DNA of 64,000 bases, from NCBI RefSeq assembly GCF_023518235.1, contig NZ_CP090423.1, positions 62,001 to 126,000 on the forward strand, read 5' to 3'. The notes beneath the pieces were generated by a model. That model did no database searches, was not told the origin of the DNA, and was given only the letters and a program-made list of their open reading frames with translations. Position numbers and translations under genes: made by a program. Position 1 is the stretch's first letter; each line of letters begins with the position of its first letter. This stretch comes from Stenotrophomonas maltophilia (GTDB lineage: Bacteria > Pseudomonadota > Gammaproteobacteria > Xanthomonadales > Xanthomonadaceae). Below, piece after piece: positions 1 to 64,000 of the stretch.

Positions 1-524
1 AGGTCGGTGCCGCAGTGCGGCTCGGTCAGGCACATGGTGCCGGTCCAGCGGCCTTCGATCAGCGGCTTCAGGAACGCCTCGTGCTGCCAGGCCTCGCCAT
101 GCTGCTTCAGCGCTTCGATGGCGCCGTGCGAGAGCAGCGGAAAGTTGCCCCAGGCCAGGTTGGCGGCGTTGATCATTTCGTTGAGCGGCACGCCCAGGGT
201 ATGCGGCAGGCCCTGGCCGCCCAGTTCCGGCGAAGCGGTCAGGCCGGTCCAGCCGCCGTCGACAAACTGGTCGTAGGCCTGCTTGAAGCCGGGCGGGGTG
301 GTCACTTCACCGCTGGCCTGGTCGAGCACGCAGCCGATCTCGTCGCCAACGCTGTTGAGCGGGGCCAGCACGGTGGCGCTGAAGCGACCGGCCTCTTCCA
401 GCACGGCATCGACCACGTCGGCGGTGGCGTCGGTGAAGCCCAGGCGGGCGAACAGGGGCTCGACCTTGAGCACGTCGTGCAGGGCGAAACGGAGATCGGA
501 AAGCGGGGCGGTGTAGCTGCTCAT
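1..524 (-). CDS. Acyl-CoA dehydrogenase, N-terminal part (runs off the left edge)
   Basis: The visible 174 codons begin with ATG at 524 (MSSYTAPLSDLRF) and continue off the window. They match the N-terminal alpha-helical domain and the start of the beta domain of the FadE-like acyl-CoA dehydrogenases of about 590 residues. The stretch MCLTEPHCGTDL near the edge is the flavin-contacting signature of that group. Such enzymes catalyse the first, FAD-dependent oxidation of fatty acyl-CoA thioesters in beta-oxidation. Substrate chain length cannot be judged from this part. The upstream gene on the same strand ends 71 bp away, so the gene may have its own promoter, but none is obvious. Confidence 0.85.
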   Translation of the reverse strand, partial: MSSYTAPLSDLRFALHDVLKVEPLFARLGFTDATADVVDAVLEEAGRFSATVLAPLNSVGDEIGCVLDQASGEVTTPPGFKQAYDQFVDGGWTGLTASPELGGQGLPHTLGVPLNEMINAANLAWGNFPLLSHGAIEALKQHGEAWQHEAFLKPLIEGRWTGTMCLTEPHCGTD

Positions 525-595
525 CGGTACGTCTCGAATTGATCAGGGACAGGGGGAGCGGCGCGCGGCGCCGCAGCGGAAATCGGTAAGCGGAA

Positions 596-1072
596 TCAGC
601 GCAGCACGCCGGGCAGGCCTGGCGCCTGGTTGAGCGTGCTGCGGCTGCTGATGTCGAAGCTGCGCTGCTTCTTTTCCTGCGGCGTGGCCGCCACCGAACC
701 CTTCAGGCCATAGGCGAGGGTGCGGTTGCCGGCCAGTGCGTCGGCCACCACCAGGCGTGCGGCCGAGCTGGGCACCAGCTCGACATTGATGACGTCGGCG
801 GAGGTGCCGCCGATGGAGATGGCCGGCCTGGCCTGCAGGGTGCCGGCCGCTGCGTCGCCAACGGTCAGCGCCAGCGAGACCTCATCGAAGGTCATCGGCA
901 TCGAACTGTAGTTCTGCAGACGCAGCGCCACCGTCCAGTTGCCGTCGGCGCGTACGGTGAGCTGCTGCAGGCTGGCCGCCGGTTCGGACACACGCTTGAC
1001 GATGCCGTTGTTGCAGGCAACAAGGGCGAGGGTGCACAGGATGATCAAGGCGGTACGGACACGGTGGAGCAT
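596..1072 (-). CDS. Small predicted lipoprotein, possibly LEA14/WHy-like
   Basis: A 158-residue product starting at ATG 1072. The frame stays open further upstream, but only this start gives an export signal. The N-terminus (MLHRVRTALIILCTLALVAC) ends in a lipobox with LVAC as the modification site, so the mature protein should be membrane anchored. The body (about residues 30-130) is a beta-rich domain with repeated hydrophobic pairs (LTVRADGNWTVALRLQNYSS) reminiscent of LEA type-2/WHy domains; this is a weak resemblance. The C-terminus is polar. An AGAGGA stretch lies in front of the start as a possible ribosome binding site. No function can be assigned. Confidence 0.7.
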   Translation of the reverse strand: MLHRVRTALIILCTLALVACNNGIVKRVSEPAASLQQLTVRADGNWTVALRLQNYSSMPMTFDEVSLALTVGDAAAGTLQARPAISIGGTSADVINVELVPSSAARLVVADALAGNRTLAYGLKGSVAATPQEKKQRSFDISSRSTLNQAPGLPGVLR

Positions 1073-1236
1073 GGGCGCAAGTCCTCTGAAGGGGGTGCGT
1101 TGGGTTAAGCATACTACGGCGTATGGTTGTGTGGATCGCCGCTGGCGACCTGTCGCAGAGGGTAGCGTGTGAAGATGGCGGCCGGGCGTGCGCGGCGCCG
1201 GATCAGGCACGCCGGATGCGCCGGTTGTGGCGCGGT

Positions 1237-1788
1237 TCAATCGGCCGGCGCGTCACGCAGCGGGGCCATGACCCGCAACGGGCCAAGGTCGTAGCCCATT
1301 GCCTCGGCCTTGGCCTTCAGCTGCTCGAACTGGGCCCGGTCCATCTCGGGCAGGCGCGAGAGGATCCACAGGTATCGGCGGCCGGGTTCGCCCACCAGGG
1401 CCCATTGGTAGTCCGGGTCCAGCGCCAGCACCCAGTAGTCGGCCCAGACCAGTGGCACCCAGCTCAACCAGTCCGGAACGAAGCGCACCTGCAACTGGCC
1501 GGCGTGCCCGGCGACCGGGCGGGCCACGCCCTCGGCCACCAGGCGCTGGCCATCGTCGGCGCGGCAGGCGTTGGTGACGGTAATGCGGCCATCGCGGCGC
1601 AATCCGTAATTGGCGGTGATCTCACCCGTGCAGCGCTTCTGGAACGACACCGGCAGGTGTGCGATCTCATGCCACTGGCCGGCGTAGCGATCGATGTCCA
1701 GGGTCTCGACCGCACGCACCGGCTCGGCAGCGATCACCGGTGAGGCGGCCAGCAGCAGGCAGGCGAGCAGGGTGGGGTGCAGGTGCAT
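1237..1788 (-). CDS. blc: Bacterial lipocalin (Blc-like)
   Basis: 183 residues from ATG 1788. Residues 1-20 form a cleaved signal peptide ending near VIAAEP, with no lipobox cysteine, unlike E. coli Blc. The mature part opens with the lipocalin GxW motif (YAGQWHEIAHLP) and continues through the expected eight-stranded barrel, with a late structurally conserved YLWILSRLPEMD segment. Family members bind fatty acids or lysophospholipids in the cell envelope and are often stress induced. The frame is open much further upstream across the tRNA genes, which is an artefact of base composition; the signal peptide fixes the start. It is followed by the lipoprotein gene at 1072 but separated by 164 bp. 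Confidence 0.85.
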   Translation of the reverse strand: MHLHPTLLACLLLAASPVIAAEPVRAVETLDIDRYAGQWHEIAHLPVSFQKRCTGEITANYGLRRDGRITVTNACRADDGQRLVAEGVARPVAGHAGQLQVRFVPDWLSWVPLVWADYWVLALDPDYQWALVGEPGRRYLWILSRLPEMDRAQFEQLKAKAEAMGYDLGPLRVMAPLRDAPAD

Positions 1789-1901
1789 CGGCGGACTCCG
1801 GGCAGGAGTCTGGAGCGTAGGTGTCGCAGCCGGTGTCGGTGTAAATGTTTCGTCAAGCGGGGGCGCGCACCACTGCCATGCGTGGACGGCAAAGCGCAGA
1901 C

Positions 1902-1933
1902 AAAAAAAAGACCCGCATTTCTGCAGGTCTTTG
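1902..1933 (-). terminator. Rho-independent terminator after second tRNA-Phe
   Basis: Read on the minus strand, a stem (GACCTGCA paired with TGCGGGTC) with a GAAA-type loop is followed by eight T. It lies a few bases beyond the CCA end of the tRNA. Confidence 0.85.
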
Positions 1934-1937
1934 AAGA

Positions 1938-2013
1938 TGGTGGCCGAAGACGGAATCGAACCGCCGACACGGGGATTTTCAATCCCCTGCTCTACCAACT
2001 GAGCTACTCGGCC
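1938..2013 (-). tRNA. tRNA-Phe (GAA), copy 2
   Basis: 76 nt on the minus strand with an encoded CCA end. The acceptor stem GGCCGAG pairs with its 3' partner, the D-arm is AGCTCAGTTGGTAGAGC and the T-arm contains GGTTCGATTCC. The anticodon loop TTGAAAA gives anticodon GAA for phenylalanine. It is identical in sequence to the copy at 2086-2161, and gene plus terminator repeat with a 148 bp period. Confidence 0.97.
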
Positions 2014-2049
2014 AAATTGTGTGGCGACCGCGGTGAATGCGGTTTCCGG

Positions 2050-2079
2050 AAAAAAAAGACCCGCATTTCTGCAGGCCTT
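2050..2079 (-). terminator. Rho-independent terminator between the two tRNA-Phe genes
   Basis: The minus strand has a ten-pair stem with two G-T wobbles (AAGGCCTGCA with TGCGGGTCTT), loop GAAA, and a run of eight T. It is nearly identical to the terminator after the other copy. Confidence 0.8.
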
Positions 2080-2085
2080 CGAAAG

Positions 2086-2161
2086 TGGTGGCCGAAGACG
2101 GAATCGAACCGCCGACACGGGGATTTTCAATCCCCTGCTCTACCAACTGAGCTACTCGGCC
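2086..2161 (-). tRNA. tRNA-Phe (GAA), copy 1
   Basis: 76 nt, encoded CCA, anticodon loop TTGAAAA (GAA, phenylalanine), with all four arms pairing as expected. This copy lies first in the direction of transcription and has a good promoter about 40 bp upstream (2201-2229). Confidence 0.97.
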
Positions 2162-2200
2162 ACATGTTTCGTTGCAGCGAGGTCGCTGCCGAGGAGGCGT

Positions 2201-2229
2201 ATATTACGGAGGTCGGTTGTCTTCGGCAA
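2201..2229 (-). promoter_or_regulatory. Sigma-70 promoter of the tRNA-Phe pair
   Basis: On the minus strand TTGCCG, a 17 bp spacer and TAATAT are followed by a GC-rich discriminator. Transcription would start near 2193, about 32 bp before the mature 5' end of the first tRNA-Phe. Confidence 0.65.
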
Positions 2230-2511
2230 GGGTTTTGCCAAGAATTCTTCACATTGCCGTCTGCGCACCCGCAAGTGCTTGATCCTCCGTTGCGTGGCAG
2301 GGCAGGAGCGCCTGAACATCGATTCACGGATCATCGCCGGCGGCAGAAATCAGCGACCCACGGTGATGGGCAAAGCGGCAGTGGCAAGGGATGCGCGCCG
2401 ACGACGCCGGGGCGGGGCATGGAACGCTGTTTTCGCGGCCACCGGCCGGGCAGGCGGCGGCGTAGTGTCGGCGTTCCTTTCCTGATGCTGGCAACAGCAG
2501 AGCCGACCGCC
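2230..2511. other. Intergenic stretch without a recognised gene
   Basis: The space between the tRNA-Phe promoter and the oxidoreductase gene at 2512 holds the upstream region of both divergent units. Apart from the tRNA promoter at its edge I see no convincing gene, repeat or terminator. Open frames crossing it lack a ribosome binding site and any recognisable protein. Confidence 0.5.
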
Positions 2512-3537
2512 ATGTCCGATTCCCCGACCACCTCCCGCATCGTGCTGGCTTCGCGTCCGCAGGGCGCGCCGACGGCGGCCAACTTCCGCCTGGAGCAGGC
2601 ACCGTTGCCGCCGCTGGCCGATGGCGAGGTGCTGCTGCGCAACCGCTACCTGTCACTGGATCCGTACATGCGTGGTCGCATGGACGACGGTCCTTCGTAC
2701 GCGGCGCCGGTGGCGGTGGGCGCGGTGATGGAAGGCCAGACCGTGGCCGAGGTGCTGCAGTCGAAGGCCGATGGGGTATCGGTGGGAGACCTGGTACTGG
2801 CCGCGGGTGGCTGGCAGACCCACGCGGTGCTGCCGGCCAAGGCGCTGGGGCGTCGCCTCGATCCGGCCGGACTGCCGTTGAGTACGGCGCTGGGCGTGTA
2901 TGGCATGCCGGGATTCACCGCCTATTCCAGCCTGCATGAAATCGCCCGGTTGCAGCCGGGAGAGACGCTGGTGGTGGCCGCCGCAAGCGGTCCGGTCGGC
3001 GCGACCGTGGCCCAGTTGGCCAAGCTGCAGGGCGCGCGCGTGGTCGCCATCGCCGGTGGTGAAGCCAAGCGCGCTTATCTGCAGACGCTGGGCGTGGACG
3101 TGGCGCTGGATCATCGCGCGGACGATTTCGCCGAACAGTTGCGCCGCGCCGTGCCCAACGGCATCGATGTCTATTTCGAGAATGTGGGTGGCCATGTACT
3201 GGATGCGGTGCTGCCATTGCTCAACGACTTCGCCCGCATTCCCGTGTGCGGCACCATCGCAACCTACAACGACCGCGGTGTGGAACAGCCCGGCCCGGAC
3301 CGGTTGCCGGCGTTGTTCAGCCAGATCCTGCGCCAGCGCCTGACCGTGCGCGGTTTCATCGTGCACGACTTCAATCATCTGTGGCCGGACTTCGAACGCG
3401 AGATGCCGCAGTGGCTGCGTGAGGGCCGCATCCAGTACCGTGAGGACGTGGTGCAGGGGCTGGCGAATGCGCCGGAGGCCTTCTTCGGCCTGCTGAAGGG
3501 GCGCAACTTCGGCAAGCTGGTGGTGAAGCTGGATTGA
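2512..3537 (+). CDS. NADP-dependent oxidoreductase, MDR family (CurA/YncB-like)
   Basis: 341 residues from ATG 2512 (MSDSPTTSRIVLASRPQGAP). An in-frame ATG at 2485 is possible, but the family normally begins just before the S/R-I-V-L-A-SRP motif. It belongs to the zinc-free medium-chain reductases acting on enones and alkenals: an N-terminal GroES-like substrate domain (LSLDPYMRGRM is the family signature), then a Rossmann domain with AASGPVGATVAQLAKLQGA for NADPH. Members reduce C=C bonds of 2-alkenals, prostaglandins or curcumin using NADPH, in the cytosol. It is monocistronic and converges on the Ada-like gene. Confidence 0.88.
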   Translation: MSDSPTTSRIVLASRPQGAPTAANFRLEQAPLPPLADGEVLLRNRYLSLDPYMRGRMDDGPSYAAPVAVGAVMEGQTVAEVLQSKADGVSVGDLVLAAGGWQTHAVLPAKALGRRLDPAGLPLSTALGVYGMPGFTAYSSLHEIARLQPGETLVVAAASGPVGATVAQLAKLQGARVVAIAGGEAKRAYLQTLGVDVALDHRADDFAEQLRRAVPNGIDVYFENVGGHVLDAVLPLLNDFARIPVCGTIATYNDRGVEQPGPDRLPALFSQILRQRLTVRGFIVHDFNHLWPDFEREMPQWLREGRIQYREDVVQGLANAPEAFFGLLKGRNFGKLVVKLD

Positions 3538-3542
3538 GTGTT

Positions 3543-3596
3543 CCCCGGGCATGGCCCGGCGCTACCGCAGGGTGTGCCGACCAAGGTCGGCACCCA
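3543..3596. repeat. Two GTAG-type palindromes (SMAG-like) between convergent genes
   Basis: 3543-3565 is a GTAGCGCCGGGCCATGCCCG type element in reverse orientation. 3573-3596 is a GTGCCGACC/GGTCGGCAC palindrome. Together they fill the 61 bp between two convergent stop codons and could help end transcription in both directions. Confidence 0.7.
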
Positions 3597-3598
3597 CT

Positions 3599-4441
3599 TC
3601 AGGCAGTCGGGGCTTTTTCCCGGCGCAGCAGTTCACGCTTGCGGGCCACGCCCCAGGCGTAGCCGGACAGGTCGCCGTCGCGGCGCACCACGCGGTGGCA
3701 CGGCACCGCCACCGCCAGCGGATTGCTCGCACACGCGCGTGCCACCGCGCGGCTTGAACGGGGCGCGCCGATGCGTGCGGCGATGTCGGCATACGAGGCG
3801 GTCTGTCCGCGCGGAATCTGCTGCAGTGCCTGCCACACGCGCTGCTGGAAGGCAGTGCCACGAATGTCCAGCGGCAGGGTGGCGCCCCGCGATGGATCTT
3901 CGACCAGGCCCACCACCTGTGCCACGAGCTGCTCATAGCCGCTGTCGGCACCGATCAGTTCGGCCTGGCGAAAGCGTTGTTGCAGCGACTGCAGCAACGT
4001 TTCAGGATCGTCGCCGAGCAGGATCGCCACTACCCCGGTTCCGCTGCTGGCCACCAGCACACTGCCCAGCGAACTCTCGGCCAGCGCGAAATGGATGACT
4101 TCACCGCGGCCGCCCGCCCGCCACTGCCTGGGAGTCATGCCCAGCAGGCGCGGCGCATTTTCGTAGAAGCGCCCGCTGGAACCGAAACCGGCATCGTGGA
4201 AGGCGTCGGTGATGCGTTCTGTCTGCTGCAGACCCGTGCGCAGGCGGTCGGCACGCAGGGCGGCTGCGTACTGCTTCGGGGTCAGCCCGGTGGCCTGCTT
4301 GAACAGGCGATGCAGCCGCGTCGGGCTGCAGCCGGCGAGGTCGGCCAGTTCCTGCAGCGAGGGTTCTTCAGGACTGGCCTGCAGGTGGCGGCAGACGCGT
4401 TCGATGCGGGCATCAAGGGGGGAAGAGGCAGTGCTGTCCAT
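3599..4441 (-). CDS. ada: Ada-like regulator / O6-alkylguanine-DNA alkyltransferase lacking the N-terminal zinc domain
   Basis: 280 residues from ATG 4441. Residues about 10-100 are an AraC-type double helix-turn-helix (LQELADLAGCSPTRLHRLFK ... FGSSGRFYENAPRLLGMTPR). Residues about 105-280 are the methyltransferase: the helix LAVAVPCHRVV carries the alkyl-accepting cysteine of the PCHRV motif, preceded by the RAVARACASNP wing. The protein repairs O6-methylguanine by irreversible self-alkylation. E. coli Ada has an additional N-terminal phosphotriester-repair domain with four zinc cysteines that converts it to an activator; that domain is absent here and the upstream DNA does not encode it. 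Confidence 0.9.
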   Translation of the reverse strand: MDSTASSPLDARIERVCRHLQASPEEPSLQELADLAGCSPTRLHRLFKQATGLTPKQYAAALRADRLRTGLQQTERITDAFHDAGFGSSGRFYENAPRLLGMTPRQWRAGGRGEVIHFALAESSLGSVLVASSGTGVVAILLGDDPETLLQSLQQRFRQAELIGADSGYEQLVAQVVGLVEDPSRGATLPLDIRGTAFQQRVWQALQQIPRGQTASYADIAARIGAPRSSRAVARACASNPLAVAVPCHRVVRRDGDLSGYAWGVARKRELLRREKAPTA

Positions 4442-4573
4442 GGGCGGATTCTGGCACGCCCCGCGCCCGGGAAAACTCCGTTTCCTGCACCTGCGCAAAG
4501 GGCCCGGAAACGGAGTGTCGCGGCCGCCGCAGCGCGGCATCGTTGCGGTCACTTCATCACCCGGACAACGACG

Positions 4574-5335
4574 ATGCGCCTGAACAGCAAGATCGCCCTC
4601 ATCACCGGTGCCAGCGCCGGCATCGGCCGTGCCAGCGCGCTGCGCTTTGCCGCCGAAGGGGCAAAGCTGGTGCTCAACGCGCGGCGGCCACAGCCGCTGC
4701 AGGAACTGGCCGCACAGATCCGTGCGGCCGGTGGCGAGGTGGTGGTGCATGCCGCCGACGTGGCCGATGCGGGCACGGCTGCGGCGCTGGTGGAGCTGGC
4801 CCAGCAGTCATTCGGTGGCCTGGACATCGCGCTCAACAATGCCGGCATGCTCGGCCCCGGGGCGCCGGCGGCGGAGTTCCCGGTGGATGCGTGGCGCGAG
4901 GTGATGGCGACCAACCTGGATGCGGCCTTTCACGCTGCGCGTGCACAGTTGCCTGCGCTGCTGGCGCGTGGCGGGGGCTCGCTGGTGTTCGTCGGTACCT
5001 TCGTCGGCCACACCGTGGGCTTCCCGGGCATGGCGGCCTATGCGTCGAGCAAGGCCGGGTTGATCGGCCTGAGCCAGGTGATCGCCGCCGAGTATGGCGC
5101 GCGTGGGGTGCGCAGCAACGTGCTGCTGCCCGGTGGCACCGATACCGAAATGGGGCGCCAGGCCGCACCCACTGGCGATGCGCGTGATTTCGTGCGTTCG
5201 CTGCACGCATTGAAGCGGATGGCCGAGCCGGAGGAGATCGCCAATGCGGCGCTGTTCCTGGCCAGCGATGAGAGCAGTTTCGTTACCGGTACCGCGATGC
5301 GCGTGGAAGGCGGCGTGTCGATCACGCGTACCTGA
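4574..5335 (+). CDS. Short-chain dehydrogenase/reductase (SDR)
   Basis: 253 residues from ATG 4574. It is a classical SDR: cofactor loop TGASAGIGRA at about 12-21, NNAG at about 87-90, and catalytic Y-x3-K in AYASSKAG with a serine/threonine-rich strand before it. The C-terminal VTGTAMRVEGGVSI is the usual dimer-interface strand. The residues after strand 2 (LNARRP) suggest NADP(H). The substrate is not predictable; the closest resemblance is to uncharacterised SDRs of the FabG-like group. It diverges from the Ada-like gene (133 bp apart) and converges with the gene at 5342. Confidence 0.85.
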   Translation: MRLNSKIALITGASAGIGRASALRFAAEGAKLVLNARRPQPLQELAAQIRAAGGEVVVHAADVADAGTAAALVELAQQSFGGLDIALNNAGMLGPGAPAAEFPVDAWREVMATNLDAAFHAARAQLPALLARGGGSLVFVGTFVGHTVGFPGMAAYASSKAGLIGLSQVIAAEYGARGVRSNVLLPGGTDTEMGRQAAPTGDARDFVRSLHALKRMAEPEEIANAALFLASDESSFVTGTAMRVEGGVSITRT

Positions 5336-5341
5336 GTGGGG

Positions 5342-5827
5342 TCATGAGCTTGGAACGTAGCGGAGACCGCTGCTGGCCATGAACCCCTTCGGATCGAAAC
5401 GGGCCCAGGCTTCGCCCCAGTCGAACCGGGCGTGGCCACCCGCCAGCTTCCGTCCCAGCGCTGCGCCCAGCGTGCGCTTCATGAACGCGACTTCGGCGTC
5501 GATCGCCGCCTGGGTCGGCCAGCCGTCCTGCAGTGCTGCGCCGGGCAGGTCGACGCCCATCGTCACCATGTCGAGCTGTTGCCCTTGGAAACACAGGCTG
5601 ATGCCGGCGGGCGCGCCGCCCAGGCTGAGCCGGTGCAGGCTGAGCCAGTGATAGCCGGTGCCGACATCGCGCTCGCCATGCATCAGCGTGGCGAAGGCGA
5701 TGCGCGCCTGATCCCGTGACAGCGTGGCGCCGATCAGCGTCGGCAGGTTGCCGAGCTGGATGCTGCCGTCAGTCGCATTGAGGAGCATCGGCAACGCGTG
5801 CGCTGTGTGCTGGGCAGGAGAGGGCAT
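5342..5827 (-). CDS. Hypothetical protein
   Basis: About 161 residues if ATG 5827 is used (MPSPAQHTAHALPMLLNATD). ATG 5788 is an equally possible start, as neither has a clear ribosome binding site. I do not recognise a family. The sequence is a soluble alpha/beta mix without a signal peptide or membrane segment; it contains a hydrophobic strand pair (GISLCFQGQQLDMVTMGVDLPG) and a tryptophan-rich end (FDWGEAWARFDPKGF). It ends 6 bp from the convergent SDR gene. Codon use is like its neighbours, which supports it being real. Confidence 0.6.
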   Translation of the reverse strand: MPSPAQHTAHALPMLLNATDGSIQLGNLPTLIGATLSRDQARIAFATLMHGERDVGTGYHWLSLHRLSLGGAPAGISLCFQGQQLDMVTMGVDLPGAALQDGWPTQAAIDAEVAFMKRTLGAALGRKLAGGHARFDWGEAWARFDPKGFMASSGLRYVPSS

Positions 5828-5988
5828 GGCATACAGGTTGGCGTGGTGCCCCGGATTCTGGCTGCGCGAGGGCCGCGGCGGCAAGCCCGTGCCTGCACAT
5901 GACGTTGGCACAGGACTGACCTGCGGCTTACCCGGCAACCTCTAGCGTGGGGGGCAACATGGGCCCGCCACCGGCGTGGGAGATTTCG

Positions 5989-6159
5989 ATGAGCGAGCGA
6001 GACAAGGATCAGGACCCGAAGCAGGGCGTGCAGGAGAGTCGTCAGGACCGGAAACAGGATGATGTGGCCAAGCGCCGGCCGGGCCAGCGCGATCAACAGG
6101 TGCGCGATGCGCATTCGCGCAGCCCGCAACGCAAGGATGGCGGCCAGGAGCCTGCCTGA
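5989..6159 (+). CDS. Small, very hydrophilic hypothetical protein
   Basis: 56 residues from ATG 5989, preceded by GGGAG at good spacing. The product is almost entirely charged or polar (MSERDKDQDPKQGVQESRQD...), rich in Asp, Lys, Arg, Gln and Pro, with no hydrophobic core, so it is likely disordered. The ribosome binding site and clean stop support it, but length and composition leave doubt. It lies between the hypothetical gene at 5827 and tRNA-Ala, and I see no functional link. Confidence 0.45.
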   Translation: MSERDKDQDPKQGVQESRQDRKQDDVAKRRPGQRDQQVRDAHSRSPQRKDGGQEPA

Positions 6160-6174
6160 GCCAGCACCCGGAAA

Positions 6175-6214
6175 AGAAAAAAACCCGCAGATCGCGAGGA
6201 TCTGCGGGTTCTTC
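6175..6214 (-). terminator. Rho-independent terminator of tRNA-Ala
   Basis: On the minus strand AACCCGCAGATC and GATCTGCGGGTT form a perfect stem around CTCGC, followed by a T run. Confidence 0.88.
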
Positions 6215-6221
6215 TGAATAG

Positions 6222-6297
<76 letters not shown>

Positions 6298-6310
6298 ACG
6301 GCAGGCTTTC

Positions 6311-6339
6311 AGTGTAGCGCCGCCTGCCGGGCTTGCCAA
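6311..6339 (-). promoter_or_regulatory. Sigma-70 promoter of tRNA-Ala
   Basis: Minus strand TTGGCA, 17 bp spacer, TACACT. The transcript would start a few bases before the mature tRNA end at 6297. Confidence 0.75.
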
Positions 6340-6349
6340 GCGGCCGGCC

Positions 6350-6383
6350 GGGACGGTGGCCGTGCAGGGTCTGCCACCGTCCC
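6350..6383. terminator. Strong GC hairpin after the esterase gene
   Basis: GGGACGGTGGC and GCCACCGTCCC pair perfectly around a 12 nt loop, directly after the stop codon at 6392. There is no T run, so it may act as a 3' end stabiliser or a weak terminator. Confidence 0.45.
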
Positions 6384-6391
6384 GGACCGGT

Positions 6392-7318
6392 TCAGCACAG
6401 GGCCTGGCGCAGCAGGGCGCCGGCGCGCTGCACGGCCACGTCGGTGGAGGCACTGACCGTGTGCAGATGGATGCAGGCGTGGACCATCCCGGGCAGCCGC
6501 TCCAGCGTGCAGTCGATACCTGCCGCCTGCAGCCGCAGCGCGTACTGTTCGGCCTCGTCACGCAGCGGGTCGTGCTCGCAGCTGAGTACCGAGGCCGGCG
6601 CCAATCCATGCAGATCCGTTGCATGGGCAGGCGAGGCCAGTGCCGGCGGTGCGCCCGGATCGCCGAGATAGGCCTGCCAGCAGCGTTGCATCAGTTCGGC
6701 GCTGAGGTAGTAGCCACTGGCGTACTCGCGATAGGAGTCGCTGTCCATGCCGGCGTCCAGTGCCGGGTAGAGCAGCAGCTGACGGCGCGGCTGCGGCAGG
6801 CCGAGATCGCGCAGCAGCAGGCAGCAGGCGGCGGCCAGATTGCCGCCTGCACTGTCGCCGCCGATTGCCAGCCGCTGCGAGTCCAGCCCAAGGCGTTCGG
6901 TGTTGGCCTGCAGCCACGACCAGACGTCGGCAACGTCGTGCAGCGCTACTGGGAAGGGGTGTTCCGGCGCCAGACGGTAGCCGACCGCGGCAACCACGCA
7001 GCCACTGGCATTGGCCAATGCCCGGCACGGACCGTCATAGACCGCCAGCGAGCACTGGAACCAGCCGCCACCATGGGCGAACAACAGGGCCGGTGCCGGT
7101 CCTTCGGGCAGCCCCTCCGGTGTGTAAAGGCGCACTTCCAACGCGTGGCCGTCGCGCGCCGTCACGCTGTACTCGACCACCTGTGCCACCCGCTGCGGCG
7201 CACCCTGCAACTGTGGCAGCGCCGTTGCACTGATCGCACGCAGATCCCGCAGGTCATGCGGCAGCGGATGGGCTGCGACCGCATCGACGAACTGCTGCAG
7301 CGCCGCTTCAAGCCGCAT
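6392..7318 (-). CDS. Alpha/beta hydrolase, HSL-type acetyl esterase/lipase
   Basis: 308 residues from ATG 7318. It has the hormone-sensitive lipase (family IV) pattern: the oxyanion motif HGGGW at about 80, the nucleophile elbow GDSAGG with catalytic Ser, and the acid and histidine in the C-terminal third ([14 protein letters not shown] ... GMVHACIH). Such esterases hydrolyse short-chain acyl esters in the cytosol. The start overlaps the end of the upstream hydrolase gene by 11 bp, so the two are translationally coupled. It is the last gene of the three-gene operon that begins with the sugar phosphate isomerase-like gene at 9277. Confidence 0.88.
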
Positions 7319-8201
7319 GACGTGCCTCCCGCAGGAACGGCAGCAGCTGGTCCAGGAACGCCTGCGGGGCTTCTTCCATGATGAAGTGGCCGCAGCCGGG
7401 CACGATGCTGCCGCGCACATTGTCGGCATGCGGTTGCAGGGTCAGCATCGGCGCATCGGCAGTGGCGTGCTCAGCGCCGATGGCCAGCACCGGCATCGCC
7501 AGCCGGCGCTGCGCACGTTCCTTGTTCTGGCGGATGGTTTCCGGAATCGCGCGGTACCAGGCGAAGCCGGCCCGCAGTGCACCGGGGCGGCTGTAGGCGG
7601 CGATGTAGGTATCGGCGGCCACCGCATCGCGGCGGTACGACCAGCGATCGAACATGAATTCCAGGTAGGCGCGCTCGCGGCCGCTGATGAGTGCCTCGGG
7701 CAGGTCGGCGACCTGGTTGAACATGAAGTGCCAGAGGAAGATGTTGTCGGCCGGTGCGGCGAAGATGCCCGGTTCCGGTGCGAGGCCTGGAATCACCGCC
7801 TCGGTGACGGCCAGCTGGCGCACCGCCTGCGGCTGGTCGCTGGCCAGTGCATAGGCGATCCACATGCCGATGTCATGGCCAACCACCTGATAGCGCGCAT
7901 GGCCCAGTGCCAGCATGGTCTGGTGCAGCACCGCGGCGGCGCTGCCGGTGTCATAGCCATGGGCCGGGCGGTCGGACTCGCCGATGCCGGGCGGATCGAC
8001 CGCGATCACTTCGAAGCCGGCTTCGGCCAGCGCGTGCAGCACGTGACGCCAGGCGTACCAGGTCTGTGGCCAGCCGGGAATCAGCAGCACCGGTTCGCCG
8101 TGGCCGGCGGACACGCAATGCACGCGCTGGCCGTCGATGCGCAGGTAGTGGTGGCGCAGGGGGTCATCGCCGGCAGCGCCAGCGGGAAGGGACATGGTCA
8201 T
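7308..8201 (-). CDS. Alpha/beta hydrolase, epoxide hydrolase-like
   Basis: 297 residues from ATG 8201; a GGAG stretch lies 5-9 bp upstream. ATG 8195, two codons later, is the alternative. Motifs of the epoxide hydrolase/dehalogenase branch are visible: the oxyanion HG region around LLIPGWPQTWYAWR, an aspartate rather than serine nucleophile in VGHDIGMWIA, and the catalytic histidine near the end in VPGCGHFIMEEAP. An Asp nucleophile fits hydrolysis of epoxides or haloacids. It starts 20 bp after the isomerase-like gene and overlaps the downstream esterase gene, and so belongs to one operon. Confidence 0.87.
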   Translation of the reverse strand: MTMSLPAGAAGDDPLRHHYLRIDGQRVHCVSAGHGEPVLLIPGWPQTWYAWRHVLHALAEAGFEVIAVDPPGIGESDRPAHGYDTGSAAAVLHQTMLALGHARYQVVGHDIGMWIAYALASDQPQAVRQLAVTEAVIPGLAPEPGIFAAPADNIFLWHFMFNQVADLPEALISGRERAYLEFMFDRWSYRRDAVAADTYIAAYSRPGALRAGFAWYRAIPETIRQNKERAQRRLAMPVLAIGAEHATADAPMLTLQPHADNVRGSIVPGCGHFIMEEAPQAFLDQLLPFLREARHAA

Positions 8202-8221
8202 GGGGAATGCTCCGTGGGGGC

Positions 8222-9277
8222 TCAGGCGATGCCGAGCATGTGCTGCATCTGTGCGGTGCTGATCGGCGCACCGGCGAAATCGTCGAAGATCTTGTCGGTG
8301 ACCGGAATGATGTGGTCGCGGATGAACGCAGCGCCTTCGCGCGCGCCGGCTTCCTGGTCCTTCAGGCAGCACTCCCATTCCAGTGTCGCCCAGCCCTGGT
8401 AGTCGTACTGGGCCAGCTTGGAGAAGATCGACTTGAAATCGACCTGGCCATCGCCGAGCGAGCGGAAGCGACCGGCCCGCTCGGTCCAGTCGGCATAGCC
8501 ACCGTAGATGCCCTGGCGGCCGCTGGGACGGAACTCCGCATCCTTGACGTGGAACATGCGGATCAGCGGGTGGTAGATGTCCAGGTACTGCAGGTAATCC
8601 AGCTGCTGCAGCACGAAGTGGCTGGGATCGAACAGGATGCGGCAGCGCTCGTGCTGGCCGACGCGTTCGTAGAAGCGCTCGAAGCTGGTGCCGTCATGCA
8701 GGTCTTCGCTGGGGTGGATCTCGTAGCAAAGGTTGACGCCGTTGTCCTCGCAGGTATCGAGGATCGGCCGCCAGCGACGGGCCAGTTCATCGAAGGCGGC
8801 ATCGATCAGGCCCGGCGGGCGCTGCGGGAACGGGAACAGGTACGGCCAGGCGAACGAGCCGGAGAAGGTGCCCATGTCCTGCAGGCCGAGCCGGCGCGAG
8901 GCGCGGGCGGCCAGGTGCAGCTGCTGCTGCGCCCACTCGCTGCGGGCCTGCGGATTGCCGCGCAGCGCCTCCGGCGCGAAGCCATCGCAGAGTTCATCGT
9001 AGGCCGGATGCACCGCCACCAGCTGGCCGAGGATGTGGGTGGTCAGTTCGCTGACCTGCAGGCCGTGCTCGGCCAGGGTGCCGCGGATGTCGTCGCAGTA
9101 GTCCTGGCTGTCGGCGGCGGTGGCCAGGTCGAACAGGCGTGCATCCCACGCGGGAATCTGCAGCGCCTTGAAGCCGTGGCCGGCGGCCCAGGCGGCGATG
9201 CCGGCAAGGCTGTTGAACGGGGCCTGGTCGCTGGCGAACTGTGCCAGGTGCAGGCTGGGGCCCTTGAGGGTTTGCAT
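8222..9277 (-). CDS. Sugar phosphate isomerase/epimerase family protein (TIM barrel)
   Basis: 351 residues from ATG 9277, with GGAG 5 bp upstream. The frame is open to 9307, but those codons lie before the ribosome binding site and within the probable operator. It belongs to the AP-endonuclease-2-like TIM barrel superfamily (IolE, xylose isomerase-like): metal ligands are visible as Glu in CYEIHPSE, Asp/His in FDPSHFVLQQ and MFHVKDAEF, and Glu in ATLEWE. Relatives isomerise inositol or keto-sugar intermediates; the exact substrate is unknown. First gene of an operon with two hydrolases, under a good promoter and a candidate TetR operator. Confidence 0.85.
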   Translation of the reverse strand: MQTLKGPSLHLAQFASDQAPFNSLAGIAAWAAGHGFKALQIPAWDARLFDLATAADSQDYCDDIRGTLAEHGLQVSELTTHILGQLVAVHPAYDELCDGFAPEALRGNPQARSEWAQQQLHLAARASRRLGLQDMGTFSGSFAWPYLFPFPQRPPGLIDAAFDELARRWRPILDTCEDNGVNLCYEIHPSEDLHDGTSFERFYERVGQHERCRILFDPSHFVLQQLDYLQYLDIYHPLIRMFHVKDAEFRPSGRQGIYGGYADWTERAGRFRSLGDGQVDFKSIFSKLAQYDYQGWATLEWECCLKDQEAGAREGAAFIRDHIIPVTDKIFDDFAGAPISTAQMQHMLGIA

Positions 9278-9292
9278 GTGTTGCTCCAATTG

Positions 9293-9308
9293 TTTGTCGG
9301 GTGACAAA
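9293..9308. promoter_or_regulatory. Candidate TetR-family operator
   Basis: TTTGTC-GGGT-GACAAA is a perfect inverted repeat lying just downstream of the -10 box and over the likely start of the isomerase transcript. A repressor bound here would block that promoter. The TetR gene is divergent and 71 bp away. Confidence 0.55.
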
Positions 9309-9336
9309 GAATAGGCGCGACTCTCGTGATGGTCAA
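9308..9336 (-). promoter_or_regulatory. Sigma-70 promoter of the isomerase-hydrolase operon
   Basis: Minus strand TTGACC, 17 bp spacer, TATTCT, close to consensus. The start of transcription would fall near 9301, inside the inverted repeat. Confidence 0.7.
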
Positions 9337-9379
9337 CACCCGCGTTACACTGCGCGCCTCACTGGAGCAGGCAGGACAG

Positions 9380-9961
9380 ATGGCAGGGCGACCGCGCGAA
9401 TTCGACAGGGACCAGGCGTTGCGCAAGGCGATGCTGCTGTTCTGGCAGCATGGCTATGAGGGAACCTCGATGTCGGCGCTGGTCGAAACGCTGGGCATCG
9501 CCTCGGCGCGCATCTATGCCGCGTTCGGCAGCAAGGAGCAGCTGTTCCGCGAGGCCGTGGCGCTGTACGAAGAAGGCGAGGGTGGGTTCGCACCGCGCGC
9601 GCTGGAAAACGCGTCGCTGCGTGAGGCGATCGGTTCGATGCTGCGCGAGGCGGTGCTCACCTACACCCGCCGCGGGCGTCCGCACGGCTGCCTGGTGGTG
9701 TCTTCGGCCAGCAGCGTGTCGCCCGATGGCGAGGGCGTGCGCGACTGGCTGGCCAGCCATCGTCGCCAGCGCACGGCGGCGATCATCGCGCGGCTGCAGC
9801 AGGCGCAGGCCGAGGGCGAGCTGGCCGACGACGCGGCGGTGCAGGCGCTGGGCGATCACTTCGCCACGGTGTTGCACGGCATCTCGGTGCAGGCCCGCGA
9901 TGGCATCAGCCGCGAACGCCTGCTGGCGATGGTCGATGTCGCGCTGACTCCGCTGCCGTGA
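9380..9961 (+). CDS. TetR family transcriptional regulator
   Basis: 193 residues from ATG 9380 (MAGRPREFDRDQALRKAML), preceded by GGACAG. Residues about 8-55 are a TetR helix-turn-helix (MSALVETLGIASARIYAAFGSKEQLFREAV). The rest is a helical ligand and dimerisation domain with a single cysteine in RPHGCLVVS, typical of the AcrR/YcdC-like group that senses small electrophiles or organic acids. It is divergent from the isomerase-hydrolase operon and most likely represses it through the 9293-9308 palindrome. A longer frame from 9326 would begin in the operon promoter and is unlikely. Confidence 0.87.
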   Translation: MAGRPREFDRDQALRKAMLLFWQHGYEGTSMSALVETLGIASARIYAAFGSKEQLFREAVALYEEGEGGFAPRALENASLREAIGSMLREAVLTYTRRGRPHGCLVVSSASSVSPDGEGVRDWLASHRRQRTAAIIARLQQAQAEGELADDAAVQALGDHFATVLHGISVQARDGISRERLLAMVDVALTPLP

Positions 9962-9966
9962 GATCC

Positions 9967-10006
9967 GGGGTCAGATCCGTTTCCCTCGGAAAACGGATCT
10001 GACCCC
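9967..10006. repeat. GGGGTCAGATCC-type inverted repeat
   Basis: The 16 nt arms GGGGTCAGATCCGTTT and AAACGGATCTGACCCC are perfect, with an 8 nt loop. It sits 5 bp after the tetR stop. A second member of the family is at 38184-38224. Confidence 0.75.
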
Positions 10007-10168
10007 AAGCGGTGCTGGCTGACTGTGCCGAAAACGCTTGTTTCGCCGGCTTTGGGCGCCGCGCAACGAAATCGTAACAATTTGGGGGATAATGGCCGCT
10101 TGCGCAGTTTTCCTCCTTTTTGCCGCCCGGCTCGCGCAGGCCGCACGGACGCCTCCTCAGAGCATTGC

Positions 10169-12499
10169 ATGCCCTCCCATACCGATTCCCGCCGCCTGTC
10201 GGGTACGTCGTCTTCCTCCGTTTCCTTCCGCCACCACCCGCTGGCCCTGGCCTGTGCCGGTCTGGCCCTGGTCGGCAGCTTCGGTGCCGCCGGGCAGGAC
10301 AGCGCGCCGACCCCCACCGGGCTGGACACGATCACCGTGACCGCCGAGCACCGCGAGCAGAACCTGCAGGAAGTGCCCGTCTCGGTGGGCGTGGTGCAGG
10401 GCGAGCGCATGCGCGACTTCACCGCCGGTGGCGATGACACGCTACTGGCGCTGTCTGGCCGCGTGCCGAGCCTGTATGCGGAAACCACCACCGGCCGCAT
10501 CTTCCCGCGCTTCTACATCCGTGGCCTGGGCAACATCGACTTCTACCTGGGTGCCTCGCAGCCGGTGTCGATCATCCAGGACGACGTGGTGCTGGAACAT
10601 GTGGTACTGAAGTCCAACCCGGTCTATGACGTGGACCAGGTGGAAGTGCTGCGCGGCCCGCAGGGCTCGCTGTTCGGCCGCAACACCACCGCCGGCATCA
10701 TCAAGTTCGACACGCTGAAGCCGACCCAGGACTACACCGGCCGCGTCAGCGCCAGCTATGCGACCTACAACAGCGTGTCGATCGACGGTGGTTTCGGCGG
10801 CCCGATCAACGACGTCGCCTCGTTCCGCGTGTCGGCGCTGTACCAGCACCGCGATGACTACGTCGACAACACCTACACCGGCCCGAGCGCCGATGGCACG
10901 GTCAGCCCGAAGAAGAATGCCATGGGCGGCTTCGATGACCGCAACGTGCGCGCACAGCTGCTGCTGACCCCGAGCGAACAGTTCTCGATCCTGGCCTCGG
11001 CCCATGCCCGCGATTACGAAGGCACCTCGACCCTGTTCCTGCGCAGCGCGCTGACCAAGGGCTCGAACAAGACCGACGTGGCGCGCGACAAGGTGGCCTA
11101 CGACGAAGCCGACAACAACCCGCAGGCCTACAAGACCTACGGCGGCTCGGTGAAGGCGCGCTACGACTTCGGCGCGATCGACTTCACCTCGATCACCGCC
11201 TACGAGACTACCTCCGGCTACAGCCGTGGTGATACTGACGGCGGCGCTGCGGTGAACTTCCCGGTCAACGGTGTGCGCAACGGCTATGGCCAGTCGATGG
11301 GCCGCATCCGCGACCTGGACCAGTGGACCCAGGAATTCCGCCTGGCCAGCCATGACGACAGCGCGCTGCAGTGGCAGGCCGGTGCGTTCTACTTCAATGG
11401 CAGCGACACCACCGATTTCTACCAGCGCGCCTGGTTCCTGCAGGGCGCGGCCCGCAACCCGAACAACTGGGTGCGCCTGCGCAACAAGAACACCTCGTGG
11501 GCCGGTTTCGGCCAGCTGAGCTACGCCTTCACCGACAAGTTCACCGTCACCGCAGGCCTGCGCCAGACCAGGGACGAGAAGCACACCCGCCTGCTGAAGA
11601 CCGCCGACACCGCCGCCGGCGTGGTCACCTACAAGGGCCGCACCGACGTCAAGATGTCCGACACCACCCCGAGCTGGGATCTGAGCGCGATGTATCAGAT
11701 CACTCCGGACGTGAGCGTCTATGCGAAGGTCGCGCGCGGCTTCCGTGGCCCGACCATCCAGGGCCGCTCTGCGGTGTTCAATGCCGACTTCACCACCGCC
11801 GATTCCGAGACCATCCTGTCCTGGGAAGCGGGCGTGAAGAGCAGCCTGTGGGACAACCGCCTGCGCCTGAACGCCACCGCGTTCACCTACACCGTCAACG
11901 ACATCCAGCTCAACGGCAACGATTCGGACGGCAACGGCGTGCTGTTCAACGCCGACAAGGCCAAGGCCTACGGCTTTGAAGCGGACATGGAGCTGCGCCC
12001 GATCCCGAACCTGACCCTGAGCGCCGGCGTCAGCCTGCTGCACAGCGAGATCAAGGACAAGCGCGTGTACGCGCAGGTCTGCGGCCTCAACGGCCAAGTG
12101 GTGTGCACCGTGAATGACCCGACCATCAAGGTTGGTGCCAACACCTTCGCGCAGATCGACGGCAATCCGCTGCCGAACGCACCGAAGTACAACGTCAACC
12201 TGGCCGCCCGTTACGACTTCCCGGTCAGCGATGCCGGCACCATGTTCGTGTCCACCGACTGGAACAAGCAGGGTTACACCAGCTTCGTGCTGTACGACAG
12301 CAAGGAATTCAACTCCAAGGGTGATTTCGAGGGCGGCCTGAAGATCGGCTACTCGGGCAACTACGGTGCCTACGAAGTGGCGCTGTTCGCGCGCAACATC
12401 ACCAACGAGAAGAACCTCAAGGGTGTGATCGAGAACTACATGGCCGCGGTCTACAACGAACCGCGCACCGTGGGTGTCTCGCTGAACATGAACTGGTAA
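10169..12499 (+). CDS. TonB-dependent outer-membrane receptor
   Basis: 776 residues from ATG 10169. Residues 1-43 form a long signal peptide with hydrophobic core ALACAGLALVGSFGAAGQ. The mature N-terminus carries a TonB box-like DTITVTAEHR, followed by the plug domain (VPVSVGVVQGERMRDF ... VEVLRGPQGSLFGRNTTAG) at about 65-175. The rest is a 22-strand beta barrel ending in the aromatic terminus SLNMNW. These receptors import scarce ligands such as siderophores, sugars or cobalamin with energy from TonB-ExbBD. The subtype resembles the large xanthomonad family; ligand unknown. It is monocistronic, with terminator 12548-12579 after it. Confidence 0.92.
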   Translation: MPSHTDSRRLSGTSSSSVSFRHHPLALACAGLALVGSFGAAGQDSAPTPTGLDTITVTAEHREQNLQEVPVSVGVVQGERMRDFTAGGDDTLLALSGRVPSLYAETTTGRIFPRFYIRGLGNIDFYLGASQPVSIIQDDVVLEHVVLKSNPVYDVDQVEVLRGPQGSLFGRNTTAGIIKFDTLKPTQDYTGRVSASYATYNSVSIDGGFGGPINDVASFRVSALYQHRDDYVDNTYTGPSADGTVSPKKNAMGGFDDRNVRAQLLLTPSEQFSILASAHARDYEGTSTLFLRSALTKGSNKTDVARDKVAYDEADNNPQAYKTYGGSVKARYDFGAIDFTSITAYETTSGYSRGDTDGGAAVNFPVNGVRNGYGQSMGRIRDLDQWTQEFRLASHDDSALQWQAGAFYFNGSDTTDFYQRAWFLQGAARNPNNWVRLRNKNTSWAGFGQLSYAFTDKFTVTAGLRQTRDEKHTRLLKTADTAAGVVTYKGRTDVKMSDTTPSWDLSAMYQITPDVSVYAKVARGFRGPTIQGRSAVFNADFTTADSETILSWEAGVKSSLWDNRLRLNATAFTYTVNDIQLNGNDSDGNGVLFNADKAKAYGFEADMELRPIPNLTLSAGVSLLHSEIKDKRVYAQVCGLNGQVVCTVNDPTIKVGANTFAQIDGNPLPNAPKYNVNLAARYDFPVSDAGTMFVSTDWNKQGYTSFVLYDSKEFNSKGDFEGGLKIGYSGNYGAYEVALFARNITNEKNLKGVIENYMAAVYNEPRTVGVSLNMNW

Positions 12500-12547
12500 T
12501 CCGCGCTCGCGGTGGCGGCACGTGCCGCCATCGCTCGGCGTGAATGC

Positions 12548-12579
12548 AAAGGGCGGCCCGGTGATCCGGGCCGCCCTTT
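12548..12579. terminator. Bidirectional rho-independent terminator
   Basis: AAAGGGCGGCCCGG and CCGGGCCGCCCTTT pair perfectly around TGAT. A/T runs on both sides serve the convergent receptor and DUF4034 genes. Confidence 0.88.
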
Positions 12580-12586
12580 TGTTGTG

Positions 12587-14659
12587 TCAGACCGCAGTGA
12601 GGTCGCTGTCCTGGCTGCGCTGGCCGAAGGTCAGAGCCCATGTGGCGCTGTCCACCTGCTGGCGGTCCTGCGCCTGCTGTTTGCGCGCACGGCTGGCGCC
12701 GAACCAGCGTCCTTCGCCGTTGATCAGCGGCGTCATGCGCACCACGTCCACGTACCCGGTATCGATCTCGCTGGCGCGCTGCAGCCAGGTCAGGGCCAGG
12801 AAGGCGTTGGCCGGCACGCCGTTGCCGAAGTGGTAGACGTCGGCCAGGTAGCCGGCGGCCCACAGCTTGTCGTCGTCCTCACCACGCCACCACAGCGGGA
12901 TCAGGGCGCATTCGACCGCTTCGCGCTTGTGCGCGTCGTTCTGGCCATCAAATGCCAGGCAGGCCAGGTTGCGGCAGGTCGGGCCCCACACGCGTTCGCC
13001 GGCCTCGGCTTCGCGCAGGCAGCGCAGGTACAGCTCGCGTGCACGCGCTTCGTTGTCAGCACCACCGGCGGCAACCAGGCGCACGCCCAGGTTGTAGGTG
13101 GCGATCAGGTCGCCGCCCTCCACGGCGCGTTCCTGCCAGTACAGGGCCTTCTGCGCATCCACGAAGTCCGGCTGGTCGCGGCCACCCAGCCGGCCCTTGT
13201 ACAGGTCGCACAGCGCGGCCATCGCACCGGCATCGCCAGCGTCGGCCATGCGCTGCAGCAGCGACAGGCCCGCATCCTGCGAGACATCGCAGAACAGGTT
13301 GGACGCAAAGGTGACCGTGGAGGTCTTCTGTTCCGCCGCAATCTTCAGGGCGCGCTGCAGCAGGGGCTGCGCACGCGCCGGGTCGGCGGTCTGGCCCAGC
13401 AGGCCGTGCTCGATGGCGGTAGCCGCCCAGAGCAGGCCGAGCGCCGAATCGCCTTCGTGGGCGGCGTAGTCCACCACCTGTGCGAACAGGGCTCCGGCTC
13501 CGTCGACATGGGCGAACCAGGTGCAGGCTTCAAGGCCGCTGAAGCCGCCGTGCAGCACCATGTCACGATCCAGCGTCCAGGCCTGCTGAAGGTCTTCCAG
13601 AACAGCCTGCATGCAGCCGGCGTTCCAGTGCACCTGGTCTTCGATCTCCTCGATGCGGCCGAGGTGGAAGCGGAGCGCGGCGCGCTGGATCAGGACCTCC
13701 GCACGTACGAAGCGCTCCAGGTGCCCGTCGAGGATCTGCGCATAGGCACGTTCGTGCGCAGCCACAGCATCGGCATCGTCGCGGTGCGGCAGCTCGCCCA
13801 GCCAGTCCTGTTCCTTGCACCAGCGCAACGCGTTGCGCTGCGCCAGCTCCAGGCCACGGCACCAGCTGCCTTCGATGAAATCCTCCATCGCCTCGTGGCT
13901 GCCACCCCAGCGCGGGTACAGGTAGTACAGGGTGTCTTCCAGGGTGCTCTGGTCGTTGGGACGTTGCTGCAGCACCAGGTGCATCCAGTACGCCAACGGT
14001 GCGTCGAAATCGTCCTGGTCGCGCTCCTGCAGCAGCGCGGGCAGCGCGCTGGGCAGCGTCTGCAGCGGCGCGCCGAAGCGCGACAGCATCTGCACTGCCT
14101 GCGGCCACGCCTGCGGATAGCGCTCGGCCAGCACCTGCTCATCGGATTCGGCCGGCCGGCCGGCCTGCAGTGCAAGCAACCAGTTCGGTTCACGCAGGTA
14201 GCTGGTGATGCGCTTGATGCCATCCAGCGCCAGCGCCGGGCGGGATGACAACGGAATCGCCTGCAGGTAGGCGTGCACCGCATGGTCGCGGGCCAGGCGT
14301 GCGGCCAGCCACTGGCTGTCCTCCACCAGCGCGGCGACGTCGGCGCTGCGCAGCGCGCCTGCGGCGGACTCCCAGCAGGCGCCCAGGCGCAGGTGCGCGT
14401 AGTAGCTGTGCGGGGCCGCGGCGACCCACTGCTGCGCCTGCTGCAGGCGCTCATCCAGGCTCAGTTCGGCATCATGCAGGTTGCGCAGGCGCCAGCGGAT
14501 GCCGGGCAAGGGTCGCACGCCGTCCAGCCAGACCTGCTCGTGGGGCGCCAGCAGTGCATCCAGCGCGGCATAGTCCTGCGCCTGCAGTGCGCTGCGCGCC
14601 TGGGCGCGCCAGGCCAGATCCTCCACAGAGAGGCCGTCCTTCGCAATTCCGTTTGTCAT
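12587..14659 (-). CDS. DUF4034 domain protein with Sel1-like repeats
   Basis: 690 residues from ATG 14659; a TTG at 14668 is less likely. The N-terminal half (about 10-300) matches the DUF4034 type, with tryptophan-rich helical pairs (LPGIRWRLRNLHDAELS, YYLYPRWGGSHEAMEDF). The C-terminal half (about 420-650) consists of Sel1/TPR-like helical repeats of about 36 residues, for example AGDAGAMAALCDLYKGRLGG and WAAGYLADVYHFGNGVPAN. Such repeats mediate protein-protein contacts. No signal peptide, so cytosolic. Role unknown; it lies alone between the TonB receptor and ribonuclease D. Confidence 0.8.
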   Translation of the reverse strand: MTNGIAKDGLSVEDLAWRAQARSALQAQDYAALDALLAPHEQVWLDGVRPLPGIRWRLRNLHDAELSLDERLQQAQQWVAAAPHSYYAHLRLGACWESAAGALRSADVAALVEDSQWLAARLARDHAVHAYLQAIPLSSRPALALDGIKRITSYLREPNWLLALQAGRPAESDEQVLAERYPQAWPQAVQMLSRFGAPLQTLPSALPALLQERDQDDFDAPLAYWMHLVLQQRPNDQSTLEDTLYYLYPRWGGSHEAMEDFIEGSWCRGLELAQRNALRWCKEQDWLGELPHRDDADAVAAHERAYAQILDGHLERFVRAEVLIQRAALRFHLGRIEEIEDQVHWNAGCMQAVLEDLQQAWTLDRDMVLHGGFSGLEACTWFAHVDGAGALFAQVVDYAAHEGDSALGLLWAATAIEHGLLGQTADPARAQPLLQRALKIAAEQKTSTVTFASNLFCDVSQDAGLSLLQRMADAGDAGAMAALCDLYKGRLGGRDQPDFVDAQKALYWQERAVEGGDLIATYNLGVRLVAAGGADNEARARELYLRCLREAEAGERVWGPTCRNLACLAFDGQNDAHKREAVECALIPLWWRGEDDDKLWAAGYLADVYHFGNGVPANAFLALTWLQRASEIDTGYVDVVRMTPLINGEGRWFGASRARKQQAQDRQQVDSATWALTFGQRSQDSDLTAV

Positions 14660-14776
14660 CTGATGCAATCCAACATGGCGGGGCCGCTATTGGACAGGCC
14701 CGTGCCGACGCCGACAAGCGTGGCAGGGGCTCATTTCCACTGCGCAGGCGCCGGATGTGCCCGACGCCTGCCGAAA

Positions 14777-15856
14777 TCAGCGTGGCGGTAACAGCGCCTG
14801 CAGCCGTGACTCCAGTTCCTGCTGGCGCCAGCCGGCCAGCGCGGTGGGCCACTGGCGGCGTTCCAGATAGCTCTCCAGATGCTTTCGCGAAGCCAGCACG
14901 CCGTCGGGCAGGCCCAGATCGCGGCTGCGTTCGGCGACCGCATCCTGCAGCTTCTTCAGGGCCTGCTTGTTGCTGTCATTGGCTGGCAGCGCAAGCGGTG
15001 CGTCGGCCTCGTCAGCCAACGGTGTCTGCAGGGCCTGCCACACGGCACCGGCGAGCTTGCGCGGTGCTTTCGGGAACTGCTCGAACAGCTTGCCCAGCGC
15101 GTCCGCATCGGCCGGCGGCGTACGTGCGAGGGTGGCGGCCAGTTCGTTGTCCAGGATCCAGCTGCGCGGCCGGTCGCTGTTGCGCGCCTGCACGTCGCGC
15201 CAGCGCAGCAGGCGGAGCAGGCGACGCTGGGCGGCGGCATCGAGGAACTGTGCCGAGCGCATCCCCAGATGCGGCCAGCGATCCTCATCGTTGGCGACAC
15301 TGGCCAGCAGGCGCTCGCCATCGTCATGCAGCCACTGCTGGCGCCCCAGCGCCCGCAGCCTGGCATCGATCGCGTCATGCAGGGCGAACAGGTGCTCGAC
15401 ATCATCGGCGGCATACTGCAGCTGCGACTCGGACAGCGGCCGGCGCATCCAGTCCGAACGGGTCTCGCCCTTGGCCAGGGTCACCCCGGTGATTTCCGCC
15501 ACCAGCTTCTGGTAGCCCATGCCACCGCCGATGCCGGCCAGTGCGGCGCCGATCTGGGTGTCGAACAGGGGGCGCGGCAGCACGCCGCAGGCCCACTTGA
15601 ACGCGACCAGATCCTCGCTGGCACTGTGCATCACCTTGGTGATCGATTCGTCGGCCAGCCACGGCACCAGTGCGTCGGTCATGCCGGGAATCAGCGGGTC
15701 GATCAGCAGGATGTCCTGGCCGACCGCCATCTGCACCAGCGCCAGCTGCGGCCAGAAGGTGCGTTCACGGATGAATTCGGTGTCCAGGCCGATGCGGGTC
15801 GGGCGCTGCTGGAAGTACGCGTCCAGCTCGGCGGGGGTGGTGATCCAGATTGCCAC
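14777..15856 (-). CDS. rnd: Ribonuclease D
   Basis: 359 residues from a GTG start at 15856 (V-A-I-W-I-TTPAELDAYF). The DEDDy exonuclease domain occupies about 5-170: IGLDTEFIRERTFWPQ provides the first Asp-Glu pair, HSASEDLVAFK the second Asp, and YAADDVEHL the Tyr and last Asp. An HRDC domain follows at about 210-290 and a second helical HRDC-like region to the end. The enzyme trims 3' ends of tRNA precursors and other small RNAs. No in-frame ATG lies near the domain start, which supports GTG. It is divergent from the lipoprotein gene at 15942 with 85 bp between starts. Confidence 0.93.
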   Translation of the reverse strand: MAIWITTPAELDAYFQQRPTRIGLDTEFIRERTFWPQLALVQMAVGQDILLIDPLIPGMTDALVPWLADESITKVMHSASEDLVAFKWACGVLPRPLFDTQIGAALAGIGGGMGYQKLVAEITGVTLAKGETRSDWMRRPLSESQLQYAADDVEHLFALHDAIDARLRALGRQQWLHDDGERLLASVANDEDRWPHLGMRSAQFLDAAAQRRLLRLLRWRDVQARNSDRPRSWILDNELAATLARTPPADADALGKLFEQFPKAPRKLAGAVWQALQTPLADEADAPLALPANDSNKQALKKLQDAVAERSRDLGLPDGVLASRKHLESYLERRQWPTALAGWRQQELESRLQALLPPR

Positions 15857-15941
15857 GGGTCGGGGGCCTACTACTCGGGTTTGCTCAGGCAGGGGAGAAT
15901 AGCCTAACGTCGGTCCGCGTCCGTGCCGAAGGAGGCTCTGC

Positions 15942-17828
15942 TTGCGTTTTTCGTTGTCGCCCGTGCTGTGCACAGCCCTGGCCGTGGCCCTGGCCGGCTG
16001 CACGCCGTCGCCGCCGACGACCGCCGAGCGGGCCGCCGGCGACGATGTGCGCCCGGCCCAGGCGAGCGTCACCGACACGGCATCGCCGCCGCAGCAGGGC
16101 CGCGTGACCATTGCCGGCGAGGACGCCGCAGAGGATGTTCAACAGTGGACGCCGCCGCGCGTGGACCGGCAAGGGCGCAGCCTGGCCCAGCTGCGCCGTG
16201 CGGCCGAGCAGGCGTTCACCCAGGGGCGGCTCTACGAGGATGCCGACGCAGCCATTCCGCTGTGGCTGGCGGTGCAGGAGGAAGACCCGGATGACCGCCA
16301 GGCGCGGCAGGGCCTGCAGCGTGCGCGCCAGCGCCTGCAGCAGCAGGCCGACCAGCTGCTGGTGCGTCCGCTGCAGCAGCGCGAGGCACTGGCCGAGGCC
16401 AGCCGCCAGGCGCTGGTGCTGCTGACGCTGGCGCCCAATGACGAAAAGGTGCGCGCCCTGCAGGGGCGGGTGGAACGGGCCCAGCGCGTGGTGGCCTACA
16501 ACCGCGCGGGCGAAGAGGACCTGCGCTCGGACCGGATCGGCGAGGAAGGGGACGGCGCGATCGGCAACTTCCGCGAGGCGCTGGCGCTGGATGAACACAA
16601 CAGCCGGGCCAAGCAGGGTCTGGCGGCGGCCGAAAGTGGCCTGATCCGCCGCGCCGAGGATGCCGCGCGTGCCCGCGACTTCGCCAGCGCCGGCAGCTGG
16701 CTGGCCGAGGCGAGCAAGGTCCGTGACTCGTCGCCGACCATTGCCGATGCGTTCGAACGCATCGAGCAGATCCGCTCGGACACGCTGCTGCGGCTGCGCG
16801 ACGACGGCCTGCGCGAGCTGGCCACGCCGCAGGGCCTGAAACCGGCGCGGGAGAAGCTGGCCGAGGCGCTGCGCATCGGTCTGCCCGGTGATGCGGCGGT
16901 GGCCCAGCTGCGCGAGCGCATCGACCTGGCCACGCACTACGGCAGCTTCCGCCCGGGCCAGGTGTTCAGTGATGCGATGCGCGATGGCGGGCGCGGCCCG
17001 CAGATGGTGGTGGTGCCGCATGGTGGATTCCAGATGGGCGCCGGCGACGCCGAGCCGGGCTCGGCCGATTCGGAGCGACCTTCGCATTACGTACGCTTTG
17101 ACCGAGGCTTCGCGATGGCGATCACCGAAGTCACCGTCGGCGACTTCGAGCGCTATGTAAAGGCCACCAACGCGCGGCCCCGGGCCACCCGCCGTGGTCA
17201 TTCGGTGGTGTATGACGAGCGCAGTGGCAACTTCATCCGGCGCAGTGGCGTGGACTGGCGCTCGGACTACGATGGCGGCCGAGCGCTGGGCAACTCGCCG
17301 GTGATGCACGTCAGTGTGCGTGATGCCGAGAACTACGCAGCGTGGCTGTCCGAGCAGACCGGACGCAGCTACCGGCTGCCGAGCGAGGCTGAGTTCGAGT
17401 ATGCACTGCGTGCCGGCAGCAGTGGCCGTTACCCGTGGGGAGATGCCGGTACACCTCCTCCCGGCAGCGGCAACTTCACCGGCAGCAAGGACGTGTCGCC
17501 CTCCGGCCGGCACTGGCACAACGCCTTCATCGGCTACGGTGATGGCTGGTGGGGGCCGGCGCCGGTGGCCAGCTTCCAGGCCAATGCCTTCGGCCTGCAT
17601 GACATGGCGGGCAACCTGAGCGAATGGGTGGCCGACTGCTGGCATGCCAGCTACCGGCGTGCGCCGTCCGATGGCGTGGCCTGGTTCAACCCGGGGTGCC
17701 GCGCGCGGGTGATCCGTGGCGGCAACTGGGCCAACGCGCCCGAGCAGACCCGTGCCGCCTGGCGGCAGTCGCAGGATTCGGATACGACCAACGCGCGCAT
17801 CGGTTTCCGCCTGGTGCGCGGTATCTGA
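15942..17828 (+). CDS. Lipoprotein with FGE-sulfatase (SUMF1-like) domain
   Basis: 628 residues from TTG 15942, supported by a strong GAAGGAGG ribosome binding site 6 bp upstream; no ATG fits. The signal peptide ends in a lipobox (LAVALAGC). About 60-330 is helical and TPR-like with charged repeats (LQRARQRLQQQADQL). About 345-628 is a formylglycine-generating-enzyme fold: GGFQMGAGDAEPGS, ITEVTVGDFERYV, YRLPSEAEFEYALRAG, LHDMAGNLSEWVAD and IRGGNW...IGFRLVRG. The two active-site cysteines of true FGE, expected after RGGNW, are missing, so it is probably not a sulfatase activator. It may bind envelope ligands. The M48 protease gene follows after 89 bp. Confidence 0.85.
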   Translation: MRFSLSPVLCTALAVALAGCTPSPPTTAERAAGDDVRPAQASVTDTASPPQQGRVTIAGEDAAEDVQQWTPPRVDRQGRSLAQLRRAAEQAFTQGRLYEDADAAIPLWLAVQEEDPDDRQARQGLQRARQRLQQQADQLLVRPLQQREALAEASRQALVLLTLAPNDEKVRALQGRVERAQRVVAYNRAGEEDLRSDRIGEEGDGAIGNFREALALDEHNSRAKQGLAAAESGLIRRAEDAARARDFASAGSWLAEASKVRDSSPTIADAFERIEQIRSDTLLRLRDDGLRELATPQGLKPAREKLAEALRIGLPGDAAVAQLRERIDLATHYGSFRPGQVFSDAMRDGGRGPQMVVVPHGGFQMGAGDAEPGSADSERPSHYVRFDRGFAMAITEVTVGDFERYVKATNARPRATRRGHSVVYDERSGNFIRRSGVDWRSDYDGGRALGNSPVMHVSVRDAENYAAWLSEQTGRSYRLPSEAEFEYALRAGSSGRYPWGDAGTPPPGSGNFTGSKDVSPSGRHWHNAFIGYGDGWWGPAPVASFQANAFGLHDMAGNLSEWVADCWHASYRRAPSDGVAWFNPGCRARVIRGGNWANAPEQTRAAWRQSQDSDTTNARIGFRLVRGI

Positions 17829-17917
17829 TCGGCCAGCGGCTTCACCCGCTGCAGGCGTCGGCGCACTAAGATTGCGCCGTGCCCGCCGGCCGGCGGGGCC
17901 AGCAGGAAGACCGCCCG

Positions 17918-18814
17918 ATGCGCAACGATCCCTTTTCCCGCTCGCCACAGGGCCCGCAACGGCGCGGCCTGTTCGGCAACATCCGCTGGTGGGTGCTGCT
18001 GCTGGCCGCCGGTTATGCCGCGTTCTACTGGTTTTCCAACCGCACGGTGGATCCCTATACCGGCGAAAAGGTCATGATCGACAGCAGCCTGGATGCGCGC
18101 CAGGAGACCGCGCTGGGCCTGCAGGCGTACCAGCAGATCCTCTCGCAGGAACCGCCGATGGATCCGAACGCGCCGATCGCGCGCGACGTGCGTGACATCG
18201 CGCAGCGACTGATTGCCAAGGTGGATGTGGTGGAGACCGCGCTGGCGCAGGAACACGGCGTGCAGCCGGCGCACTTTGCGCGTGATTTCCAGTGGGAAGT
18301 GAACGTGATTCCGTCCGAGCAGGCCAATGCGTTCTGCCTGCCGGGCGGCAAGATGGCGGTCTATACCGGGCTGGTGCCGGTGGCGCGCACCCGCGATGCG
18401 ATGGCGGTGGTGATGGGCCACGAAATCGCCCATGCGCTGTTGCGCCACGGTGCGCAGCGCATGGCGCAGCAGAAGCTGACCCAGATCGGGCAGGTGGCCG
18501 GCGCCGCCAGCGGCATGGATGCGCAGCAGCAACAGATGATGATGTCGGCGATGGGCTACGGCTACCTGCTGCCGTATGCGCGCAGCCACGAGACCCAGGC
18601 CGACGAAGTGGGGCTGATGCTGGCCGCGGCGGCGTGCTTCGACCCGCGCGAGGCGGTGCCGTTGTGGCAGCGGATGGGCCAGGCCAGCGGTGGCCAGGCA
18701 CCGCCGGAGTTTGCCTCCACCCATCCCAACCCGGGCACCCGCATCCAGAACCTGCAGGCGCTGATGCCGAAGGCGCTCGAGTACCGGCAGAAGTTCTGCG
18801 AGCAGGCGAAGTAG
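17918..18814 (+). CDS. M48 family metalloprotease (LoiP/YggG-like)
   Basis: 298 residues from ATG 17918, with AGGA upstream. A single N-terminal membrane segment (WWVLLLAAGYAAFYWFS) after a basic stretch anchors it facing the periplasm. The catalytic zinc motif HEIAHALLRHG lies at about 168, and the third ligand Glu follows in HETQADEVGLML. The substrate groove motif ANAFCLPGGKMAVYTGL is typical of the family. Such proteases take part in envelope quality control. It has no lipobox, unlike E. coli LoiP. It may be co-transcribed with the preceding lipoprotein gene. Confidence 0.88.
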   Translation: MRNDPFSRSPQGPQRRGLFGNIRWWVLLLAAGYAAFYWFSNRTVDPYTGEKVMIDSSLDARQETALGLQAYQQILSQEPPMDPNAPIARDVRDIAQRLIAKVDVVETALAQEHGVQPAHFARDFQWEVNVIPSEQANAFCLPGGKMAVYTGLVPVARTRDAMAVVMGHEIAHALLRHGAQRMAQQKLTQIGQVAGAASGMDAQQQQMMMSAMGYGYLLPYARSHETQADEVGLMLAAAACFDPREAVPLWQRMGQASGGQAPPEFASTHPNPGTRIQNLQALMPKALEYRQKFCEQAK

Positions 18815-18902
18815 GAGGGTGTTCGGCAGGGCTGCGCCCTGCACCTGCAGAAGCCTCGAGCCAGAGCAACGTCAACGGCAAGAGCTGGCTTCCTGCGGGA
18901 TC

Positions 18903-19002
18903 GCGGGGTGGGTCCGGTTGCGGGGGACGCCGTAAATACGTCCCTGCAGGCTCGGTCGCTGTATCCATGCGGCTCACGACCCCGCAACCGGACCCACCCC
19001 GC
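18903..19002. repeat. Conserved-core inverted-arm element, copy 1
   Basis: Perfect 23 bp inverted arms (18903-18925 and 18980-19002) enclose a 54 nt core. The core contains CGTCCCTGCAGGCTCGG and an inner hairpin GCTGTAT-CC-ATGCGGC. The same core, with other arms, occurs at 19175-19272 (reverse) and 47776-47881. Confidence 0.8.
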
Positions 19003-19030
19003 CTCCGACAGGTTCCTGCTGCTGTTGGCA

Positions 19031-19142
19031 GGTGTCGACCTTGGTCGGCACGGTAGGTCCACGCCATGTGTGGATGCTTTTCGATCTTGATTCGAAATAT
19101 TCGATTCCGATGGAGATTCATCCACGCATGGCGTGGATCTAC
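19031..19142. repeat. GTAG-type palindromes, including an inverted pair
   Basis: 19031-19051 is a GTCGACC/GGTCGGC palindrome. 19053-19076 (GTAGGTCCACGCCATGTGTG) and 19119-19142 (its inverted partner ending in GTAG on the other strand) form an inverted pair 42 bp apart that could fold as one long hairpin. Confidence 0.75.
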
Positions 19143-19174
19143 CGACCGTCATCTGGAAACTGTCGGGGGCGGGG

Positions 19175-19272
19175 GGGGCGGTGTGGCTGTGCAGGACCAT
19201 TGGCGCCATGGATGGCGCCATCGAGCCCCCAAGGACGGGTTCATGGCGTGTCCTGCACAGCCACACCGCCCC
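19175..19272. repeat. Conserved-core inverted-arm element, copy 2 (reverse)
   Basis: Perfect 23 bp arms (19175-19197, 19250-19272) of unrelated sequence to copy 1 enclose a 52 nt core. On the minus strand the core reads ACGCCATGAACCCGTCCTTG... and contains the inner hairpin GGCGCCAT-CC-ATGGCGCC. It lies 97 bp after the xseA stop. Confidence 0.8.
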
Positions 19273-19368
19273 GCCAGGCCATCAGCAATCCAGCGCCGCA
19301 TTCGCTGTTGCTTCGGCCGTTGCAGTTGCCTCTGCAGGTGCAGGGCGGCAGCCCTGCCGAACAAGCCT

Positions 19369-20700
19369 CTACTTGACCTGCACGTCGATCACGCCGTCGC
19401 CAACGCGCGCCTGCAGGGCATCGCCGGGCCGTACCTGATCGACCTTCCGCACCAGCGTACCGTCGTCGCTGCGGGTGAGGATGCTGTAGCCACGCGCGAC
19501 GGTCGCCAGCGGGCTGATCGCTTCCAGCGAGCGCGCTACCCCGCGCAGGCGCAGCGCATCGCGCTCCAGCCGCCGCTGCATTGCGGCCTGCGGACGCCCG
19601 CGCAGGGCCGCCAGGCGCCGCTGCATCGCGTCGAGCTGGCGTTGCGGGTGATGACCGCGCAGCACGGCCACCGCGTGCCGCAGCCGGGCTGCACGACGCT
19701 CCTGCTGCTGGTTGAATGCCGCATGCAGGCGCCGGCCCAGCTCCAGTTGGCGCCGGCGCAGGAGCTCCAACCGTGCCTGCGGGCTCTGGGCGTTCAGGCG
19801 CAGCAGGGCGCGATCGGCGCGCTGCATCGCCTGCTGCATCGCCTGCCGTTGCAACTGCACCATGCGCGCGGCGGTGCGGCGCAGGCGCAAGGCCAGTTCG
19901 CGCTGGTCCGGTACCAGCAGTTCGGCCGCCACCGACGGTGTCGGAGCGCGCAGGTCGGCCGCGAAATCGCTGAGGCTGAAGTCGGTTTCGTGGCCCACCG
20001 CCGACACCACCGGAGTGCGGCTGGCGGCGATCGCACGGGCGAGGGCTTCGTCATTGAACGCCCACAGGTCTTCCAGCGAACCGCCACCGCGGGTCAGCAG
20101 GATCACGTCGTAGCGTCCGCTGGCATCGGCGGCCTGCAGCAGGCGGGTGATCTGCGCAGCCGCCGTGCTGCCCTGGACCAGGGTCGGCAGCAGATCCACT
20201 TCCAGCAGCGGGAAGCGGCGGCCGAGCACGCTCAGCACGTCGCGCACGGCGGCACCGGTAGGCGAGGTGATCACTGCCAGGCGCTGCACATGGGCCGGCA
20301 GCGGGCGCTTGCGTGCCGGGTCGAACAGGCCTTCGGCGTCCAGTCGGGCCTTCAGTTCCTCGAACGCACGGCGCAACGCGCCTTCGCCGGCTTCCTCCAT
20401 GTGGTCGAGCACCATCTGGTACTCGCCGCGTGCGTCGTACAGGGTCACTTTGCCACGCACCAGCACGCGCATGCCTTCGCGCGGCACGAATTTCAGGTAC
20501 TGCGCCTTCATCCGGAACATCGCAGCGCGCAGCTGGGCACGCGCATCCTTCAGGGTGAAGTACAGGTGGCCGGAGGCAGGTCGCGCCACGCTGCCGAGCT
20601 CGGCCTCGACCCAGATCGCCGGGAAGCTGCCTTCCAGCAGGTCGCGGGCCAGGGTGTTGAGCTGGCTGGGGGTGAGGATGTCGTTGTTGCGTGGCTGCAT
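19369..20700 (-). CDS. xseA: Exodeoxyribonuclease VII large subunit
   Basis: 443 residues from ATG 20700. It has an N-terminal OB-fold (about 5-105; [20 protein letters not shown]), the catalytic core (about 130-350; [63 protein letters not shown]), a long coiled-coil rich in Gln and Arg (about 280-380), and a C-terminal [15 protein letters not shown] segment. With XseB it degrades single-stranded DNA from both ends. It starts 44 bp after the queG stop on the same strand and is probably in one operon with it. Confidence 0.96.
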
Positions 20701-20744
20701 GGGAACGGCGTGCGGCAGGTGGAACGGGCGCTCAGGATCGCACG

Positions 20745-21815
20745 TCAGCGCGGGGCGTGCTGGGCCAGCGCCCACTGCACGTGTTCGCGTACCAGCGGCG
20801 AGGGATCGTCGATGCGGGTGTGCAGCGCGGCCAGCGCCTCGGCCGAGGCCGGTGCATTGCCCAGCGCCACCGCGATGTTGCGCAGCCAGCGCTCATGCCC
20901 GCTGCGGCGGATCGGGCTGCCTTCGGTGCGGCGGAGGAACTCGGCTTCATCCCAGCCGAACAGCTGGTCCAGGCGCGCGGTGTCGAGGTTGTTGCGCGCG
21001 CGGAAATCGGCTTCGTCGGTGCGCTTGGCGAACTTGTTCCAGGGGCAGACCAGCTGGCAGTCGTCACACCCGTAGATACGGTTGCCCATCAACGGCCGCA
21101 TGTCCTCGGGAATGGCGCCATCGTGCTCGATGGTCAGGTAGGAAATGCAGCGCCGCGCATCCAGTCGTTGCGGGCCGGTGATCGCGCGGGTGGGGCAGAC
21201 ATCGATGCAGCGCGTGCAGGTACCGCAGTGCGCGGTGGCCGGGGTGTCGATCGGCAGCGGGATATCGATGTAGATCTCGCCGATGAAGAACCACGAGCCA
21301 CCGTGCCGATCGATCAGGCAGGTGTGCTTGCCGATCCAGCCAAGCCCGGCATTGCGCGCCAGCGCGCGTTCCAGTACCGGTGCCGAATCGACGAAGACGC
21401 GGTAGCCCAGCGGCGCCACTTCATCGTTGATCTGCGTGGCCAGCTTCTGCAGGCGGTTGCGCATCAGCTTGTGATAGTCGCGGCCCAGCGCGTAGCGCGC
21501 CACATAGGCACGGCCCGGGTCGGCCAGGGTGGCCCACGCTTCGGTATCGTCCTTGTGGCTGTAGTCCATGCCGACCGAGATCACCCGCACCGTGCCCGGC
21601 AGCAGCTCGGCCGGTCGCGCGCGCAGCGTGCCGTGGCGCGCCATCCAGTCCATCGTGCCGTACAGGCCCTGGCCCAGCCAGTCGGCCAGGTGTGCTTCAT
21701 CCTCGCCCAGCTCGATGCCGGCGATGCCGCAGCGCTGGAAGCCATGCGCACGGGCCAGTTCGCGGATGCGCTGCACGGCCTGGGCCGGATCGACAGGGGC
21801 GGGGACGGGGGACAT
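20745..21815 (-). CDS. queG: Epoxyqueuosine reductase
   Basis: 356 residues from ATG 21815. It has the cobalamin-binding N-terminal domain, a central region with [17 protein letters not shown], and two [4Fe-4S] clusters from [12 protein letters not shown] and [13 protein letters not shown]-terminal HEAT-like repeat ([17 protein letters not shown]) contacts tRNA. It reduces epoxyqueuosine at position 34 of tRNA to queuosine, the last step of the pathway. The start is 23 bp from the divergent nnr start, the same arrangement as yjeS/yjeF in E. coli. Confidence 0.96.
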
Positions 21816-21821
21816 GAGCAC

Positions 21822-21832
21822 CAGTATAAAAT
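21822..21832. promoter_or_regulatory. Overlapping -10 boxes for queG and nnr
   Basis: The 23 bp between the divergent starts holds TATAAA on the plus strand (21825-21830) and TATACT on the minus strand (21822-21827). Each lies about 6-8 bp from its start codon, so both transcripts could be nearly or fully leaderless. No good -35 is seen on either side. Confidence 0.4.
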
Positions 21833-21838
21833 CCCGGC

Positions 21839-23323
21839 ATGCCCGATCTCTCTCTTCTGTTCGACACCGCCGCCGCGCGCACGCTCGATGCGCGCGCCTC
21901 GGCATTGGCCGGTGACGGTGGCTGGGGCCTGATGGCACAGGCCGGCCTGGCCGGCTGGCAATGCCTGCTGCAGCAGTGGCCCGAGGCCCGAGCGTTGTGC
22001 GTGCTGGTCGGCGCCGGCAACAACGGCGGCGATGGCTACGTGCTGGCCACCCATGCGCTGCGGTCGGGACGCCCGGTGCAGGTGGTCACGCTGCCGGGCA
22101 AGGCACCTGCCACGGCGCTGGCCCGCCAGGCCGCGGCGGACTTTGCGGCGGCAGGTGGCTGCGTCGTCGCGTTCGACGGCCAGCTGCCGGCGGCCGAGGT
22201 GTATGTGGACGCGTTGTTCGGGCTTGGCCTGGACCGGGCGCCGGCGGGCGAGGCCCTGGCGCTGATCGAGGCGCTCAACAGCACAACGGCACCGGTACTG
22301 GCGCTGGACGTGCCCAGTGGCGTCGACGCCGATAACGGTCGCGTGCCGGGGGGGGCGGTGAAGGCCGAGGTCACACTGCAGTTCATCGCCTGCCACCGTG
22401 GCCTGTACACCGGCGATGCACTGGAACACGTGGGCCAGCGCCGGTTGGCGCCGCTGGAACTGCCTGACGCCGCCTGGGACGGCATTGCCGCCAGCGCGCA
22501 GCGCTGGACGGGGGAGCGTCTGCCGGCGCTGTTGCCACCTCGCCGGGCCAATACCCACAAGGGTGAATCCGGCCACGTGCTGTGCATTGGCGGCAACCAT
22601 GGCAGCGGCGGTGCGGTGATGCTGGCCGCCGCCGCCGCGCTGCGCGCAGGTGCCGGGCTGGTCAGCGTCGGCAGCCGTCGCGATCACGTGGCACCGTTGC
22701 TGGCGCGCCTGCCCGAGGCGATGAGCCACGCGCTGGAAGACGGCGATGCGCTGCCCGCACTGCTGGACAGGGCCAGGGTGGTGGCGATCGGTCCGGGGCT
22801 GGGCCAGGACGAATGGGCGCGGGCGCTGTCTGCGCGGGCGCTGGCCTGTGGCAAGCCGCTGGTGGTCGACGCCGATGCGCTGAACCTGCTGGCGCAGGAC
22901 CCGCACGCGTTGCCCGAGGCCATCCTCACCCCGCATCCGGGTGAGGCTGCGCGTCTGCTGGGCTGCAGGACTGCCGACATCCAGGCCGACCGCTATGCCA
23001 GTGCGCAGGCGCTGGCCGAGCGCTTCCATGCCGTGGTGGTACTGAAGGGCGCGGGCAGCATCGTGGCCGCGCCCGCGCAGCTGCCGCGACTGATCGCCGC
23101 CGGCAACCCCGGCATGGCCGTCGGTGGTATGGGCGACCTGCTCACCGGCATCATTGCCAGTCTGCGTGCGCAGGGCCTGTGCGCGTTCGATGCCGCCGCC
23201 GCCGGCGCGCTGCTGCACGCACTGGCCGGCGATGCCGCTGCGGCCGAAGGCGCGCGCGGCCTGCTTCCCACCGACCTGCTGGCGCCGCTGCGGCGACTGG
23301 CCAACCCGGAACACTCCCCATGA
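21839..23323 (+). CDS. nnr: Bifunctional NAD(P)HX epimerase/dehydratase
   Basis: 494 residues from ATG 21839. The N-terminal epimerase (about 1-210) has VGAGNNGGDGYVLATHAL and the ALDVPSGVDADNG loop. The C-terminal ADP-dependent dehydratase (about 225-494) has the ribokinase-like signature AAGNPGMAVGGMGDLLTG and ILTPHPGEAARLLG. The protein repairs hydrated NADH and NADPH. Its stop overlaps the tsaE start (ATGA), so the two are coupled. Confidence 0.96.
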   Translation: MPDLSLLFDTAAARTLDARASALAGDGGWGLMAQAGLAGWQCLLQQWPEARALCVLVGAGNNGGDGYVLATHALRSGRPVQVVTLPGKAPATALARQAAADFAAAGGCVVAFDGQLPAAEVYVDALFGLGLDRAPAGEALALIEALNSTTAPVLALDVPSGVDADNGRVPGGAVKAEVTLQFIACHRGLYTGDALEHVGQRRLAPLELPDAAWDGIAASAQRWTGERLPALLPPRRANTHKGESGHVLCIGGNHGSGGAVMLAAAAALRAGAGLVSVGSRRDHVAPLLARLPEAMSHALEDGDALPALLDRARVVAIGPGLGQDEWARALSARALACGKPLVVDADALNLLAQDPHALPEAILTPHPGEAARLLGCRTADIQADRYASAQALAERFHAVVVLKGAGSIVAAPAQLPRLIAAGNPGMAVGGMGDLLTGIIASLRAQGLCAFDAAAAGALLHALAGDAAAAEGARGLLPTDLLAPLRRLANPEHSP

Positions 23324-23802
23324 CTGACTTCTTCCTTGCCGACAGCGACGCCACCGAACGGCTGGGGCAGTGGCTGGCGGCCAGCCGGCCGCCGCAGGCG
23401 CTGGTCGAACTGCGCGGCGACCTCGGTGCCGGCAAGTCCACTACTGCGCGCGCCCTGCTGCGCGCGTTGGGCGTGCAGGGCGCGATCCGCAGCCCGACCT
23501 ACACCCTGGTCGAGCGCTATCCACTGGCGAGCGGCGGCGAGGCCTGGCACCTGGACCTGTACCGGATCGGTCAGGCCGGCGAGCTGGATTTCCTCGGCCT
23601 GGACGAGGGCGGTGCGGTGCTGTGGCTGGTCGAATGGCCCGAGCGCGGTGCCGGCGCGCTGCCGCCGACCGACCTGGTGGTGGCGCTGGAGATCGAGGGT
23701 CACGGCCGTCGGGTCCGTCTCACCGCGGCAAGCGACATCGGTCGTGAATGGCTGCAACGGCTCCCGCAAGGGGGCGACTTGCAGGCCATTTCTGCCGGCT
23801 GA
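23320..23802 (+). CDS. tsaE: tRNA threonylcarbamoyladenosine ATPase TsaE
   Basis: 160 residues from ATG 23320, overlapping the nnr stop by 4 bp. It has the Walker A motif GDLGAGKST at about 33, switch SPTYTLVERY, and HLDLYRIG with the Walker B-like LVEWPERG. TsaE is the ATPase that resets the TsaBD complex during t6A37 synthesis in tRNAs. Length is typical of the family. Confidence 0.95.
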   Translation: MTDFFLADSDATERLGQWLAASRPPQALVELRGDLGAGKSTTARALLRALGVQGAIRSPTYTLVERYPLASGGEAWHLDLYRIGQAGELDFLGLDEGGAVLWLVEWPERGAGALPPTDLVVALEIEGHGRRVRLTAASDIGREWLQRLPQGGDLQAISAG

Positions 23803-23847
23803 CGAGAACAAACACCGGCAGGTTACGGATTATTAAGGAAAAAGGTG

Positions 23848-23876
23848 TTGCATTCCGTTCAGCGCGGTGATTGAAT
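23848..23876 (+). promoter_or_regulatory. Possible promoter of amiC
   Basis: TTGCAT, 17 bp spacer, TTGAAT. The start site would fall at or just before the ATG at 23885, so this transcript may be leaderless. Confidence 0.35.
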
Positions 23877-23884
23877 CCTGAGCC

Positions 23885-25438
23885 ATGCGCCCGGGGAACC
23901 GTCTCATCGCCATCTGTGCCGCCGTCGGACTGGGTCTGGCGAGCGTCAGTGCGTGGGCTGGTGAAGTCCGCCAGGTGCTGCTGAACACCGGTGCCACCGG
24001 CACCCGCGCCGAGATCTCGCTGGTCGGCAGCGGCGGCTACAAGACCCTGTCGCTGGCCGGTCCGAACCGCCTGGTGGTCGATTTCCCCGACTCCAGCGCC
24101 ATCCGCAACCTGAAGATGCCGGCCGCACAGGGCGTGGTCACGGCCGTGCGCACCGGACAGCCGGTGCCGGGTACGTTCCGCGTGGTGTTCGACCTTGCCG
24201 AATCGGTGGCGCCGTTCCGCCCGCAGATGCAGCGCGAGGGCAACGAATCCAAGCTCGTGATCGAGTGGCCGGGCGATGGCCCGGCCGTGGCCGCCCAGCG
24301 TCCGGCACCGACACTTCCGGCGCCGACCACCGCTCCGGCCCCGAGCGCGGCCGAAAGTGCGCAGTCGCGTACCGATGCCGCACGCGCCACCGCGTTGTTG
24401 ACTGCACAGGTGCAGCAGCAGGCCAGCGCCACGGCTGCAGCGCCCGCCGCGCCGACGCCGGCACCGTCCACCGCGCCGGTCCAGGTCGCCGCGGCAGGGA
24501 CCACGGCCAGCAGTACCCCTTCGTCCTCGCCAGCCGCGATCCTCGCCGGCCAGCGCACCGCTGCCGTGGTGAGCACGCCGCCGGCCACCGTTCCCACACC
24601 GGCGCCAGCGGCGCCGGTTGAAGCGCCACGCCCGGCGATGCCCAGCGATGCCTCGCGCATCCGCATGCAGCCGGGCATGCGCCATCTGGTGGTGGCGATC
24701 GATCCCGGCCACGGTGGCCAGGACCCGGGCGCGATCGGCCCGACCGGCAAGCGTGAGAAGGATGTCACCCTGGCGGTGGCCCGCGAACTGGCCCGCCAGG
24801 TCAACGCCACGCCCGGCCTGAAGGCCTACCTGACCCGCGACAGCGACGTCTTCATCCCGCTGCCGATGCGTGCGCAGAAGGCGCGTGCGAACAAGGCCGA
24901 CATCTTCATCTCGATCCACGCCGATGCCGCCGAAAACCGCTCGGCAACCGGTTCGTCGGTGTATGTGCTATCGACCAAGGGCGCGTCCTCGCAGCGCGCA
25001 CGTTGGCTGGCGGACAAGGAAAACGCGGCCGATCTGGTCGGTGGCGTGCGCCTGCAGCAGACCGAAGGCACGCTGGCCAATGTGCTGCTGGACCTGGCCC
25101 AGAGCGGTTACATGAAGGCCTCCGAAGACGCGGCCGGGCATGTGCTGGGGGGCCTGAAGCGGATCGGCAACAACCACAAACCGAACATCGAACGCGCCAA
25201 CTTCGCGGTGCTGCGCACCTCGGACATGCCGGCGATGCTGGTGGAAACCGCGTTCATTTCCAACCCGGATGAAGAGCGCCGCCTGATCGACCCGGCCTAC
25301 CAGCGCAAGATCGCCGGCGCCGTGCTCGATGGCGTGCATACCTTCTTCAGCCGGCAGCCGCCGCCGGGGACGTTGTACGCGGCGCGTGCGCAGGCCGAGA
25401 TCGACGCAGCCGGCACCATGGCAGGCGGCAGCAAGTAA
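23885..25438 (+). CDS. amiC: N-acetylmuramoyl-L-alanine amidase with AMIN domain (AmiB/AmiC type)
   Basis: 517 residues from ATG 23885. Signal peptide 1-27 (IAICAAVGLGLASVSAWA). An AMIN domain (about 30-135) would recruit it to septal peptidoglycan. A long Ala/Pro/Thr linker (about 140-255) follows. The amidase_3 domain (about 265-490) has zinc ligands in DPGHGGQDPG, SIHADA and VETAFIS and the Glu of GKREKDV. It cleaves the amide between MurNAc and stem peptide at cell separation. Gene order tsaE-amiB/C-mutL is conserved from E. coli. Confidence 0.95.
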   Translation: MRPGNRLIAICAAVGLGLASVSAWAGEVRQVLLNTGATGTRAEISLVGSGGYKTLSLAGPNRLVVDFPDSSAIRNLKMPAAQGVVTAVRTGQPVPGTFRVVFDLAESVAPFRPQMQREGNESKLVIEWPGDGPAVAAQRPAPTLPAPTTAPAPSAAESAQSRTDAARATALLTAQVQQQASATAAAPAAPTPAPSTAPVQVAAAGTTASSTPSSSPAAILAGQRTAAVVSTPPATVPTPAPAAPVEAPRPAMPSDASRIRMQPGMRHLVVAIDPGHGGQDPGAIGPTGKREKDVTLAVARELARQVNATPGLKAYLTRDSDVFIPLPMRAQKARANKADIFISIHADAAENRSATGSSVYVLSTKGASSQRARWLADKENAADLVGGVRLQQTEGTLANVLLDLAQSGYMKASEDAAGHVLGGLKRIGNNHKPNIERANFAVLRTSDMPAMLVETAFISNPDEERRLIDPAYQRKIAGAVLDGVHTFFSRQPPPGTLYAARAQAEIDAAGTMAGGSK

Positions 25439-25455
25439 GCCGGTCCGCGTGCCGG

Positions 25456-25479
25456 GTAGCGCCGGGCCATGCCCGGCGG
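25456..25479. repeat. GTAG-type palindrome (SMAG-like)
   Basis: GTAGCGCCGGGCCATGCCCG type element in the amiC-mutL gap. Confidence 0.7.
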
Positions 25480-25531
25480 GCGTGTGGCTCCGCTATCATC
25501 GACCCATGAAGTCTGCTGCCCATCCTCTCCC

Positions 25532-27436
25532 ATGAGCGCGCCCGGCCCGCGTCCGATCCGGCCGTTGCCGGAAATCCTGATCAACCAGATCGCCGCTGGC
25601 GAAGTGGTCGAGCGTCCTGCGTCGGTGGTGAAGGAACTGGTCGAGAATGCGATCGATGCCGGTGCCAGCCGCGTCGACATCGATCTGGAAGAGGGCGGTG
25701 TGCGCCTGATCCGCATCCGTGACAATGGCAGTGGCATCGCACCGGAGCAGTTGCCGCTGGCGGTATCGCGCCACGCCACCAGCAAGATCGCCGACCTGGA
25801 CGATCTGGAATCGGTGGCGACACTGGGGTTCCGCGGTGAAGCGCTGCCGTCGATCGCTTCGGTCAGCCGCTTCACCCTGGCCTCGCGCCGCGCGCATGAC
25901 GAACACGGCTCGGCGTTGCAGATCGAAGGCGGCAAGATCGGTGAGGTCACCCCGCGCGCGCATGCACCGGGTACCACGGTGGAAGTGCGCGAGCTGTTCT
26001 ACAACGTGCCGGCGCGGCGCAAGTTCCTGCGCGCCGAACGCACCGAGCTGGGTCATATCGAAGAATGGCTGCGGTCATTGGCACTGGCGCGACCGGACGT
26101 CGAGCTGCGCGTGTCGCACAACGGCAAGGCCTCGCGTCGTTACAAGCCGGGTGATCTGTATTCCGATGCGCGTCTGGCCGAGACGCTGGGCGAGGACTTC
26201 GCCAACCAGGCCGTGCGCGTGGACCACAGCGGTGCCGGCCTGCGCCTGCACGGCTGGATCGCGCAACCGCACTATTCGCGCGCCAGTGCCGATCAGCAGT
26301 ATCTGTACGTCAACGGCCGCTCGGTGCGTGATCGCAGCGTTGCCCATGCGGTGAAGATGGCGTACGGCGATGTGCTGTACCACGGCCGCCAGCCGGCCTA
26401 CGTGCTTTTCCTGGAGCTGGACCCGACCCGCGTCGACGTCAATGTGCACCCGGCCAAGCATGAGGTGCGTTTCCGCGATTCGCGGCTGGTGCACGATTTC
26501 GTCTACCGCACCCTGAAGGATGCGCTGGCCGAGACCCGTGCCGGTGTGTCGGCACAGGAGATCGGTGCAGGCGCTGCGCACCCGGCCGACACCGCAGCGG
26601 CACCGATGGCCTCGAGCGTGGGCGCATCCGGCTTCGGCCTGGTCCGCGGGCCTGCGCCCGGTGCCGGTTCGGGCGGCAGCAGTGGAGGCTTCTCCGGCTG
26701 GCGCCCGCAGCAACCGTTGGGGCTGCAGGTGGCCGATGCGCCAGCGGCCTATGCGGCGCTGTACGCCACGCCGGCCGGTGCCGAGCGCGCGGCGCCGATG
26801 CCGCCGATGCCGACCGAGAACGGCCTGCCGGTCACCCGTGCAGACGCCGGCGTACCGCCGCTCGGCTATGCGATCGCGCAGCTGCACGGCATCTACATCC
26901 TGGCCGAGAACGCCGAAGGCCTGATCGTGGTCGACATGCATGCCGCGCACGAGCGCATCGGCTATGAGCGCCTGAAGAATGCGCACGATGGCATCGGCCT
27001 GCAGTCGCAGCCGTTGCTGGTGCCGATCACGCTGGCGGTGGGCGAACGCGAGGCCGACACCGCGGAGAGTGAAGCCGAAACGCTGGCCGCACTGGGCTTC
27101 GAAGTGACCCGTGCCGGCCCGGGGGCGCTGCACGTACGCAGCCTTCCGGCACTGCTGGCCCATGCCGAGCCGGAAGGGTTGCTGCGCGATGTACTGACCG
27201 ATCTGCGCGAACATGGCCAGAGCCGGCGCGTGGCCAGCGCGCGCGACGAACTGCTGTCGACGATGGCCTGCCACGGCGCAGTGCGCGCCAACCGGCGCCT
27301 GACCGTGCCGGAAATGAACGCGCTGCTGCGCGACATGGAAATCACCGAGCGGTCCGGCCAGTGCAACCACGGCCGACCGACCTGGGCCCGTTTTTCGCTG
27401 GCGGAGATCGACCGCTGGTTCCTGCGCGGACGTTGA
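25532..27436 (+). CDS. mutL: DNA mismatch repair protein MutL, endonuclease type
   Basis: 634 residues from ATG 25532. The N-terminal GHKL ATPase (about 10-335) has [33 protein letters not shown] and the KHEVRF segment. A Gly/Ala/Pro-rich linker (about 355-440) leads to the C-terminal dimerisation domain. That domain contains [12 protein letters not shown], which fits the endonuclease motif DQHA(x2)E(x4)E with Gln replaced by Met, and CNHGRPTW close to the end. MutL of E. coli lacks these motifs and uses MutH; here MutL is probably the nicking enzyme. It follows amiC after 93 bp. Confidence 0.96.
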
Positions 27437-27447
27437 GGGGAGCATCG

Positions 27448-28377
27448 ATGCGTAACTGGGCAATGAGTGGCCTGCTGGTCGCCTGGATGTTGGCCGCCTG
27501 CAGCCCGGCGACACCACCGGCACCGGCGGCGGTGGAGGATCCGGCGTTTGCCGCCGCGCAGCAGCAGTGGCGCGTGGCGCGCTATCAGGACCTGACCCGG
27601 GCCGATGGCTGGACGGCGCTGGTGGGGCTGCATTGGCTGCAGAACAAATCGCACTTCGTCGGTAGCGGGGCCACCAATGGCATCCGCCTGGCGGTGGGTC
27701 CGGAAAAGCTCGGTCTGTTGCGCCGGGAAGGCAGCCAGTGGTGGTTCACGCCGGAAGCGGGCGCCGAGGTCAGCCATGACGGGCAACCGGTGCGCGGACG
27801 CATCCGGGTCGACACCGACAAGGATCCGCAGCCGACCCTGCTCGCCTTCGATGGTGGCAAGGGCCAGCTCAGCATCATCCGCCGTGGTCCGCGCGATGCA
27901 CTGCGGGTGAAGCATGCCGACGCACCTGCGCGCCGCGATTTCGCCGGCCTGCAGTACTGGCCCGGTGGCGCTGACTGGCAGGTGCAGGCGCGCTTCATCG
28001 CGCATCCGGCGGGCAAGACCCTGCCCATCGTCGACATCACCGGCTTGACCACGCAGATGCCCAATGCCGGCGCCGTCGAATTCGAGCGTGATGGCCGCCG
28101 CTGGCGCCTGGAGGCGATCGGCGCGCCCGGCCAACCGCTGTTCCTGATCTTTGCTGACCGCAGCAGCGGCCGCGGCAGTTATCCGGCCGGTCGTTACCTG
28201 GATACCGACGCGCCCGCAGCCGACGGTACGGTGCGTATCGATTTCAACCACGCCTACAACCCGCCATGCGCGTTCACCGCCTACGCGACCTGTCCGCTGG
28301 CGCCGCCGGAAAACCGGCTCGACCTGCGCGTGGAAGCGGGCGAGAAGGCCTATCACCTGCCTGAAGGAGAAGGCTGA
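27448..28377 (+). CDS. DUF1684 lipoprotein
   Basis: 309 residues from ATG 27448, with GAGGGGAGC upstream. The signal peptide ends in lipobox LAAC, and the mature part starts SPATPPAPAAVED. The body matches the DUF1684 type: WRVARYQDLTRADGWTALVGLHWL near the start, and the conserved block RYLDTDAPA...IDFNHAYNPPCAFTAYATCPLAPPENRL near the end with two cysteines. The biochemical role is unknown. It starts 11 bp after mutL and ends 2 bp before the TraB/GumN gene, so the three are probably co-transcribed. Confidence 0.88.
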   Translation: MRNWAMSGLLVAWMLAACSPATPPAPAAVEDPAFAAAQQQWRVARYQDLTRADGWTALVGLHWLQNKSHFVGSGATNGIRLAVGPEKLGLLRREGSQWWFTPEAGAEVSHDGQPVRGRIRVDTDKDPQPTLLAFDGGKGQLSIIRRGPRDALRVKHADAPARRDFAGLQYWPGGADWQVQARFIAHPAGKTLPIVDITGLTTQMPNAGAVEFERDGRRWRLEAIGAPGQPLFLIFADRSSGRGSYPAGRYLDTDAPAADGTVRIDFNHAYNPPCAFTAYATCPLAPPENRLDLRVEAGEKAYHLPEGEG

Positions 28378-28379
28378 CC

Positions 28380-29336
28380 ATGCCGATCAGACACCTGTTC
28401 CGCGCCACCTTGTTGCTGGCGGCCTGCGCAATCGCGCCGCTGGCCCCGGCCCGTGACGCCCCGTCCACCCCTGCCGGAACCGCAGCTGCCGCCAAGCCGC
28501 CGGTGCCGCTGCTGTGGAAAGTCACTGGCCCGGGCGATGCGCGCCTGTACCTGCTGGGGTCGTTCCATCTGCTGAAGCCGCAGGACTATCCGTTGTCGGC
28601 CGATGTCGAGCAGGCGTTCGAGGCCTCGCAGCGGGTGGTGTTCGAGTTGTCACCGGAAGACATGCAGTCGCCGCAGCTGGTCAGCCGCATGGTGCAGGCC
28701 GCGACCCGCACCGATGGCAGCGAGCTCAAGCGCGATCTCGATGCCGCGACCTGGCAGAAGCTGCAGGCCTTTGCCGCCGAGAACCAGCTGCCGCTGGCAC
28801 AGATGCAGGGCATGAAGCCGTGGTTTGTCGGCCTGAGCATTTCAGTGGGCCAGATGCAGAAGCTGGGGCTGGACCCGGCGCTGGGCCTGGACCGGCATTT
28901 CATGGAGCGCGCGCAGAAGACCGGCCGCAAGACCGCAGGGCTGGAGGACATCGACACGCAGATCGGCACGCTCAATGGCATGACGCTGCAGGAGCAGCGG
29001 CAGATGCTGGCCGAGGCACTGGACCAGGCCGGCAAGGCTGACGAGCAGGCACGCCAGCTGCACGATGCGTGGCGCCGCGGTGATGAGCGCCTGCTGTGGA
29101 CGAAGATGGCGGCGGAAATGCGCCAGCAGTATCCGCAGCTGTATCAGCGCATCAACACCGGGCGCAACGACGCATGGGTGCCCAGGCTGGTGCCGTACCT
29201 GCAGGCCGGGCAGGGCGGCACGCTGGTGGTGGTGGGCACGCTGCACCTGCTGGGCAGCGACGGCGTGGTCGAGAAGCTGAAGACCAAGGGCTACAAGGTC
29301 GAGCGCGTGTGCACCGGGTGCAAGGCGAAACGTTGA
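28380..29336 (+). CDS. TraB/GumN family protein
   Basis: 318 residues from ATG 28380, with GAAGGAG upstream. Signal peptide 1-22 (FRATLLLAACAIAPLAPA). The domain starts with LWKVTGPGDARLYLLGSFHLLK and ends with TLVVVGTLHLLGSDGVVEKLKTKGYKVERV, where the two GxxH motifs are those of the TraB/GumN/Tiki-like hydrolase fold. Family members are thought to be envelope proteases or hydrolases; GumN lies near xanthan genes in Xanthomonas, but no such genes are seen here. The C-terminal CTGCKAKR has two cysteines. Confidence 0.88.
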   Translation: MPIRHLFRATLLLAACAIAPLAPARDAPSTPAGTAAAAKPPVPLLWKVTGPGDARLYLLGSFHLLKPQDYPLSADVEQAFEASQRVVFELSPEDMQSPQLVSRMVQAATRTDGSELKRDLDAATWQKLQAFAAENQLPLAQMQGMKPWFVGLSISVGQMQKLGLDPALGLDRHFMERAQKTGRKTAGLEDIDTQIGTLNGMTLQEQRQMLAEALDQAGKADEQARQLHDAWRRGDERLLWTKMAAEMRQQYPQLYQRINTGRNDAWVPRLVPYLQAGQGGTLVVVGTLHLLGSDGVVEKLKTKGYKVERVCTGCKAKR

Positions 29337-29357
29337 CGCCTCGCCGCTGAACCACAA

Positions 29358-29394
29358 AACGAGAACGGCGCGCCAGGGGCGCGCCGTTCTCGTT
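29358..29394. terminator. Hairpin between convergent GumN-like and phaR genes
   Basis: AACGAGAACGGCGCGCC pairs with GGCGCGCCGTTCTCGTT around a 3 nt loop. A stem this strong between two converging stops is probably a shared terminator, though the T run is short. Confidence 0.7.
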
Positions 29395-29411
29395 CCGGCC
29401 CGGACCGTGGC

Positions 29412-29939
29412 TCAGCGGCGGGTCTTGCCGCCGGTGCCGGTTCCCGGTTCGTTCGGCTTGTTGCCGGTACCGGTGCCGGTGCCGCCCGGGCGCGGGCCGC
29501 CGAAACCGGTGCCCATGCTGCGCTGGAATTCCTGCCACAATTCCAGATTGCGTTCGGTCAGCTGGTTCATCATCGCCCACGGGGTCTGCCCCAGCAGGTT
29601 GCCCATCTGCTGGCGGAACTGCTGCTGCTGGTCGAGGAAGACCTGCATGCTGCGCTCCAGGTAATTGCCCATGAAGCCCTGCAGCGAATCGCCATAGAAA
29701 CGGATCAATTGGCTGAGCAGCTGGGTGGAGAGCATCGGTTCGCCGTCCTGTTCCTGGTCGGCGATGATCTGCAGCAGGACCGAACGGGTGAGGTCGTCGC
29801 CGCTCTTGGCGTCGCGGACTTCGAAGTCTTCACCGTCCAGGATCAGCTGGCGCACGTCCTCGATGGTGATGTAGCTGGAAATCTCAGTGTCGTAGAGACG
29901 GCGGTTCGGATACTTCTTGATGATGCGGGTCGCAGCCAT
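29412..29939 (-). CDS. phaR: Polyhydroxyalkanoate synthesis repressor PhaR
   Basis: 175 residues from ATG 29939; a GTG at 29951 would add four residues. The DNA-binding domain RIIKKYPNRRLYDTEISSYITIEDV (about 5-65) is highly characteristic. A PHB-binding helical part with QVFLDQQQQFRQQMGN follows, and a Gly/Thr/Pro-rich tail (GGTGTGTGNK) ends it. PhaR represses phasin genes and itself, and leaves DNA to bind nascent polymer. The synthase phaC is not in the window. Palindromes at 29990-30001 and 30040-30051 lie in its upstream region. Confidence 0.93.
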   Translation of the reverse strand: MAATRIIKKYPNRRLYDTEISSYITIEDVRQLILDGEDFEVRDAKSGDDLTRSVLLQIIADQEQDGEPMLSTQLLSQLIRFYGDSLQGFMGNYLERSMQVFLDQQQQFRQQMGNLLGQTPWAMMNQLTERNLELWQEFQRSMGTGFGGPRPGGTGTGTGNKPNEPGTGTGGKTRR

Positions 29940-29989
29940 TGAAGCGGTCACTCGTCACAGTAGATGCGCAGCATGGCGCAGTGCAGCAG

Positions 29990-30051
29990 CGGTTGCAACC
30001 GCCTCAGCCCCCGCCAGGCTTGGCTTTCAGGGGCGATCATGTTGCGCAACA
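29990..30051. promoter_or_regulatory. Two TTGC-containing palindromes upstream of phaR
   Basis: CGGTTGCAACCG (29990-30001) and TGTTGCGCAACA (30040-30051) are perfect 12 bp palindromes 50 bp apart. PhaR proteins bind TGC-rich dyads in their own promoters, so these are candidate autoregulatory operators. Confidence 0.4.
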
Positions 30052-30081
30052 AGGGTTTGCGTGTTGCGCAGCATGACCATC

Positions 30082-30118
30082 GGCAGGGGCCGCCGGCGTA
30101 CGCCGCATCAGGCCCCTG
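30082..30118. terminator. Possible hairpin after phaB
   Basis: GCAGGGGCC and GGCCCCTGC frame an inner GGCGTACGCC-like stem just after the phaB stop. Without a T run, its role as a terminator is uncertain. Confidence 0.4.
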
Positions 30119-30124
30119 CGCGGC

Positions 30125-30865
30125 TTACCAGCCCATGTGGTGGCCGCCGTTGATGTCCAGGTTGCTGCCGGTGATCCACGAGGCCTCGTCGGCCACCAGG
30201 AAGGACACCCCGTAGGCGATCTCTTCCGGCTTGCCCAGCCGCCCGGTGGGGATGTCGGCGATGATCTTGGCGCGCACCTCTTCGGGCACGGCCATCACCA
30301 TGTCCGTCGCCACGTAGCCGGGCGAAATGGTGTTGACGGTGATGCCGAAGCCGGCGTTCTCGCGGGCCAGCGAGATGGTGAAGCCGTGCATGCCCGCCTT
30401 GGCCGCTGCGTAGTTGGCCTGGCCGTACTGGCCCTTCAGGCCGTTGATCGAGCTGATCTGGATGACCCGGCCCCAGCCGCGGCGACGCATGCCTTCAATC
30501 ACCGGGCGGGTGACATTGAACACCGAGTTGAGATTGGTGTTGATCACATCGTGCCACTGGTCGGCGCGCATGCGGTGGAAGGTGGTGTCGCGGGTGATGC
30601 CGGCGTTGTTGACCAGGATCTCGACCGGGCCGAGCTCGGCTTCCACCGCGCGCACCAGCGCTTCGGCGCTGTCCGGATCGGAGACATCGCCCGGGAAGAT
30701 CGCCACGCGGTAGCCACGCTCGGTCATGGCCTGCTGCCAGGCGCGTGCCTTGGCTTCGTCGCGGTAGTTGGTGGCGACCCGGTGGCCCTGGTCGGCCAGG
30801 CGTTGGCAGATGGCGGTACCGATGCCGCCGGTTCCGCCGGTGACCAGTGCGACGCGAGATGTCAT
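30125..30865 (-). CDS. phaB: Acetoacetyl-CoA reductase (PhaB type)
   Basis: 246 residues from ATG 30865. It is a classical SDR with TGGTGGIG, NNAGITRDTTFHRM, ISSINGLKGQYGQANYAAAKAG (catalytic Ser, Tyr, Lys) and NTISPGYVATDMV. These stretches fit NADPH-dependent acetoacetyl-CoA reductase, which makes (R)-3-hydroxybutyryl-CoA, better than FabG. Its neighbour PhaR supports a role in polyhydroxybutyrate metabolism. It starts 17 bp after gluQ on the same strand. Confidence 0.88.
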   Translation of the reverse strand: MTSRVALVTGGTGGIGTAICQRLADQGHRVATNYRDEAKARAWQQAMTERGYRVAIFPGDVSDPDSAEALVRAVEAELGPVEILVNNAGITRDTTFHRMRADQWHDVINTNLNSVFNVTRPVIEGMRRRGWGRVIQISSINGLKGQYGQANYAAAKAGMHGFTISLARENAGFGITVNTISPGYVATDMVMAVPEEVRAKIIADIPTGRLGKPEEIAYGVSFLVADEASWITGSNLDINGGHHMGW

Positions 30866-30882
30866 GGAGTGCTGTCCGGATA

Positions 30883-31803
30883 TCAGGTGGGGGAAGGGGG
30901 ATTCTGCAACATCGGCGCGGAAAGTGCGCCGGGCGGCAACAGGATGTCGGCGCGCGGCAACCGTGCCGGGTCGAAGGCCTGTTGCGCGCGGGCCAGCAGC
31001 GCGTCCAGGTCCTGGGCCGCATCCAGCGCGGCGGGCGCCTGACCGAGCAGCTGCCAGAGCTGGCGCAGCACCGGCAGCGGGCGCCGGGTGTCCACTGGCA
31101 GCGCGGCCAGCGACTTGGACAGTTTGTGACCCGGCGCATCCAGCAGCAGCGGCAGATGCCAGTAGCGTGGCACGGCCAGGCCCAACGCCTGCTGCAGCAG
31201 GATCTGCCGCGCGGTGGAATCGAGCAGGTCGGCGCCGCGCACCACTTCGGTCACGCCCTGTGCGGCGTCATCGACCACCACCGCCAGCTGGTAGGCCCAG
31301 CAGCCATCGGCGCGGCGCAGCACGAAGTCGCCGACCTCGGCGTGTACATCCTGCTGTTGCGGCCCGCGCAGGCCATCGACGAAGTGCACGACGCTGCCGG
31401 ACAGTACGCGAAAGCGGACGGCAGGATCCGGTCGCGGCTGCCGTGCGACGCAGCGGTGGTGGATGCCGCCACTGGCGGCCAGGTCGCTGCGGCTGCAGTG
31501 GCAGACGAAGGCGAGGTCGCTGGCCAGCAGCACGTCCAGGGCGGCCTGGTAGGCCAGGCCGCGGGTGCTCTGCCAGAGGATCGGGCCATCATGGGCCAGC
31601 CCGAACGCGACCAGCGCCTGCAGCTGCGACTCGGCCGCGCCGGGCACGGTGCGTGGCGGGTCGACATCCTCGATGCGCAGTCGCCACAGGCCGCCGTGAT
31701 GGCGGGCCAGCAGCCAGCTGCCGAAGGCGGCGAGCAGGGAACCAGGGTGGAGCAGGCCGGTCGGCGAGGGCGCGAAGCGGCCGCAGGGAGTGGGGGAGGT
31801 CAT
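30883..31803 (-). CDS. gluQ: Glutamyl-Q tRNA(Asp) synthetase
   Basis: 306 residues from ATG 31803 ([23 protein letters not shown]). It resembles the catalytic half of GluRS: the HIGH-like motif [11 protein letters not shown], a zinc site with CHC in [10 protein letters not shown] plus a later Cys, and KLSKS as the KMSKS motif. It has no anticodon-binding domain. It attaches glutamate to queuosine at position 34 of tRNA-Asp, which links it functionally to queG in this same window. It is divergent from htpX. Confidence 0.93.
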
Positions 31804-31831
31804 GCTGGCTGAATCGTCGGTCAGGTTGGCG

Positions 31832-31860
31832 CTTGAATTCAAGCTGACTGCACCGCAAAT
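31832..31860 (+). promoter_or_regulatory. Candidate sigma-32 promoter of htpX
   Basis: CTTGAA, 15 bp, CCGCAAAT resembles the heat-shock consensus CTTGAA-N13-17-CCCCATNT (6 of 8 in the -10). It is placed 36 bp before the start codon. Confidence 0.4.
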
Positions 31861-31896
31861 TGGTCGATATCGACCCTTTTAGAGCCGGATTCTCCC

Positions 31897-32763
31897 ATGT
31901 TTACCCGCATTGCCCTGTTCCTGGCCACCAACCTTGCGGTGCTGATTCTCGCCGGCATCGTGATGTCCATCCTGGGCGTGGACTCCCGTTCGATGAGCGG
32001 CCTGCTGGTCATGGCCGGCATCTTCGGCTTTGGTGGTTCCTTCATCTCGCTGCTGCTGTCCAAGTGGATGGCCAAGCGTTCCACCGGCGCGGTGGTGATC
32101 ACCGAGCCGCGCAACCAGACCGAGCGCTGGCTGCTGGCCACCGTCGAGCGCCAGGCCAAGGCGGCCGGCATCGGCATGCCGGAAGTGGCGGTGTATGAAG
32201 GCCCGGAGATCAATGCCTTTGCCACCGGCGCCAACCGCAACAACGCGCTGGTGGCGGTGTCCACCGGCCTGCTGCACAACATGAGCGAAGACGAAGCCGA
32301 AGCGGTGTTGGGCCACGAGATCGCTCACGTCGCCAACGGTGACATGATCACCATGGCACTGCTGCAGGGCGTGCTGAACACCTTCGTGATCGTACTGGCC
32401 CGCGTGGTCGGCGGCATCATCGACAGCGCGCTGTCGGGCAACCGCGAAGGCGGTGGCCGTGGCTTTGCCTACTTCATCATCGTGTTCGTGCTGGAGATGG
32501 TGTTCGGCCTGTTCGCCACGATGATCTCGATGTGGTTCTCGCGCCACCGCGAGTTCCGCGCCGATGCCGGTGGTGCCTCGCTGGCCGGCCGCCAGAAGAT
32601 GATCGCCGCGCTGGAGCGCCTGCAGCTGAACCACGGCCAGAGCACCCTGCCGACGCAGATCGCCGCGTTCGGTATTGCCGGCTCGACCGCGAAGAAGCTG
32701 TTCATGAGCCATCCGCCGCTGGAAGAGCGCATCGCTGCGCTGCGTGCTTCGACGGTGGCGTAA
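31897..32763 (+). CDS. htpX: Protease HtpX (M48B)
   Basis: 288 residues from ATG 31897. Two N-terminal membrane helices (about 5-25, 35-55), the zinc motif [12 protein letters not shown] at about 140, two more helices (about 155-175, 190-215), then the third ligand Glu in [13 protein letters not shown]. It degrades misfolded inner-membrane proteins with FtsH. The length and order of helices match E. coli HtpX. A probable heat-shock promoter lies upstream and a terminator at 32789-32820 downstream. Confidence 0.96.
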
Positions 32764-32788
32764 GCCTCGGCTTTCAAGGTAGTGCAGG

Positions 32789-32820
32789 AACGCCCGGCCC
32801 CGCGCCGGGCGTTTTTGTTT
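32789..32820 (+). terminator. Rho-independent terminator of htpX
   Basis: AACGCCCGGC and the matching GCCGGGCGTT form a stem around a short loop, followed by TTTTTG. Confidence 0.85.
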
Positions 32821-32881
32821 GCGTGCGCATGCATTGGCGCGCCAGGCGATGCCTGGGGATCGTTTCCGCGAGCGCGGAGGG

Positions 32882-33074
32882 GTGTCACTTTCTTTGCGCG
32901 CAAAGAAAGTAACCAAAGAAACGCTCCGCCGTCCGCGAGCCGACGTGCTGCGCACGCCGGTGCCCTGAGCTTCTCGGCGAATCAGGGGACGGCGCCGAAC
33001 TCGCTGCGCTCAGACACCGGCGCCTCTTCGCCCCTGATTCCCCTGCGATGCTCGGCTCGCTCAAGGCGGACTGA
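32882..33074. repeat. Long composite repeat, copy A
   Basis: About 190 bp that recurs in reverse orientation at 48050-48236. It starts with GTCACTTTCTTTGCGCGC, continues through GTAACCAAAGAAACGCTCC, a GCGAGCCG...CGGTGCCCTG hairpin and AATCAGGGGACGGCGCCGAA, and ends at GCTCAAGGCGGACT. No reading frame through it resembles a protein. Confidence 0.8.
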
Positions 33075-33097
33075 AAGGTCAAGATCAAGGGCAACAG

Positions 33098-33122
33098 CAT
33101 CCACGCGTGGCGTGGATCTAAC
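33098..33122. repeat. GTAG-type palindrome variant
   Basis: The CATCCACGCGTGGCGTGGAT type element ends in CTAAC instead of CTAC. It lies in the centre of the composite repeat region. Confidence 0.55.
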
Positions 33123-33139
33123 GGGTGCCGCTGTGGCAT

Positions 33140-33247
33140 TTGACCTTGGGTCCGCCTTGAGCGCAGGGCACCGATGCGCAGCATCGGCTCGCGCCCTGGC
33201 GGCGTGTTTCTTTGGTTACTTTCTCTGCACGAGCAAAGAAAGTGACA
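33140..33247. repeat. Shortened, inverted copy of the composite repeat
   Basis: On the minus strand it reads GTCACTTTCTTTGCTCGTGC, GTAACCAAAGAAAC, GCGAGCCGATGCTGCGCATC, GGTGCCCTGCGCTCAAGGCGGAC. It matches both ends of copy A but lacks the middle. With copy A it forms an inverted pair spanning about 365 bp. Confidence 0.75.
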
Positions 33248-33265
33248 AGCACGATCATCGCGGAT

Positions 33266-33294
33266 ACGAAAACGGCACCTTCGCAGGTGCCATT
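33266..33294 (-). terminator. Terminator of suhB
   Basis: Minus strand: AATGGCACCT, GCGA loop, AGGTGCCGTT, then TTCG, directly after the suhB stop. Confidence 0.65.
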
Positions 33295-33319
33295 CCCGTG
33301 AACCGCTTTACGCGGAAGC

Positions 33320-34147
33320 TCAGAACTTCGCGTCGAACTCGGCGGCGTAACCGGTGTTCACCAGCACCTTCTGCAGCGACTCGGCCACCTTCAGGTTGCC
33401 GGCCACGATCTGGTGGGTCTCCGGACCGCGGTTGTCCATGCGGCCCAGGGTGGCGCCCTTGAAATCGCAGACCTTGCCGCCGGCTTCGCGCACCAGCAGC
33501 AGGCCGGCAGCGATGTCCCATGCCTTCACGCCGGCTTCGAAGTAGGCGTCAGCGCGGCCACAGGCCACGTAGGCCAGGTCCAGTGCGGCCGAACCGGTGC
33601 GGCGGATGTCTTCGCCGTGCACCAGCAGGGCGTCGACCGCCTTCAGCTGGGCGCTGGCACGGTTGCGCTCGCGCGGGGCGAAGCCGGTGTGGATCATGGT
33701 GCCGTCCAGGTCCTTGCGGTCGGCCACGCGGATGCGGCGGTCGTTCAGCACCGCGCCGGCACCGCGGCTGGCGGTGAACAGTTCATTGCGCAGCGGGTCG
33801 AAGATCACCGCATCGGTCGGCTCGCCGTTCTCCACCAGCGCGATCGACACGCAGTAGTGCGGCACGCCGCGCAGGTAGTTGCTGGTGCCATCCAGCGGGT
33901 CGATGACCCACATCTGGCGACGCTCGCCCTGCACGCCGCCTTCTTCACCGAAGATGCCGTAGTCCGGGTAGGCGCGCTTGAGTTCCTTGACGATGACCTT
34001 TTCCGCATCCGCATCCACTTCGCTGGCGTAGTCCATCCGGCCCTTCTGCACCACATTGAGCGCCTCGAGCTTGTTGATGTTGCGCAACAGGACGTTGCCG
34101 GCGAGGCGGGCGGCCTTGACCATGACGGTGACGGCGGGTTTCTGCAT
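33320..34147 (-). CDS. suhB: Inositol-1-monophosphatase family protein SuhB
   Basis: 275 residues from ATG 34147. Metal-binding motifs of the family are present: GEEGG (about 68), [20 protein letters not shown] (about 83) and [19 protein letters not shown] (about 215). It hydrolyses inositol phosphates, and in E. coli it also associates with the NusA/rRNA antitermination complex. The divergent suhB-trmJ arrangement is as in E. coli. Confidence 0.95.
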
Positions 34148-34267
34148 GGCGTGGGCTCCCGGAAAGGCAGAAGAGATGGACTGGCGGGGGAAAAGAGCGG
34201 GTCCGGCGCAGTGGCCGGCCGCACAGTTTACCATTGGTCATCGTCCAGCTCGACCTTTTCCCTGTTC

Positions 34268-35038
34268 ATGTCCCAGTTTCCTGCCGCCACCCGCCTCCGT
34301 TTCGTCCTGGTTGGCACCCAGCACCCCGGCAACATGGGGGCTGCCGCCCGCGCCCTGAAAACCATGGGACTGGCCCGCCTGGTGCTGGTTGCCCCCGAAA
34401 AACCGCTGGATGAGGAGGCCTTCCGGCGTTCGGCTGGTGCTGAGGATGTGCTCGGGGATGCCCCGGTGGTCGCCACCCTGGCCGAAGCCGTGGCCGACTG
34501 CACCCTGGTGCTGGGCTGCACCGCCCGCGCCCGTCGCGTGCAGCTGGAGGAGTACCTGCCGGCCGACGCCGCCGCCCGCGCGGTGGCCCGGGCCGGCGAA
34601 GGCGCCGAGGTGGCGCTGGTGTTCGGTCGCGAACGGACCGGGCTGACCAACGAAGAGCTGCAGCTGTGCCATGCCGCGGTGCACATCCCGTCCGATCCGG
34701 CGTTCAGTTCGCTCAACCTGGCCGCTGCCGTGCAGGTGCTGGCCTATGAAACGCGCATGCAGCTGCTCGGCGCGCAGCCGGTGGCGGAGACCGAGCCGGG
34801 CTTCCGCGAGCAGCCGGCCAGCCACGAACAGATGGAGAGCTTCTTTGCCCAGCTGGGCGACACCCTGGACGAGATCGATTTCCACAAGGGGCGTGCCCCG
34901 GAGTCGGCGATGCGCAAGCTGCGCCGCTTGTTCCTGCGCAATCAGCCGAGCGAGCAGGAAGTGCGCCTGCTGCGCGGCATCCTGGCCGATACCCAGCGCA
35001 TGGCCCGGCTGGCCCGTGCCGGCAGCAGGGACGACTGA
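34268..35038 (+). CDS. trmJ: tRNA (Cm32/Um32) methyltransferase TrmJ
   Basis: 256 residues from ATG 34268. SPOUT-class knot: FVLVGTQHPGNMGAAARALKTMG at the N-terminus, ALVFGRERTGLTNEEL in the middle and IPSDPAFSSLNLAAAVQVLAYE as the SAM-binding knot. The C-terminal helical tail (about 170-256) is characteristic of TrmJ. It methylates the 2'-OH of nucleotide 32 in several tRNAs. Confidence 0.94.
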   Translation: MSQFPAATRLRFVLVGTQHPGNMGAAARALKTMGLARLVLVAPEKPLDEEAFRRSAGAEDVLGDAPVVATLAEAVADCTLVLGCTARARRVQLEEYLPADAAARAVARAGEGAEVALVFGRERTGLTNEELQLCHAAVHIPSDPAFSSLNLAAAVQVLAYETRMQLLGAQPVAETEPGFREQPASHEQMESFFAQLGDTLDEIDFHKGRAPESAMRKLRRLFLRNQPSEQEVRLLRGILADTQRMARLARAGSRDD

Positions 35039-35084
35039 CGACGGTCTCATTTTTTCGGGTAGTCTGTCCGGATACCCTGGGGGG

Positions 35085-36017
35085 ATGAAACCTGTGTCGG
35101 GTCTGCGAAAGGCAGTGCAGAGGGGACTGCTGGGCCTGGCCATGTTCCTGCTGGCCGGGTCGCTGCATGCGGCACCGGATCCGGTGCTGGTGCTGGGCCG
35201 GATCAGTGATGATCCCAAGGCCCACTACGAGCAGCTGCAGCCGTTGCTGGACTATGTGGTGGCGCATATGCACGACGTCGGCATCAGGGAGGGGAGGATC
35301 CTGATGGCGCGCGATCCGCAGCAGATGGCCAGCTATCTACGGCGGGGGCGGGTGGACTGGGTCACGGAAACGTCCGGCACGGCCATGGCGCTGGGCCAGC
35401 GAAGCGGTGCACGACCGTTGCTGCTGACCGAACGCAATGGCGTGCGCCAGTATCAGACGGTGTTCTTTGTCCGCCGCGACAGTCCGATCCAGAACATGGA
35501 GGATCTGCGCGGCCATCGTCTGGCGTTGCAGAACACCGCGTCCACCAGTGCCTACCTGGTGCCGGTGATGACCCTGCTGCAGGAAGGGTTGTCGCCGCAG
35601 ATCCTGGCCGGGGAATGGGACACGCCGGGGCGCAACAGCGTTGGGTATGTGTTTGCGCGCAGCGAATTGAACATCGCTACGTTCGTGCACAAGGGGCTGG
35701 TCGAAGCGGGGGCGGTGAGCAGTGTGGACTGGGACGACGAGCGGCGGGTGCCGGCGGCATTCCGGCGCGATTTTCGCGAACTGCGGCGTACCGAGCCCTA
35801 CCCGCGGGCGGTGGAGATGGTGCGCGCCGACCTCGATCCGCAGGTGGGTGATCGTCTGCAGCAGGTGCTGCTGCAGGCGGCCAGCGACCCACGGGCGCAG
35901 GGGGCGTTGCATCGGTTTTTCGGCACTTCTGGGTTCCACCGCGTCGATGCGCATGCGCAGCAGCGGTTGGATGAATTGAAACAAGGATTGACGCGCGTGC
36001 GGATGGAAGTGGAATGA
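35085..36017 (+). CDS. PhnD-like phosphate/phosphonate-type periplasmic binding protein
   Basis: 310 residues from ATG 35085, with GGGGGG upstream. Signal peptide 1-29 (GLLGLAMFLLAGSLHA). The mature part is a PhnD-type substrate-binding protein: LVLGRISDDPKAHYEQLQPLLDYV, VDWVTETSGTAMAL and LRGHRLALQNTASTSAYLVP, with a Ser/Thr-rich ligand loop as in phosphate and phosphonate binders. There is no ABC permease or ATPase nearby. Its stop overlaps the start of the membrane GGDEF-EAL gene (ATGA), so the two are made together; the likely role is a periplasmic ligand sensor. It follows trmJ by 46 bp. Confidence 0.85.
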   Translation: MKPVSGLRKAVQRGLLGLAMFLLAGSLHAAPDPVLVLGRISDDPKAHYEQLQPLLDYVVAHMHDVGIREGRILMARDPQQMASYLRRGRVDWVTETSGTAMALGQRSGARPLLLTERNGVRQYQTVFFVRRDSPIQNMEDLRGHRLALQNTASTSAYLVPVMTLLQEGLSPQILAGEWDTPGRNSVGYVFARSELNIATFVHKGLVEAGAVSSVDWDDERRVPAAFRRDFRELRRTEPYPRAVEMVRADLDPQVGDRLQQVLLQAASDPRAQGALHRFFGTSGFHRVDAHAQQRLDELKQGLTRVRMEVE

Positions 36018-38140
36018 AGTGGCTCGGCTCGGGAATGCAGGCCAGGTTCCTGCTCGCGATGGGCGGGGCGATGGTCGTGGTGGTGGCGATTCTGGCCGTG
36101 CTGCTGGGACGCCAGGCGGCGATGCAGAGCGAGGTGCGTACCCTCAGCGGGGGCGTCATCCATGAATTGTTCGACCGCAGCGTGCGCAGCCGTGGTGAAG
36201 CGGTGGCGCGCGAGCTGTCCGACGCGCTGGCCAACCCGCTGTATTACCGTGACCTGGACCAGGTCGGCGCGCTGGTGCGCAGCACCGCGCGGCAGCCGGT
36301 GGTGCGCTACGTGCTGGTGTTCGACGAGCGCGGCCGGCTGGTGCATGACGGTTCGGTGGAGGTTTCCGGGTTCGGCCAGCCGATGGCCGATCCGCTGGCG
36401 CCCAAGGCGGCTGCAGCGCGGGCGCTGGTGGTGCAGGAATCGCCGAAGGTGCTCGACAACACCATGCCGATCATGGTCGGCAGCCAGCGCATCGGTGGGG
36501 TCCGCGTCGGCATGGCGCTCGATGAAGTGCAGCAGCGCGAACAGGCCGCCAATGCCACCCTGGGCGAACGCCTGCAGCAGGTCGGCAGCCGCCACCTGGG
36601 CTGGCTGCTGCTGATGCTGGGCCTGCTGGTGGTGATCGGCGTAGTGGTGATCCTGTACGTGCAGCGCACCCTGGTCGCGCCGATCCGTGACCTGGCTGCC
36701 GCCGCGCGGCGCATCGAAGCCGGTGACTACCAGGCACCGCTGGCCGAGAACACCCGCGATGATGAAGTCGGCGAGCTGGTGCGCGGGTTTGCCCGCATGC
36801 GCGATGCGATTGCCCGCCACGACCGCGAAGTGCGGCACATGGCCTATACCGATGCCCTGACCGGGCTGACCAACCGGCTGGCGTTCCGGGAGGCACTGGA
36901 CCATCGCCTGATGGCCGCGCGTGCCTCCAACCATCGGCTGGGCCTGCTGTTTGCCGACATCGATGATTTCAAGCGGGTCAATGACACGCTCGGCCACGAG
37001 GCCGGCGACGAGGCGCTGCTGCAGTTCGCGCAGCGCATCGGCCGCGCCGTCACCGAGGCTGGTGGGGATGAGGCCCTGCTGGCGCGGTTCGGTGGCGACG
37101 AGTTCGTGATCCTGGTGGGCGACGGTGACGTGGCCGCCAACGCACGGCTGCTGGCCGAAGTGCTGGTGCGCGAGTTGGGCAAGCCATTGGTGGTGCAGGG
37201 CAGGGAGCTGTTCCTGGGCACCTCCATCGGCGTGACCCTGTTCCCCGACGACGCGGCCGATGCGACCACGCTGCTGAAGAACGGCGATATCGCGATGTAC
37301 CAGGCGAAGATGGCTGGCAAGAACTGCTATCGCTACTACAGCCGTGCGATGGATCACGCGGTAGAACGCCGCGTGCACATGGAGCAGGAGCTGCGTGGCG
37401 CATGGGAGCGCGGCGAGCTGCGGCTGGCCTACCAGCCGATCTTCCGCATGCGTGATCGCCGCATGGTCGGCGTGGAAGTGCTGCTGCGCTGGCAGCATCC
37501 GACCCTGGGAACGATTCCGCCGTCGGTGTTCATCGAAGTGGCCGAGCAGAGCGGATTGATCGAGATCATCGGCCCGAAGGTGCTGCGCGCGGCCTGCATG
37601 GAAGCCTCGCAGTGGCCGCGTGGGGCAGGCGGTGATGACCTGTTCGTTTCGGTCAACGTCTCGCCCCGCCAGCTGCGCGGAGGGGAGTTGCCGGCACTGG
37701 TGGCGCAGTGCCTGCACGAGTCCGGGCTGCCGGCTTCGCGCCTGCATCTGGAGCTGACCGAAACCGCCGTGATCGGCGATGAAATGGTCGCTGCGCAGCT
37801 GCTGGACAAGCTGCACCGCACCGGCGTGAAAGTCTGGCTGGACGACTTCGGTACCGGATTCTCCGGCCTGAGCCACCTGCGCCAGGTGCCCGTGGACGGG
37901 GTCAAGATCGACAAGAGTTTCGTCGCCGACATGCAGCGCGACCCGGACGATCTGGCCTTGACCACGGCGATCATCGCCATGGCCCATGCGCTGGGGATCA
38001 CGGTGGTGGCCGAAGGCATCGAGCAGCAGGCGCAGTTCGAACTTCTCGCCCAGCGCGGCTGCGATCTCGGCCAGGGCTACTGGTTGAGCCACCCGGTGAC
38101 CGCCACCGAAGTGGTGCGGATGATCGAATCGGGGCTCTGA
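36014..38140 (+). CDS. Membrane-bound GGDEF-EAL cyclic di-GMP enzyme
   Basis: 708 residues from ATG 36014. Membrane helix at about 10-32, periplasmic domain about 33-194, second helix about 195-217, HAMP about 218-270, GGDEF domain about 275-440 with intact GGDEF at 360-364, and EAL domain about 455-705. The EAL signature reads EVL (488-490), but the metal and catalytic residues look retained: NVSPRQL, LELTE, DDFGTG, KIDKSF, EGIE and QGY. No RxxD inhibitory site precedes GGDEF. It could therefore make, degrade, or switch between making and degrading cyclic di-GMP. Coupled to the binding-protein gene upstream. Confidence 0.93.
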   Translation: MKWLGSGMQARFLLAMGGAMVVVVAILAVLLGRQAAMQSEVRTLSGGVIHELFDRSVRSRGEAVARELSDALANPLYYRDLDQVGALVRSTARQPVVRYVLVFDERGRLVHDGSVEVSGFGQPMADPLAPKAAAARALVVQESPKVLDNTMPIMVGSQRIGGVRVGMALDEVQQREQAANATLGERLQQVGSRHLGWLLLMLGLLVVIGVVVILYVQRTLVAPIRDLAAAARRIEAGDYQAPLAENTRDDEVGELVRGFARMRDAIARHDREVRHMAYTDALTGLTNRLAFREALDHRLMAARASNHRLGLLFADIDDFKRVNDTLGHEAGDEALLQFAQRIGRAVTEAGGDEALLARFGGDEFVILVGDGDVAANARLLAEVLVRELGKPLVVQGRELFLGTSIGVTLFPDDAADATTLLKNGDIAMYQAKMAGKNCYRYYSRAMDHAVERRVHMEQELRGAWERGELRLAYQPIFRMRDRRMVGVEVLLRWQHPTLGTIPPSVFIEVAEQSGLIEIIGPKVLRAACMEASQWPRGAGGDDLFVSVNVSPRQLRGGELPALVAQCLHESGLPASRLHLELTETAVIGDEMVAAQLLDKLHRTGVKVWLDDFGTGFSGLSHLRQVPVDGVKIDKSFVADMQRDPDDLALTTAIIAMAHALGITVVAEGIEQQAQFELLAQRGCDLGQGYWLSHPVTATEVVRMIESGL

Positions 38141-38145
38141 CACCC

Positions 38146-38169
38146 CATCCACGCACGGCGGGGACCTAC
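38146..38169. repeat. GTAG-type palindrome (imperfect)
   Basis: CATCCACGCACGGCGGGGAC type element ending in CTAC, 6 bp after the GGDEF-EAL stop. Confidence 0.6.
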
Positions 38170-38183
38170 CGGGGTCTTGTGCC

Positions 38184-38224
38184 GGGGTCAGATCCCTTTT
38201 CCGCAGGAAAAGGGATCTGACCCC
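38184..38224. repeat. GGGGTCAGATCC-type inverted repeat
   Basis: Perfect 19 bp arms (GGGGTCAGATCCCTTTTCC and its complement) with a 3 nt loop GCA. Same family as 9967-10006. It lies between the convergent GGDEF-EAL and epmB genes. Confidence 0.78.
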
Positions 38225-38234
38225 GGCCGTGCCC

Positions 38235-39251
38235 TTACACCGGGCGCTTGCTCGGGTCGCCCGGCAGTTCGCGCACCAGCTTGGGAACCAGATAGCCGGA
38301 CAGGCGTGCGGTCAGGCCGGCGATCAGCGCCTTGGCCTGGGTGTCGTCCACCTCGAAATGGGCCACGCCCTCGACCCGGTCCAGCTGGTGCAGGTAGTAG
38401 GGCAGCACGCCGGCGGCAAAGCTGCGCTCGCTCAGGTCCTGCAGCGCCTGCACGCTGTCATTGACCCCGCGCAGCAACACCGCCTGGTTGAGCAGCTGTG
38501 CACCGGTGCCGCGCAGGCGTGCCATCGCAGTGTCCACGCTGGCGTCGAATTCATTGGCGTGGTTGGCATGGACCACGATCGCCAGCGGCCACGGCAGGCT
38601 GCCCAGCCAGGCCAGCAGCTCCTCGTCCACGCGCTCGGGCAGCACGATCGGCAGGCGGGTGTGGATGCGCAACCGGCGCAGGTGCGGAATCGCGCGCAGC
38701 GCGTCGGTCAGCTCGACCAGCTTGTGCGTGGCCAGCGACAGGGGATCGCCGCCGGACAGGATCACTTCGTCGATGTCCGGGTCGGCTGCGATGGCCGCCA
38801 CCGCCTCCTGCCAGCCGCCCTTGGCGGCGTTCTCGGCGCCATAGTCGAAGTGGCGGCGGAAGCAGTAACGGCAATTGATCGCGCAGCTGCCGGTGGCCAC
38901 CAGCAGGGCCCGCCCGCGGTACTTCTGGATGACCCCGGTGGCCTTCTTCGCCGCGCCATCGCCCACCGCATCGAAGCTGAACCCCGGTGCGGGGCGCATT
39001 TCCGCGTCGATCGGCAGCACCTGGCGCAGCAGCGGGTCGGCCGGGTCGCCCCTGCGCATGCGGGCCACGAAGCCTTCGGGCACGCGCAGCGCGAACTGGG
39101 CCATGGCCGCTTCCGAGACGCCCAGCGCAGCCGGGTCCAGCTCCAGCCGGGCCAGCAGGGTCTGCGGCTCGCGCAGCGCCTGGCGCCAGAGCTGCTGCCA
39201 GCGTGCGGGCGCGCCTGGCGACTGGGGCCGGGGGAAGGCGGAAAGCTGCAT
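38235..39251 (-). CDS. epmB: EF-P beta-lysylation protein EpmB
   Basis: 338 residues from ATG 39251 ([10 protein letters not shown]); ATG 39275 would add eight residues. Radical SAM cysteines are in [13 protein letters not shown] at about 120. Also visible are the PLP-enzyme-like [13 protein letters not shown] and the [18 protein letters not shown] segment of lysine 2,3-aminomutases. It converts alpha-lysine to beta-lysine for attachment to EF-P. It is divergent from efp, the substrate gene, which supports the assignment. Confidence 0.94.
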
Positions 39252-39293
39252 GGGGAGGGGGCCTGCGGTTATCATGGGGGCAGAAAAACTGTC

Positions 39294-39348
39294 GCCCACC
39301 GGCCTTCGGTGGGCTTTCCATTCTATCCGCCTCGCCGCACGCGCGGCG
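39294..39348 (+). promoter_or_regulatory. Two hairpins in the efp leader
   Basis: GCCCACCG/CGGTGGGC (39294-39314) is followed by TTTCC like a weak terminator. CGCCGC/GCGGCG (39333-39348) lies 12 bp before the ribosome binding site. They may modulate efp transcription or translation. Confidence 0.4.
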
Positions 39349-39373
39349 GTTTCGCCATTTGAGGAGCTTGAAC

Positions 39374-39940
39374 ATGGCCACTGCGGGCATGAACGATGTC
39401 AAGAACGGGATGAAGATCCTGGTCAACAATGAACCGGCCGTCATCTCCGAGACCGAGTTCATCAAGCCGGGCAAGGGCCAGGCCTTCACGCGCGTGCGCT
39501 ATCGCTTCATCAAGTCGGGCCGCACCGTGGAAATGACCATGAAGGCCACCGATGACGTGGAAGTGGCCGACGTGGTCGACACCAACATGAACTACATGTA
39601 CAGCGACGGCGAGTACTGGCATTTCATGGACCCGGAAACCTTCGAGCAGGTGCAGGCCGACAAGGCCGGCATGGGCGGTGCCGAGAAGTGGCTGAAGGGC
39701 GAAGAGTCCTGCATCGTCACCCTGTTCAACGGTTCGCCGATCTTCGTGCAGCCGCCGAACTTCGTCGAACTGAAGATCACCGAGACCGATCCGGGCGTCC
39801 GTGGTGACACCTCGGGCGGCGGCGGCAAGCCGGCCACCCTGGAAACCGGCGCTGTGGTCCGCGTGCCGCTGTTCGTCAACCAGGACGAGATCGTCAAGGT
39901 CGACACCCGTTCGGGCGAATACTCCGCACGCGTCAAGTAA
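39374..39940 (+). CDS. efp: Elongation factor P
   Basis: 188 residues from ATG 39374, with GAGGAGC upstream. Three beta-barrel domains of EF-P are recognisable. The tip loop KPGKGQA places lysine 34 exactly where E. coli EF-P is beta-lysylated, consistent with the neighbouring epmB. EF-P relieves ribosome stalling at polyproline. The segment [25 protein letters not shown] is the conserved domain III. Monocistronic. Confidence 0.98.
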
Positions 39941-39961
39941 TCCGGCACAGCCGGATTACCT

Positions 39962-40062
39962 GTAGAGCCGAGCCATGCTCGGCTTTCCGGGCACCGCCCG
40001 GAACCCGTTGCCGGCGCCGATGGTGCCGCAACGGACAGCCGCCGGGCGTGGCCCGGCGCTAC
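39962..40062. repeat. Pair of GTAG-type palindromes
   Basis: 39962-39984 (GTAGAGCCGAGCCATGCTCG type) and 40041-40062 (reverse GCCGGGC/GCCCGGC type) face each other in the efp-mtaD gap. Confidence 0.72.
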
Positions 40063-40103
40063 CGCCTCCAGCCAGGCCCTTCCCCCACAGCCAGTGAGCC
40101 CGC

Positions 40104-41447
40104 ATGAGCGATAGCCCGCACCTCCCCGAAGCCTGCGACCTGCTCATCGAAGCCGGTTATGTCGTTCCGATCGAGCCGCATGCGGTGGTGCTGGAAGACC
40201 ACGCCGTGGCTGTGCGTGGCAGCGAGATCGTCGCCATCCTGCCGCGTGCCGAAGCCCGCGCGCGTTTCCGCGCCGCACAGGTGGTCAGCCGCCCCGAGGC
40301 GGCGCTGATGCCGGGCCTGGTCAACGCGCACACGCACAACCCGATGACCCTGCTGCGCGGCGTCGCCGACGACCTGCCGCTGATGACCTGGCTGCAGCAG
40401 CACATCTGGCCGGTGGAAGCGGCGGTGATCGGCCCCGAGTTCGTCGCCGATGGCACCACGCTGGCCATCGCCGAAATGTTGCGCGGTGGCACCACCTGTG
40501 CCAACGAGAACTACTTCTTCGGCGACGTACAGGCGGCGGTCTACAAGAAGCACGGTTTCCGCGCGCTGGTCGGCGCGGTCATCATCGATTTCCCCACCGC
40601 CTGGGCCAAGACCGACGACGAGTACTTTGCCAAGGCCGGTGAACTGCACGACCAGTGGCGCACCGACCCGCTGATCGGCACCGCTTTCGCGCCGCATGCG
40701 CCGTACACCGTCAACGACGCCAATTTCGAGCGCGTGCGCATGCTGTCCGACCAGTTGGACATGCAGGTGCACCTGCACACCCATGAAACCGCGCAGGAGA
40801 TCACCGATTCGATCAAGCTGCATGGCCAGCGTCCGCTGGCGCGTCTGGATCGCCTGGGCCTGGTCAACGACCGCCTGATCGCGGTGCACATGACCCAGCT
40901 GACCGACGCGGAAATCCATTTGTGCGCCGAGCGCGGCGTCAGCGTGGTGCACTGCCCGGAATCGAACCTGAAGCTGGCTTCCGGCTTCTGCCCGGCCTGC
41001 GCCCTGCAGCGCGCAGGCGTGAACCTGGCGATCGGCACCGACGGTTGCGCCAGCAACAACGACCTGGACATGTTCAGCGAGAACCGCACCGCGGCGATCC
41101 TGGCCAAGGCGGTGGCCGACGATGCCACCGCACTGGACGCGGCCACCACGCTGCGTGCCTCCACGCTGGGCGGCGCGCGTGCGCTGGGCTTCGGCGAGCG
41201 CATCGGCTCGATCGAAGTCGGCAAGCAGGCCGACCTGGTCTGCGTGGACCTGTCGGCGCTGGAAACCCAGCCCCTGCACAACGTGCTCTCGCAGCTGGTC
41301 TACGCCACAGGCCGCCAGCAGGTCAGCGATGTCTGGATCGCCGGCAAGCCGAAGCTGGTGCAGCGCGAGCTGGTCGGCATGGACCTGCCGGGCATCATCG
41401 CCAACGCGCGCCAGTGGCGCGAGCGCATCCGCCATATCCGCGCCTGA
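40104..41447 (+). CDS. mtaD: 5-methylthioadenosine/S-adenosylhomocysteine deaminase (TRZ/ATZ family)
   Basis: 447 residues from ATG 40104. Amidohydrolase metal ligands are in LVNAHTHNPM, VHLHTHETAQE and AIGTDGCASNNDLDMF, with a conserved WPVEAAVIGPEFV segment. Enzymes of this group deaminate methylthioadenosine and adenosylhomocysteine to the inosine forms. It starts a probable operon (mtaD, ubiG, mupP, squalene synthase-like) with 24 bp before ubiG. Removing S-adenosylhomocysteine, a product of UbiG, gives a metabolic link to the next gene. Confidence 0.88.
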   Translation: MSDSPHLPEACDLLIEAGYVVPIEPHAVVLEDHAVAVRGSEIVAILPRAEARARFRAAQVVSRPEAALMPGLVNAHTHNPMTLLRGVADDLPLMTWLQQHIWPVEAAVIGPEFVADGTTLAIAEMLRGGTTCANENYFFGDVQAAVYKKHGFRALVGAVIIDFPTAWAKTDDEYFAKAGELHDQWRTDPLIGTAFAPHAPYTVNDANFERVRMLSDQLDMQVHLHTHETAQEITDSIKLHGQRPLARLDRLGLVNDRLIAVHMTQLTDAEIHLCAERGVSVVHCPESNLKLASGFCPACALQRAGVNLAIGTDGCASNNDLDMFSENRTAAILAKAVADDATALDAATTLRASTLGGARALGFGERIGSIEVGKQADLVCVDLSALETQPLHNVLSQLVYATGRQQVSDVWIAGKPKLVQRELVGMDLPGIIANARQWRERIRHIRA

Positions 41448-41471
41448 ACCCCAGCGCCGCAAGGACTTCTC

Positions 41472-42188
41472 ATGACCGCCCCCCACGCTTCTTCCAATTT
41501 CGATCAGGCCGAGCTGGACAAGTTCGCCGCGCTGGCCAACCGCTGGTGGGACGCTGACGGCCCGCAGAAGCCACTGCATGCGCTGAACCCGGTACGCCTG
41601 CAGTACGTGGCCGACCGTGTGCCGCTGCGCGGTGCACGCGTGCTCGACATCGGCTGCGGTGGTGGCCTGCTGAGCGAGGCGCTGGCCCAGGCCGGCGCCG
41701 ACGTCACGGCCATCGACCTGGCCCCGGAACTGGTCAAGGTGGCGCGCCTGCACGCGCTGGAAAGCGGTGCCAAGGTCGATTACCGGGTGCAGGCCGCCGA
41801 GGATCTGGCTGCCGAGCAGCCGGGCAGTTTCGATGTGGTCACCTGCATGGAGATGCTGGAACACGTGCCCGACCCGGGCGCGATCATCGAGGCCTGCAAG
41901 CGCCTGCTGAAGCCGGGCGGCCACCTGTTCCTGTCCACCATCAACCGCACCGCCGCCGCCTTCGCGGTGGCCATTGTCGGCGCCGAATACGTGGCGCGAC
42001 TGCTGCCCAAGGGCACCCACCACTACCAGGAATTCATCAAGCCGGCCGAGCTGGCACGCTGGCTGCGCGAGGCCGATGTGCAGCTGGTGGACGTCAGTGG
42101 CATGGCCTACGAGCCGTGGCGCAACCGTGCGCGGCTGAGCAGCCGCACCGACATCAACTACCTGGCCTACGCGGTCAAGCCGCAATGA
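41472..42188 (+). CDS. ubiG: Ubiquinone biosynthesis O-methyltransferase
   Basis: 238 residues from ATG 41472, with AAGGA upstream. SAM motif [16 protein letters not shown], with [24 protein letters not shown] and FLSTINRT as in UbiG. The N-terminal [27 protein letters not shown] is diagnostic for UbiG. It carries out both O-methylations in ubiquinone synthesis. The stop overlaps the mupP start (ATGA). Confidence 0.96.
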
Positions 42189-42880
42189 GCCGCGCAGGCT
42201 TCCCGCGCGCGGTGCTGTTCGACCTGGACGGCACCCTGCTGGACAGTGCGCCGGATTTCGTTGCCACCTGCGATGCGATGCTGGCCGAACGTGGCCGCGC
42301 GCCGATCGATCCGGCCCTGTTGCGCCCGGTGGTGTCCAAGGGCTCGCGTGCGATGGTCTCGGCCGCCTTCCCCGAACTGGACACGGCGGCGCGTGATGCA
42401 CTGATTCCCGAGTTCCTGCAGCGCTACGAAGCCCTGATCGGGCAGCACGCCGTGTTGTTCGAGGGTGTGGCGGACATGCTCGCGGCTCTCGATGCCGCCG
42501 GTGCCGTGTGGGGCATCGTCACCAACAAGCCGGAGTACCTGGCGCGCTTGATCGTGCCGCAGTACGGTTGGCAGCAGCGCTGTGCGGTGCTGGTGGGCGG
42601 CGATACCCTGGCCGAACGCAAGCCGCACCCCTTGCCGCTGCTGCACGCTGCGCAGGCCCTCGGCATTGCTGCCGAGGACTGCGTCTACGTGGGCGACGAT
42701 GAGCGCGACATCATCGCCGCACGGGCCGCAGCCATGCCCTCGGTGGCGGCGCTGTGGGGCTATCGCCTGCACAGCGACGACCCGTTGGCCTGGCAGGCCG
42801 ACGTGCTGGTGGAGAACGCCGGACTTCTGCAACTGGCCAGTCTGTGGCCGACCCGGCCGGCAGCCCCGGCCCAGCCGTAA
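42185..42880 (+). CDS. mupP: HAD phosphatase, MupP / phosphoglycolate phosphatase type
   Basis: 231 residues from ATG 42185. HAD motif [11 protein letters not shown], motif II VTNKPE, motif III with the Lys of ERKPHP, and motif [10 protein letters not shown]. Annotated as gph in many genomes. The position directly after ubiG is that of MupP in Pseudomonas, an N-acetylmuramic acid 6-phosphate phosphatase of the cell-wall recycling route, which I prefer. Phosphoglycolate phosphatase remains possible. Confidence 0.85.
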
Positions 42881-42891
42881 GGAACCCCGTA

Positions 42892-43596
42892 GTGAGCAGT
42901 ACCGCGCTGGAAAGTTTCCTCGACAAGTGGCGCAGCCGCTGGCCGGAATGGTCGGTGGCCGCCCCGTTCGTGGCCGAATCGCAACGCGAACTCGCGGTGG
43001 CGTGGTTCGCGCTGCTGCAGGAGTTCGACGACATGCTCAACACCGGCGGCGATCCGCTGCCGGCCGATGCCAAGCTGGCGTGGTGGGGCGAGGAGCTGCG
43101 CAGCTGGGCTGCGCGCCGGTCGCGCCACCCGTTGGGTCGTTTGCTGGAACCGGTGCGTGCGCCGTGGGCGCAGCTGGCCGACGCGCTGCCGGATCTGGTC
43201 GAAGCGCGCACCGTCGCGCTCGATGCCGCCAGCGCCGAGCGCGCGCTGGCCAACTACGCCGATGCGGTGGCGGCGGTGGAAGCGGCGCTGTTCAGCGACA
43301 AGCCGCGCACCGGCGCTGGTCGTGCGGTGCTGCTGCAGACCCTGGCCCAGCGTTTGCAGGACGCCGGCGTGGCCGGTGTGCCGCGCAGCGTGCTGGATGA
43401 AGATTCCAGCAGTGCTGCGCAGCGCTGGGCGCAGTCGCTGTTGAAAGGGTGGGGCGCCCGCGTGCCCGGCCCTCGGCCGCGGCGCGTGTGGTCCAGCCTG
43501 GCGCGTGCCCGCGTGGCCGCGCAGGCCGCGGGCAAGCCGATTGAAGCGACACCGATGCGCACTTTGCTGCGCGTGTGGTGGGCCGCGCGCGGTTGA
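42892..43596 (+). CDS. Squalene/phytoene synthase-like protein
   Basis: 234 residues from GTG 42892, with TAAGGA 10 bp upstream. The sequence LAVAWFALLQEFDDMLNTGG...AKLAWWGEELRSWAARRSRHPLGRLL matches the start of the squalene/phytoene synthase fold (the R-E-x-D-D region and the LAWW helix). The full catalytic DxxxD motifs are not preserved: the first is EFDDM, and the second is not found. It may be a degenerate or non-catalytic member. It starts 11 bp after mupP and would be co-expressed with ubiquinone synthesis. Confidence 0.65.
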   Translation: MSSTALESFLDKWRSRWPEWSVAAPFVAESQRELAVAWFALLQEFDDMLNTGGDPLPADAKLAWWGEELRSWAARRSRHPLGRLLEPVRAPWAQLADALPDLVEARTVALDAASAERALANYADAVAAVEAALFSDKPRTGAGRAVLLQTLAQRLQDAGVAGVPRSVLDEDSSSAAQRWAQSLLKGWGARVPGPRPRRVWSSLARARVAAQAAGKPIEATPMRTLLRVWWAARG

Positions 43597-43605
43597 TCGC
43601 TCCTG

Positions 43606-43704
43606 GTAGGTGCGGACCTTGGTCCGCACGTTCTGCGGGATCGTGCCGACCAAGGTCGGCACCTACCAAGTCGCATTGCGGTAGATCCACGCCATGCGTG
43701 GATG
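43606..43704. repeat. Three GTAG-type palindromes
   Basis: 43606-43629 and 43643-43666 form an inverted pair (GTAGGTGCGGACCTTGGTCC type and its reverse GTGCCGACCAAGGTCGGCAC). 43681-43704 is GTAGATCCACGCCATGCGTG. They fill the gap between two convergent genes. Confidence 0.78.
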
Positions 43705-43723
43705 AATGCCCGATTCGCGCGCG

Positions 43724-44572
43724 TTATTTGCGTTCCAGCACCAGCAATGGGTCGATACGGGTGTCGAACCAGTTCATGCCCCAGTGCAGGTGCGGGCCGG
43801 TGGCACGGCCGGTGGCGCCGACCGCCGCAATCACCTGGCCCTGTTCCACACGGTCACCGACCTTCACGTCGATGCGCGACAGGTGCAGGAAGTTGGAGCT
43901 GACTCCGAAGCCGTGGTCGAGCAGCAGCGTGCCGCCGGTCAGGTACAGGTCCGGGCCGGCGAAGGTGACGATACCGGCCGCCGGCGCCTTCACCGGCGTG
44001 CCGGTCGGCACCGCGATATCCATGCCGGAGTGACCCGCGCCCGGCTGGCCGTTGTACACGCGTGCGTTGCCGAAGCGGCCGCTGATGCGGCCCTGCACCG
44101 GCCAGATGAAGGTCTGGGTGAAGTCGGTGCGGTCGTCATCGCGGGCACGCGCCGCCGTTACCTGTGCCTGTTCGCGCTTGATCCGCTCGGCAATGGCCGG
44201 CGGCGGATTGACCGTCTTCGGCGGCACGCCGTTGACCCGCTCGGTCGGCCAGTCGCGCGGCGTCACCGCGATGGTCACCGTTTCGCTGCCGCCGTCGGTG
44301 CGCTGCACCTGCACGCGCAACGGGCCCTTTTCGTCGCGTCCGATGCCGAACACCACGCTGCCATAGTTGCTCACCCGCAGCTGGCGGCCGGCGTACTGCA
44401 CGCGGCTGCCGGCCGGGACCTTGCCGATCACCAGCGCGCCCTGCGACGCGCTGGCCGGAAACACCACGCGGCTGTCGATCAGGCTGCCGATGGCATCCTG
44501 TGCGCTTGCCGAAGATGTGCAGAGCAGCGGCGCGGCCAGCAGCAGCGCCCCGGTCAGGAGAGCCGCGCGCAT
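43724..44572 (-). CDS. M23 family metallopeptidase (LytM domain)
   Basis: 282 residues from ATG 44572, overlapping the pyrC stop (ATGA). Signal peptide 1-24 (LLTGALLLAAPLLCTSSASA). After a beta-rich region (about 30-140) the LytM domain has zinc ligands in GHSGMDIAVPTGTPV and TGPHLHWGMNW and a LHLSRIDVKVGDRVEQGQ strand. Such enzymes cut peptidoglycan cross-bridges or activate amidases as EnvC/NlpD do. It sits third in the yidD-pyrC-M23 cluster; the coupling to pyrC is structural, with no clear functional reason. Confidence 0.9.
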   Translation of the reverse strand: MRAALLTGALLLAAPLLCTSSASAQDAIGSLIDSRVVFPASASQGALVIGKVPAGSRVQYAGRQLRVSNYGSVVFGIGRDEKGPLRVQVQRTDGGSETVTIAVTPRDWPTERVNGVPPKTVNPPPAIAERIKREQAQVTAARARDDDRTDFTQTFIWPVQGRISGRFGNARVYNGQPGAGHSGMDIAVPTGTPVKAPAAGIVTFAGPDLYLTGGTLLLDHGFGVSSNFLHLSRIDVKVGDRVEQGQVIAAVGATGRATGPHLHWGMNWFDTRIDPLLVLERK

Positions 44573-45918
44573 CAGCGGTCGTAGGTCATGCGCTGGCCGG
44601 CCGGTTCGCCGACCAGCGTGCTGCCGTCCCACACCAGCTGGCCGTTGACCCAGGTCGAGGCCACGCGCGAACGGAAGGTGGTGCCTTCAAACGGCGACCA
44701 GCCACACTTGGACAGCACGTCCTCGCGCTTGACGGTGAACGGCACGTCTTCCACCAGCACCAGGTCGGCGAAGTAGCCTTCGCGCAGGAAGCCGCGCTCT
44801 TCCACGTCGAACAGCTGGGCCGGCGCATGCGCGAACTTCTGCACCACCTGCTCGCGGGTCAGCTTGCCCTCGTGCACGCGCTCCAGCGCGGCCACCAGCG
44901 CGTACTGCACCAGCGGCAGGCCCGACGGCGCCTGCGCGTAGGGCTTCTGCTTCTCTTCCCAGGTGTGCGGGGCGTGGTCGGTGGCCAGCACGTCCAGCAC
45001 GTCGTCGGCCAGCGCGGCGGTGATCGCCTCGCGGTCGGACACTTCCTTGATCGCCGGGTTGCACTTGATCAGGTTGCCCTTCGTCGCGTAGTCCGGGCGC
45101 GCGAAGTGCAGGAAGTGCACGCAGGTTTCGGCGGTGATCTGCTTGCGGCTGCCGTCGGCGCGGATCAGCGGGCCCTTCTCGAACAATGCCAGCTCGTCGG
45201 CGGTGGAGATGTGCAGCACGTGCAGGCGGGTGCCGTGCTTGCGGGCCAGCGACATGGCCAGGCGGGTGGACTTGATGCAGGCCTCGCGCGAACGGATGTC
45301 CGGGTGCATGTCCGGGGTCAGTGCGTCGCCGTACTTCTCCTGGAACGCCTTCAGGTTGGCATCGATCATCGGCGTGTCTTCGCAGTGCGTGATGATCGGA
45401 GTGGGGCACTCGCGGAAGATCGCGTCCAGCGTTTCCGGGTTGTCCACCAGCATGTTGCCGGTGGACGCGCCCATGAACACCTTCACGCCCGGCGCCTTCT
45501 TCGGGTCCAGGGCGCGGATCGCGTCGAGGTTGTCATTGCTGGCGCCGTGGTAGAAGCCATAGTTGGCCCAGGCGCGGCCGCGCGCGAGCTCGTACTTCGC
45601 TTCCAGGATGGTCGAATCCAGCGTGGGCGGATTGGTGTTGGGCATGTCCATGAAGCTGGTCAGGCCGCCGGCCACGGCCGCAGCCGATTCGCTGGCGATG
45701 TCGCCCTTGTGGGTCAGGCCCGGTTCGCGGAAGTGCACCTGGTCGTCGATCATGCCCGGCAGCAGCCAGCGCCCGGCCGCGTCCACCACCTGTTCGCCGT
45801 CGCGCGGCGTCAGCCCGCTGCCGATCTGCGCGATGCGACCGTTCTCGATGCGCAGGTCGCCGTCGAAGGTGCGGCCTTCGTTGACCATGCGGGCATTGGT
45901 GATGAGCGTGGAGGACAT
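44572..45918 (-). CDS. pyrC: Dihydroorotase
   Basis: 448 residues from ATG 45918. Class I dihydroorotase: DDQVHFREPGLTHKGDI gives the HxH metal pair, MDMPNTNPPT the next loop, VFMGASTGNM, and the late DHAPHTWEEK contains the catalytic Asp. The position of the bridging lysine is within KVFMG. It closes carbamoyl-aspartate to dihydroorotate in pyrimidine synthesis. It is preceded within 1 bp by yidD and overlaps the M23 gene. Confidence 0.94.
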   Translation of the reverse strand: MSSTLITNARMVNEGRTFDGDLRIENGRIAQIGSGLTPRDGEQVVDAAGRWLLPGMIDDQVHFREPGLTHKGDIASESAAAVAGGLTSFMDMPNTNPPTLDSTILEAKYELARGRAWANYGFYHGASNDNLDAIRALDPKKAPGVKVFMGASTGNMLVDNPETLDAIFRECPTPIITHCEDTPMIDANLKAFQEKYGDALTPDMHPDIRSREACIKSTRLAMSLARKHGTRLHVLHISTADELALFEKGPLIRADGSRKQITAETCVHFLHFARPDYATKGNLIKCNPAIKEVSDREAITAALADDVLDVLATDHAPHTWEEKQKPYAQAPSGLPLVQYALVAALERVHEGKLTREQVVQKFAHAPAQLFDVEERGFLREGYFADLVLVEDVPFTVKREDVLSKCGWSPFEGTTFRSRVASTWVNGQLVWDGSTLVGEPAGQRMTYDR

Positions 45919-45919
45919 G

Positions 45920-46174
45920 TCAGTGTTTTCCTGTGCAACGGCAAGAGGGGGCGTGGGGAGACTCGGGCACTGGATCGAAGCCGCCGGGGTGGAACGGATG
46001 GCAGCGGCCCAGCCGGCGCGCGGCCAGCCAGCTGCCGCGCAGCGGACCGTGGCGGGCGATGGCATCCATGGCGTATTCAGAACAGCTGGGCACGAAGCGG
46101 CAGCGCGGCCCCAGCAGGGGGCTGATGAAGCGCTTGTAGAAGCGCAGCAGGGCAATGAGCAGGCGCGAGATCAC
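45920..46174 (-). CDS. yidD: Membrane protein insertion efficiency factor YidD
   Basis: 84 residues from GTG 46174 ([21 protein letters not shown]). The family core [17 protein letters not shown], with its conserved cysteines, and [12 protein letters not shown] are intact. YidD is a short amphipathic peripheral membrane protein helping YidC. Normally it lies between rnpA and yidC near the origin; here it stands just before pyrC. The family tail is short; this one ends in a His/Cys-containing PSCRCTGKH. Confidence 0.92.
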
Positions 46175-46372
46175 CCAGTCATCTTATGCCAGTTGGCATG
46201 AAGGCCGCATTTGTGCAGGATGGGCCGTTGGTCGCATGTCGCCGATGGCCTGCGACCGCTGTCGGCACCGCTGGGTGCCGGCCAGGTTCCGTACCGCGCA
46301 AGGCGGTCCGTGTTCGTCGGACCGCGCTTTGGGTGCCTTGGCTCCAGGACTGAATGGAGCAGGGCGCCGAGG

Positions 46373-46401
46373 TTGCTGCTGCGGGTCGGGTAGGCTATAA
46401 A
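46373..46401 (+). promoter_or_regulatory. Sigma-70 promoter of the dksA-like gene
   Basis: TTGCTG, 17 bp, TATAAA, with transcription starting near 46408 and a leader of about 38 nt. The remaining upstream gap (46175-46372) holds GC-rich hairpins without a recognisable gene. Confidence 0.6.
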
Positions 46402-46445
46402 GGCCCGCTTTCCCGGGCCCCGGGGAATCCAAGGAAGAGCGTTTC

Positions 46446-47675
46446 GTGGCTGCTAAAAAAACTGCAAAGAAGGCCGCAACGGCCGCCAAGAAAACCGCCA
46501 AGCCTGTTGTGAAGAAGTTGGCGGCAAAGCCCGTTGCCAAAAAGCCGGCCAGCAAGGCGGTGACCAAGGCAACGTCCTCGCAACCGGCGGCCAGGAAGGC
46601 CACCGCGAAGAAAGCACCGGTCAAGGCGACCAAGCCGGTGGCAAAGAAGGCCGCCGCACCCGCCAAGGCCAAACCTGCTGCTGCCGGCAAGAAGGTGCCG
46701 GTGGTGAAGAAGGCTGCGAGCAAGGCCGCGCCGGTGAAGAAGGCCGTCGCCAAGCCGGTGGCGAAGAAGCCCGCCGCCAAGCCGGCGCCGAAGGCGGTGG
46801 TGAAGAAGGCCACCGCCAAGCCGGTTGCCAAGCCGGCGGCGAAGAAGGTCGCTGCGGCCAAACCGGCCGCCACGCCTGCTGCTGTAAAGAACGTTGCCAA
46901 GAATGTCGCCGTACCGGCCGCCAAGCCGGCCCCGGCCCCCGTAGTGAAGTCCGCACCGAAGCCTGCTGCCAAGCCGGCTCCGGCCAAGCCTGTCCCGGCC
47001 AAGACCGTGGCAGCGGCAGCAGCCCAACCGGCTCCCAAGCCGGCCCCGGCCGCCGCTTCTGCTGCATCGAAGGCCCCGCAATCCAAGAATCCCGTGCCCG
47101 TTTCGAAATCGCCTGCCAAAACCGCCGTGAAATCCGATTCCGCCCCGAAGACCGTGTCGCGCCCTGTCGGCAAGGTCGCCGTCGCTGTCGCCGCCCGATC
47201 GGCGGCACCGGCCCCGCGCAGCAAGTACAAGGTGGTCGAGTACAAGACCGACGAGGCCACCGGCCGCCCGATCCTGCCGGCCGGTTACAAGCCGTCCTCG
47301 GAAGAGGAATACATGAGCTCGCTGCAGCAGGAGTATTTCCGCCAGCGCCTGCAGAACTGGCGCGCGGACCTGGTGGAAGAGTCCAAGCAGACCATCGAGA
47401 ACCTGCGCGAGGAAGTGCGTGACATCGGCGACGAAGCCGAGCGCGCGACCCGCGAGACCGAGAACTCGCTGGAACTGCGTACCCGCGACCGCTACCGCAA
47501 GCTGATCGGCAAGATTGACAGCACCCTCAAGCGCCTGGAAGCCGGCGACTACGGCTACTGCGTGGACACCGGTGAAGAAATCGGCCTGGAGCGCCTGGAA
47601 GCGCGCCTGACCGCCGAGCGCACCATCGACGCCCAGGAGCGCTGGGAGCACCTGCAGAAGCAGCAGGGCGACTGA
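46446..47675 (+). CDS. dksA: DksA-family protein with a long Lys/Ala/Pro-rich N-terminal domain
   Basis: 409 residues from GTG 46446, with AAGGAAG upstream. Residues 1-255 are low-complexity AAKK, KPVAKK and PAAKPAP repeats like histone H1 or AlgP, very basic and presumably DNA-binding. Residues about 280-409 are DksA: SLQQEYFRQRLQNWRADL, the tip DEAERA, and ENSLELRTRDRYRKL. Of the four zinc cysteines only the first (YGYC) remains, and the tip second Asp is Glu. E. coli DksA is 151 residues with four Cys. It binds RNA polymerase with ppGpp. Terminator at 47701-47730. Confidence 0.92.
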   Translation: MAAKKTAKKAATAAKKTAKPVVKKLAAKPVAKKPASKAVTKATSSQPAARKATAKKAPVKATKPVAKKAAAPAKAKPAAAGKKVPVVKKAASKAAPVKKAVAKPVAKKPAAKPAPKAVVKKATAKPVAKPAAKKVAAAKPAATPAAVKNVAKNVAVPAAKPAPAPVVKSAPKPAAKPAPAKPVPAKTVAAAAAQPAPKPAPAAASAASKAPQSKNPVPVSKSPAKTAVKSDSAPKTVSRPVGKVAVAVAARSAAPAPRSKYKVVEYKTDEATGRPILPAGYKPSSEEEYMSSLQQEYFRQRLQNWRADLVEESKQTIENLREEVRDIGDEAERATRETENSLELRTRDRYRKLIGKIDSTLKRLEAGDYGYCVDTGEEIGLERLEARLTAERTIDAQERWEHLQKQQGD

Positions 47676-47700
47676 TTCCTGATCGTTGTGTGGTCATGCG

Positions 47701-47730
47701 AAAAACCCGGCCTCGGCCGGGTTTTTTGTT
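47701..47730 (+). terminator. Rho-independent terminator of the dksA-like gene
   Basis: AAAAACCCGGCC and GGCCGGGTTTTTT pair around TC and end in a T run. Confidence 0.92.
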
Positions 47731-47775
47731 GGGTGTGGTTGGCTGGGTAGAACGGCGCCTTCCAGGTATCGGGTG

Positions 47776-47881
47776 GAGCCTGCGGGTGGGTCCGGGCAGG
47801 ACACGCTGCAAGTACATCCCTGTAAGCTCGGCCGCGGCATCCATGCTGTGGACGGTCCTGCCCGGACCCACCCGCAGGCTC
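47776..47881. repeat. Conserved-core inverted-arm element, copy 3
   Basis: Perfect 27 bp arms (47776-47802, 47855-47881) enclose a 52 nt core that matches copies 1 and 2, including CATCCCTGTAAGCTCGG and the inner hairpin CCGCGGCAT-CC-ATGCTGTGG. It shares part of the arm sequence with copy 1. Confidence 0.8.
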
Positions 47882-47909
47882 TCGACGGTTTCCTGCGTGC
47901 GCGGTTGCT

Positions 47910-48012
47910 GTAAAGCCGAGCCCATGCTCGGCTCGGGCCGAAGGCGCGGGCTTGGAGGGAGGAATGAGAGTAAAGACCGCCACTTCGCTCGCCGGGCATG
48001 GCCCGGCGCTAC
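47910..48012. repeat. Two GTAG-type palindromes
   Basis: 47910-47933 (GTAAAGCCGAGCCCATGCTC, a diverged head) and 47991-48012 (reverse GCCGGGC/GCCCGGC element ending in CTAC). Confidence 0.65.
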
Positions 48013-48049
48013 CGAAGCCTGCGTGCGCGGCTGCGGCTCTTGACTTGAG

Positions 48050-48236
48050 TCCGCCTTGTAGCGAGCCGAGCACCGCAGGGGAATCAGGGGCGAAGAGGCG
48101 CCGCTGTTTGAGCGCAGCGAGTTCGGCGCCGTCCCCTGATTCACCGAGGAGCACAGGGCACCGGCGCGCAGCGCCGGCTCGCGGATGGTGGAGCGTTTCT
48201 TTGGTTACTTTCTTTTCGCGAAAAGAAAGTGACAAG
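48050..48236. repeat. Long composite repeat, copy B (reverse)
   Basis: On the minus strand it runs from GTCACTTTCTTTTCGCGA through GTAACCAAAGAAACGCTCC, GCGAGCCGGCGCTGCGCGCC and AATCAGGGGACGGCGCCGAA to GGCGGACTC, closely matching 32882-33074. It fills the end of the convergent gap. Confidence 0.8.
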
Positions 48237-48305
48237 CCCAATCATCGAGGGAGAGCAACGGACCCAGCCAAACGCCCGGCTCCGCTGAATCCGCTGTTCG
48301 CAGCA

Positions 48306-49553
48306 TCACTGCAGGTCGCGAAGATTCAACTTCCGCAGCGTCGGGTTCTTCCACGCGGTGATCCCGGCCACGCTCAGCACCGCGAACCCGCCCAGCACCA
48401 CTGCCGGCACCAGGCCCAGCAGCTTCGCCATCGTGCCGGCATAGAACGCGCCCAGTTCGTTGGACGAACTGATGAAGATGCCGTTGATCGACGACACCCG
48501 TCCACGCATTTCCTCCGGCGTGGCCAACTGCAGGATGGTCGAGCGGATCACCACCGAGACGCCATCGAACGCCCCGTAGAACAGCAGAATCAGTGCCGAC
48601 AGCCAGAAGTGTTGGGACAGTCCGAAGCCGATCACGCACAGCCCGAACCCGGCCACCGCGCACAGCAGCACGCGGCCGGCATTGCGATGCAATGGATGGC
48701 GGGCCAGCCACAGGCCCACGCACACCGAACCCAGTGCCGGCATCGCGCGCAGGACGCCCAGCCCCTCCGGGCCGTGGTGCAGGATCTCGTGCAGGAACGC
48801 CGGCAGCATCGCCACCACGCCGCCCAGCAGCACCGAGAACATGTCCAGCGCCATCGCGCCGACCATGATGCGGTTGCCGACCACGAAGCGGGCACCTTCG
48901 GCGATGCTCTTGAAGATCGGGGCGGCCGGACCGGTGTGCACCGGTTCGTCGACCTTCAGCGTGGCCAGGCAGGCCATCGCCACCAGCGCGAAGGCGGTGG
49001 CCACCGCATACGACAGGCCCTTGCCGCCGAAGCCGACCAGCACGCCGCCCAGTGCCGGGCCGGCGACCATGCCGGCCTGGAACACCACCGCACCCAGGCC
49101 GGCGCCGCGCGCGAACTGGTCGCGGGCCAGCACGCGGGCGAACAGCGCGTTGTAGATGGGCGAGAGGAACGCCCGGACCATGCCGGTCAAGGCGATGGCC
49201 GCATAGATCGGCCACACGCCTTCAAAGGGTAGCCAGCCTGTAGCGACGCCGGTCAACACCAGTGCGGTGGCGATCAGCCCGGAACAGGCGGCCATGCCCA
49301 GCCGGCGGCGCGGCAGATGGTCGACCAGGTAGCCGGCAAACGGCGCCACGCAGAAGAACGGCAGCACCTCGGCCAGCCCGATCAGGCCCAGCGAGAACGG
49401 ATTGCGGGTGACTTCGTAGATATGCCAGCCGACGGTGACCGCAACCACCTGGTAGGACAGCATCGCAAAGATGCGGTAGGCCAGCAGCTTGGCGAAACCG
49501 GGCCGGGACAGCAGGCCCAGCGCGGTGTCTTCGGCCGTGGCAGGCTCGCTCAC
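48306..49553 (-). CDS. MFS transporter (EntS-like, MFS_3)
   Basis: 415 residues from GTG 49553, overlapping the sufE stop (GTGA). Twelve membrane helices can be traced. The loop between helices 2 and 3 has the MFS motif-A remnant GYLVDHLPRRRLG, and the segment LARDQFARGAGLGAVVFQAGMVAGPALGGVL resembles the enterobactin exporter EntS. The substrate is unknown. It probably belongs to an operon cysS-sufE-MFS. Confidence 0.87.
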   Translation of the reverse strand: MSEPATAEDTALGLLSRPGFAKLLAYRIFAMLSYQVVAVTVGWHIYEVTRNPFSLGLIGLAEVLPFFCVAPFAGYLVDHLPRRRLGMAACSGLIATALVLTGVATGWLPFEGVWPIYAAIALTGMVRAFLSPIYNALFARVLARDQFARGAGLGAVVFQAGMVAGPALGGVLVGFGGKGLSYAVATAFALVAMACLATLKVDEPVHTGPAAPIFKSIAEGARFVVGNRIMVGAMALDMFSVLLGGVVAMLPAFLHEILHHGPEGLGVLRAMPALGSVCVGLWLARHPLHRNAGRVLLCAVAGFGLCVIGFGLSQHFWLSALILLFYGAFDGVSVVIRSTILQLATPEEMRGRVSSINGIFISSSNELGAFYAGTMAKLLGLVPAVVLGGFAVLSVAGITAWKNPTLRKLNLRDLQ

Positions 49554-50002
49554 GGCTGTTCGCGCTGCAGCTGCGCCTGCGCGGTCTCGCGGATGAAGGC
49601 CAGCATCGCCGCTACGCCGTTGCTGCGGGTGGGCGAGAGGTGGCGGGCCAGGCCGATGTCCTGGATGTAGCTCGGTTCGGTGGCCACGATCTCCTGCGCC
49701 GAGCGCCCGGAGTACACGCGCAGGGCCAGGAAGATCAGACCGGAGACGATGGCCGAATCGCTGATGGCGTGGAAGCGCAGCGACTGCGCGTTGCCTTCGG
49801 GCACGATCCAGACCATCGACTGGCAGCCCAGCAGGCGATGCTCCTCGGTCTTCCAGTCTTCCGGGAAGGCCGGCAGCTTGCGGCCGAGGTCGATCAGGTA
49901 CTGGTAGCGCTCGGACCAGTCGCCGAAGAAGCCGAATTCCTCGGCGATGGCGGCCTGGGCCTCGGCGGCGGTGGGTTCAAGCGGGAACGGGGAGTCGATC
50001 AC
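49550..50002 (-). CDS. sufE: Cysteine desulfuration protein SufE
   Basis: 150 residues from GTG 50002. The active cysteine is in EEHRLLGCQSMVWIV, and LIFLALRVYSGRSAQEI and LSPTRSNGVAAML are family hallmarks. SufE takes sulfur from the desulfurase SufS for Fe-S cluster assembly; SufS is not in the window. Following cysS, it sits in a cysteine context. Confidence 0.93.
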   Translation of the reverse strand: MIDSPFPLEPTAAEAQAAIAEEFGFFGDWSERYQYLIDLGRKLPAFPEDWKTEEHRLLGCQSMVWIVPEGNAQSLRFHAISDSAIVSGLIFLALRVYSGRSAQEIVATEPSYIQDIGLARHLSPTRSNGVAAMLAFIRETAQAQLQREQP

Positions 50003-50056
50003 AGCAGTCTCTACAGTGGGGGCGTGGCCGGCGGACCGGCCACGGGGCAGGACAGG

Positions 50057-51433
50057 TCAGCCGCGCTTGCGCGACCAGCGCACGCCCTGCGGGGTGTCGT
50101 CCAGCACGATGCCTTCAGCGGCCAGCTGGTCGCGGATGGCGTCGGCACGAGCGAAGTCACGCGCCTTCTTGGCCGCAGCGCGTTCGTCGATCAGGCCCTG
50201 GATGCGGGCATCATCGCCGTCGTCGCCGGCCGCGGTACCAAACCACTGCGCCGGGTCGGCCTGCAGCAGGCCCAGCGCCAGGCCCGCGCCCAGCAGCTCG
50301 CCCTTCAGGCGCGCCTGCTCGGCCGGATCGGTGGCGCGGCGTGCATCGGCGGCGATGCGGGCCACTTCGGCCAGCGCCTGCGGGGTATTCAGGTCGTCGT
50401 CCAGGGTCGCTTCGACGCTGGCCGGGATGACCGCCGCGGCCTCGATCGACGCCAGTTCGCGCAGGGTCCCGTACAGGCGGTCCAGGGTGCGCACCGACTG
50501 CTCGATCAGGCCGTCGGTCCAGTCCAGCGGCTGCCGGTAATGGGCCGACAGCAGGGCCAGGCGCAGCGCTTCCGGCGGGTGCTGGCGCACCAGGTCGTGC
50601 ACGCGCTCGATGTTGCCCAGCGACTTGCTCATCTTGGCGCCGCCGAAGTTGAGCATGCCGTTGTGCAGCCAGAAGCGGGCGAAGATCCTGCCGCCGTGGG
50701 CGCATTCGCTCTGCGCGATCTCGTTCTCGTGGTGCGGGAACTGCAGGTCGACGCCGCCGGCGTGGATGTCGATGGTCTGGCCCAGATGCGCGGCGGCCAT
50801 TGCCGAGCACTCGATGTGCCAGCCCGGACGACCACGGCCCCACGGCGATTCCCAGCCGGGCAGGTCGTCGGTGGAGGGCTTCCACAGCACGAAGTCGCCC
50901 GGGTCGCGCTTGTACGGGGCGACATCGACGCGGGCGCCGGCCAGCATCTCTTCGGGATCGCGGCGCGAGAGCTTGCCGTAGCCATCGAAGCTGGCCACCG
51001 CGAACAGTACGTGGCCCTCGGCGGCGTAGGCGTGGCCGCTGCCGATTAGCTGCTCGATCATGGTGATGATCTGCGGCATGTGCGCGGTCACTTCCGGCTC
51101 GATGTCCGGCGGCGCCACGCCCAGCGCGGCCATGTCTTCACGGTAGGCCGCAGCGAAGCGGTCGGTGATGGTGCTGATCGGCACGCCCTGTTCGCGCGCG
51201 GCCGTGTTGATCTTGTCGTCCACGTCGGTGATGTTGCGGGCGTAGCGCAGTGCGCCGAAACGGCGGCGCAGAAGATCGGCCAGCACCCCGAACACCACCG
51301 GGCCACGGGCGTTGCCGATGTGCACGTAGTTGTAGACCGTCGGGCCGCACACATACAGCGTCGGACAGGCCGGGTCGAGCGGGGTGAACGGTTCGAGCTG
51401 GCGAGTCAGGTTGTTGTGCAGGCGCAGGGTCAT
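50057..51433 (-). CDS. cysS: Cysteinyl-tRNA synthetase
   Basis: 458 residues from ATG 51433 ([16 protein letters not shown]). Zinc and HIGH motifs are in [19 protein letters not shown], and KMSKSLGN is near 270. [14 protein letters not shown] and [21 protein letters not shown] carry the remaining zinc ligands. The DALR domain forms the C-terminal third. The typical family length is about 460. On the minus strand TAAAAT (51462-51467) is a possible -10 box without a convincing -35. Confidence 0.97.
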
Positions 51434-51620
51434 GGGGCTGTGGCTGGGGGACAAGCCTTCGATTTTAGAACGTGTCGAGCCCCTTTGGGGCGCCCGCTGC
51501 CACCGGTGGACGCCGCGCCCGCCCAGGGTGGGGTGGGCAGGAGCGGCGTGGACGGGTAATGTTCAGCCCCTTGTGCTCGTCACTGCCTACACTATTGCCG
51601 TGTCCTTGCTCCCGTCGCCA

Positions 51621-52184
51621 ATGAAATCCACCGCGTTGCTGACCCTGGCCTGCCTGTCGGCGCTGCCCGCCGTGGCCCTGGCGCAGGAGGCCGAGCCCCG
51701 CAACCGGGTGGTGATCGTGGAGAACGTGAAGTTCGACTATGCCCAGGTGCTGAACGTGGAGCCGGTGTTCCAGACGCTGCGCGCGACCCGTACCGAGGAG
51801 CATTGCGAGCCGGTATCGACCCGCACCCTGGCCCCGGTCAACGTCACCGGTGAAGAGCCGGTGGAGGACAAGGGGCGGATCGGCCGTTTCTGGGATTCGG
51901 TGCGCTCGATGTTCAAGCGCAGCGACGAGGAGGCGACCGAAGAGGCCGCCACCGAGACCCCGGCTCCGGCCCCGGCCAACAATGGGCCGATGCTGACCCG
52001 TGATTGCCGCATCGTGCCGGTGGGGCGTGAATTCCGCCGTCCCATCGCCTATGACGTGGACTATGTCTACAAGGGCACCAAGTACCGCTCGCGGCTGCCT
52101 GAGGATCCCGGCAACCGGCTCAAGATCCGGGTGTCGATCACCCCATGGGTCGGCCCCGAGCAGGGCACCGCCAGCAATCCCTGA
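51621..52184 (+). CDS. Hypothetical exported protein
   Basis: 187 residues from ATG 51621. Signal peptide 1-20 (LLTLACLSALPAVALA). The mature protein has two cysteines (EEHCEP and TRDCRIVP) likely disulfide-linked, an acidic low-complexity stretch (EEATEEAATETPAPAPANN) in the middle, and a C-terminal beta part IAYDVDYVYKGTKYRSRLPE. The last part resembles the end of 17-kDa-antigen-like glycine-zipper proteins, but no glycine zipper is present. Function unknown. It is divergent from cysS. Confidence 0.75.
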   Translation: MKSTALLTLACLSALPAVALAQEAEPRNRVVIVENVKFDYAQVLNVEPVFQTLRATRTEEHCEPVSTRTLAPVNVTGEEPVEDKGRIGRFWDSVRSMFKRSDEEATEEAATETPAPAPANNGPMLTRDCRIVPVGREFRRPIAYDVDYVYKGTKYRSRLPEDPGNRLKIRVSITPWVGPEQGTASNP

Positions 52185-52239
52185 TTTCGGGACCGCTGCC
52201 CCTTGCGCCGGCTCCGGCCGCATGCAAAGATTGCCGGCC

Positions 52240-52341
52240 ATGAAGCTCACCGACTTCCAGCACGACAGCAGCGCAGCCCGACAGGCGTCGGGCATGACCT
52301 CGCGTGCGCGTCGACCGGAACCCCACATTCTCGCTGGGTAA
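52240..52341 (+). CDS. Predicted leader peptide of the arginine operon
   Basis: A 33-codon frame from ATG 52240, or 15 codons if ATG 52294 is used. It ends SRARRPEPHILAG, with Arg codons at 52303, 52309 and 52312. The stop (52339-52341) overlaps the antiterminator arm. A GCCCGAC/GTCGGGC hairpin (52276-52293) lies just before the second ATG. No strong ribosome binding site is seen. It is followed by a strong terminator and then argF', the layout of an amino-acid attenuator. The peptide as such has no predicted function. Confidence 0.5.
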   Translation: MKLTDFQHDSSAARQASGMTSRARRPEPHILAG

Positions 52342-52396
52342 CCGGAGCTTTTTGCTGTTCGTCCGAAAAAAACCCAGCCCGCCGGCTGGGTTTTTT
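52333..52396 (+). promoter_or_regulatory. Arginine-operon attenuator (antiterminator/terminator switch)
   Basis: Terminator stem AAAAAACCCAGCC/GGCTGGGTTTTTT (52367-52379, 52384-52396) with loop CGCC. The segment GCTGGGT at 52333-52339 can instead pair perfectly with ACCCAGC (52372-52378) and prevent the terminator. It lies 19-30 nt after the Arg codons of the leader frame. The gap from 52185 to 52503 holds nothing else recognisable. Confidence 0.65.
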
Positions 52397-52503
52397 CGTT
52401 TACGCGTTCTGAAAGCTGCAACTGCAACCTTTTCGATCCACCTTTGGTTCCTGCTTTTCCCTTCCACCGCGCCGGACCCGGCGCCGCTACGCAAGGAAAA
52501 CCG

Positions 52504-53514
52504 ATGTCCCCCAAGCACTTCCTGAACACCCAGGACTGGAGCCGCAGTGATCTCGACGCGCTGCTGACCCAGGCCGCGCTGTTCAAGCGCAACAAGCTCG
52601 GCGACCAGCTCAAGGGCAAGTCGATCGCGCTGGTGTTCTTCAACCCGTCCATGCGCACCCGCACCAGCTTCGAGCTGGGGGCGTTCCAGCTCGGTGCCCA
52701 CGCGGTGGTGCTGCAGCCGGGCAAGGATGCGTGGCCGATCGAGTTCAATCTCGGCACGGTGATGGATGGCGATACCGAAGAACACATCGCTGAGGTGGCC
52801 AAGGTGCTGGGCCGTTACTGCGACATCATTGCGGTGCGTGCGTTCCCGAAGTTCCAGGATTGGGCCTACGACCGCCAGGATGTGGTCCTGCAGAGTTTCG
52901 CCAGGTACTCGCCGGTACCGGTCATCAACATGGAGACCATCACCCATCCGTGCCAGGAGCTGGCCCACATCATGGCCCTGCAGGAGCACTTCGGCACCCA
53001 GGACCTGCGTGGCAAGAAGTACGTGCTGACCTGGACCTACCACCCCAAGCCGCTGAATACCGCCGTGGCCAACTCGGCGCTGACCATCGCCACCCGCATG
53101 GGCATGGACGTGACCCTGCTGTGCCCGACCGCCGACTACATCCTCGACGACCGCTACATGGGCTGGGCCGAGCAGAACGTGGCCGAGAGCGGCGGTTCGC
53201 TGAAGATCAGCCATGACATCGACAGCGCCTACGCTGGTGCCGATGTGGTCTACGCCAAGAGCTGGGGCGCGCTGCCGTTCTTCGGCAACTGGGAGCCGGA
53301 AAAGCCGATCCGCGACCAGTTCAAGCACTTCATCGTGGACGAGCGGAAGATGGCGCTGACCAACAACGGCGTGTTCAGCCACTGCCTGCCGCTGCGCCGC
53401 AACGTGAAGGCTACCGACGGCGTGATGGATTCGCCGCAGTGCATTGCCATCAACGAAGCCGAGAACCGACTGCACGTGCAGAAGGCGATCATGGCCGCCG
53501 TTGCCGGGCGCTGA
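52504..53514 (+). CDS. argF': N-acetylornithine carbamoyltransferase
   Basis: 336 residues from ATG 52504, with AAGGAAAA upstream. It is a transcarbamoylase with phosphate-binding SMRTRTSFE (about 49), HPCQ (148-151) and HCLP (293-296). Glu92 and Lys302 match the residues known from the Xanthomonas campestris enzyme (substrate discrimination and carbamylated lysine), so acetylornithine rather than ornithine is the acceptor. It makes N-acetylcitrulline and is the first structural gene of the operon. Confidence 0.96.
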   Translation: MSPKHFLNTQDWSRSDLDALLTQAALFKRNKLGDQLKGKSIALVFFNPSMRTRTSFELGAFQLGAHAVVLQPGKDAWPIEFNLGTVMDGDTEEHIAEVAKVLGRYCDIIAVRAFPKFQDWAYDRQDVVLQSFARYSPVPVINMETITHPCQELAHIMALQEHFGTQDLRGKKYVLTWTYHPKPLNTAVANSALTIATRMGMDVTLLCPTADYILDDRYMGWAEQNVAESGGSLKISHDIDSAYAGADVVYAKSWGALPFFGNWEPEKPIRDQFKHFIVDERKMALTNNGVFSHCLPLRRNVKATDGVMDSPQCIAINEAENRLHVQKAIMAAVAGR

Positions 53515-53537
53515 TTTCCAGGCATTGAAACAATCCG

Positions 53538-53559
53538 CCGGGCATGGCCCGGCGCTACC
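53538..53559. repeat. GTAG-type palindrome (SMAG-like)
   Basis: Reverse GCCGGGC/GCCCGGC element ending in CTAC, in the argF'-argG gap. Confidence 0.7.
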
Positions 53560-53582
53560 CCACCCGATTGGACATTACCCCC

Positions 53583-54776
53583 ATGAGCAACAAAGACGTC
53601 GTTCTCGCCTTCTCCGGCGGCCTGGATACCAGCTTCTGCGTGCCGTACCTGCAGGAGCGCGGCTGCAACGTGCACACCGTGTTCGCCGATACCGGCGGCG
53701 TGGATGATGAAGAGCGCGATTTCATCGAAAAGCGTGCCGCCGAGCTGGGCGTCACCAGCCATGTGACCGTCAATGGCGGCCCGGCCATCTGGGAAGGCTT
53801 CGTCAAGCCGTTCGTGTGGGCCGGCGAAGGCTACCAGGGCCAGTACCCGCTGCTGGTGTCCGACCGCTACCTGATCGTCGATGCCGCGCTGAAGCGTGCC
53901 GCCGAACTGGGCACCAACATCATCGCCCACGGCTGCACCGGCATGGGCAACGACCAGGTCCGCTTCGACCTGGCGGTGAAGGCGCTGGGCGACTACCAGA
54001 TCATCGCGCCGATCCGCGAGATCCAGAAGGAACATACCCAGACCCGCGCCTACGAGCAGAAGTACCTGGAAGAGCGCGGCTTCGGCGTGCGCGCCAAGCA
54101 GCAGGCCTACACCATCAACGAGAACCTGCTGGGCGTGACCATGTCCGGCGGCGAGATCGACCGTTGGGAAGCGCCGGGCGAAGGCGCGCGTGGCTGGTGC
54201 TCGCCGCGCAGCGAGTGGCCGGAACAGGCGCTGACGGTCTCCCTGAAGTTCGTCGAAGGCGAAGCGGTTGAACTGAACGGCAAGGCGCTGCCGGGCGACC
54301 AGATCCTGGCCCAGCTCAACAAGCTGTTCGCCCCGTATGGCGTTGGCCGCGGCGTGTACACCGGCGACACCGTGATCGGCCTGAAGGGCCGCATCGTATT
54401 CGAGGCCCCGGGCCTGGTCTCGCTGCTGGCCGCACACCGCGCGCTGGAAGACGCCGTGCTGACCAAGCAGCAGAACCGCTTCAAGCCGGACGTGGCGCGC
54501 AAGTGGGTGGAGCTGGTGTACGAAGGCTTCTACCACGACCCGTTGAAGACCGACATCGAAGCGTTCCTGAAGTCCTCGCAGGCCAAGGTGAACGGCGAGG
54601 TGGTACTGGAAACCCGTGGTGGCCGCGTCGATGCAGTGGCGGTGAAGTCGCCGCACCTGCTCAACACCAAGGGTGCCACCTACGCGCAGTCGGCCGACTG
54701 GGGTGTGGAAGAGGCGGAGGGCTTCATCAAGCTGTTCGGCATGAGCTCGACGCTTTACGCGCAAGTCAACCGCTGA
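53583..54776 (+). CDS. argG: Argininosuccinate synthase
   Basis: 397 residues from ATG 53583. ATP-pyrophosphatase loop [16 protein letters not shown] at the N-terminus, [14 protein letters not shown] and the C-terminal synthase segments. It condenses citrulline and aspartate. The sequence reads as the shorter bacterial type with [17 protein letters not shown]. It is second in the operon; a SMAG-like palindrome lies on either side. Confidence 0.96.
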
Positions 54777-54819
54777 GCGGTTGACCACGCATTCCGCCTT
54801 AACCCTGCGCCGTTGGCGC

Positions 54820-54842
54820 GCCCCCTTCAACAAGAAGGGGGC
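54820..54842 (+). terminator. Intercistronic hairpin after argG
   Basis: GCCCCCTTC and GAAGGGGGC pair perfectly around AACAA. It lacks a T run and may be an mRNA stabiliser. Confidence 0.45.
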
Positions 54843-54862
54843 TCTCCACCAGACGCATTACG

Positions 54863-54886
54863 GTAGCGCCGGGCCATGCCCGGCGG
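54863..54886. repeat. GTAG-type palindrome (SMAG-like)
   Basis: GTAGCGCCGGGCCATGCCCG type element, 23 bp before argE'. Confidence 0.72.
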
Positions 54887-54908
54887 AACTCCACAGGATC
54901 TTTGATTC

Positions 54909-55997
54909 ATGCTTGAACAGACGCTCTCGCATCTGCAGGCCCTGGTGTCCTTCGACACCCGCAACCCGCCGCGTGCGATCACCACCGGTGGGATCTTCGA
55001 TTACCTGCGCGACAACCTGCCCGGGTTCAACCTCGAGGTGATCGACCATGGTGCCGGTGCGGTCAGCCTGTACGCCGTGCGCGGTACGCCGAAGTACCTG
55101 TTCAACGTGCACCTGGACACGGTGCCGGACTCGCCGCACTGGAGTGCCGACCCGCACGTGATGCGGCGCCTGGATGACCGCGTGGTCGGCCTCGGCGTGT
55201 GCGACATCAAGGGCGCGGCCGCTGCACTGGTGGCTGCGGCCAATGCCAGCGATGGTGATGCCGCGTTCCTGTTCTCCAGCGACGAGGAAGCCAACGATCC
55301 GCGCTGCATTGCCGCGTTCCTGGCCCGCGGCATTCCGTACGAAGCGGTGCTGGTGGCTGAGCCGACCATGAGTGAAGCGGTGCTGGCGCACCGTGGCATC
55401 AGCTCGGTGCTGATGCAGTTCGTCGGCCGTGCCGGGCATGCCTCCGGCAAGCAGGATGCCGCCGCCAGCGCGCTGCACCAGGCCATGCGCTGGGGCAACC
55501 GCGCCCTGGACCATGTGGAATCGCTGGCTTCGGCGCGCTTTGGCGGGCTGACCGGCCTGCGCTTCAACATCGGTCGCGTGGAAGGTGGCATCAAGGCCAA
55601 CATGATCGCGCCGGCCGCCGAAGTGCGCTTCGGTTTCCGCCCGCTGCCGTCGATGGATATCGACGCGTTGCTGGCGACCTTTGCAGGTTTCGCCGAACCG
55701 CAGGCAGCCCTGTTCACCGAAACCTTCCGTGGCCCGAGCCTGCCGGCCGGTGACATCGCCGAGGCCGAGAACCGTCGCCTGCTGGCGCGCGACGTGGCCG
55801 ATGCGCTGGAGCTGCCGATCGGCAACGCGGTGGACTTCTGGACCGAAGCTTCGCTGTTCTCCGCTGCCGGTTACACCACGCTGGTGTTCGGCCCGGGCGA
55901 CATTGCCCAGGCCCATACCGCAGATGAGTTCGTGACGCTGGACCAGCTACAGCGCTACACCGACGCCGTACATCGCATCATCGCCGCCGGCGCCTGA
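54909..55997 (+). CDS. argE': N-acetylcitrulline deacetylase (ArgE/M20 family)
   Basis: 362 residues from ATG 54909. M20 metal motifs: [26 protein letters not shown] and SSDEEANDP. In xanthomonads with acetylornithine carbamoyltransferase, this enzyme removes acetate from acetylcitrulline; the operon context argues for that over acetylornithine. The dimerisation domain carries [16 protein letters not shown]. Confidence 0.92.
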
Positions 55998-56022
55998 TTC
56001 TTCCCTTTCCGACGAAAACGAA

Positions 56023-57351
56023 ATGTCTCCTGCCCTCCAGCCCCACCGCCAGACCCGCCAGACCATCGTGCGCCTGCTTTCCAGCATGGCCAGCGCGAAG
56101 GAGATCAGCCAGTACCTCAAGCGCTTCTCGCAGCTGGACGCCAAGCGCTTCGCCGTGGTCAAGGTCGGCGGCGCGGTGCTGCGCGACGATCTCGACGCGC
56201 TGACCTCGTCGCTGTCGTTCCTGCAGGAAGTCGGGCTGACCCCGATCGTGCTGCACGGCGCCGGCCCGCAGCTGGATGCCGAGCTGTCGGCGGCCGGCAT
56301 CGACAAGCAGACCGTCAACGGCCTGCGCGTGACCTCACCGGAAGCGCTGGCGATCGTGCGCCGGGTGTTCCAGCAGTCCAACCTGCGCCTGGTCGAGGCG
56401 CTGCAGCAGAACGGCGCGCGCGCCACTTCGATCACCGGTGGCGTGTTCGAGGCCGAGTACCTGGACGTGGATACCTACGGCCTGGTCGGCGAAGTGAAGA
56501 AGGTCAACCTGGCGCCGATCGAGGCCAGCCTGCGTGCCGGCTCGATCCCGGTCATCACCAGCCTGGGCGAGACCGCCGGCGGCCAGATCCTCAACGTCAA
56601 CGCCGACTTCGCCGCCAACGAGCTGGTACAGGAGCTGCAGCCGTACAAGATCATCTTCCTGACCGGCACCGGTGGCCTGCTGGATGAGGCGGGCAACGTG
56701 ATCGATTCGATCAACCTGTCCACCGAGTACGACCACCTGATCGCGCAGCCGTGGATCCACGGTGGCATGAAAGTGAAGATCGAACAGATCAAGGATCTGC
56801 TCGACCGGCTGCCGCTTGAATCGTCGGTGTCGATCACCCGGCCGGCCGACCTGGCCAAGGAACTGTTCACTCACAAGGGCTCGGGCACGCTGGTGCGCAA
56901 GGGCGAAAAAGTGCTGCGCGCCACCGCCTGGAACGAACTGGACCTGCCGCGTCTGAAGGGCCTGATCGAATCCAGTTTCGGCCGCACCCTGGTGCCGGAC
57001 TACTTCGAGAAGACCAGGCTGCTGCGCGCCTATGTCAGCGAGAATTACCGCACCGCGGTGATCCTCACCGACGAGGCCGAAGGCGTGTACCTGGACAAGT
57101 TCGCCGTGCTCGACGATGCACAGGGCGAAGGCCTGGGTCGCGCGGTCTGGAACGTGATGCTGGAGGAAACTCCGCAGCTGTTCTGGCGTTCGCGCCACGG
57201 CAACCCGATCAACCACTTCTACTACGCCGAATCCGATGGCTGCTACAAGCAGGACCACTGGAAGGTGTTCTGGTACGGCGCCGATGGCATCGACCGCATC
57301 CGTACCTATGTCGAACACTGCGCGCAGCGCGCCCCGAGCCTGCAGGGCTGA
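56023..57351 (+). CDS. argB: Bifunctional N-acetylglutamate kinase/synthase
   Basis: 442 residues from ATG 56023. The amino-acid kinase domain occupies about 35-285 ([37 protein letters not shown]). A GNAT acetyltransferase domain covers about 290-442 ([28 protein letters not shown]). This is the vertebrate-like fused NAGS/NAGK known from Xanthomonas. It performs the first two steps of the pathway, and its feedback inhibition by arginine is known for the family. Confidence 0.94.
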
Positions 57352-57354
57352 ACG

Positions 57355-57957
57355 ATGAACAACCCGGACGCCTGGAACCTGGTACCCACCCTGCGTGGTC
57401 AGCACGTGTCGTTGCAGCCGTTGCAGGATGAGCACGTGCCCGGCCTGCGTGCTGCGCTGGAAGGCAGCGGGCTGGACCAGCTCTGGTACACCCAGGTGCC
57501 GTCGCCGGAGCGCACCGAGGCCTATGTGCAGGCCGCGCTGCAGGCGCAGGCCGAAGGCAGGGTGCTGCCGTTCGTGATCCGTGATGCGGCCGGTGACATC
57601 GTCGGCAGCACCCGTTTCTACGATCTGGATGCCAGCGTGCCCAGACTCAGCCTCGGCTACACCTGGTACGCGCCGCGCGTGCAGCGCACCGGCGCCAACA
57701 CCGAAGCCAAGCTGCTGCTGCTGCAGCACGCCTTCGAGGTGCTGGGGTGCATCAGCGTGGTGCTGGAAACCAGCTGGTTCAACGCCACTTCGCGCACCGC
57801 CATCGCCCGCCTCGGCGCCAAGCAGGATGGCGTGCTGCGCAACCACAAGCGGCATGCCGACGGCACGCCGCGCGACACCGTCATCTTCTCCATCATCGAT
57901 GCGGAATGGCAGGGCGTGAAGCGCCACCTGCAGTTCCGCCTGGACAGTCACGCATGA
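57355..57957 (+). CDS. GNAT family N-acetyltransferase (RimJ/RimL-like)
   Basis: 200 residues from ATG 57355, 3 bp after argB; the stop overlaps argC (ATGA). Acetyl-CoA motif A is [22 protein letters not shown], and the early LRPLQ-like [12 protein letters not shown] and GSTRFYDLD match RimJ/RimL proteins. The target is unknown. Being sandwiched and coupled inside the arginine operon suggests a related job or simple hitch-hiking. Confidence 0.88.
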
Positions 57958-58907
57958 ACGATTCGACTTTCACCCTGGGCATCGTCGGTGCCCGCGGCCA
58001 TACCGGCGCCGAGCTGATCAAGCTGGTGGCCGCGCACCCGCGCCTGGAACTGGCCTTTGTGTCCTCGCGCGAGCGCGCCGGGCAGCGCCTGTCCGATCAC
58101 CATCCGGAATTCCAGGGGGACCTGCAGTATGAGAACCTGGACGCCGATGCCGTGGCGGCCAAGGGCGTGGATGCGGTGATCCTGGCCCTGCCCAATGGCC
58201 TGGCCGCCCCGTTCGTAGCCGCGCTGGAAGCGGCGAAGCCGGACACGGTCATCGTCGACCTGTCGGCCGATTACCGCTTCGACCACAGCTGGTATTACGG
58301 GCTGCCGGAACTGACCCGGGGCCGCTACAACGGCCAGAAGCACATCAGCAATCCGGGCTGCTATGCCACGGCGATGCAGCTGGCGGTGCACCCGCTGCTG
58401 GATCTGCTGGCCGGTCCGCCGCAGTGCTTTGGTGTGTCCGGTTACTCAGGCGCCGGCACCACGCCCTCGGACAAGAACAACGTTGAACTGCTGGCCGACA
58501 ACCTGATGCCGTATGCATTGACCAATCACGTGCATGAGCGCGAGGTGTCGGTGCGACTGGGCGTGGCCGTCGAGTTCATGCCGCACGTCGCGCCGCACTT
58601 CCGTGGCATCACGCTGACTGCGAACCTGTGGCTGAATCGCGCGCAGACCCGCGAGCAGATCGTCGAACGCTTCCAGCAGGCCTATGCCGGCGAACCGCTG
58701 ATCGAGGTGGTGGATGAAGCGCCGTGGGTCAGCCGCATCGCCGGTCGCCATGGCGCCCAGGTCGGTGGCTTCACCCTGGCCCCGGGCGGCAAACGGGTGG
58801 TGGTGGTGGCGACCCTGGACAACCTGCTCAAGGGCGCGGCCACCCAGGCCATGCAGAACCTCAATCTCGCGCTGGGCATCGACGAACTGACGTCGATCCC
58901 GCACTGA
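57954..58907 (+). CDS. argC: N-acetyl-gamma-glutamyl-phosphate reductase
   Basis: 317 residues from ATG 57954. NADP loop [18 protein letters not shown], catalytic cysteine in SNPGCYATA (about 140), [21 protein letters not shown] and the C-terminal [24 protein letters not shown]. It reduces acetylglutamyl phosphate in the pathway. Typical length for the family. Confidence 0.96.
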
Positions 58908-58927
58908 CCCCGCCTTCCGGAGCCCCC

Positions 58928-60223
58928 ATGGCAGACCTTCTTTGGCAGAAGCCCGGCGTCGCTGTCGACGCCCAGATCCAGACCTTCCTCGCTGGCGACG
59001 ACGTGATCCTCGACCGCGAGTTCTTCCTGCACGACATCGCCGCCAGCGCCGCGCATGCGCAGGGCCTGCAGCACATCGGCATCCTCAGTGCCGACGAGCT
59101 GGCTGGACTGCTGCGCGAACTGGAGGTGCTGGCGCAGGACTTCCGCGACGGCCGCTTCGTGCTGGACACGCGGTACGAAGATGGTCACTCGGCCATCGAA
59201 GCCCGCCTGACTGAACGCCTCGGCGATGCCGGCCGCAAGATCCACACTGGCCGCAGCCGCAACGACCAGATCCTGGTGGCCACCCGCCTGTGGCTGAAAG
59301 AGAAGCTGCAGCGCGTGGCGCAGGTCAGTACCGACGTGGCCAAGGTTGCACTGGACCGTGCGCAGGCCGAGAAGGATCTGCCGATTCCCGGCTATACCCA
59401 CATCCAGCGTGCTGTGGTGTCCTCGGCAGGCATGTGGTGGGCCGGCTGGGCCGAAGCCTTCATCGACAACGCCATCCGCGCGCGCGACACCCATGCACTG
59501 GTGGATGCCAACCCGCTCGGCACTGCCGCCGGCTACGGCGTGAATCTGCCGCTGGACCGTGAGCACACCACCGCCGCGCTCGGCTTCGCGCGCATGCAGA
59601 TCTCGCCGATCTATGCCCAGCTGTCGCGCGGCAAGTTCGAGCTGGCTGCGCTGGAAGCGCTCGGTGGTGCCACGCTGGACCTGCGCCGCATCGCCTGGGA
59701 CCTGTCGCTGTTCACCAGCGCCGAGTTCGGCTTTGTTGCGTTGCCGGCGCAGTACACCACCGGCAGCTCGATCATGCCCAACAAGCGCAACCCGGATGTG
59801 ATCGAGCTGATGCGTGCCACCCACGCCAGCGTGGCCGCCGCGCGTACCGAGATCGAACAGTTGCTGTCGCTGCCGTCGGGTTATCACCGTGACCTGCAGT
59901 CGTCCAAGGGCGCCATCTTCCACGGTTTCGGCCGTGGCCTGGCCGCGCTGGAGCTGCTGCCGGCGCTGCTGGCCAATCTGGAATGGCGCGATGACAAACT
60001 GCGCGCGGCGATCGACTCGGGCATGTATGCCACCGATGTGGCGGTGGAAGCGGCCGTGGCCGGTGTGCCGTTCCGCGAGGCCTACAAGGCCGCGGCGGCC
60101 GGTGCCGACAGTGCAGGGCAGGGACGCACGCCGGAGGGCAGTCTGGCCGCACGCGTGTCGCCGGGCTCGGCCGCCGATCTGCGCCTGGATGAACTGCGCG
60201 CACGCTGGCAGGCGCTGTCCTGA
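58928..60223 (+). CDS. argH: Argininosuccinate lyase
   Basis: 431 residues from ATG 58928. Fumarase-superfamily signature [16 protein letters not shown], with [17 protein letters not shown] and [13 protein letters not shown]. It splits argininosuccinate to arginine and fumarate, the last step. The stop overlaps the yciI-like start (TGATG). Shorter than the E. coli enzyme by about 25 residues but complete in motifs. Confidence 0.96.
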
Positions 60224-60486
60224 TGGCCGGCACCGTCTACCTGGTGCTGGCCATGCGTCGGCCTGATTTCAACGCGGCGGCCGTACAGCCGCACCGCGAC
60301 TTCCTTGATGCGTTGCAGGCGCAGGGCAAGCTGCAGCTGACCGGCGGCTTCGCCGATGGCAGTGGTGGCGCCTACGTGCTGTGCAACGTGGACAGCCTGG
60401 CGCAGGCGCAGGCCATCGTCGCCACCGATCCGCTGGTGACGATGCAGGCCTCCGACCTGACCGTGCACGAATGGAACACCCGCTGA
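60223..60486 (+). CDS. YciI-like protein
   Basis: 87 residues from ATG 60223. Ferredoxin-like YciI/YCII fold: VYLVLAMRRPDFNAAAVQPHRDFLDAL includes the His/Asp site, with GGFADGSGGAYVL. Biochemical role unknown. It is coupled to argH and followed 11 bp later by proB, so it is part of the supra-operon. Confidence 0.88.
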   Translation: MAGTVYLVLAMRRPDFNAAAVQPHRDFLDALQAQGKLQLTGGFADGSGGAYVLCNVDSLAQAQAIVATDPLVTMQASDLTVHEWNTR

Positions 60487-60497
60487 GGCCCTGACTG

Positions 60498-61655
60498 ATG
60501 ACCCTGCATGCCAGCCACGTCGCTTCGCCGTTCCCGGAACAGGCGCTGCCGCCGTGGCGGCGTGCGGTGCTGAAAGTGGGCAGCAGCCTGCTGGCCGCCG
60601 ATGGCGGTGGCCTGTCGCCGCGGCATGCGCTGGGCCTGGCCCAGTTTGTCTCGGCCAACGTGCTGGCCGGGCGCGAGGTGGTGATCGTATCGTCCGGCGC
60701 GGTAGCGGCCGGTCGCGCGATCCTGCCGCGCGCCGACGAGCCCGGCGCGGCGATGGCCGCACGCCAGGCCCTGGCAGCGCTGGGCCAGGCGCAGCTGATC
60801 GGGCTCTGGCAGCGCTTCTTCGAGCGCCCGGTGGCGCAGGTGCTGCTGACCCACGACGACCTGCGCAACCGCCGCCGCTATCTCAATGCACGCGCCACGC
60901 TCAGCGAGCTGCTGCGGCTGGGCGCGCTGCCGGTGGTCAACGAGAACGACACCGTGTCGGTGGACGAGCTCAAGCTCGGCGACAATGACAACCTGGCCGC
61001 GACGGTGGCCGCGATGGTCGATGCCGATGCGCTGTTCATCGCTACCGACATCGACGGGCTGTATAGCGCCGACCCGCGCAGCGTGGCTGACGCAAGGCCG
61101 CTGCACGATGTCGCAGAGCTGAGTGATGAGGTGCTGGCGATGGCCGGCGGCGCGGGCTCGCGCGCTGGTACCGGCGGCATGCGCACCAAGCTGGAGGCCG
61201 CGGCGAAGGCCGGTCGCCTCGGCATCGAAACCTATCTGTTCAACGGCCGCAGTGGCGAGGTGGTACGCGCGCTGGCACAGGATCGCCTGTTCGGTACCCG
61301 CATTCATGCCGCGCGCAGCCGCGAAGCGGCCCGCAAGCATTGGCTGCGCCACGCACCGCTGGCCGAAGGCGCGATCCTCATCGATGCCGGCGCGGCGCAG
61401 GCGATGCGCGAGAAGGGCGCCTCGCTGCTGCCCGGCGGCATCACCGGTGCCGAAGGGACGTTCCGCCGTGGCGACATGGTGCAGGTGTGCTGGGACGCAC
61501 CGCAGGGGCGGGTGTGCATCGCCCGTGGCGTCAGCCAGTACGCGGCCGATGACGTGCGCCGCATCGCAGGCCGCCATTCGCGCGACATCCAGGCCGTGCT
61601 CGGCTACAACTACGGTGGCAGCGTCGTCCATCGCGACGACCTGGTGCTGCCATGA
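60498..61655 (+). CDS. proB: Glutamate 5-kinase
   Basis: 385 residues from ATG 60498. Amino-acid kinase domain (about 20-270): [50 protein letters not shown]-terminal PUA domain (about 285-375) carries [24 protein letters not shown]. It phosphorylates glutamate for proline synthesis. The stop overlaps a proA start candidate. Confidence 0.96.
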
Positions 61656-61675
61656 CCGGTTTGAAGGACATCCCG

Positions 61676-62923
61676 ATGAGCGATATCCAAGCGCAGGCAC
61701 GTGCCTGCCGTGACGCGGCCCAGGTGGTTGCCGGCCTCGACAGTGATGCCCGGCGGGCGCTGCTGCTGGGCATGGCGCAGGCGCTGGAGGTGAACGCCGG
61801 GTTGATCCTGGCTGGCAACGCGCGCGATCTGGCGGCGGCGCGCGACAAGGGGGTGGGCAGTGCCATGCTCGATCGCCTGGCACTGGACCCGCCGCGCCTG
61901 TTGGCGATGGCCGAAGCGGTGCGCGAAGTGGCGGGGCTGCCCGATCCGGTCGGCCAGGTGACCCGCGACGACGTGCGCCCGAACGGCATCCGCGTGCAGA
62001 AGGTGCGCGTGCCACTGGGCGTGATCGCGATGATCTACGAGGCGCGCCCGAACGTGACCGCAGAAGCGGCGGCGCTGTGCCTGAAGGCCGGCAATGGCGT
62101 GATCCTGCGCGGCGGTTCCGAAGCGATCCATTCCAACACCGCCATTGCCCAGGCGCTGGCCGGTGCCTTGCAGGCCCATGGCGTACCGCCGGCCGCGGTG
62201 ACCGTGCTGACCGACCTGCGCCGCGAAGCCATGCTGGAGCTGCTGCAGCTGCACGAACTGATCGATCTGGCGATTCCGCGCGGCGGCGAAGGCCTGATCC
62301 GTTTCGTTGCCGAGCATGCGCGGGTGCCGGTGATCAAGCACTACAAGGGCGTCTGCCACCTGTTCGTCGATGCCAGTGCCGACCTCGGCAAGGCCGTTGA
62401 CCTGCTGGTGGATGGCAAGTGCAGCCGGCCGGCGGCCTGCAATTCGCTGGAGACGTTGCTGGTGCACCGAGATGTGGCCGAAGCGTTCCTGCCGCACGTG
62501 GCGCAGGCGCTCGGCGAGCGTGGCGTGCAGCTGCGTGCCGATGCGGATGCGCACCCCCTGTTGCCGGGTAGCACGCTGGCCACCGAAGACGACTACGCTG
62601 CCGAGTTCCTTGATCTGGTGCTGGCGGTGCGCGTGGTCGACGATCTGGATGCGGCCATCGCGCACATCCGGACCTACACCTCCGACCATACCGAAGTGAT
62701 CGCGACCGAAGACAGCGGCAATGCCGAGCGCTTCGTCAATGCGCTGCGCTCGGCGGTGGTGATGGTCAATGCGTCCTCGCGCTTCTCCGATGGTGGCCAG
62801 CTGGGGCTGGGCAGCGAGATCGGCATATCCACCACGCGCCTGCATGCGTACGGGCCGATGGGGCTGGAAGCGCTCACCGTCGAACGCTTCGTGGTGCGTG
62901 GCGAAGGGCAGACCCGCCGCTGA
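61676..62923 (+). CDS. proA: Gamma-glutamyl phosphate reductase
   Basis: 415 residues from ATG 61676, chosen for AAGGACA 8 bp upstream. An ATG at 61652 overlapping the proB stop would add eight residues. Aldehyde dehydrogenase fold with the catalytic cysteine in [15 protein letters not shown], plus [21 protein letters not shown] and [20 protein letters not shown]. It makes glutamate semialdehyde. Last gene of the block. Confidence 0.95.
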
Positions 62924-62951
62924 TGTCCTGGCCGCCAGGCCTTCGGACCCG

Positions 62952-63007
62952 GTAGATCCACGCCATGCGTGGATGAGACCCGGGTGCCGACCAAGGTCGG
63001 CACCCAC
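62952..63007. repeat. Two GTAG-type palindromes
   Basis: 62952-62975 (GTAGATCCACGCCATGCGTG type) and 62984-63007 (GTGCCGACC/GGTCGGCAC palindrome). They separate the convergent proA and pgaD genes. Confidence 0.75.
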
Positions 63008-63019
63008 CGGGTTGTCGGG

Positions 63020-63490
63020 CTACACCACTTCGCGGCGGATGCCGACCGGACGTGCGTGCTCGTCCATGTGCAGCGTCGCCGCCTTGCACTGGGCCAGGCG
63101 CTCGGCCAGGCCGGTACTGGCGCCCAGGTCCGCTGCCACCTCGTTGACGCTGGCCAGCGGCCGCGGCAGTCGCCGGTCCCGTCCGCGGAAGCGCGCACGG
63201 TTGTACTCGGCCCAGCTGATCAGCAGCACACTGGCGCACAACAGCATCACCGGCAGCGCCACCAGCACATAGGGGTCGAACTGGTTCTGCCGCTCATACA
63301 GCTGCTGCCATGCCATCTGGCCGCCGACCAGCCACGACACCAGCGTCACCAGGGGTGCCCACAGGTAGAAGTAGAAGCCCCAGAACGCCAGGGTGACAAA
63401 TCCCCAGGCCGTGCGCTGGAACCGCGGCTGGCGGTGTGGCTTGCGGATCATCCGCGAATCGAATCGGTTGGACGGGTGCTGTGTGTTCAT
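63020..63490 (-). CDS. pgaD: PgaD-like protein of poly-N-acetylglucosamine synthesis
   Basis: 156 residues from ATG 63490, overlapping the pgaC stop (ATGA). Two membrane helices (about 30-55 and 75-97) are followed by a cytosolic tail. The WGFVTLAFWGFYFYLWAPLVTLVSWLVG stretch and position after pgaC are typical of PgaD. In E. coli PgaCD forms the polymerase and is activated by cyclic di-GMP. Confidence 0.85.
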   Translation of the reverse strand: MNTQHPSNRFDSRMIRKPHRQPRFQRTAWGFVTLAFWGFYFYLWAPLVTLVSWLVGGQMAWQQLYERQNQFDPYVLVALPVMLLCASVLLISWAEYNRARFRGRDRRLPRPLASVNEVAADLGASTGLAERLAQCKAATLHMDEHARPVGIRREVV

Positions 63491-64000
63491 CGTACTCCCC
63501 GATCAGGGCTGGTCCAGGTGGCGCGCTTGCGACGGCGTCGCAGCAGCGCCTTCGGCAACGCCACCAGGGTGGTGGAAAGGCTGATCAGCCAGTACGCCAT
63601 CGGGTACCAGATGACCCAGAAGTAGTTGCGTCCAATCTGTGTTTCGTAACGCCGGTCAATGATCAGACTGCTGGCGAACTGCAGCAGGCAGACCAGCGCC
63701 AGGATCACGCCATGCCACTGAGGAAGCAGGCTGGCGATGTACAGCTGGGGCGGCATCGGGAAGAACTTGCCCAGCACCCACAGCACGACGATGAACAGCA
63801 TCGTGTAGGCCCAGATCACGCTCAGTACGTACTCCAGCAGCACGCCCCACATCCGGCGCTCGCGCCAGTTCAGCAGAGAGCGGGCGTGGCGAAGCATGAC
63901 TTCCACGCCGCCCTGCGCCCAGCGCAGGCGCTGCCGCCACAATCCCTTCAGTGTTTCCGGCATCAGGATGAAGCACAGGGCGTTGGGCTCGTAGCGGATG
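63487..64000 (-). CDS. pgaC: Poly-beta-1,6-N-acetylglucosamine synthase PgaC, C-terminal part
   Basis: The last 170 codons are visible; the start is beyond the right edge. The family-2 glycosyltransferase motif Q-x-x-R-W appears as RQRLRWAQGG, followed by four hydrophobic helices (LLEYVLSVIWAYTMLFIVV, LYIASLLPQWHGVILAL, FWVIWYPMAYWLISL). It ends in a basic RRRRKRATWTSPDRGVR tail. The start codon of pgaD overlaps the stop. Confidence 0.9.
   Translation of the reverse strand, partial: IRYEPNALCFILMPETLKGLWRQRLRWAQGGVEVMLRHARSLLNWRERRMWGVLLEYVLSVIWAYTMLFIVVLWVLGKFFPMPPQLYIASLLPQWHGVILALVCLLQFASSLIIDRRYETQIGRNYFWVIWYPMAYWLISLSTTLVALPKALLRRRRKRATWTSPDRGVR

Follow-up and report, generated by a model that had tools for sequence, protein, structure and literature searches.

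A predicted ribosome-mediated arginine attenuator upstream of argF′ in Stenotrophomonas maltophilia overlaps the Xoo5 RNA family

Results

The window analyzed here is a 64,000-nt stretch of S. maltophilia DNA, and all features described below are on its + strand. A leader of approximately 159 nt (52238-52396) lies directly 5′ of argF′ (52504..53514), which encodes N-acetylornithine carbamoyltransferase and is the first gene under the predicted control, and of the rest of a presumed arginine-proline operon (53544..62923) comprising argG, argE′, an argB/A fusion, a GNAT protein gene, argC, argH, proB and proA. The gene names were assigned from the list of open reading frames and by recognition of the translations. 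Within the leader we predicted a leaderless ORF of 33 aa (52240..52341), running from an ATG at 52240 to a TAA at 52339-52341 and translated as MKLTDFQHDSSAARQASGMTSRARRPEPHILAG, in which the family core AxMA(A/S)GMTSRARR takes the form ARQASGMTSRARR. Its Arg codons, CGT at 52303, CGT at 52309 and CGA at 52312, are part of the putative control codons CGT GCG CGT CGA (Arg-Ala-Arg-Arg, 52303..52314), of which the CGA is nearly invariant. The ORF also contains a hairpin (GCCCGAC-AGGC-GTCGGGC, 52276..52293) that is a possible RNA polymerase pause hairpin, and the control codons are followed by the 1:2 hairpin (52315..52345), with its left arm CCGGAACCC at 52315-52323 and its right arm GGGTAACCGG at 52336-52345. 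Region 2, GCUGGGU (52333..52339), overlaps the stop codon, while region 3, ACCCAGC (52372..52378), can pair either with region 2, giving an antiterminator, or with region 4. The leader closes with an intrinsic terminator of 13 contiguous base pairs and a U tail (52367..52396; AAAAAACCCAGCC / CGCC / GGCTGGGTTTTTT). An earlier note on this DNA had reported an Arg-rich frame, a GCTGGGT at its stop codon and a 13-bp T-tailed terminator, and all three are present where it placed them. Its suggestion that a 15-aa frame from the in-frame inner ATG at 52294 could be an alternative did not hold up: the conserved frame is the one of 33 aa, in which positions ahead of the inner Met are maintained too. 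The conserved frame and these upstream residues rule out the inner ATG as sole start.

A promoter was predicted at 52203..52231, with a -35 element TTGCGC (52203-52208) and a -10-like element AAAGAT (52226-52231). In 133 of 142 family leaders a TTG is located 35-39 nt ahead of the start. Because a sigma-70 consensus scan found no promoter, this call is based on conservation and on a mapped 5′ end, which comes from the Xoo5 RNA. Rfam family RF02242 (Xoo5) matches the leader at 52238..52361 over the whole model (1-124 of 124), with a score of 103.6 bits (E 7e-22) vs. a gathering cut-off of 50. Xoo5 was one of eight sRNAs cloned from X. oryzae PXO99 in 2011; its 5′ end was determined by RACE, its length is 124 nt, and Northern blots gave bands of ~130 and ~100 nt, the longer of which disappears late in growth (PMC3039613). 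The word arginine is absent from the main text of that paper. Its Table 2 gives PXO_00353 as the gene 3′ of Xoo5, and its Table 4, which concerns the mutant of another sRNA, lists PXO_00353 as N-acetylornithine carbamoyltransferase and PXO_00352 as argininosuccinate synthase (PMC3039613). Since PXO_00353 corresponds to the argF′ product, Xoo5 is immediately upstream of argF′ in X. oryzae too.

As the Rfam model and the RACE-defined RNA have the same length, the Xoo5 5′ end can be placed, through the model, at 52238, only 2 nt before the ATG. This suggests that the leader mRNA is practically leaderless, with its AUG 2 nt from the 5′ end. The earlier note had made its reading depend on a transcript that starts upstream of 52240, and the X. 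oryzae 5′ end does map there, at 52238, under this presumed correspondence. The published Xoo5 RNA would then represent the terminated or processed leader of the argF′ attenuator. The cloned RNA, at 124 nt vs. the predicted 159 nt, ends ~35 nt before the terminator end, and because this length and the ~130- and ~100-nt bands fall short of 52396, RNA processing has to be assumed. In the same set, deletion mutants made for seven of the eight sRNAs showed no obvious phenotype, and sRNA-Xoo1 precedes thiC, where a riboswitch had been annotated earlier (PMC3039613). Other sRNAs of this set may be cis leaders as well.

We found RF02242 in 108 of 149 genomes of the family at E<=1e-3, with 59 above the cut-off, and the loci fetched from 90 of those 108 genomes had argF′ downstream in all 90 cases. 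To avoid circularity, a second sampling started from the ArgF′ protein, which had a strong match in 144 of the 149 family genomes, only a weak match in four and none in one. A leader ORF with MTSRARR was present upstream of ArgF′ in 143 of the 144 genomes with a strong match; in the sole exception (L289) a contig end cuts the leader, and the terminator is still visible. Genomes that keep argF′ and have lost the Arg codons, which the earlier note had named as evidence against its proposal, numbered 0 among the 143 testable family genomes.

Of 250 genomes sampled across the order, 114 contained a single copy of a DNA pattern that encodes GMTSRAR and extends two bases into the Arg codon that follows. 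By family, it occurred in 53 of 54 genomes of the family to which the window belongs, 3 of 3 in f2, 7 of 10 in f3, 51 of 51 in f12 (which, judging from the names of its records, appears to be Rhodanobacteraceae) and none in f4-f11, and a backwards-control search of the pattern over the 250 order genomes returned 0 hits. The single miss within the own family (L020) has Ser replacing Gly. In the class, 4 of 321 genomes carried the pattern, all four of them from the own family. Origin of the motif by chance is ruled out by its once-per-genome occurrence, the 0 backwards-control hits and its restriction to certain families. In a scan of named genomes, Stenotrophomonas, Xanthomonas, Pseudoxanthomonas, Lysobacter, Luteimonas, Dyella, Rhodanobacter, Frateuria, Dokdonella and Tahibacter were among the matches listed (80 of 120). 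One of the 120 loci, L131, is a chance match in a coding region of a MAG labelled Deltaproteobacteria; it is still counted in the 259-row codon table and was excluded from later counts. The pattern-found loci L091-L240 lie before argF′ in 144 of 150 cases, the others being five cut ends and one false hit. These loci were selected by the motif, and invariance counts were therefore taken from the ArgF′-ascertained family set (n=143).

Several individual loci are of note. In L065 (G022), argF′ starts ~410 nt after the leader inner Met, whereas the median distance for L091-L240 is 169 nt. L265 (G034:C1:294166-294816), from a 2.3-Mb genome, keeps SRARR with CGA-CGG and has its stop well beyond region 2, and its attenuator looks derived or decaying. 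The peptides of L091-L097 (family f3) end 1-4 codons past RARR, with region 2 downstream of the stop, and in L093 and L094 the CGA is found one codon further on (CGC CGT CGA).

We analyzed the conservation of the leader peptide in the family set, numbering residues relative to the inner Met. A-6, A-3, M0, T1, S2, R3, A4, R5 and R6 were present in 143 of 143 leaders and G-1 in 141, the residue after R6 was Pro in 119, and residues before -8 and after +7 were variable. The third bases of most core codons vary, as at Gly -1 (GGC 97, GGG 32, GGA 8, GGT 4) and Thr +1 (ACC 111, ACG 19, ACT 11, ACA 2); Ala -6 departs from this (GCC 139), and the third base is also fixed at Ser (TCG 137/143) and at the last Arg (CGA 141/143). 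When the operon genes of the window other than argH were counted (eight genes), only 4 of 197 Arg codons were CGA. An in-frame start was found 45-66 nt before the inner Met in all 142 testable family leaders (ATG in 140, GTG in 2), and of the ATGs from -69 to -42, 154 were in frame, with 31 and 15 in the two alternative frames. The stop type varied among 216 leaders (TAG 105, TAA 83, TGA 28). Judged from these comparisons, the core AxMA(A/S)GMTSRARR is under selection at the peptide level, because the start keeps to the frame, wobble positions vary and all three stops are used. Histidine leaders (RF00514), used as a control for peptide conservation, were found in 0 of 40 family genomes, and in the class there were 4 in 185, all below the cut-off, with plausible His runs in two of the four. 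Any special status of the leader-peptide conservation would thus stand on its pattern alone.

Two explanations of the control region were tried and rejected. The CGA is not kept only for RNA pairing of its A, since it is still present in 100 of 102 family leaders whose local fold leaves that A unpaired; nor is proline the likely signal, in spite of proBA in the operon, as Pro follows RARR in no more than those 119 of 143 leaders. The tRNA-Arg genes found have the anticodons ACG (three genes), CCG, CCT and TCT, with no TCG, so that CGC, CGU and CGA, and with them all three control codons, would be read by one tRNA. CGA-CCG is an inhibitory codon pair in yeast. The R-A-R at 52303-52314 resembles the Arg-X-Arg motif that stalls ribosomes carrying a macrolide, and the arg operon might therefore respond to macrolides as a side effect. 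In the Salmonella his attenuator, CGA was decoded poorly relative to CGU and CGC (PMC4046918). By contrast, the speF leader of Salmonella responds to arginine equally well whether its codons are the rare CGA-CGA or the frequent CGC-CGC, a result that speaks against a need for rare codons (PMC6386406).

The terminator was present in 255 of 258 leaders, the other three being cut by locus ends. Of 1275 dinucleotide shuffles, 147 yielded any terminator hit at all and 0 yielded one that scored as high as the real terminator. Within the 7-bp 2:3 helix, only one pair varied on both sides among 216 leaders (T-A 127, C-G 62, T-G 18, C-A 8, G-G 1), being Watson-Crick in 189, G-U in 18 and mismatched in 9, whereas shuffles gave a mean of 117 and a maximum of 144 Watson-Crick pairs with kinship ignored. 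This pair table includes leaders with GGG directly before the stop, 38 without it and one without CCC[AG]G having been left out. When the varying pair was placed on an ArgF′ tree of 170 of the 216 loci, those with a near-complete argF′, we counted 12 state changes, of which two were double and six were TA to TG; the remaining changes occurred once each (TA to CA, CG to TG, TG to TA, TG to GG). Independent compensatory changes at 2:3 are therefore few, and most changes on one side alone preserve a wobble pair. All 255 leaders, including those left out of the pair table, have a 2:3 duplex at least as stable as -8.4 kcal/mol; at most 5% of 20 shuffles were as good in 199 of the 255, and more than 5% in 56. 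The earlier note had asked whether complementarity between GCTGGGT and ACCCAGC is lost in relatives, and these counts indicate that it is retained (189/216 Watson-Crick, duplex 255/255), with mismatches in 9 of 216.

For 1:2, own arms gave -12.85 vs. -11.52 kcal/mol for swapped arms (216 sequences, kinship ignored), with pairing types that include CCGG/CCGG and ACCGUA/GACGGU; this helix is weak in part of the set, the probability that region 2 pairs upstream having a mean of 0.46 and a median of 0.32. For the in-ORF hairpin the corresponding values were -9.22 with own arms and -8.68 kcal/mol with species-swapped arms (range -8.90 to -8.45, n=257, kinship ignored). The antiterminator (2:3), 1:2 and in-ORF hairpin helices covary. 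Where the stop was not preceded by GGG, a region 2 core was found near the stop in 35 of 39 leaders with a loose regex, and because region 2 is often in another frame where the stop has moved, this suggests that it is kept as RNA and not as peptide. The minimum energy of the whole leader was slightly below that of shuffles (z -1.92). We simulated folding in 239 of the 255 leaders with region 4 omitted and the ribosome footprint masked. The mean probability of 2:3 was 0.52 without a ribosome and 0.90-0.97 with a ribosome on the Arg codons or on the one that follows them; it was 0 in the stop state because the stop itself is masked. As 2:3 and 1:2 are about equal without a ribosome, 1:2 appears to be a weak guard.

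A search of the own genome for ArgR, in which 9 of 14 controls were positive, did not find it. In the order, ArgR was found in 8 of 250 genomes, all in family f11 (8 of its 9), and not in the other 242. The leader pattern occurred in 0 of the 9 f11 genomes, and in families f4-f10 neither the leader pattern nor ArgR was found. Mutual exclusion of ArgR and the leader is suggestive only, and because f4-f10 show neither of the two, the leader is not a general ArgR substitute.

Discussion

We propose that the leader at 52238-52396 is a ribosome-mediated transcription attenuator that senses arginine before argF′, and we assign this reading a probability of roughly 0.88. The attenuation put forward in the earlier note is supported by conservation, covariation and the terminator, and we infer that arginine is the controlling signal. 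To what the note described, the analysis adds the identity with the Xoo5 family, a covarying 1:2 helix, the practically leaderless mRNA and the conservation of the peptide. Transcription would start ~2 nt before the AUG, and because the AUG sits at the 5′ end, a 70S ribosome could load early, once the 5′ end emerges. When Arg-tRNA(ICG) is scarce, the ribosome would pause within CGU-GCG-CGU-CGA and hide the left arm of 1:2, so that region 2 (GCUGGGU) could pair with region 3 (ACCCAGC), the terminator would be blocked, and argF′-argG-argE′-argB/A-argC-argH-proBA would be transcribed. When arginine is plentiful, the ribosome would reach the stop inside region 2 and cover that region, the terminator at 52367-52396 would stop transcription, and the short RNA would be processed to the cloned Xoo5. 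The conserved peptide core probably slows the ribosome at R-A-R-R. The 5′-terminal AUG, by allowing an early ribosome start, may replace the pausing of trp and his leaders, and pausing may occur at the hairpin inside the ORF.

Alternatively, the leader may be an arrest-peptide sensor, in which AxMA(A/S)GMTSRARR stalls in the exit tunnel and operates the same RNA switch, the stall being triggered by arginine, ornithine or a related metabolite, or being intrinsic until Arg-tRNA arrives. This is compatible with attenuation, and both could hold. The pattern of conservation is what one would expect of such a peptide: core residues are present in 143 of 143 leaders (G-1 in 141) while most third positions vary, conservation falls after R6, and G, M, T, S and A would be superfluous for mere codon counting. 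However, three leader peptides matched no Pfam family and hence have no tie to the DUF2618 of SpeFL/ORF34, the proposed peptide is without known ligand or arrest, and the covarying in-ORF hairpin may explain part of the upstream conservation at the RNA level. Arginine itself is an unlikely stall inducer, because a biosynthetic operon needs the stall at low arginine, and the histidine leaders are too few to tell how conserved an ordinary leader peptide is. On balance we regard the arrest-peptide sensor as unlikely, if far from negligible. Somewhat more broadly, and as a tentative proposal that we hold with less than even confidence, the core could define a new arrest-peptide class that slows the ribosome in the exit tunnel while a single inosine-bearing tRNA decodes CGY-GCN-CGY-CGA. 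The leaderless mRNA would then carry a very sensitive gauge of arginine, which in Xanthomonadaceae, Rhodanobacteraceae and two other families would take over from the missing arginine repressor.

Xoo5 could be a trans-acting sRNA that is next to argF′ by coincidence or serves there in an additional role, as its short Northern species, its growth-phase change and the judgment that it is likely Hfq-independent would suggest (PMC3039613), and trans-acting leader RNAs have been proposed elsewhere, e.g., the carA leader of P. syringae (PMC4997734). We consider this very improbable: every intact locus examined precedes argF′, the frame is conserved with wobble variation, the terminator and region 3 are conserved even though they lie beyond the 124-nt RNA, and Xoo1, the annotated riboswitch before thiC, was likewise listed as an sRNA (PMC3039613). 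Strong sequence conservation and alternative pairings 5′ of a terminator would also fit a metabolite-binding arginine riboswitch with an incidental ORF, but third-base variation, in-frame starts 45-66 nt away and changes of stop type with stop function kept leave this explanation with very little credit. An ordinary, unregulated leader whose terminator acts constitutively would fit the outcome that no regulatory response of this leader, to arginine or otherwise, was found in the literature searched; it is the hardest to believe, given mutually exclusive pairings and invariant control codons conserved over four families.

If attenuation is correct, a curated RNA family, Xoo5, is explained as the cis attenuator of argF′. 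The leader is real and widespread, was misfiled until now, and very probably acts as an arginine attenuator. It offers a possible answer to how arginine synthesis is controlled in a large bacterial group that gave no ArgR match and includes crop pathogens and soil bacteria, and arginine would join the amino acids whose own biosynthetic operon has ribosome-mediated attenuation. A full-text literature search, with most subscription papers outside its scope, found no ribosome-mediated attenuator of an arginine biosynthetic operon; the nearest cases found in print were the speF (PMC6386406) and carAB (PMC4997734) leaders. More than 250 natural leaders vary codon choice, peptide and RNA helices separately, which makes peptide action of attenuator peptides directly testable, and the conserved core may prove to be an arrest peptide.

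Ribosome-mediated transcription attenuators of the his/trp type form a class. The leader described here shares with them a short ORF that carries codons for the end product, 1:2, 2:3 and 3:4 pairings that exclude one another, an intrinsic terminator and a biosynthetic operon. It differs in that the amino acid would be arginine, the AUG is predicted at the 5′ end, R-A-R-R with a fixed rare CGA takes the place of a long run, and the core is conserved at the amino-acid level. RF02242 represents the same element, although the model spans 52238-52361 and stops before the terminator, and in its original description Xoo5 was presented as an sRNA, with no leader ORF, terminator or arginine link given for it in the passages and tables examined (PMC3039613). 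ORF34/SpeFL of Salmonella speF is likewise a conserved peptide (34 aa there) with consecutive Arg codons, in which pausing at low arginine alters the RNA fold, as we propose here, and the stop position matters (PMC6386406). In contrast, it controls ornithine decarboxylase through Rho, masking of the ribosome-binding site and RNase G, its codons are AGG-CGG, and no intrinsic terminator is involved (PMC6386406); for three of our leader peptides, no Pfam family, including the SpeFL/ORF34 domain (DUF2618, PF10940), was matched at E<=10 under the HMMER filters. The Pseudomonas carAB leader also precedes a gene of arginine and pyrimidine synthesis, with a leader peptide in P. aeruginosa and a small RNA, P32, in P. 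syringae that its authors ascribed to transcription attenuation (PMC4997734). There, however, attenuation is tied to pyrimidines, whereas the effect of arginine is transcriptional, with ArgR discussed, and in DC3000 a small peptide could not be assigned a start codon by the authors (PMC4997734). The polycysteine ORFs of mycobacterial cys operons are leaderless and have control codons that match their operon (Canestrari 2020, cited in PMC13236596), but they are presented as a case of translation attenuation, concern cysteine and belong to Actinobacteria (PMC13236596), whereas the leader here is predicted to switch an intrinsic terminator. Finally, uORFC-8-2 of Rhodobacterales cysS is, like our leader, an attenuator predicted by comparison, with two conserved control codons, a stem and a U tail, and differs in its amino acid (cysteine), its gene (a tRNA synthetase) and its occurrence in alphaproteobacteria (PMC8632094).
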